20,939 nucleotides of DNA, from IMG/VR virus record IMGVR_UViG_3300023223_000536, positions 1-20,939 of that record, one strand, 5' to 3'. The first letter of the stretch is position 1; the number at the start of each line of letters is the position of its first letter. This stretch comes from a virus. This document shows, piece by piece, positions 1-20,939 of the stretch. The notes below the pieces were generated by a model that saw only the letters and a program-made list of their open reading frames with translations, did no database searches and was not told the DNA's origin. The position numbers and the translations under genes are program-made.

Positions 1-1
1 T

Positions 2-91
2 GGGGATATTTATTACGAAGAGTGTGATGCGTTAGTAGACAACATGGCTTCTGACTTGGGGCAGATGATATTGAAACTAGCCAAACCATGA
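2..91 (+). CDS. C-terminal fragment of an unidentified protein (cut by window edge)
   Basis: An open frame enters from the left edge and ends at TGA 89-91, leaving 29 residues ending in ILKLAKP. Its stop overlaps the start of the next ORF as ATGA at 88-91, the junction style used repeatedly in this operon, which is the main reason to believe it. The fragment is too short to assign to a family. Confidence is limited because there is no start or domain to check. Confidence 0.45.
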   Translation, partial: GDIYYEECDALVDNMASDLGQMILKLAKP

Positions 92-240
92 GCAAATCCA
101 GCCAAGCAGACTTTAAAGACAAATATGACCGTTTATTGGAGGAAGATATTGAATGGTTAAGAAAACAAGATTGGATCAACCCAACCGAGAATGGTGGGAT
201 TCCTATACCAGTTTTCACACAAGAGGAGAAGATGAAATGA
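88..240 (+). CDS. Small hypothetical phage protein (50 aa)
   Basis: A 50-codon ORF from ATG 88 to TGA 238-240. It is charged and probably helical in its N-terminal half (DKYDRLLEEDIEWLRKQ), and a Pro-rich stretch (GGIPIPVF) follows. I do not recognise a family. Support comes from position: it fills the space between two genes exactly, overlapping the upstream stop (ATGA 88-91) and the downstream start (ATGA 237-240). No good Shine-Dalgarno is visible before its ATG, so it probably relies on coupling to the gene upstream. It occupies the region that a longer frame of the next gene (from ATG 153) would otherwise claim. Confidence 0.6.
   Translation: MSKSSQADFKDKYDRLLEEDIEWLRKQDWINPTENGGIPIPVFTQEEKMK
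223..228 (+). promoter_or_regulatory. Ribosome binding site fixing the start of the SSB-tip protein
   Basis: GAGGAG at 223-228 lies 8 bases before ATG 237 and lies inside the end of the 50-residue ORF. It favours ATG 237 over the in-frame ATG at 153, which has no comparable site. Confidence 0.6.
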
Positions 241-596
241 AACTAAATGAAGTTTATAAAAGTGGCGGCAACTTCCTAAAAGCCGAAGACTTACAGGGCA
301 AGACTATTCGCCTTACCATTGCTGAAATCAGCACTCATACATTTGATGAGGGAACGCCCAAAGAAAAGACTCAGTTAGTTCTATCTTTTGTTGGCAAAGA
401 AAAACGATTGGGACTTAACGTAACCAACGCCAATTCTATTGCTAAGATATTGGGTGATGATACCGATTCATGGCCTAATGGTGAAATTAAGGTATTTCCT
501 ACTACTACTGATTTTGGTGACAGAAAAGATGTGCCTTGTATTCGGATAGTAGAGGAAATGCCACCTGAAGTTGATGACGAAACAATCCCATTTTAG
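237..596 (+). CDS. Probable ssDNA-associated phage protein with SSB-type C-terminal tip
   Basis: A 119-residue protein starting at ATG 237, chosen for the GAGGAG site and the ATGA overlap with the ORF upstream. The body resembles a common small phage protein found in recombination/replication operons: FLKAEDLQGK, then a beta-rich section, then LGLNVTNANSIAKILGDDTD and a closing beta strand (CIRIVEE). The protein ends in an acidic segment and DDETIPF, which closely resembles the DDDIPF tip of bacterial SSB. That tip is known to recruit recombination and replication enzymes. The next gene is a Gp157 homologue, which fits a DNA-metabolism operon. The ssDNA-binding role is inferred from this tail and context. 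I do not claim a complete OB-fold match. Confidence 0.7.
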   Translation: MKLNEVYKSGGNFLKAEDLQGKTIRLTIAEISTHTFDEGTPKEKTQLVLSFVGKEKRLGLNVTNANSIAKILGDDTDSWPNGEIKVFPTTTDFGDRKDVPCIRIVEEMPPEVDDETIPF

Positions 597-598
597 CC

Positions 599-1075
599 AT
601 GAATAAACTATACGAGATATCAGATCGCTACCTACAAGCCCTCAGTTACTTTGAGGGCGACCTTGAGGAAGATGCAGCCAAAGATACCCTTGAATCCATA
701 GAAGGCGAAGCAGAGGAAAAGGCGCTGTCTATCGCTAAGTTTGCAGGTAATCTCAAAGCTGAAGCTGTAGCCATTGATAATGCTATCAAACAGATGCAGG
801 CAAGGAAGAATGCTTTATATAGTAAATCAGAGTGGTTAAAGAATTATTTGAAGATCAATATGGAAGCAATGGAAATAAGCGAGATTAAATGCCCTTATTT
901 TGTCCTCAAGATTAAGAAAAATCCTCCCTCTGTTGTTATTGATGACGAAAACCTTATCCCGGATGAGTTTAAATCTGAAGTGATTACTATCAAAATAGAT
1001 AAGGCGGGTATTAAGAAAGCAGGAGGATGTGACGGAGCAAGCCTGGTAAGCGGTACTAGATTGGATATTAAGTGA
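599..1075 (+). CDS. Siphovirus Gp157 family protein
   Basis: A 158-residue protein matching the Gp157 family (Pfam PF05565, named after Streptococcus phage Sfi21). Features seen: N-terminal YEISDRYLQAL; a long helical coiled-coil section at about residues 30-95 (ending in the LKNYLKINME helix); then the family-typical passage FVLKIKKNPPSVVIDDENLIPDEF and a C-terminal KAGIKKAGG...GTRLDIK. Gp157 proteins sit in phage early operons beside recombination or replication genes. Their biochemical role is not firmly known, and some have been linked to phage resistance. The ATG lies two bases after the previous stop and has no clear Shine-Dalgarno, so translation is probably coupled. It overlaps the next gene by 4 bases (GTGA). 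Confidence 0.92.
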   Translation: MNKLYEISDRYLQALSYFEGDLEEDAAKDTLESIEGEAEEKALSIAKFAGNLKAEAVAIDNAIKQMQARKNALYSKSEWLKNYLKINMEAMEISEIKCPYFVLKIKKNPPSVVIDDENLIPDEFKSEVITIKIDKAGIKKAGGCDGASLVSGTRLDIK

Positions 1076-1287
1076 AAGTCCTCAAGAAATGTCGATTATG
1101 TGAGAAATATAGAGATCATTACATGCGTAAAGCAGGCACACCCCATTCTACTTGTTGTGAGTGTATGAATAAATTGAGAAGAAATATAGGAGCAATATAC
1201 CGAGACGAAGTAAAAGGTCTTGTCCAAGCTAGACACATCACAGCCTGTCATGGTAACGGGCCTTTTCGGAATTGGAGGATAGAATGA
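1072..1287 (+). CDS. Small Cys-rich, putative zinc-binding protein
   Basis: A 71-residue basic protein starting at GTG 1072, whose codon overlaps the Gp157 stop as GTGA. Cysteines form a CxxC pair at residues 8 and 11 and a CCxxC group at about residues 29-32, the spacing of a small treble-clef or ribbon type zinc site. An HNH nuclease is not supported, because no HNH core is seen. The next in-frame ATG (about 1123) would delete the first CxxC, so the GTG start is preferred. The role is unknown. The small, basic, Cys-rich character suggests a nucleic-acid or host-protein binding accessory factor (inference). Confidence 0.7.
   Translation: MKVLKKCRLCEKYRDHYMRKAGTPHSTCCECMNKLRRNIGAIYRDEVKGLVQARHITACHGNGPFRNWRIE
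1274..1278 (+). promoter_or_regulatory. Ribosome binding site before ATG 1284
   Basis: GGAGG at 1274-1278 is 5 bases before ATG 1284. It decides between this ATG and the in-frame TTG at 1272, which would lie across the site itself. Confidence 0.75.
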
Positions 1288-1538
1288 AAATTAGAGATGG
1301 TTATGCAAGAATAAATGGTGATGATACAGAATATGATTTGCCAAGCGACAGTTTAGAAATCATAGCTGATGATGGGCGGGTACTGTTTGATATTAATATG
1401 CTTAAAGATGCAATAGGAATAGATTTACGTTCTGGCGATGTATGCAAGCACAAGGGAGAAATGCTCGATGACCGTTTTTCAATACAGCCCGTTGCCTCCA
1501 ATATGATAAGGATAATCAAAGAAAAGTATCCATCATGA
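1284..1538 (+). CDS. Hypothetical phage protein (84 aa)
   Basis: An 84-residue acidic protein with ATG 1284 overlapping the previous stop as ATGA and a strong GGAGG 5 bases upstream. The N-terminal half looks beta-rich (YARINGDDTEYDLPSDSLEI, then DDGRVLFDINM). The C-terminal half has a short amphipathic helix ending in RIIKEKYPS. I do not recognise the family and see no catalytic motif, signal peptide or membrane segment. It belongs to the same coupled early operon, and its stop overlaps the start of a 14-codon ORF (ATGA at 1535-1538). Confidence 0.75.
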   Translation: MKIRDGYARINGDDTEYDLPSDSLEIIADDGRVLFDINMLKDAIGIDLRSGDVCKHKGEMLDDRFSIQPVASNMIRIIKEKYPS

Positions 1539-1579
1539 GAAGCTACACTACACCAGAACTATTAGGAGAGAAGGGATGA
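1535..1579 (+). CDS. 14-codon mini-ORF bridging two genes by ATGA overlaps
   Basis: ATG 1535 overlaps the preceding stop (ATGA 1535-1538), and its own TGA (1577-1579) overlaps the ATG of the NinX-like gene (ATGA 1576-1579). The encoded peptide, MRSYTTPELLGEKG, resembles nothing I know. The 3' part of the ORF carries the purine-rich GGAGAGAAGGG that serves as ribosome binding site for the next gene. It may be a coupling device that carries ribosomes across the gap, the remnant of a lost gene, or chance. Confidence 0.35.
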   Translation: MRSYTTPELLGEKG

Positions 1580-1992
1580 AAACAAGTGAATTGATTGGTG
1601 CGGAGTTAGATTACCACGTAGCTAAGGCTGAAGGATTAACTCTTAAATGTGGTAGATGCGGAGGGGCTCTAGCAGCATCTCAGGATAAAGGTTGTGTATA
1701 TGGAGATTGTTCATACAGAGGTGAGGATTGCAAAATCCCATTAAAAGCTGCTTTTATAGTAAGGAATTTAGTTGGGGCGTTTAATCCCTCCTCTTATTGG
1801 GATCAATGTGGGCCGCTACTAATTAAATATCCTATATGTATTACTATCCACGACCAAAGAAGAGTTGTAATCCTACAAGGCTCACACGATGAAATTTTAA
1901 GCTCTGAGTCTCACGAAATGGATGAAAATATTTTGCCAGCTATTTGTCGTTGTATTGTTTCAAGCGTTTACGGGGAAGAAGTAGAGAGTTAG
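1576..1992 (+). CDS. NinX-like protein (DUF2591) with inserted Cys cluster
   Basis: A 138-residue protein. The opening MKTSELIGAELDYHVAKAEG and the later NPSSYWDQCGPLLIKYPICI match the two conserved blocks of the DUF2591/NinX family (PF10765), found in the nin region of lambdoid phages. The C-terminal AICRCIVSSVYGEEV also fits. The family's function is unknown. Unusually, residues 25-52 between the two blocks hold five cysteines (25, 28, 40, 45, 52), CGRCGG then GDC and DC, as in a small zinc knuckle. ATG 1576 has a purine-rich site (GGAGAGAAGGG) just upstream. This is the last confident gene of the plus-strand operon. Confidence 0.85.
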   Translation: MKTSELIGAELDYHVAKAEGLTLKCGRCGGALAASQDKGCVYGDCSYRGEDCKIPLKAAFIVRNLVGAFNPSSYWDQCGPLLIKYPICITIHDQRRVVILQGSHDEILSSESHEMDENILPAICRCIVSSVYGEEVES

Positions 1993-1996
1993 GAGG
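1991..1996 (+). promoter_or_regulatory. Strong ribosome binding site with no recognised gene after it
   Basis: AGGAGG overlaps the stop of the NinX-like gene and lies 7 bases before GTG 2004. Such a perfect site at the end of an operon argues that the small ORF from 2004 is, or was, translated. Confidence 0.55.
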
Positions 1997-2003
1997 ATAG
2001 TTA

Positions 2004-2123
2004 GTGCCACAAATAAAGGCCGTAACCCCTCACTCCACCGCCATGCTCCGGCTAATACTGGCTAACCATTCAATAATTGGCACGGTACTAATTCTGGATT
2101 CTCTTGGCCCACAGGAACATTAA
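2004..2123 (+). CDS. Possible 39-aa ORF, perhaps a truncated helix-turn-helix gene
   Basis: GTG 2004 with AGGAGG at ideal spacing opens a 39-codon frame ending at TAA 2121-2123, beginning VPQIKAVTPHSTAMLRLILANH. The first 35 residues could form the opening helices of a small winged-helix protein, but this is only a visual impression. The final 21 codons lie antisense to the 3' end of the fibre gene. It could be a real short peptide, or the 5' stump of a gene cut off where the two transcription units were joined. I cannot tell these apart from the sequence alone. Confidence 0.35.
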   Translation: MPQIKAVTPHSTAMLRLILANHSIIGTVLILDSLGPQEH

Positions 2124-3105
2124 GAAAATCCTGGGTCAGCTTGGCTATAGTGGACGAATGGATAATATCATCATCTTGTACAATTGCTGTCCCGTCACCG
2201 TTACTTTCAAGTAAATCTCCTATCTCACCGGGGCCAGTCATACGCACAGGATAATCCCCCGTAGTGGCAACATAGAAATCATAGTCCCATGTGTTGCTGT
2301 CGTCTGGGTGGTTATCATAGGCATTGTCATCATCCCATCTTTCAAAGATACCCGCTACTTTCTTAGTACTTTTAGTGGTGGAGACACAAGATCGCATACG
2401 TTGCTCGTTATCTTTCTTAGTCACCGTCCCTTTTCCTGTCCCCTCCAATCCATCAACGACAAGGCGTTTTCTAATAGGTACTTTTACTTTCTTTTTCTTT
2501 ACAATTACAGTCTCTTCTTCTACCCAATCTTCATAGTACCATTCACACTTTTCATTAACATACTCCATGACTGTGCCGCGTTTAATATTATCTCTACGTT
2601 TTGGTGAAGCTATTGGTAGTTGAGAAAGGAAAGATAAATGCGCTCCATTATAGGATACGGTTGTTCCTGATACTGATATAGAACCTTCTACGCTACTGGC
2701 TTGAGAGAAAAATACTAATGTTCCGTCATCTGTTAGTCGGTTAAGACCAATCTGCTCTTCTGAAGTAGAGACTATTTCTACTTTTCCTGAAGCAGAAAGA
2801 TTAATACCGTTTGTGCCTGTACTGGTGTTAACCCTACCAACAATGAAATTACCACTTGCATCAGACCTTAATGTTTCAGATCCAGCTTGTTCAAGAGTCA
2901 GAACATCATCAGCGGGATTTGTCCATTTGGTATCCCCGTCAGCGTCGATGATTAAATCATTGCCGTCTAGATCAGGAGCATCAATCCATGCCTTTAATAC
3001 ATCGGTTAACTGAGTAAGAATAGTAGCCCATTTAACTGTATTAGCATCAGTTTGTGACCCGTCATCAGGTGGAGGTGAAGTATTATAATTTTCTAAAATT
3101 GCCAT
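2062..3105 (-). CDS. Tail fibre / appendage protein
   Basis: A 347-residue protein, last gene of the late operon, where podoviruses usually place their fibre. The N-terminus (MAILENYNTSPPPDDG, residues 1-16) looks like a short virion-anchor segment. Residues 119-162 (IGLNRLTDDGTLVFF...GSISVSGTTVSYNGAHLSFLSQ) match a passage recurring in phage fibres before a C-terminal head domain. Residues 237-325 (RSCVSTTKSTKKVAGIFERW, then YPVRMTGPGEIGDLLESNGDG and SSTIAKLTQDF) look like the conserved C-terminal fibre domain, where a G-x-GDLL hairpin and a late 'tiaK' strand recur. Residues 198-231 are strongly basic (VKKKKVKVPIRKR). Host-receptor binding is the likely role. An 88-base gap separates it from the gene upstream. 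Confidence 0.75.
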   Translation of the reverse strand: MAILENYNTSPPPDDGSQTDANTVKWATILTQLTDVLKAWIDAPDLDGNDLIIDADGDTKWTNPADDVLTLEQAGSETLRSDASGNFIVGRVNTSTGTNGINLSASGKVEIVSTSEEQIGLNRLTDDGTLVFFSQASSVEGSISVSGTTVSYNGAHLSFLSQLPIASPKRRDNIKRGTVMEYVNEKCEWYYEDWVEEETVIVKKKKVKVPIRKRLVVDGLEGTGKGTVTKKDNEQRMRSCVSTTKSTKKVAGIFERWDDDNAYDNHPDDSNTWDYDFYVATTGDYPVRMTGPGEIGDLLESNGDGTAIVQDDDIIHSSTIAKLTQDFLNVPVGQENPELVPCQLLNG

Positions 3106-3127
3106 AGATTTGCCCTATACTCCGATA

Positions 3128-3226
3128 ATGAACACAAATGAATTTTTAATAAAACTATCATTGATCATATTCTCGTTATTTCTGGGTTATTGCTTAATTG
3201 CTGGTTTGATTGCTGCTTTTCAGTAA
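3128..3226 (+). CDS. Candidate 32-aa single-pass membrane peptide, antisense (doubtful)
   Basis: On the plus strand, ATG 3128 opens 32 codons to TAA 3224-3226. The product is a polar start (MNTNEF) followed by an almost unbroken hydrophobic helix (LIKLSLIIFSLFLGYC, then LIAGLIAAF). It fills the 88-base gap between two minus-strand genes and runs 33 bases into the 3' end of the ejection-protein gene. There is no Shine-Dalgarno and no promoter I can see, and A+T-rich DNA easily encodes hydrophobic frames. I list it because the gap is otherwise empty and phages do encode such peptides. Confidence 0.15.
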   Translation: MNTNEFLIKLSLIIFSLFLGYCLIAGLIAAFQ

Positions 3227-4822
3227 CTCTACAATCAAAGCCCTGTCTAGTCGCATTTGCTTAATTAATGCTGGATTTGTCGCTGTCTTAATCGCTTTAT
3301 CAGTTTGTTTTAAAAGTAACGCAATGCCTTTTTTCGTTGTGGCGCTCATAATGGCTTTGCCAGTTGCGTAAGTTATTAATCCAGTTAGAACTAATTTAGT
3401 AAATATTGGGGCAAACATCGCCGAAGCGCCAAGACCGCCTACCCCAAAAGCAAGGGCCATAAGTTGATTAAACTCTCCCCTTATAGGTAAAGCTCTCATC
3501 GTATTCTGCCATGCTCTTAAAAGCACATTTGCTGCTTCATCTCCTGCCTTTGGAGCGATATTATCCATTGCACGGTAAAGATTTGATTGTATTCTCAAGG
3601 ATTCTTTAACACTGACATCAGGAACTTTTTTAGCTATCAAAGCATTAGCGGATTCCCTTACTTCCCTTAACGCAATAGAAATAGCATTTTCTTGTTTTGG
3701 ATCAAAGATATTACTACCTTTTTGTGATCGTACCCATACGTCTAATTCTTTCCTTGCCTGCAAAAGGCCTGAAGCGGTAGGCTTGTTGGCCTTAACCAAA
3801 TCATCCATTTTCCTGATAATCTTAACTGCTGACTTCTCAGCATCACCTACGATCAAGGGATTTGACTTTAAATTAGTCTTGATTACTTTGCCAGCATCAA
3901 GCAATTCCTTTCTCGATATAGGCACATCATTTTTTAAAAGAGTAGACTTTAACGTATTAGCCTGTTTACCAAGTTCAGCTTGAATGGCTTCATGGTTTCC
4001 TTGCAACGTCTTCTTTGTAGACACGCCAGGAATTTTGTTGACCGTTTCAGCTATCGCTACTTCCTTTGGGGAAAGGGCAACTTGTTTACTCTTTAAAACG
4101 CCTTCCTCGGTCGTCCTTGCTACTTGTTCTGTTCTGACTGCTGTGGTTTGTTTGGGTTTAATTAGATCATCTACAAAAGCCTTTTTACTCTGCGCGGTTT
4201 GCTTGACAGCTTTTTCAGCTACTTTCTCTCCGACCCTGCCTATTGCCCCTGAATCAGCCGCCACGAGCTTTGCCTTAACCGGGAATAAGATTAAACCTAT
4301 ATCTACCACAGCCTCTATATTTCGTGCGGCGCGTGGGTTCTCTAAACGAAACTGTTGATAGGCTTCGACGCTTTGTGTGGCGGCATTAAGCCCTTTTTGG
4401 CCTATTTCAGTATTCATAAAAGCTACGGCTGCTCCGGTAGCGCCTTCTTTGATGGAATCAGGAGTAATTGCAGCAAGACCTCTTCCTGCACTTATTACAA
4501 CTTCCCCAAGAAAATCCATTAATGCACCAGCCCCCTGCTTGCCAGCAATTTGTAACATTGCTTCTGCTACAGTTTGTTCTCCAGCCTGGACAGCAACCAT
4601 TATTTCCTCATTCATGGCAACCCGTTTATCAAGGTCTTCCTGGAATCTCTCAAGAAAACTTAATTTCTCTGGTTCGCTAGGGGTTGATAATACGGGCGCA
4701 CTGTCACCTAAAAAATCTTGCGCACTAACTACTTCTCCAGTTTGAAAACGCTGGACATCATCTATCACGGGCGGAGCAAAAAACTCCTCTTGACTTACAA
4801 CTTGTCCTGGTTGAAGGGCCAT
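3194..4822 (-). CDS. Putative DNA-ejection / internal virion protein (P22 gp16 position)
   Basis: A 542-residue, Ala/Lys-rich, largely helical protein. The N-terminal 40 residues hold an imperfect repeat (GQVVSQEEFFAPP and GEVVSAQDFLGD). The middle (about 200-420) is mostly charged helix. Residues 454-491 form a hydrophobic Gly/Ala-rich segment (ALAFGVGGLGASAMFAPIF, then VLTGLITYATG) that could enter a membrane. It is the third of three consecutive ejection-type genes before the fibre, the place and approximate size class of P22 gp16. No lysozyme or transglycosylase motif is seen, unlike T7 gp16. The start overlaps the previous stop as TAATG at 4822. Assignment rests mainly on gene order and composition. 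Confidence 0.65.
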   Translation of the reverse strand: MALQPGQVVSQEEFFAPPVIDDVQRFQTGEVVSAQDFLGDSAPVLSTPSEPEKLSFLERFQEDLDKRVAMNEEIMVAVQAGEQTVAEAMLQIAGKQGAGALMDFLGEVVISAGRGLAAITPDSIKEGATGAAVAFMNTEIGQKGLNAATQSVEAYQQFRLENPRAARNIEAVVDIGLILFPVKAKLVAADSGAIGRVGEKVAEKAVKQTAQSKKAFVDDLIKPKQTTAVRTEQVARTTEEGVLKSKQVALSPKEVAIAETVNKIPGVSTKKTLQGNHEAIQAELGKQANTLKSTLLKNDVPISRKELLDAGKVIKTNLKSNPLIVGDAEKSAVKIIRKMDDLVKANKPTASGLLQARKELDVWVRSQKGSNIFDPKQENAISIALREVRESANALIAKKVPDVSVKESLRIQSNLYRAMDNIAPKAGDEAANVLLRAWQNTMRALPIRGEFNQLMALAFGVGGLGASAMFAPIFTKLVLTGLITYATGKAIMSATTKKGIALLLKQTDKAIKTATNPALIKQMRLDRALIVELLKSSNQTSN

Positions 4823-5982
4823 TACAGAATACTCAATGTACCGTCTTGTAGAACAACAGCTTTCTGCCCAGAACTATTAGTTAGTTCACTGCCTACTTGC
4901 ATCATTTTACCATTTACTTCAACAGTCTCCGCAGGCAATGCGGTGGTTAGTTCAGCAAAAGCGGAGCCAGCTTCTAATTCTAAAGCCTTAGCAATAACCT
5001 GTCGATTTCTCTTTTTTTGCTCCAAAACATCTGCCTTATCACCGGGTTGTGGGATATATTGAATATTTGCATTGGCAAATTCAGACGGAGAAATGGCCGC
5101 GCCTGACTCCCTTCTGAGGGTAGCGTTAATAAAGTTTTCAGTAGCTTGGTCAAATCGTTGTCTGTCTGCTGTCCTAAGCCCTGCGGGGACAGCACCAACA
5201 GCCCTTGAAGTAACGCCAGTAAACTGATCTCCTATCTCATCAAGTACCGCGCCAGCATCTTGTACCCTTACCGCAAATCCTGCTGCCAATCGCTGTCCTG
5301 CGGTGATCTGAGCTGCTCCTCCAGTAGGGGCTGTTTGTTTAAATGCACCTATGGCTTGGGCTGCTTGTACCTCTTCAATATTATTGGTATCAACTGTAAA
5401 GAACTTTTCGGTTTCAGGATTAAAGAAAGTCTGAGGATTCGGTGTCCCTGCCGGAGCAGTACCGGAGAATATAACTTCTACCTCAACCCCGCCTTCTGCT
5501 TGGTTGATTTGGATAATCTGATCTACACCATTAGACTTAACAGTTCTCAATTCTGGTTTATCAGGGAATTGAGCCTTAGCGGTTTGCTCGGCAATAACTT
5601 CCGCACTCGTTTTAGAAGAAGCTAACGCTGTTTCTCTAGCATCTTTCTCTATAGCCAGTTCTTCATTAGTCTTTGTACTTAAGGCAGTTTGTAGCGTCCT
5701 CCTAGTTAGATCAAGAGACTCTGGCGGAACATCACCGCTAAGAATAAGCATCTGGTTAGTCTTTAGAACATTATCCGCTAAAGGTTGTAGTTGTTCGGCG
5801 GATGCACCATTTTTCCTAGCCTCTTGAATAGCCTGGATGGTTTGTGTAGAGCCTTCGCGAAAGTCAGTAATACGTTTGTCTCTCTCTTTTATTTGTTCAT
5901 TTATTACCTGTTGCTTGTTCTGTTGCCGTTGTGCAGCAAGCCCACGCCCCGCTGTCAATCCTGATGTAAATTCGCCTGCCAT
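4822..5982 (-). CDS. DNA transfer / ejection protein (P22 gp20 position)
   Basis: A 386-residue protein. Start ATG 5982 is chosen over an in-frame TTG at 6003 because GGAGGA lies 7 bases upstream and the preceding gene stops one base earlier. The N-terminal 150 residues are Gln/Lys/Glu-rich coiled coil (AAQRQQNKQQVINEQIKERD). The strongest signature is FINATLRRESGAAISPSEF followed by IQYIPQPGD and EQKKRNRQVIAKALE, a block I recognise from many podoviral proteins annotated as DNA transfer protein. It is expected to be packaged in the capsid and ejected with DNA into the host envelope. It overlaps the next gene by one base (TAATG). Confidence 0.75.
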   Translation of the reverse strand: MAGEFTSGLTAGRGLAAQRQQNKQQVINEQIKERDKRITDFREGSTQTIQAIQEARKNGASAEQLQPLADNVLKTNQMLILSGDVPPESLDLTRRTLQTALSTKTNEELAIEKDARETALASSKTSAEVIAEQTAKAQFPDKPELRTVKSNGVDQIIQINQAEGGVEVEVIFSGTAPAGTPNPQTFFNPETEKFFTVDTNNIEEVQAAQAIGAFKQTAPTGGAAQITAGQRLAAGFAVRVQDAGAVLDEIGDQFTGVTSRAVGAVPAGLRTADRQRFDQATENFINATLRRESGAAISPSEFANANIQYIPQPGDKADVLEQKKRNRQVIAKALELEAGSAFAELTTALPAETVEVNGKMMQVGSELTNSSGQKAVVLQDGTLSIL

Positions 5983-5983
5983 A

Positions 5984-6748
5984 TTAAAATCCTCCAGTAG
6001 CAAAGCCTAGACCTGCTCCCAATACTTCTCTTTGGAATCCTACTTTACTTTCTGCTGATTCAAATAATGCTCTAGCTGAAGTTTGACTCAGTGAACTCAA
6101 AGCACTTGTTTGGGCTGCGCCCAACTGTGATAGACCTGAATTCGCTAACCCGGTTAATTGTAAAGCTACTTCTGTTTCTAGATTCAGTTCTGCTAAAGTA
6201 GTTTCTATTGCAGCTCTGGCAAATTCTGATTCTGTTTGAATTAGTTTAGCCTGAGTATCTATTTCTTGTAAGAAGGTTTGTGAAGTAAATTCATCTTCAC
6301 GTTGTTGGAATTCCGCTTCAGCTCTTGAGATAGCATCAGAGGCAAAAGAACTCCCTGCTACCCGTCGTCGTGCGAGATTTTCTCGTAGATCGCCCACTAC
6401 TCTTCGGCGTTGACCACGTAAGTTTTGTAAACCAGCTTTTCTAAATTCGCTAAATCCAGGGCGTACTTTTTCACCAAGAGTCCTAAACCTTCCTGCGGTA
6501 GCGCTTAGGGATTTTGACAGTCCGCCAACCAGTGAGGTTCTAGCAGCATTAGGAGAAACTGTTATCCTACCAAACTTATCAAAGGCAGAAAATAAACTAC
6601 CGCCGCCTATAAGTTTTGACCTCTGAAGCGCAGCGATTTGTTTGTCTACATTGGCTGATACTTCCTGCCGCCCCGCAGCGCTTTCGGCTACCGCTGCACC
6701 AGCCGTGCCGTTACCGCCACCAAAGAATTTATTAATTAAAAAAGCCAT
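5984..6748 (-). CDS. Internal virion / ejection protein (P22 gp7 or T7 gp14 position)
   Basis: A 254-residue Ala/Gly/Ser-rich protein. The hydrophobic start (MAFLINKFFGGGNGTAGAA) is followed by Arg-rich helices at about residues 100-135 and a long helical Gln/Glu/Ala section (RAEAEFQQREDEF; AKLIQTESEFARAAIETTLAEL). It ends in a Gly-rich tail (GAGLGFATGGF). Small, Ala-rich helical proteins of this kind, first of three ejection genes after the nozzle, are typical of podoviruses. The start overlaps the previous stop as TAATG at 6748. A pilot or pore-forming role in DNA ejection is inferred from position. Confidence 0.65.
   Translation of the reverse strand: MAFLINKFFGGGNGTAGAAVAESAAGRQEVSANVDKQIAALQRSKLIGGGSLFSAFDKFGRITVSPNAARTSLVGGLSKSLSATAGRFRTLGEKVRPGFSEFRKAGLQNLRGQRRRVVGDLRENLARRRVAGSSFASDAISRAEAEFQQREDEFTSQTFLQEIDTQAKLIQTESEFARAAIETTLAELNLETEVALQLTGLANSGLSQLGAAQTSALSSLSQTSARALFESAESKVGFQREVLGAGLGFATGGF
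5990..5995 (-). promoter_or_regulatory. Ribosome binding site fixing the start at 5982
   Basis: GGAGGA on the minus strand (plus-strand TCCTCC, 5990-5995) is 7 bases before ATG 5982. It overlaps the last codons of the upstream ejection gene and rules against the longer TTG start at 6003. Confidence 0.75.
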
Positions 6749-7221
6749 TATGACCTCGTTTGAAATTGAGCCATTCGCTCGTTATCTTTATATACTGTTC
6801 CCACTCTCCTTAGTATCCCGTAGTCCATAAATCGCTCATAAAATGGCTTATCGTTGAACTCAGAGAATATTAATACGTCTTTAACCTCATCAAAAAACTT
6901 CGCGACAGCCATAACTTTATTCTTTGCTCCGGCCTTTGGGTTCCATATCACATCTCCTGCTAAAATAAAACCAGAAACTAGTACACCAAATATTATTATA
7001 ATCGGCTCATTATTTTCCCTGACAGACCAAGCATTAGTATAATTATCAAACACAAAGTCTTCAAAAACCTGTGTAAACTCTCTTGGTTTTAATCCCTCTA
7101 CAGGGTTCCAGCCTTTCGGTAATTGATCTAATCGATAGGCAAGATAAGCTAATTTAATATCCTTTTCATCAACAACTTCAATTAAGATAGAACCCCTTAT
7201 AAGATTAACTGGTCGCTTCAA
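6748..7221 (-). CDS. GNAT-fold acetyltransferase-like virion-block protein, start codon unclear
   Basis: The protein looks like a GNAT (acyltransferase-fold) domain: an opening strand (ILIEVVDEKDIKLA), central strands (IIIIFGVLVSGFILAGDVIW), a helix (AVAKFFDEV) and the typical ending FYERFMDYGILRRVGTVYKD. T7 gp13, which follows the nozzle gene in T7, has a similar fold, and this gene has that position. The frame stays open up to ATG 7350, but residues from there are a low-complexity shadow of the nozzle gene. I use TTG 7221 (157 residues, 17-base overlap). ATC 7188 or ATT 7182 after AAGGGG at 7193-7198 would fit the domain better but are non-canonical. The domain call is moderate and the start is uncertain. 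Confidence 0.6.
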   Translation of the reverse strand: MKRPVNLIRGSILIEVVDEKDIKLAYLAYRLDQLPKGWNPVEGLKPREFTQVFEDFVFDNYTNAWSVRENNEPIIIIFGVLVSGFILAGDVIWNPKAGAKNKVMAVAKFFDEVKDVLIFSEFNDKPFYERFMDYGILRRVGTVYKDNERMAQFQTRS

Positions 7222-8803
7222 ACCGGAGGCCGATTTCCGTAATTTCAACGGGGCCGGTGGTGATAGCTCTGATTTGGAACTCGTTTCCTCTGCCTGGGAT
7301 GACGAAGACTTGTCTTGTGATTTTTTGGAAATTGAGGGTTCCAAAGACATCTGTACCTCCGAAAAATGAACCGCTACCGAAGAAACTCGTTCCTACGGCC
7401 TGTGGTAGTGTTAATTGTATTTCCTCATTAAAAACATTCATTCCTTGATATTCAAGCCTAATAGTTAAAGTTCCAGCCTGATCCTTTCTGTATTTCACCC
7501 ATCCATTAATATTATACGCTTGAGCGTCCATTGGCATTGAAAATAAACCAGAAAGCCTCTCGGTCGTAACAATATCTGTATTCGCATCATTTCCTTCTAA
7601 CTTTCCGTCAAGACGATAAATATTCCCGTCTGAGTCCCCCATGAAGACATATTCTAAACCGTCCGCAGGGTCTAACATATTCATAGCGAAAGTAGGTTGG
7701 AACTTTAACGGGTGAATGGTCGTCCATTTAGACCACGGAGATAATTCACCACCGGCCTGAAATACGGATTGGTGGAATACCCATAAGTCTGACTGTCCAT
7801 CTGCAAACGCATACATGCGCTTCGTCTCTGAATTATAAACTAACGTCCAATCCTTAAAGCCTTTTACTTTGTCAGAAATCCCTATTGTTAAATCATCTGC
7901 TTCAACATCACCAAAGCGATTAGTAGAAGCAAGACTTTCAATGACAGAAGCCCTACCAAAGTAAATATCATTCCCGCCGTATACTACTGCTTCATCCCCC
8001 GAAGCTCCCGATCTAGGAAACAACGGGGCCATAGCAAAATCCGTTGCGTTTGATCCAGTCAGTTGAAATATCTGGCCTTTGCCATCAGAAGATGTCGTGA
8101 TGGTATTAAATGCCCCTACTGCTCCATTAATAGCCCTCAAATCAGGTTGGATTAAAAAGAACGGGTCTTCTGCGCTTAATGAAGAAGAAGGTCTGTCTGA
8201 TATTGACAAGAAGGTGAAATCACTTCTTAACGAACCTACGATTAAATGTGGAGTTGCTGTGCCGTCATCTACATTAAAGTAATACGCCCTTTCATTGTCT
8301 ACTACACAATATTTAGCTTTAAATGTTCCGAATGGAGTAGGAGAAATTGGATCTTCTTTATTAAAGGTAACATCCTGAAAGGTTGATCCGTCCCACTCCA
8401 TCACCACATCACCGAGTGTTAAATCAGTGACAATAACCTTATCTGTTAATTGCCAGTTATGTTCTAATCTGCCTCTTAACTTTGAAGTCGCGTTGACTGT
8501 GGCTATTGAGCTTAATGTCCCGGTAGTACTAAGTTCATAAACCGTATCACCTGCCTGGAAAAAAGACTGTACCGTTCCATCAGACTTAATTAATGTTCCA
8601 CCACCAAGGATTGATCCTGCATTGGCTGCGGTAACTACTTTCTCGAAAGGCTTTCTGTTTCTAAAAGAATTATTATCAGGGTCAAGCTCAAAATTTTGAC
8701 CATCGGTGCATTCTCTTAAATCAATATCATCCGAGCTTGCCCGTGAATGAACCCCTCCTCCGAATCTAAGGACAAGGCCATCTTCTATTTTTATGGTTGT
8801 CAT
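7205..8803 (-). CDS. Tail nozzle protein (P22 gp10 / T7 gp12-like)
   Basis: A 532-residue protein made almost wholly of short beta strands and turns, with propeller-like repeats: WQLTDKVIVTDLTLGDVVMEWDG, NDIYFGRASVIESL, WTLVYNSETKRMYAFADG, YVFMGDSDGNIYRLDG. The N-terminus GLVLRFGGGVHSRAS...IDLRECTDGQNFEL is the usual opening of podoviral 'stabilization/nozzle' proteins, which start with a Gly-rich strand and an 'eC.dGqNf.ld' element. It is expected to close the short tail below the adaptor ring. The ATG overlaps the adaptor stop by four bases (ATGA 8800-8803). Length is near P22 gp10 (472) rather than T7 gp12 (794). Confidence 0.78.
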   Translation of the reverse strand: MTTIKIEDGLVLRFGGGVHSRASSDDIDLRECTDGQNFELDPDNNSFRNRKPFEKVVTAANAGSILGGGTLIKSDGTVQSFFQAGDTVYELSTTGTLSSIATVNATSKLRGRLEHNWQLTDKVIVTDLTLGDVVMEWDGSTFQDVTFNKEDPISPTPFGTFKAKYCVVDNERAYYFNVDDGTATPHLIVGSLRSDFTFLSISDRPSSSLSAEDPFFLIQPDLRAINGAVGAFNTITTSSDGKGQIFQLTGSNATDFAMAPLFPRSGASGDEAVVYGGNDIYFGRASVIESLASTNRFGDVEADDLTIGISDKVKGFKDWTLVYNSETKRMYAFADGQSDLWVFHQSVFQAGGELSPWSKWTTIHPLKFQPTFAMNMLDPADGLEYVFMGDSDGNIYRLDGKLEGNDANTDIVTTERLSGLFSMPMDAQAYNINGWVKYRKDQAGTLTIRLEYQGMNVFNEEIQLTLPQAVGTSFFGSGSFFGGTDVFGTLNFQKITRQVFVIPGRGNEFQIRAITTGPVEITEIGLRFEATS

Positions 8804-9522
8804 TGATCAAAACTAGGCCCATGATCAAACGGGAATGCAACTCCGCGCCTACTACGAAAACGACGCGGCCCGTAATGTGATCGTACATGAGCATTTGATA
8901 ACAAACGCGCGGCTCTTCCCATGCTGGCATTAAAAGAGGCAGGAACGTCCTGACGATTCTCAGCTTTAAATAAATCCGCCGCCGCAGGAACCAACGCCCT
9001 AAATATTTCATCTTTAAAAGGAAACGTCGCCGCTGCGGTTGAAACAGAAATATCTTTATGGAATCGATATTTATACACTAATCCTGCTTCCGTGGCCGTG
9101 GGGAGTCGATCTAAATATAAATCCCCATCTGTTTCGCGTATCGCGCCGAATAATGGTAAACCTGTAAACGTTGAAGGAATAGGTTGTGACTTCCACAACG
9201 CAGAATAGCCGCCTACCTGTTCATAAATATACTGTCCGGTAGTTTCATCAATAAAAGGCCAGTTTAAGGTATTGAACGTATCTAAGGTGTAATTCCTGGT
9301 ATCTTCTACTAAAGTAATTGTGCTTTCTGATAATTCTGTCGGCATGGGGACATCGGAAACAGAATATAACTCTTCCATGAGTTCGTTCCATATTTGTACG
9401 ATCTGATCTATCCATACCTGCCGGGGGGAGTCAGTAAGAGAAGTTAATGTGCCGGAGTCACCCTGGATCAACTTGGCCCGTTTCATGACCTCATTCACAC
9501 CATTTAACAAGGTTTCAGCCAT
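8800..9522 (-). CDS. Head-to-tail adaptor (tail tubular A / P22 gp4 position)
   Basis: A 240-residue protein directly before the nozzle gene. An N-terminal helical part (MAETLLNGVNEVMKRAK; QVWIDQIVQIWNELMEELYSVSD) is followed by beta elements (STITLVEDTRNYTLD; DGDLYLDRLPTATEAGLVYKYRF) and a C-terminal helical bundle (IFRALVPAAADLFKAENR, then MGRAARLLSN). It ends in a basic tail (YGPRRFRSRRG). This layout is typical of podoviral adaptors that dock under the portal, with a C-terminal tail that inserts between portal subunits. The adaptor role follows from family layout and position. It overlaps the previous gene by 8 bases. Confidence 0.7.
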   Translation of the reverse strand: MAETLLNGVNEVMKRAKLIQGDSGTLTSLTDSPRQVWIDQIVQIWNELMEELYSVSDVPMPTELSESTITLVEDTRNYTLDTFNTLNWPFIDETTGQYIYEQVGGYSALWKSQPIPSTFTGLPLFGAIRETDGDLYLDRLPTATEAGLVYKYRFHKDISVSTAAATFPFKDEIFRALVPAAADLFKAENRQDVPASFNASMGRAARLLSNAHVRSHYGPRRFRSRRGVAFPFDHGPSFDQ

Positions 9523-9934
9523 TGTGCTGATCCTTTACGTGTTTTTGTAAAAGACTAACCAGTTTTTTACGTGTTGAGCCTTTATTCGGAAATTTAATTC
9601 CTCTTTCTTTGCACATTCCTTTCACCTTTCCAATATGTTTCGGAAATCCATCATCTGCGAATTCAAGATTAGGATTAGGTAAAGCAGGCTTACGCTCAAA
9701 GTCGATAATATTACCGTCAACATCCGTTACAGGACCGGGCTTGGGTGGATCAAACGGGATGTTGCGTAGCCGCATGATATCTAACATGTAATCAAGCGAT
9801 CCTCTTATGTCATGTTCTATCCTGTAGCGTTTTAAAATACGGTGACAGACAGACCGCGTAATGCGTTGTTTCTCCATGTTTAACGCCTGATCAGTATCCA
9901 TGTTCTTCACTACATCTTGTTTGATAATGCCCAT
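9515..9934 (-). CDS. Hypothetical virion-block protein with SAP-like C-terminus (139 aa)
   Basis: A 139-residue basic protein between capsid and adaptor genes. The N-terminal half is helical (ALNMEKQRITRSVCHRILKRYR). The middle is Pro-rich (IPFDPPKPGPVTDVDGN). The C-terminus (GKVKGMCKERGIKFPNKGSTRKKLVSLLQKH) resembles a SAP-type helix-turn-helix, a short nucleic-acid binding motif. Position suggests a head-completion or DNA-associated role, but I do not recognise the family. GGAG lies just before ATG 9934, immediately after the hairpin at 9950-9969. Confidence 0.65.
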   Translation of the reverse strand: MGIIKQDVVKNMDTDQALNMEKQRITRSVCHRILKRYRIEHDIRGSLDYMLDIMRLRNIPFDPPKPGPVTDVDGNIIDFERKPALPNPNLEFADDGFPKHIGKVKGMCKERGIKFPNKGSTRKKLVSLLQKHVKDQHNG

Positions 9935-9949
9935 AATATCTCCAAAGAG

Positions 9950-9969
9950 GGCGGGGGTTGCCCCCCGCC
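9950..9969 (-). terminator. GC-rich hairpin after the capsid gene (attenuator or mRNA-stabilising stem)
   Basis: GGCGGGGG at 9950-9957 pairs perfectly with CCCCCGCC at 9962-9969 around a 4-base loop. It lies in the 42-base gap after the capsid stop. On the minus-strand transcript it is followed by CTCTTT, not a clean U-run, so it is not a textbook intrinsic terminator. Placement right after the most abundant structural gene suggests partial termination or protection of the upstream mRNA from 3' exonucleases. Confidence 0.6.
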
Positions 9970-9976
9970 ATATAAC

Positions 9977-11092
9977 CTAATTACTTAGGTTGGTTGCAGC
10001 CACACGAATACCACGAATCCAGTTACCGTTAAGAACGGTTCCTGCATACCATGATTTCCATGCCATTGACGTGATTTCGTCAAACGGATCATCAATACCA
10101 GAAGGCATAGATGTATTCCGGCCTTTAACAATCAAGCTGATTGGGCCTGGATTACCCTCACCACTAATAAAGGAGCCATCAGGCATTTGCTGACCTAAGC
10201 CAACTGCGCCGTCTGCATCTCGACCCTTTATGATGATTGTGTACAAATCAGCCGCACTTGATGTCAACCTGACATCGCCTGAAGCTGTCTGACCCGCGCC
10301 TACGTCAATGGAAGCCTCTGGTGTCTGGATAAAGCGTACTGATTGACCAGCAAGACCATAGGAACCAAATTCACCCGGCATAGTCTGTACCTGCCCTGCG
10401 TAAGTCTCAATTGATTTAAAACCAGTGATCTTACTTACGTCATATGCCACATGAGAGTGGCAGAATCCCCAAAGGGAAGGTAGGTGCGGAGTTGTGCCGA
10501 TATTGGTAGAACCCGTTGTCATGGGCGCAAAAGACATCGTGAACAGGGTGACGAGTTCGTTGATGGAGCGATCTAAATCGCCAATACTCACAACGTCCTC
10601 AACCAGACCATCACTAGCCTCGTTATTTGCAAACCGTAAGGTTGCATTATCTTCCACGGTGTTCCTGTGGAGGAAGTTTAAAGACCGACCAGCCGAAATA
10701 GCCAAAGTCATCACAATTCCGTTAGTCGTATGGTTGAAGTTAAATACATCAACTTCCTCATTCACGTAGAAGAATTGTCCAAACTTCGATACGGTAGCTG
10801 TTACGTCGGTACGGTGAACAACATCCGGTGTACGCCCCATACCAAACGCTGCATTACCTGTTATTTCTGATAATGCCGTGGTGGAAGGTGCGATAGCCGA
10901 AGAGTTATCCGCCGATGTGTTGAACCGTCTCCATCCAATAGTAGCTGTGCCTGCGTGTTCACGTAAATCTCCAGGTTGACTACCGATGAAATAGACGGCT
11001 AATGGGCGAGCATTTCTTAAAAGCGTCTGCTCAAACGCGACATTTACCGGCTTTGGTACTTCGCCGTCTGTCGATGATACTGTTAATGCCAT
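9977..11092 (-). CDS. Major capsid protein (N4-gp56-like)
   Basis: A 371-residue protein resembling the N4-gp56 major capsid family (PF13252). The N-arm runs FEQTLLRNARPLAVYFIGSQ. It continues with a 'P-domain-like' stretch of strands (TATVSKFGQFFYVNEEVDVF), the conserved HSHVAYDVSKITGFKSIETYAGQ segment, and GQSVRFIQTPEASIDVGAG. The C-terminal strand runs WKSWYAGTVLNGNWIRGIRVAA. Several hundred copies should form the icosahedral shell. N4 gp56 is about 400 residues, so this copy is slightly short. Upstream is a scaffold-like gene, and downstream a GC-rich hairpin that could set it apart from later genes. The start ATG 11092 follows GGGAAACTATC. Confidence 0.85.
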   Translation of the reverse strand: MALTVSSTDGEVPKPVNVAFEQTLLRNARPLAVYFIGSQPGDLREHAGTATIGWRRFNTSADNSSAIAPSTTALSEITGNAAFGMGRTPDVVHRTDVTATVSKFGQFFYVNEEVDVFNFNHTTNGIVMTLAISAGRSLNFLHRNTVEDNATLRFANNEASDGLVEDVVSIGDLDRSINELVTLFTMSFAPMTTGSTNIGTTPHLPSLWGFCHSHVAYDVSKITGFKSIETYAGQVQTMPGEFGSYGLAGQSVRFIQTPEASIDVGAGQTASGDVRLTSSAADLYTIIIKGRDADGAVGLGQQMPDGSFISGEGNPGPISLIVKGRNTSMPSGIDDPFDEITSMAWKSWYAGTVLNGNWIRGIRVAATNLSN

Positions 11093-11115
11093 GATAGTTT
11101 CCCATCGGAAACCCC

Positions 11116-11727
11116 TTATAGTTTCGGATCGTCTTTTCCGGTATTAGTCCAATGCTGAAACCTTCTGTCAGACCATGAATCCATATTCGGAGCTTCCTCT
11201 TTTGCCGTTGATTGGCCCGTAATCGAACTGACAACAGCTTCACGGTCATTAGTGACTTGCTGATCTATTGGCTGACCTAAACTTTCTCGGTATTCTTTTG
11301 CGTACTGCGTTAAGACTTTATCCCATAATTCGGGGTTTTCGCCTCGACTCACAAATGCTTGGAGAAACTTTTGATCTCTCGTTGCCCTGCCGTGTAACGA
11401 ATCTACAAGGCTTTGCTCTGAGATATTAACCGATAGACCCTCACCAAGGGCCGCTTTAACCGTTTTTGCCGCTTCCAAAACTGCATTGTTCGTTGCTGCG
11501 TCGCGTTGTTCTTGCATGAAGCCTTTTACTTCTTCAATCTCCGCCGCGCTGATTTCTGCTGTTTCTTTAGTTTGTTCGGGTTCGGGAGGTTTTGTGTCGC
11601 TATCAAATTCACTACCAAATTCATCTAGTAGTTGATCTAACGACTTCTCATCGGTCTGTGCGCTATCGGTTTGAGTAGTCTCCTCTGGAGCTACTTTTGA
11701 CGTTTCAGCCACGACTTCTTCATTCAT
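11116..11727 (-). CDS. Scaffold-like protein
   Basis: A 203-residue, very acidic, Gln/Glu/Ser/Thr-rich protein lying between portal and capsid genes, the usual position of the assembly scaffold. The first 60 residues look disordered (EETTQTDSAQTDEKSLDQLL; PPEPEQTKETAEIS). Helices follow (AAEIEEVKGFMQEQRD; AVLEAAKTVKAALG), then a C-terminal segment (WSDRRFQHWTNTGKDDPKL) that could be the capsid-binding tip. Scaffolds diverge fast in sequence, so the call rests on composition and position. GAGGA precedes ATG 11727, which overlaps the stop of the gene before as ATGA. Confidence 0.7.
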   Translation of the reverse strand: MNEEVVAETSKVAPEETTQTDSAQTDEKSLDQLLDEFGSEFDSDTKPPEPEQTKETAEISAAEIEEVKGFMQEQRDAATNNAVLEAAKTVKAALGEGLSVNISEQSLVDSLHGRATRDQKFLQAFVSRGENPELWDKVLTQYAKEYRESLGQPIDQQVTNDREAVVSSITGQSTAKEEAPNMDSWSDRRFQHWTNTGKDDPKL

Positions 11728-11957
11728 GTTTTATCCTCTTGCTTGAGTGTTATAGGTTTAAGGGACAATAAACTTAACAGTCCCTCGGTTGCATCCAAAC
11801 CACCACTTTTGTATATCCACAAGTGAAAAGCATCTTCCATCTTCGGTGAATAATGCGGTAATGATTCGTGATTCTTTAATTTCTCCAATATCCCCATCCA
11901 TACAGGGTCACTTTGTAAGCCTGATAAGTAGGCTTTGTCTTTTTCGTTTAAAATCAT
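11724..11957 (-). CDS. Small hypothetical protein between portal and scaffold (77 aa)
   Basis: A 77-residue, mostly helical protein (MILNEKDKAYLSGLQSD; WMGILEKLKN). The motif YSPKMEDAFHLWIYKSGGLDATEGLLSLLS is reminiscent of small podoviral head proteins, but I cannot name a family. Both ends overlap neighbours as ATGA, so it is clearly translated with them. No membrane segment or metal site is present. Confidence 0.7.
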   Translation of the reverse strand: MILNEKDKAYLSGLQSDPVWMGILEKLKNHESLPHYSPKMEDAFHLWIYKSGGLDATEGLLSLLSLKPITLKQEDKT

Positions 11958-13747
11958 ACTATACCTAGTTCTTCTTGAGTTAGGGCGGTCTGGGCTTGAT
12001 CTTCTGCTGGTCCCTGTAGTTCACTTTCAGGATTGAGTAGTGGGTCAATATCTGGCCACCCTCCTTCTAATAAAGTTTGCTCTATAGTGCTATTAAAACT
12101 TAATATAGGCTGCCCGCCTAGTTGTATATTAATCTGATCTATTTGAAAGGCTTCTCGCAACGAGGCTAGTTTACGTTCTCGGATTAATTGCTGCTCTTGA
12201 GGCTCACCTGCTCCATGCGCCTCAAAGACCACTTTATCAGGGAGATGTTTATCTTCAATCTCGACAAACCCTCGATAAGATTCTATCCAGAAAGATTGTT
12301 TCCCTTTAAAACCCTTTGCCATTTTATATTCCATATCAAGGAATTGAGTCAACGGGCCTTTTAAGGTACTCCTGACATAATCAACCGTTCTCACCTGACC
12401 GCGTTGTAACTCTGCATTCTTAGCAAAAGCCGTGGTATGAGAAACGGTCTGTGCACCAAGTCTGCCCTGTTGGATACCGACTGCATCGGCGTACTGTTTG
12501 AGAAATCCCTGGTAGACAACGAATAAAGCGGCTGGGTCACCTCCTCTATGCACGACAATCTCACCAAGTGTCGGCCATTGTGCGCTAGGCTCCCAATTTG
12601 GTCCTCCTGACTGAGCAAACCACATATCACTTCGATCATACCCTATCGGTGGTTGAGAATTTATCGCTGACGCCTCCACAACCCGCATTAGTGACTCGAC
12701 AGCCATCGCTTGAAGGGGGAGCCCCTTTCTCAAGGGAGACGACCCGTAAGGTGTTCCCACGTTTTCTTTATTGTAGTGAAATTCTAATACTGAGTTGAAC
12801 GGGTCTTGTCTAAAACGTAATCTTACGACTTTAACCGCATTGTTTCCTACTGCGACCGTAACAATCGTCCCCGGTAGGGAGATAGCCCCGTTTGTCTTCC
12901 TTGGGATAATGAAGTCGCCTTCGGCTTCGAGTAACTGGATATTGCCTTTATCATCTGGGTCAAGTTTACCCAGTATTTTAGGTCGCCAGCCTCCAGTCTC
13001 AGTGTTTGGATCAGTTGACCCTTTTCTGGCCTGTTTCTGTACATCACTTAAGGCCCGCATATCACAAAAGATAGTCAACGGCCCTACCGTGAAGCCTTCG
13101 TGCATTAATATGTGTTTTCTGTCGTCCAGGTAAGTAGTTTTAATTGACCGTGGGATAAGAACAGGAAATTTCATGTCTTCCCTGACCACGCCTCTAGCGG
13201 TATTTAAAAAGACTGTCTTTTGGGTTCTCTTGACCCTTGCGACTCCAGCGCCGTAACTGAGTGCTTCTGCGTTGATAACATCTACATTACCAAAGAAATC
13301 ATATTGACGATGGAAATGGTTTAAAAACCCCATGACCAATTTATCCGCGCTATCCTGCGTGATGATGGAAGGTATGTCGTTTTCTTCTCCTGCAATTATC
13401 CCGGATAAGTCGGCTCTTTCAAGATATTCATCAGATGTCTCAGAATGTGCAGCATACCACGGGCCGGAGTCAGGAAATTCCATCGCCCTTGAGTCTGATG
13501 TTAAAGTTTCTAGCGCTTCTGCCTGCAAGGGAAGTTCTATTTCCGGTAGCCATGCTCGGCGTGGGTCAACCGTTCCGTCTTCAAAGGTCTTATGATCATT
13601 TTTAGGACGCATAGCGACTTGGCGATCAATCTCAGTTATTTGGCGGTCAAGATCAACTCGGTTCTTCTTTCGTCTCTCAAACTGATCTTTTACATACTCA
13701 GCTATGTGATCGAAATCCTCTTCTTTGATTCTTCTCTTTGTCGCCAT
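11954..13747 (-). CDS. Portal protein
   Basis: A 597-residue protein two genes after the large terminase. Portal-type features seen: a charged N-terminal helix (RIKEEDFDHIAEYVKDQFER), a wing region beginning RRAWLPEIELPLQAEALETL, GFLNHFHRQYDFFGNVDVINAEALSYGAGVARVKR, the clip/stem-like FHYNKENVGTPYGSSPLRKG followed by AVESLMRVVEAS, and an acidic Gln-rich tail (LNPESELQGPAEDQAQ). Twelve copies would form the DNA channel and terminase docking site. The size lies between T7 (536) and P22 (725) portals. It overlaps the genes on both sides by 1-4 bases. Confidence 0.82.
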   Translation of the reverse strand: MATKRRIKEEDFDHIAEYVKDQFERRKKNRVDLDRQITEIDRQVAMRPKNDHKTFEDGTVDPRRAWLPEIELPLQAEALETLTSDSRAMEFPDSGPWYAAHSETSDEYLERADLSGIIAGEENDIPSIITQDSADKLVMGFLNHFHRQYDFFGNVDVINAEALSYGAGVARVKRTQKTVFLNTARGVVREDMKFPVLIPRSIKTTYLDDRKHILMHEGFTVGPLTIFCDMRALSDVQKQARKGSTDPNTETGGWRPKILGKLDPDDKGNIQLLEAEGDFIIPRKTNGAISLPGTIVTVAVGNNAVKVVRLRFRQDPFNSVLEFHYNKENVGTPYGSSPLRKGLPLQAMAVESLMRVVEASAINSQPPIGYDRSDMWFAQSGGPNWEPSAQWPTLGEIVVHRGGDPAALFVVYQGFLKQYADAVGIQQGRLGAQTVSHTTAFAKNAELQRGQVRTVDYVRSTLKGPLTQFLDMEYKMAKGFKGKQSFWIESYRGFVEIEDKHLPDKVVFEAHGAGEPQEQQLIRERKLASLREAFQIDQINIQLGGQPILSFNSTIEQTLLEGGWPDIDPLLNPESELQGPAEDQAQTALTQEELGIV

Positions 13748-14145
13748 CAGGCATGTCCCGGCGGCAAGACTATCTGACCAGAATATCTTTCAAGTAAACC
13801 AACATTCAACATAGCATCCACGGCTTCATGGGCAGCGTGTTTAGCTGATCCTATTCTGCCTTTTACCCTGTCTTCTGCTTTCATGTGCGTATCATGGTTT
13901 AATTTAAAATATAACGGAAACCCAATTACCATTCTGCCCATCTGAACACCAAAAGCTGAAATATAATAGCCTTCCAACATCCATTCATCGCCCGGTTCAA
14001 TATTCAATGAGGTAGCGTCATGATGTGGCCCACCTTCAGCATAATAGATGTCCTGTCCTTTATAGTTTTCCCTTTCTGTCATTTTTGCACCATTAAAGGC
14101 CCAATGTTTTTGTAAGGCTTCGGGGACTAATTCTGCATCTATCAT
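13747..14145 (-). CDS. Hypothetical protein between terminase and portal (132 aa)
   Basis: A 132-residue protein joined to its neighbours by ATGA (14142-14145) and TGATG (13745-13749) overlaps. It has an N-terminal helix (AELVPEALQKHW), a Gly/His-rich centre (GGPHHDATSLNIEPGDEWMLEGYY) and a basic helical stretch (KAEDRVKGRIGSAKHAAHEA) before VDAMLNVGLLERY. I do not recognise it. No small terminase is seen in the window, but there is no DNA-binding motif strong enough to call this one. Confidence 0.65.
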   Translation of the reverse strand: MIDAELVPEALQKHWAFNGAKMTERENYKGQDIYYAEGGPHHDATSLNIEPGDEWMLEGYYISAFGVQMGRMVIGFPLYFKLNHDTHMKAEDRVKGRIGSAKHAAHEAVDAMLNVGLLERYSGQIVLPPGHA

Positions 14146-15653
14146 GGATTGGCCCTCAAGCCTTTAAAAGAACTTTTATATTTAGGGATATTTTCAGTAT
14201 ACGCATACCTCAACATCATCAAGGCATACATCACCGCTTTAATCGTGTCTTCTCGTCTGTTTACAATTCTGCCTTCTTTTCGGTGGAATGATCTAAACTC
14301 TTCAAAAAACCAATTCAAATCACTAAAAACTAAAAATCGTCCTGTCTTCATTCGTTGTTCCATCTCATCAATAATCGGCCATTGATCTTGTGCGCCGCCT
14401 ATGTCCTTTTTGTATCGTGCTGAAATAGGAAGTAAGTTCAATCCATGCTCTCGATAAACATCGGCTATGCTCTGACCAGATGACTTGTCCCGGGTTAAAT
14501 CAGAAGTCTTATGTCCGTCGTGCGGCCATGAAATAGGTACCCACTTATTTCGCTTTTTAAAGGCTTCAGCATGATAGAGGGAATCCGCCGCTTCCTTTCT
14601 GTATTCATCGTACAAATAAACTATATCCCTGTCTCTGTCGTGCGCTAACCAACCGCCTGCTGTGGGATGGCCCACGCCTACCCCGAAGTCTATACCGGCG
14701 ATACGGGCAAAATGGCGCGGTATTTCAAAACGAGGAGTTTTAATTTCATCCTCATTCACATCGAATACCCGTCCTTCTCCCATCATTGGCACTCCTAGCG
14801 TCCTGGACTCTACCGAATGGCCTGGATAGGTTTTTCTTAACCTTTCCTTGTCTTCTTCTTTTAAATGTCCCACATCGTCCCACGTTGCCCGTGAGATATA
14901 AATCCCGTCTGCTTTGGGATACATGAAATGCCGGGTTAGATCGGTTTCGCCAAGTAAAGGCGTAAGGCCTGCTAAAAGCATCCCAGATGATCTAAATATC
15001 CTCGTCTGACATTCCTCAAAGATTTTCTTCTGAGAAATATCATTATCATCCGGTTGTTCGTCTAAATAAATAACCTCCGGTGCGGCGGTCTGCCATGCCT
15101 TCCATCCTTGGGCATAAGTTTTAAAGATTAAATGTGAATAACCATAGTTGCCTTCTACAATAACCTGATGAACCGTATTCGGCACACCAGATTGACGTAA
15201 TTTTGGTCTTCCTTTAATTCTGTCCTTTGGGATAAGCCCGGTTCCTAACGAGTCTTCCAGATCTTCGCCTAAAAGAATCTGCTGTACACCCTCAACTTGT
15301 AATGAGGCATCAATCGCCCCTACCCATGCTCTGACTTTCTTTTCGAACTTAAATCCCTTGTACCACTTGGGGTATTCGCCTAAAAGATGCGCGACGACTT
15401 CCCAAAGTCCTGAAAGAGACTTGCCGACTCCGTTAGCACAGATATTTGCTTTTTCTTTATCCTTGGTGTTATGAAAATCTAACTGCCATGATTTATTCGA
15501 CCATTGCTCCCAGTTTTCTTTTATAAAAAGTTTCCCATTAGGACATAGGGTATCAGGATGGCCATAAGGACGATATTGCTTGAACTTTCTGTAACGAAGC
15601 CTTTCTTCAAGAGAGTCTCTGGACTTCGTTAATACCTCAAGCTGCTTTGTCAA
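14142..15653 (-). CDS. terL: Terminase large subunit
   Basis: A 503-residue packaging motor with both expected domains. In the ATPase domain the Walker A is ANGVGKS at residues 73-79 (an Ala where many have Gly), the Walker B is VIYLDE at 194-199, and the coupling motif is GLTPLLG at about 229-235. In the RNase H-like nuclease domain the candidate acidic residues are Asp322 (GIDFG), Asp379 (PHDG) and Asp469 (EDTIKA). The gene starts at TTG 15653, 17 bases inside the preceding small gene. No in-frame ATG precedes the ATPase domain, so the rare TTG start seems real and may keep expression low. A small-subunit gene is not apparent upstream. Confidence 0.93.
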   Translation of the reverse strand: MTKQLEVLTKSRDSLEERLRYRKFKQYRPYGHPDTLCPNGKLFIKENWEQWSNKSWQLDFHNTKDKEKANICANGVGKSLSGLWEVVAHLLGEYPKWYKGFKFEKKVRAWVGAIDASLQVEGVQQILLGEDLEDSLGTGLIPKDRIKGRPKLRQSGVPNTVHQVIVEGNYGYSHLIFKTYAQGWKAWQTAAPEVIYLDEQPDDNDISQKKIFEECQTRIFRSSGMLLAGLTPLLGETDLTRHFMYPKADGIYISRATWDDVGHLKEEDKERLRKTYPGHSVESRTLGVPMMGEGRVFDVNEDEIKTPRFEIPRHFARIAGIDFGVGVGHPTAGGWLAHDRDRDIVYLYDEYRKEAADSLYHAEAFKKRNKWVPISWPHDGHKTSDLTRDKSSGQSIADVYREHGLNLLPISARYKKDIGGAQDQWPIIDEMEQRMKTGRFLVFSDLNWFFEEFRSFHRKEGRIVNRREDTIKAVMYALMMLRYAYTENIPKYKSSFKGLRANP

Positions 15654-15855
15654 TGGCTTTTGCTCTTACTCCGGGTTTTTCACAAACAAAACCATGTAGA
15701 CGGTTTTCATAAAAGATGGGCCTATACCCTTGTTCAAGGATTTCCTCAAGATACCGCAAGGTATACTTTGTATCCGTTTCTTTATAATATGGATCAAAAG
15801 GACAACGTACTACAGCGTAATGGTCTGTTTCTGAAATTATACGAACATCTTTCAT
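15637..15855 (-). CDS. Small hypothetical protein before terminase (72 aa)
   Basis: A 72-residue protein with a good GGAGAA site before ATG 15855. It begins with beta strands (KDVRIISETDHYAVVRCPFD), followed by a helix (YTLRYLEEILEQGYRP) and a strand (IFYENRLHGFVC). A family is not recognised. It overlaps the terminase start by 17 bases, so terminase translation from TTG may depend on it. It is unlikely to be a conventional small terminase, because it lacks an N-terminal helix-turn-helix and is too short. Confidence 0.7.
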   Translation of the reverse strand: MKDVRIISETDHYAVVRCPFDPYYKETDTKYTLRYLEEILEQGYRPIFYENRLHGFVCEKPGVRAKAIDKAA

Positions 15856-15864
15856 TTATTTCTC

Positions 15865-16464
15865 CTATGGTAAACCGAGTAAATTCATGGTGCGGCCAGA
15901 AAATGACCATACCTTGTCTTCAAAGATATTTTTCTTCGCATTGCTCCAATATTTAATTTCTCCGTCCCTGTCCGCAACCTCATGGACAAAATTAGTCTTT
16001 TCCCAAGGCGCTTCCCAAAAATGGCCTGAGTCATCCAAAGGCACACCGCATAACCAAATCTTATCATAGCCTAATTCAAGTCCGGTATAGACTGCATTTA
16101 ACGAGGATGTTCCATGCCCCGGCCACGGCCATGTATGTTCTCCACCCTTTTTATTGGAATGAGTTTGAATTCTTTTCTCGTACCTTGACTGGTACTGATC
16201 TCTTCGTGTTTCAATCCATTTGGGTAAAAATCTATGATTGTTAGAATAAGCATGAGTAATGTCTCCAGGGTAGAACATGATCATTTCATTCACACACATT
16301 ACATGCGGAGTCGCGTCATGATTCCTTGCCATCCCTGCACGTTTTAAATCATCCCATACACCCCGACCACCTGAAGCGATAATAAGAAGTCCTGAATACG
16401 TCCCTGCTATCTCTGGCATTATCATGTACTTTTGATCAATACCGAAGCTAGTAAAATCTACCAT
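15865..16464 (-). CDS. Rossmann-like protein of the glycan cassette (DUF115/GT29-like pattern)
   Basis: About 199 residues from ATG 16464, which overlaps the previous stop. The frame stays open to ATG 16491, and neither start has a clear Shine-Dalgarno. An early strand-turn (SGLLIIASGGRGVWDDLKRA, residues 24-43) is followed by VMCVNEMIMFYPGDITHA, then GHGTSSLNAVYTGLELGYDKIWLCGVPLDD (117-146). This 'G-x-S-x-N-A...G...i-l-G-v-D' layout recurs in DUF115 and GT29-type proteins that bind sugar nucleotides. The basic middle section carries HTWPWPGHG. It may act on an activated sugar or glycan together with the transferases upstream. That is inference, and the family is not firmly identified. Confidence 0.6.
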   Translation of the reverse strand: MVDFTSFGIDQKYMIMPEIAGTYSGLLIIASGGRGVWDDLKRAGMARNHDATPHVMCVNEMIMFYPGDITHAYSNNHRFLPKWIETRRDQYQSRYEKRIQTHSNKKGGEHTWPWPGHGTSSLNAVYTGLELGYDKIWLCGVPLDDSGHFWEAPWEKTNFVHEVADRDGEIKYWSNAKKNIFEDKVWSFSGRTMNLLGLP

Positions 16465-17594
16465 GTACTTAGCATTAAAACATGATCCCATTCAGTCTTA
16501 GTACGATTCGCTACGCCAAAAACATCCCTTACCCATCTAGCCCATTCTGTATCGGTCAAGATCGTCACATGGGCATTTTGTTTATTTGGTAATATAGCTC
16601 TGGCCTTTTTCAGATGAATAACAAAAATAACTTTATCTGATTTTTGTTGGATCTCGTTAAATATCCGTTTCACATCACCGATTAAAATATGTTCCATCAC
16701 ATCAACACATAAGACTAAATCAAACTTTCCTTTGGGCATTCTCTTAAATGGGCCAATGGCCGGATCGTATTTCTGAATATCCCTTTCGCCGTCTTTATAA
16801 TAATGCGCTGAGAGATCGCATCGCCCACAACCAAAGTCTAAAATCCTTTTTGGGTCTAATTCTTTAACTATTGGGGTGATATAATCTAGATATAAATTCC
16901 CTGAATCCCCATAATGCGACTCAGAGTGTAATGTTCTGTACTGAGCTAATAAATCGTGATAGCCTTCTAAATTCTTTTTAAAGGCAAACGTAACAATATC
17001 TTCTCGCCCTGCTTCTCTTTCAAACTCCTGTACTTCTAATAACCGAAAGCGGTACATCGCCATCCAATTAGTTAAGCCGTCCCTTGTAAAGTAATATAGG
17101 TGTTCTCCTGGTCGGTAATGTTTTGATTCTCTTATGTATCTTAATCTAAGAATGGGAACGCTGATAAACACATAAGAATCTTTCGGCATCTTACTGAAAT
17201 AAGCATTAGGACTCTCTACATGTTCTATTACATCCCAAAAAGTAAAGGCTTTAAAGTCTTTAAACTGATCTGAATATAACCCGTTCTCGGCTAACCACTG
17301 TAAGGCTTCGGGATTAATATCAAAACCAAATGTTTCAGGACGTTTTTTAATAAATTCACCTGATCCAATTCCTACGTCTAAAACTTTTCCTTTAACATAC
17401 TTATTAACTAACTTAATTCGCCCCTCGTTTATCTTTATGGCGATTTCCTGATCTTCATAACTTAAACATTTATTAAAGTAGTCTAACCCATAATCAACGC
17501 GTTTGGACATATCCCGTTGATAAGCAACTCCGCGCTCTGTGATGACTAGATCATCATTCTTCCTACAGTCAAAACGTCGGATTAGTTCATCCAT
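16458..17594 (-). CDS. Two-domain SAM-dependent methyltransferase
   Basis: A 378-residue protein holding two class I methyltransferase cores in one chain. Domain 1 has motif I VLDVGIGSGEF (71-81), an acidic ribose-binding FDIN (91-94) and DVIEHVESP (121-129), with the closing HLYYFTRDGL near 165-174. Domain 2 has motif I ILDFGCGRCDLS (251-262), a YDPA acidic strand (276-279) and LCVDVMEHI (295-303). Both motif I copies keep their glycines, so both may bind S-adenosylmethionine. The domains differ enough that this is a fusion or old duplication, not a recent tandem copy. It overlaps the upstream methyltransferase gene by 13 bases. Likely substrates are sugars or small molecules (inference from neighbours). 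Confidence 0.82.
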   Translation of the reverse strand: MDELIRRFDCRKNDDLVITERGVAYQRDMSKRVDYGLDYFNKCLSYEDQEIAIKINEGRIKLVNKYVKGKVLDVGIGSGEFIKKRPETFGFDINPEALQWLAENGLYSDQFKDFKAFTFWDVIEHVESPNAYFSKMPKDSYVFISVPILRLRYIRESKHYRPGEHLYYFTRDGLTNWMAMYRFRLLEVQEFEREAGREDIVTFAFKKNLEGYHDLLAQYRTLHSESHYGDSGNLYLDYITPIVKELDPKRILDFGCGRCDLSAHYYKDGERDIQKYDPAIGPFKRMPKGKFDLVLCVDVMEHILIGDVKRIFNEIQQKSDKVIFVIHLKKARAILPNKQNAHVTILTDTEWARWVRDVFGVANRTKTEWDHVLMLSTW

Positions 17595-18052
17595 GAAACC
17601 ACCGAAAAACTCCAGTTCATGTCCCTTTCGCTGAATAAAATATTACTAAACCCCATGTCCTTGAGAATATTCACCATCTCTTTTGGATACCATGAACTCT
17701 TATGTTTTCTACAGTTCTCTGGTTTCCAGTATTCCATATCAGGATGAGGTAGGTATAAGAATAACGCGCCTCCATTCTTCAGTCTGGTCTTCCAATGCTT
17801 CAGGGCTTCGTAAGGCTCCTTAAGATGTTCTAAACAATGAGAAGAAAAGATATAATCATATTCTTTCTCTGGTAGATCGTGTGCGTCATTGTCTAAAATC
17901 AAGTCAAACGGTAACGCGCCAGGAAAAGGCCATTTACCGCATCCCACATCTATTCCTTCTCCTTTACAAAACTGTTTTGCTATCGGGATGATATACTGAC
18001 AGGCATTACCCTCTTTTAAATAATCCGGGTAATCTTTACCTTTATACTTCAC
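17582..18052 (-). CDS. Class I SAM-dependent methyltransferase
   Basis: A 156-residue methyltransferase from GTG 18052. The N-terminal helix (DYPDYLKEGNACQYIIPIAKQF) leads to motif I EGIDVGCGKWPFPGA (32-46), then FSSHCLEHLKEPYEALKHW (69-87) and GGALFLYLPHPD. This is a short methyltransferase core of the type found in glycan clusters. The frame stays open to GTG 18118, but that would overlap the cupin gene by 77 bases and has no ribosome site. GTG 18052 gives an 11-base overlap. Methylation of a sugar, with the cupin and transferases around it, is the best guess. The sequence does not identify the substrate. Confidence 0.8.
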   Translation of the reverse strand: MKYKGKDYPDYLKEGNACQYIIPIAKQFCKGEGIDVGCGKWPFPGALPFDLILDNDAHDLPEKEYDYIFSSHCLEHLKEPYEALKHWKTRLKNGGALFLYLPHPDMEYWKPENCRKHKSSWYPKEMVNILKDMGFSNILFSERDMNWSFSVVSWMN

Positions 18053-18350
18053 GGTAAGAATCCGCTTCAAAATGCTGAGTGGAGAATTCAAATATTTCCG
18101 ATCTCTCAGCAATCCCACCGAATTGATGTTTAATTAAAGTCGGAACCTCTACCATATCTCCAGGGAGTAGTAGTCTTTTCTCTCCATCAAGCGTTAGCCA
18201 AACCTCTCCGCTTTGTAAATAAAATGTCTCGGTCTTTAGTTTGTGGTAGTGAAGGGAGCATTTCTTATCTTGGTAAATAACTAATTTCTTGCCACAATAT
18301 TTTTCATCATTATGAATCCAAAGCTCATAGCCCCATGTTTTTTCAATCAT
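18042..18350 (-). CDS. Cupin-domain protein (mannose-6-phosphate isomerase type II-like)
   Basis: A 102-residue single cupin. KTWGYELWIHNDEKYCGKKLVI at the N-terminus is the opening typical of the C-terminal cupin of type II phosphomannose isomerases (PF01050) and of short stand-alone relatives. Metal ligands are visible: His34, His36 and Glu41 in LHYHKLKTE, and His75 in VPTLIKHQF, with the turn GEVWLTLDGE and LLPGDMVEVP between. A sugar-phosphate isomerase or epimerase role is possible, but single cupins have many functions. The ATG overlaps the previous stop as ATGA at 18347-18350. Confidence 0.8.
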   Translation of the reverse strand: MIEKTWGYELWIHNDEKYCGKKLVIYQDKKCSLHYHKLKTETFYLQSGEVWLTLDGEKRLLLPGDMVEVPTLIKHQFGGIAERSEIFEFSTQHFEADSYREV

Positions 18351-19072
18351 AGAAGCTTATGGAGAGAGTCATCAAATGTAATCCTTTGTGAAGGATTGTC
18401 TTTAAGCCATTGTAGTTCTAAATCGGGTCGGTGGCGGATTGGATCACGTGTGTTCACTTTCCCCCATTTCTCATTGACGTTATGAATCTCTGAAGTAAAG
18501 AAATCAAACCCTGTTATGTATATTTCACAATCAAATGATAGAACATCAAGAATACAACTAAACCCTGTGGTTGGCATATGGCCTTTCAACGAAGCCATAT
18601 ACGCTTGCAAGCGTTCTTTTGTTGGAACGTAGGTGTCACAAAACCAAAAGTTTTTACGTCTTTGATAAACTGCTTTGAATTGTATGCCGTGGGTCTTGCC
18701 GTTTGCTACATGCCAGGGGGAATTAATAAAATCCTCATTGGGTAATTTACACATACATAGGTTAACGCCATGTTCAATTAACTCTTCCTTTTGTTTCTTT
18801 ATTGAAACGCCGAAGAAACTGTAATACACATCTGTTCTATAGCCTGTGAATTCATCATTCTTGTAATTATTCACCCGTATTACAATATCATGGGAATCAA
18901 TAAAGTCTATTTCATTATCTAAACAACTTGGGCCGCTGCCTACTATTGCGATATTTTTCCCTTGAAACCTTTCGGCAACATCCATATAAGAGACAAAGTT
19001 CACAGAAAGGTCATTAGGGTTTTCTCTATATTCTGGTTGTCTATCACATGGTACGACGTTGGTTTGTGGCAT
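18347..19072 (-). CDS. GT29 (sialyltransferase-like) family protein
   Basis: A 241-residue protein with the sialylmotif layout of glycosyltransferase family 29. Motif L is NIAIVGSGPSCLD...IDSHDIVIRVNNY (40-70). Motif S is MPTTGFSCILDVLSF...EIYITGFDFF (166-192). The very-small motif is RHRPDLELQWL, with His214 and Glu219. Family members transfer sialic acid from CMP-sugar donors, but the phage and bacterial branch is poorly characterised, so the donor here is open. ATG 19072 has AAGGAAA a few bases upstream but overlaps the preceding GT9 gene by 73 bases. Met30 (18985) would avoid the overlap but has no ribosome site. Confidence 0.78.
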   Translation of the reverse strand: MPQTNVVPCDRQPEYRENPNDLSVNFVSYMDVAERFQGKNIAIVGSGPSCLDNEIDFIDSHDIVIRVNNYKNDEFTGYRTDVYYSFFGVSIKKQKEELIEHGVNLCMCKLPNEDFINSPWHVANGKTHGIQFKAVYQRRKNFWFCDTYVPTKERLQAYMASLKGHMPTTGFSCILDVLSFDCEIYITGFDFFTSEIHNVNEKWGKVNTRDPIRHRPDLELQWLKDNPSQRITFDDSLHKLL

Positions 19073-19746
19073 ATTTTCCTTGGGGTTATGGAGCTTATTC
19101 TCTGATCAGAACAATCAAGCCCACGGGCTGACCAGACAGCGAGACATTTTTTATTCAAGGACTCGGCTAAAGGTATCATGCCTGAGACTTGCCCCACCAT
19201 CCTGGTAGATTGCGCAGCGAGGTCGATTAAGTCTGTGACTGAGGTTTTATTGACTAAATCTACATCAATGTTTTCAAGGTTGAACCGGGGGCGTCCTTTC
19301 CCAACTTGAACGACAGTGAAATTAACCCTAATGGCGGCGAGTATGGCATCGATGATTCTACAATCTGGGAAGAGTTCAGTTCCATAAGCGTCGTTTCTAT
19401 CCATCGGGTTTCTTGGCATGTAGACGAGTAATATTGGTTTTTCAAATTCATATTTCTTTTGTATCTCCCAGTCTAAAATTAATTCAGCTTCTACCCCGGC
19501 CTCAGTACACACGTTGTCAAATTGTGTGCCAGATTCAAACTTCCTTTTAGAATAGTGCGCTAATATATCGATATTCTGTCGGGTAAAGGGTGAGACTTTT
19601 ACATCGAGTTGAGAAAAGACCTCCGGCCAATCACAACAGACCTCTATCCTTTCTCCTTGGTTAACAAGTTCTCTAGCAATAGCCTGGACGTATAAGGCAT
19701 CGCCAAGACCTGAGCCGCCCCTGATTCTAACGGTATACCCTCCGGC
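19000..19746 (-). CDS. GT9-type (heptosyltransferase-like) glycosyltransferase, no canonical start
   Basis: The frame is open from just after TAG 19747-19749 to 19000, about 248 codons. It begins with the GT9 N-terminal Rossmann signature YTVRIRGGSGLGDALYVQAI. The C-terminal half has LLVYMPRNPMDRND and MVGQVSGMIPLAESLNKKCLAVW, the nucleotide-sugar binding block of GT9 enzymes. The first ATG/GTG/TTG in frame after that TAG is GTG 19512, which would delete the N-terminal domain core. ATG 19752 is in frame but is followed at once by TAG. GGAGGG at 19738-19743 sits just before the domain. A non-canonical start, frameshifting from the upstream gene, or a base error are all possible. The 3' end overlaps the GT29 gene by 73 bases. 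Confidence 0.68.
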   Translation of the reverse strand, partial: AGGYTVRIRGGSGLGDALYVQAIARELVNQGERIEVCCDWPEVFSQLDVKVSPFTRQNIDILAHYSKRKFESGTQFDNVCTEAGVEAELILDWEIQKKYEFEKPILLVYMPRNPMDRNDAYGTELFPDCRIIDAILAAIRVNFTVVQVGKGRPRFNLENIDVDLVNKTSVTDLIDLAAQSTRMVGQVSGMIPLAESLNKKCLAVWSARGLDCSDQRISSITPRKICHKPTSYHVIDNQNIEKTLMTFL

Positions 19747-20386
19747 CTACATGACCCAATCGAATACTTGGATCTAACATTATCTTGCCGCCAACCCCAC
19801 TCCAGCGATCACAAAACGCATAGTCCTCTGAGCAATACCAAGAGTCTTCCCACGTGTCTTCTCTGACTACATGTGTGTCAAAAAAAGCATAGACTTCGCC
19901 TACATGGCCTTCCTTGTGTCTCAAAGAGGTGTATAAATCGGCCATTTTCTCAAATACACAGCGTTTTATCATCAAAAACCCCGTTCCGGCGTAATCTATC
20001 TCCGTGGGGCCGTCAAACTGATCCAAATCCACCAATTCACCGTTTTTCCATGCGGTCACGTCCGCCCCTTCTTTTTTCATTGGATAGGCGGCGGTAACAA
20101 CATCGTGCTCTTGAAGCAAATTCCAGAGTTTCGCTACATCATCTGCATGAAACTGAATATCTGCGTCAATGAACATAAAAGCACTGTATTCCTTTAATTG
20201 TTCATCAAACATAAACCGTGCCACAGCCGTATTCCTGGCACGGGTAATTAAACTTTCATTAGTGGTAATTAAAAATTCATGTTTTATATTATTTTGTAAT
20301 AATGCTTCTTGAAGGTTCAAACACGATGTAAAATATTCTGCCGTACATTGCCCCCCGAACATCGGGGTGGCGAATAATATACTCAC
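19727..20386 (-). CDS. GT-A fold glycosyltransferase (GT2-like)
   Basis: A 219-residue protein starting at GTG 20386, overlapping the gene before as GTGA. Visible GT-A features are MSILFATPMFGG (1-12), a helix around SLITRARNTAVARFM (45-59), the metal-binding DAD within FMFIDADIQF (74-76), YAGTGFLMIKR (132-142), the catalytic-type Glu-Asp in CSEDYAFCDRW (185-195), and the late His of LGHVG (210-214). This small form is common in phage and uncultured viral genomes. It should transfer a sugar from a nucleotide donor. The acceptor is unknown. The last codons overlap the start region of the GT9 gene by 20 bases in another frame. Confidence 0.83.
   Translation of the reverse strand: MSILFATPMFGGQCTAEYFTSCLNLQEALLQNNIKHEFLITTNESLITRARNTAVARFMFDEQLKEYSAFMFIDADIQFHADDVAKLWNLLQEHDVVTAAYPMKKEGADVTAWKNGELVDLDQFDGPTEIDYAGTGFLMIKRCVFEKMADLYTSLRHKEGHVGEVYAFFDTHVVREDTWEDSWYCSEDYAFCDRWSGVGGKIMLDPSIRLGHVGRRVYR
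19738..19743 (-). promoter_or_regulatory. Shine-Dalgarno-like GGAGGG at the GT2/GT9 junction
   Basis: GGAGGG on the minus strand lies inside the last codons of the GT-A gene, 8 bases before its TAG (19727-19729). It could recruit ribosomes for the GT9 frame from a non-canonical codon such as ATC 19725, or stimulate a +1 shift as the internal Shine-Dalgarno does in prfB. No ATG/GTG/TTG lies at normal spacing. Confidence 0.5.
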
Positions 20387-20895
20387 GTAAATAGACTATT
20401 GGCTTTTTGTACCTTCTTTCTAAAATCCTCTTCTTTGGTTTCAAGAAACTGCGTTGCGTCCTGTAGGGACTGTTCTTTTGCTGAGAGTCGTTGTTCACGA
20501 TGTAAGATATTCTCTTCTCGGATATCGTGGGTATCCTTAGCTTGAGTTTGTAGCCGTTGGGCCTCGTTATTGGCGTTTCTGGCGTTTAAAGTCAGTTCAT
20601 CAGCAGTTTCTTCAGCGTCAATAGCTTCCTGCTGTGTTCTATCTGATAATTCTTCACATTCTGTTTCAACACGTAGTTTGTGAGCATTTGCTTCCCTTCT
20701 GATTTCTTCAGCTTGGGCCAGGGTATCGACAATGCCTTTCAATCCTTTTATCTCGGCTATATTAGCCTCTTCCAGGGCCAGTCTTTTGTCAATCTCTTCA
20801 CACATCGCCAGATACTTTTCAGGCTCTTTAAAAACAGTTAATAAGGACATCGCTTCTAAATTAGCCTTTTTAATTTGTTGTGGATTTATATTCAT
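20383..20895 (-). CDS. Coiled-coil hypothetical protein (170 aa)
   Basis: A 170-residue protein dominated by charged helix. Residues 25-165 are Glu/Lys/Gln/Ala-rich with heptad-like spacing (LAQAEEIRREANAHKLRVET; ANNEAQRLQTQAKD; QRLSAKEQSLQDATQFLETK). The N-terminus is MNINPQQIKKANLEAMSLL. There is no signal peptide or enzyme motif. It could be a structural or assembly protein, since such coiled-coil genes are common in late phage operons, but I do not recognise a family. Its ATG overlaps the previous stop as TAATG (20893-20897), and its stop overlaps the GT-A start. Confidence 0.75.
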   Translation of the reverse strand: MNINPQQIKKANLEAMSLLTVFKEPEKYLAMCEEIDKRLALEEANIAEIKGLKGIVDTLAQAEEIRREANAHKLRVETECEELSDRTQQEAIDAEETADELTLNARNANNEAQRLQTQAKDTHDIREENILHREQRLSAKEQSLQDATQFLETKEEDFRKKVQKANSLFT

Positions 20896-20939
20896 TAGCT
20901 ACTCCCATCGTAGACAGAAATCTGTAAATTACCTGTCCT
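20895..20939 (-). CDS. C-terminal fragment of an unidentified protein (cut by window edge)
   Basis: A minus-strand frame enters from the right edge and ends at TAA 20895-20897, leaving only the residues NLQISVYDGSS and a few before. The TAATG overlap with the next gene supports it as a real gene end and shows that the late operon continues beyond the window. No identity can be given. Confidence 0.45.
   Translation of the reverse strand, partial: RTGNLQISVYDGSS

Follow-up and report, generated by a model that had tools for sequence, protein, structure and literature searches.

The seven overlapping genes upstream of the terminase gene (terL) in a 20,939-base IMG/VR-type virus record, the whole of which is referred to here as the window, appear to be one variant of a glycan-building locus with changeable content, which in a clade of short-tailed phages sits between terL and the late genes upstream of it and whose target is most likely the virion, a reading that we give an even chance of being correct. 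An earlier note on this DNA had taken the seven genes as one complete set. Comparison of relatives reveals instead a two-gene core, a GT-A-fold glycosyltransferase (GTA) and a protein with a predicted sialyltransferase-type fold (ROSS), which is inherited with the head genes, and a remainder that is swapped. The novelty lies with the clade-wide variable locus and its core, not with this particular combination of seven genes.

Organization and enzyme content of the locus

The called genes from 20895 to 2062 lie on the minus strand, in a run that includes the terL, portal, scaffold and capsid genes; portal and scaffold were assigned from gene order and conservation, and the major head protein is the phrog_1357 match inside the run (9977-11092). 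ORF calling yields seven consecutive overlapping minus-strand ORFs at 20386-15865, in the order GTA, GT9-like, GT29-like, cupin, MT1, DMT and ROSS, followed by a 72-aa ORF and terL (Table 1). The observation of seven overlapping ORFs inside the late operon is thus real, the set forming a same-strand run with terL and the major head protein, and it is not due to chance, since the GT9-like, GT29-like, MT1 and double-methyltransferase genes recur at the same slot in another phage contig. The set had also been placed directly upstream of the terminase; it is upstream but not strictly adjacent, because the 72-aa ORF intervenes. On the opposite strand, window positions 153-1992 (+) carry early-type genes in divergent orientation that face the late operon, among them homologues of Gp157 and NinX.

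Table 1. Features of the locus and its flanks in the window.
Feature	Position	Strand	Evidence or remark
170-aa coiled-coil-like ORF upstream of GTA	20383..20895	-	no significant family (Pfam, PHROG)
GTA, GT-A-fold glycosyltransferase	19727..20386	-	phrog_1574 (E 8.6e-35); DxD-like FIDAD
GT9-like (GT-B) glycosyltransferase	19000..19731	-	Pfam Glyco_transf_9 below cut-off; start codon uncertain
GT29-like glycosyltransferase	18347..19003	-	Pfam Glyco_transf_29 below cut-off; homologues in L159, L156
Small cupin, sugar-isomerase/epimerase type	18042..18350	-	Cupin_2 (2.2e-8; 34.1 bits, above cut-off); phrog_7851 (4e-32)
MT1, class I SAM methyltransferase	17582..18052	-	Methyltransf_23 (3.8e-10; 40.2 bits, above cut-off)
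DMT, two fused SAM methyltransferase domains	16458..17594	-	Methyltransf_23 (1.2e-20; 74.3 bits over two stretches, above cut-off); phrog_6564 (4e-50), phrog_24759 (2e-16)
ROSS, predicted sialyltransferase-fold protein (CstII/Maf/MptE superfamily)	15865..16464	-	alignment, AF2 model, profile
72-aa ORF between cassette and terL	15637..15855	-	conserved in L002, 40% over 58 aa
terL, slot anchor	14142..15653	-	Terminase_6N/6C; Terminase_6C 1.4e-16

Three starts were corrected from homologue alignments, namely GTG 19003 for the GT29-like gene (longest-ORF start 19072), GTG 18052 for MT1 and, as the likely start, ATG 16464 for ROSS, so that overlaps between adjacent genes shrink to a few bases. The GT9-like ORF has no ATG, GTG or TTG near its conserved N-terminus, where an SD-like GGAGG precedes GTT 19731 and ATC 19725 (window 19742-19723, minus strand); this could reflect a non-canonical start codon, an error in the base sequence or coupling to the stop of GTA. 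A promoter and terminator scan gave counts lower than in shuffles and was hence uninformative.

In Pfam, GTA scores slightly below the GT2 and GT8 cut-offs. A four-sequence GTA profile searched against solved structures returned STIV A197 (2c0n, E 3e-7) as its sole match, and the DxD-like motif (FIDAD/FIDGD) is kept in the homologues; judged by sequence, GTA is a relative of this Sulfolobus virus glycosyltransferase. PMC10551542 describes A197 as an essential glycosyltransferase that is thought to glycosylate the STIV coat protein. A GTA-type domain also occurs in another podovirus (L008, MW202691), within a 425-aa protein (19953-21230) encoded between a P22-like coat gene and a tail accessory factor.

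ROSS, previously labelled Rossmann-like, is now assigned to a sialyltransferase-type fold. No Pfam family exceeded its cut-off in a scan of ROSS; its homologues (22 sequences) gave a good alignment, and the AF2 model is confident (pLDDT 90.3). Foldseek alone found no significant PDB match, and structural comparison by VIA gave tied Z values of 9-11 to CstI/CstII (9.0-10.5), Maf, HPPK (MptE-type) and SteA, at sequence identities as low as 7-17% in the structural alignments. CstI, CstII and Lst were the only matches above noise in the profile search (E 0.003-0.007 for CstI/CstII, the CstI value of 0.0032 covering a short stretch), and Pfam CST-I matched 2 of the 22 members, with a best E of 0.064. 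The CstII group is set apart through the VIA comparison and the profile search only, and these structural and profile matches together suggest that ROSS is most likely a glycosyltransferase of the sialyltransferase type. A kinase role would be compatible with the modelled fold alone, MptE/HPPK kinases and SteA being tied in Z. Marginal short matches were all that the ROSS and GT29-like profiles gave against 296 genomes of one bacterial phylum. Distant ROSS homologues are present in contigs of other phage types (L018:4660-5220, L019:7962-8546, L017:6996-7583 and L016:1502-2098).

The assignments of the other two transferases are weak at the sequence level, yet both proteins are conserved in other phages. 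The GT9-like protein falls below the cut-off of Pfam Glyco_transf_9 (E 0.012, 15.4 bits against 22), its profile had no match in the PDB, and its homologue in contig L159 has 39-41% identity. The GT29-like protein lies slightly below the cut-off of Glyco_transf_29 (E about 2-2.6e-4, 21.3 bits against 23), with other members unmatched, and its profile did not match solved sialyltransferases in the PDB. Its homologues in L159 (46-47% identity) and L156 (53%) surfaced only in the capsid-based sample described below, single-protein patterns having found none among phages and IMG/VR records. Comparison by eye of these three sequences indicates that a sialylmotif-like pattern is kept, with GSGP...RxN, PTTGF...GFDFF, IHN and H191-x4-E196. 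A single-sequence structure prediction for the GT29-like protein (pLDDT 31) was left out of the reasoning, and the one match to it among genome contigs, a NadR-like protein, was judged to be chance. The three transferases proposed in the earlier note, GT-A, GT9 and GT29, are thus retained, the latter two weakly, but the sialyltransferase-type fold of ROSS raises the number of candidates to four.

Of the sugar-type cupin proposed at first, the cupin fold holds, but the sugar role derives from weaker matches to lyxose isomerases only; the protein resembles cyanophage cupins annotated next to nucleotide-sugar genes, and no counterpart turned up in the other sampled slots. The suggestion of up to three methyltransferase cores is borne out, with one SAM-methyltransferase core in MT1 and two in DMT. 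MT1 has a homologue in L159 (54% identity), and DMT is matched at full length in L159 (58%) and by its N-terminal domain alone in L156.

Variation of the slot across relatives

Initial IMG/VR searches by ROSS and by GTA showed that many contigs carry both genes ahead of terL. Since that sample had been picked by the two proteins themselves, sampling was repeated with a capsid query, which gave 41 loci (40 from IMG/VR, plus MW202713) where the sequence upstream of terL spans 1.2 kb or more. Glycan-modification-type genes occur in the slot in all 41 loci, a sample in which some contigs are near-duplicates and from which the family database was partly built. GTA was detected in 24 of the 41, ROSS in 29 and either of them in 35; a sensitive whole-record search found GTA in 13 and ROSS in 12 of 15 clade records. 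The search for clade members among isolated phages found none, and most proteins encoded ahead of GTA in relatives lack annotation.

The exchanged genes cover several enzyme classes, including transferases (GT8-like phrog_1962, phrog_14945, GT2 and GT-D), tailoring enzymes (FkbM and other methyltransferases, hexapeptide acyltransferases), radical SAM and sugar-synthesis-type enzymes (NeuB, MocA oxidoreductase and epimerase). Sulfotransferase-like proteins, matched by no Pfam or PHROG family, and an ATP-grasp-like protein were recognised by eye, and a DegT-type aminotransferase by its similarity to an MW202713 gene annotated as PLP-dependent. MW202713 is a distant complete podovirus (capsid 33% identity) with a TibC-like glycosyltransferase, further GT-like ORFs, a methyltransferase and the PLP-dependent enzyme at the same position. 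Outside the clade, six phages with related terL or capsid have no annotated glycan gene upstream of terL, and in four of the six a terminase small subunit and/or lysis genes are annotated there.

Several individual slots contain unusual genes. Upstream of terL, L201 and L202 carry NeuB, MocA oxidoreductase, DegT-like aminotransferase and epimerase genes, an apparent nonulosonic-type sugar synthesis set in a late operon. A radical SAM protein in L196 (1893-2945) is possibly an extra tailoring enzyme, and an ORF in L219 (836-1933) looks alike; L181 (733-2390) combines a GT-D fold transferase with a FlaA1-type (Polysacc_synt_2) dehydratase. In L020 (818-3133; the same ORF in L027), terL itself has an intein-like insertion of ~280 aa at Walker A (ANRVGK/CVTGDQ ... 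HHN/TYSAAPE), and a GIY-YIG-like ORF is located downstream of the capsid gene.

The accessory content appears to be independent of head-gene relatedness. L159, whose capsid is 51% identical, carries GTA, ROSS, GT9, GT29, MT1, an additional methyltransferase-like ORF and a full-length DMT before terL, and L156 has GT29 with the DMT N-domain alone, whereas L002 and L147, with closer capsids (72% and 67%), have quite different accessory genes. Mantel correlation with capsid identity was high for GTA (r 0.60) and ROSS (r 0.71; p 0.001 for both), as for the comparison genes terL (0.65) and portal (0.74), and low for the exchanged phrog_1962 transferases (0.20), which may in part be paralogues, and for the sulfotransferase-like set (-0.19, n 7).

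Proposed function and rival explanations

In the proposed pathway, GTA and ROSS would begin in the cytoplasm, as particles assemble, by linking an initial sugar and an acidic one to a phage protein, and exchangeable enzymes would then extend and tailor the glycan. Judging from enzyme families, the GT9-like and GT29-like transferases of the window would add further sugars, the cupin would adjust a nucleotide sugar and the three methyltransferase domains would O-methylate residues. Stepwise building and capping of a glycan, as first suggested, agrees with the enzymes encoded here and in all sampled relatives. The acceptor would be part of the virion, for instance a tail fibre, a decoration protein or the capsid; candidates in the window are the major capsid protein (9977-11092) and the tail-region ORFs at 2062-3105 and 3194-4822. 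More specifically, and with somewhat less than even confidence, the locus may be a hypervariable virion-glycan locus in which the inherited GT-A plus sialyltransferase-fold core starts the glycan on a structural protein, and horizontally exchanged genes for glycosyl-, methyl-, sulfo- and acyltransferases and for sugar synthesis make it phage-specific.

The virion is favoured as the most likely target from the position in the head-gene operon, the co-divergence with head genes, the lack of a clear TM segment in any cassette protein, and precedent. The late-operon position noted initially holds throughout the clade, whose members all have the slot ahead of terL, and GTA and ROSS co-diverge with the capsid, a pattern that could reflect simple linkage. 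The ROSS homologues in the four other contigs point the same way, especially those of L018 and L019, which by-eye reading places next to apparent scaffold and capsid genes. As precedent, virion glycosylation by phage glycosyltransferases is reported for mycobacteriophages (PMC12363180), and methylation of capsid glycans has been proposed for PBCV-1 (PMC5408694).

That the locus instead alters glycans of the host surface (LPS core, O-antigen or capsule), either at a late stage of infection or during lysogeny, and so blocks superinfection or adsorption of progeny to debris, is a serious rival because many relatives encode an integrase (5 of 12 long relatives, or 7 with weak matches, and also MW202713), even if we consider it rather unlikely. 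LPS and capsule tailoring typically involves GT9, sialyltransferase-type, acyl- and methyltransferases, and variable content could track host surface variation. However, the slot next to terL in the late operon is a feature of the whole clade, GTA and ROSS co-diverge with head genes, the cassette proteins lack clear TM segments, and the slot genes inspected include neither a flippase nor a GtrAB-type protein. A ROSS pattern scan of limited sensitivity across 84,980 bacterial and archaeal genomes was also empty.

It is distinctly improbable that the slot is a permissive insertion site filled with unrelated cargo that has no joint pathway. The turnover of accessory genes is high, and HNH and transposase-like ORFs occur in some slots (L022, L034), but nearly all annotated cargo belongs to one functional theme, and GT9, GT29, MT1 and DMT recur together in L159 at 39-58% identity. 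Hypermodification of phage DNA bases by the glycosyl- and methyltransferases is disfavoured as very unlikely: DNA-glycosylating phage transferases are known (work cited in PMC12619734), but GTA resembles A197 rather than a DNA glycosyltransferase, homologous slots hold genes that suit glycans (sulfotransferase-like, acyltransferase, NeuB and aminotransferase), and 12 long clade records contained no thymidylate-synthase-type hydroxymethylase (control matched in 9 of 14) and no Tet/JBP match (control also silent).

If the virion is indeed the target, particles of this clade would show serotype-like glycan diversity encoded next to terL, built by core enzymes that are inherited and tailoring enzymes that can be exchanged. 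Virion glycosylation would be extended beyond mycobacteriophages, ROSS would represent a phage enzyme family with a sialyltransferase fold, and a testable question would follow, namely which selective pressures favour varied glycans on the particles.

Comparison with known systems

The predicted fold of ROSS is common to the superfamily of CstII/CstI (GT42), Maf and DUF115/MptE-like proteins, but its sequence identity to them is low, and kinases have the same fold. Phage seroconversion loci (Gtr, Oac) modify glycans through membrane flippases and transferases and are usually located outside the late operon; flippases or membrane transferases of that type were not seen here. In PBCV-1, capsid glycans are made by viral glycosyltransferases together with a predicted glycan methyltransferase (A064R combines a glycosyltransferase with a predicted methyltransferase), but this is a eukaryotic giant virus with six glycosyltransferases expressed early, whereas the present locus is a single late cluster carried by a tailed phage. 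STIV A197 (2c0n), the closest solved sequence relative of GTA, is likewise a viral GT-A enzyme, essential and with the major coat protein as its proposed target; it is a lone glycosyltransferase in an archaeal virus, and the portion of its description cited here mentions no comparable cassette. Mycobacteriophages Che8, Corndog and Myrna (Freeman et al. 2023, cited through PMC12363180 and PMC12619734) use phage glycosyltransferases to decorate capsid and tail-tube proteins; the present locus, with its putative virion target, belongs to another phage group and differs in being variable, in its position beside terL, in its predicted sialyltransferase-fold core and in its many more enzyme classes.
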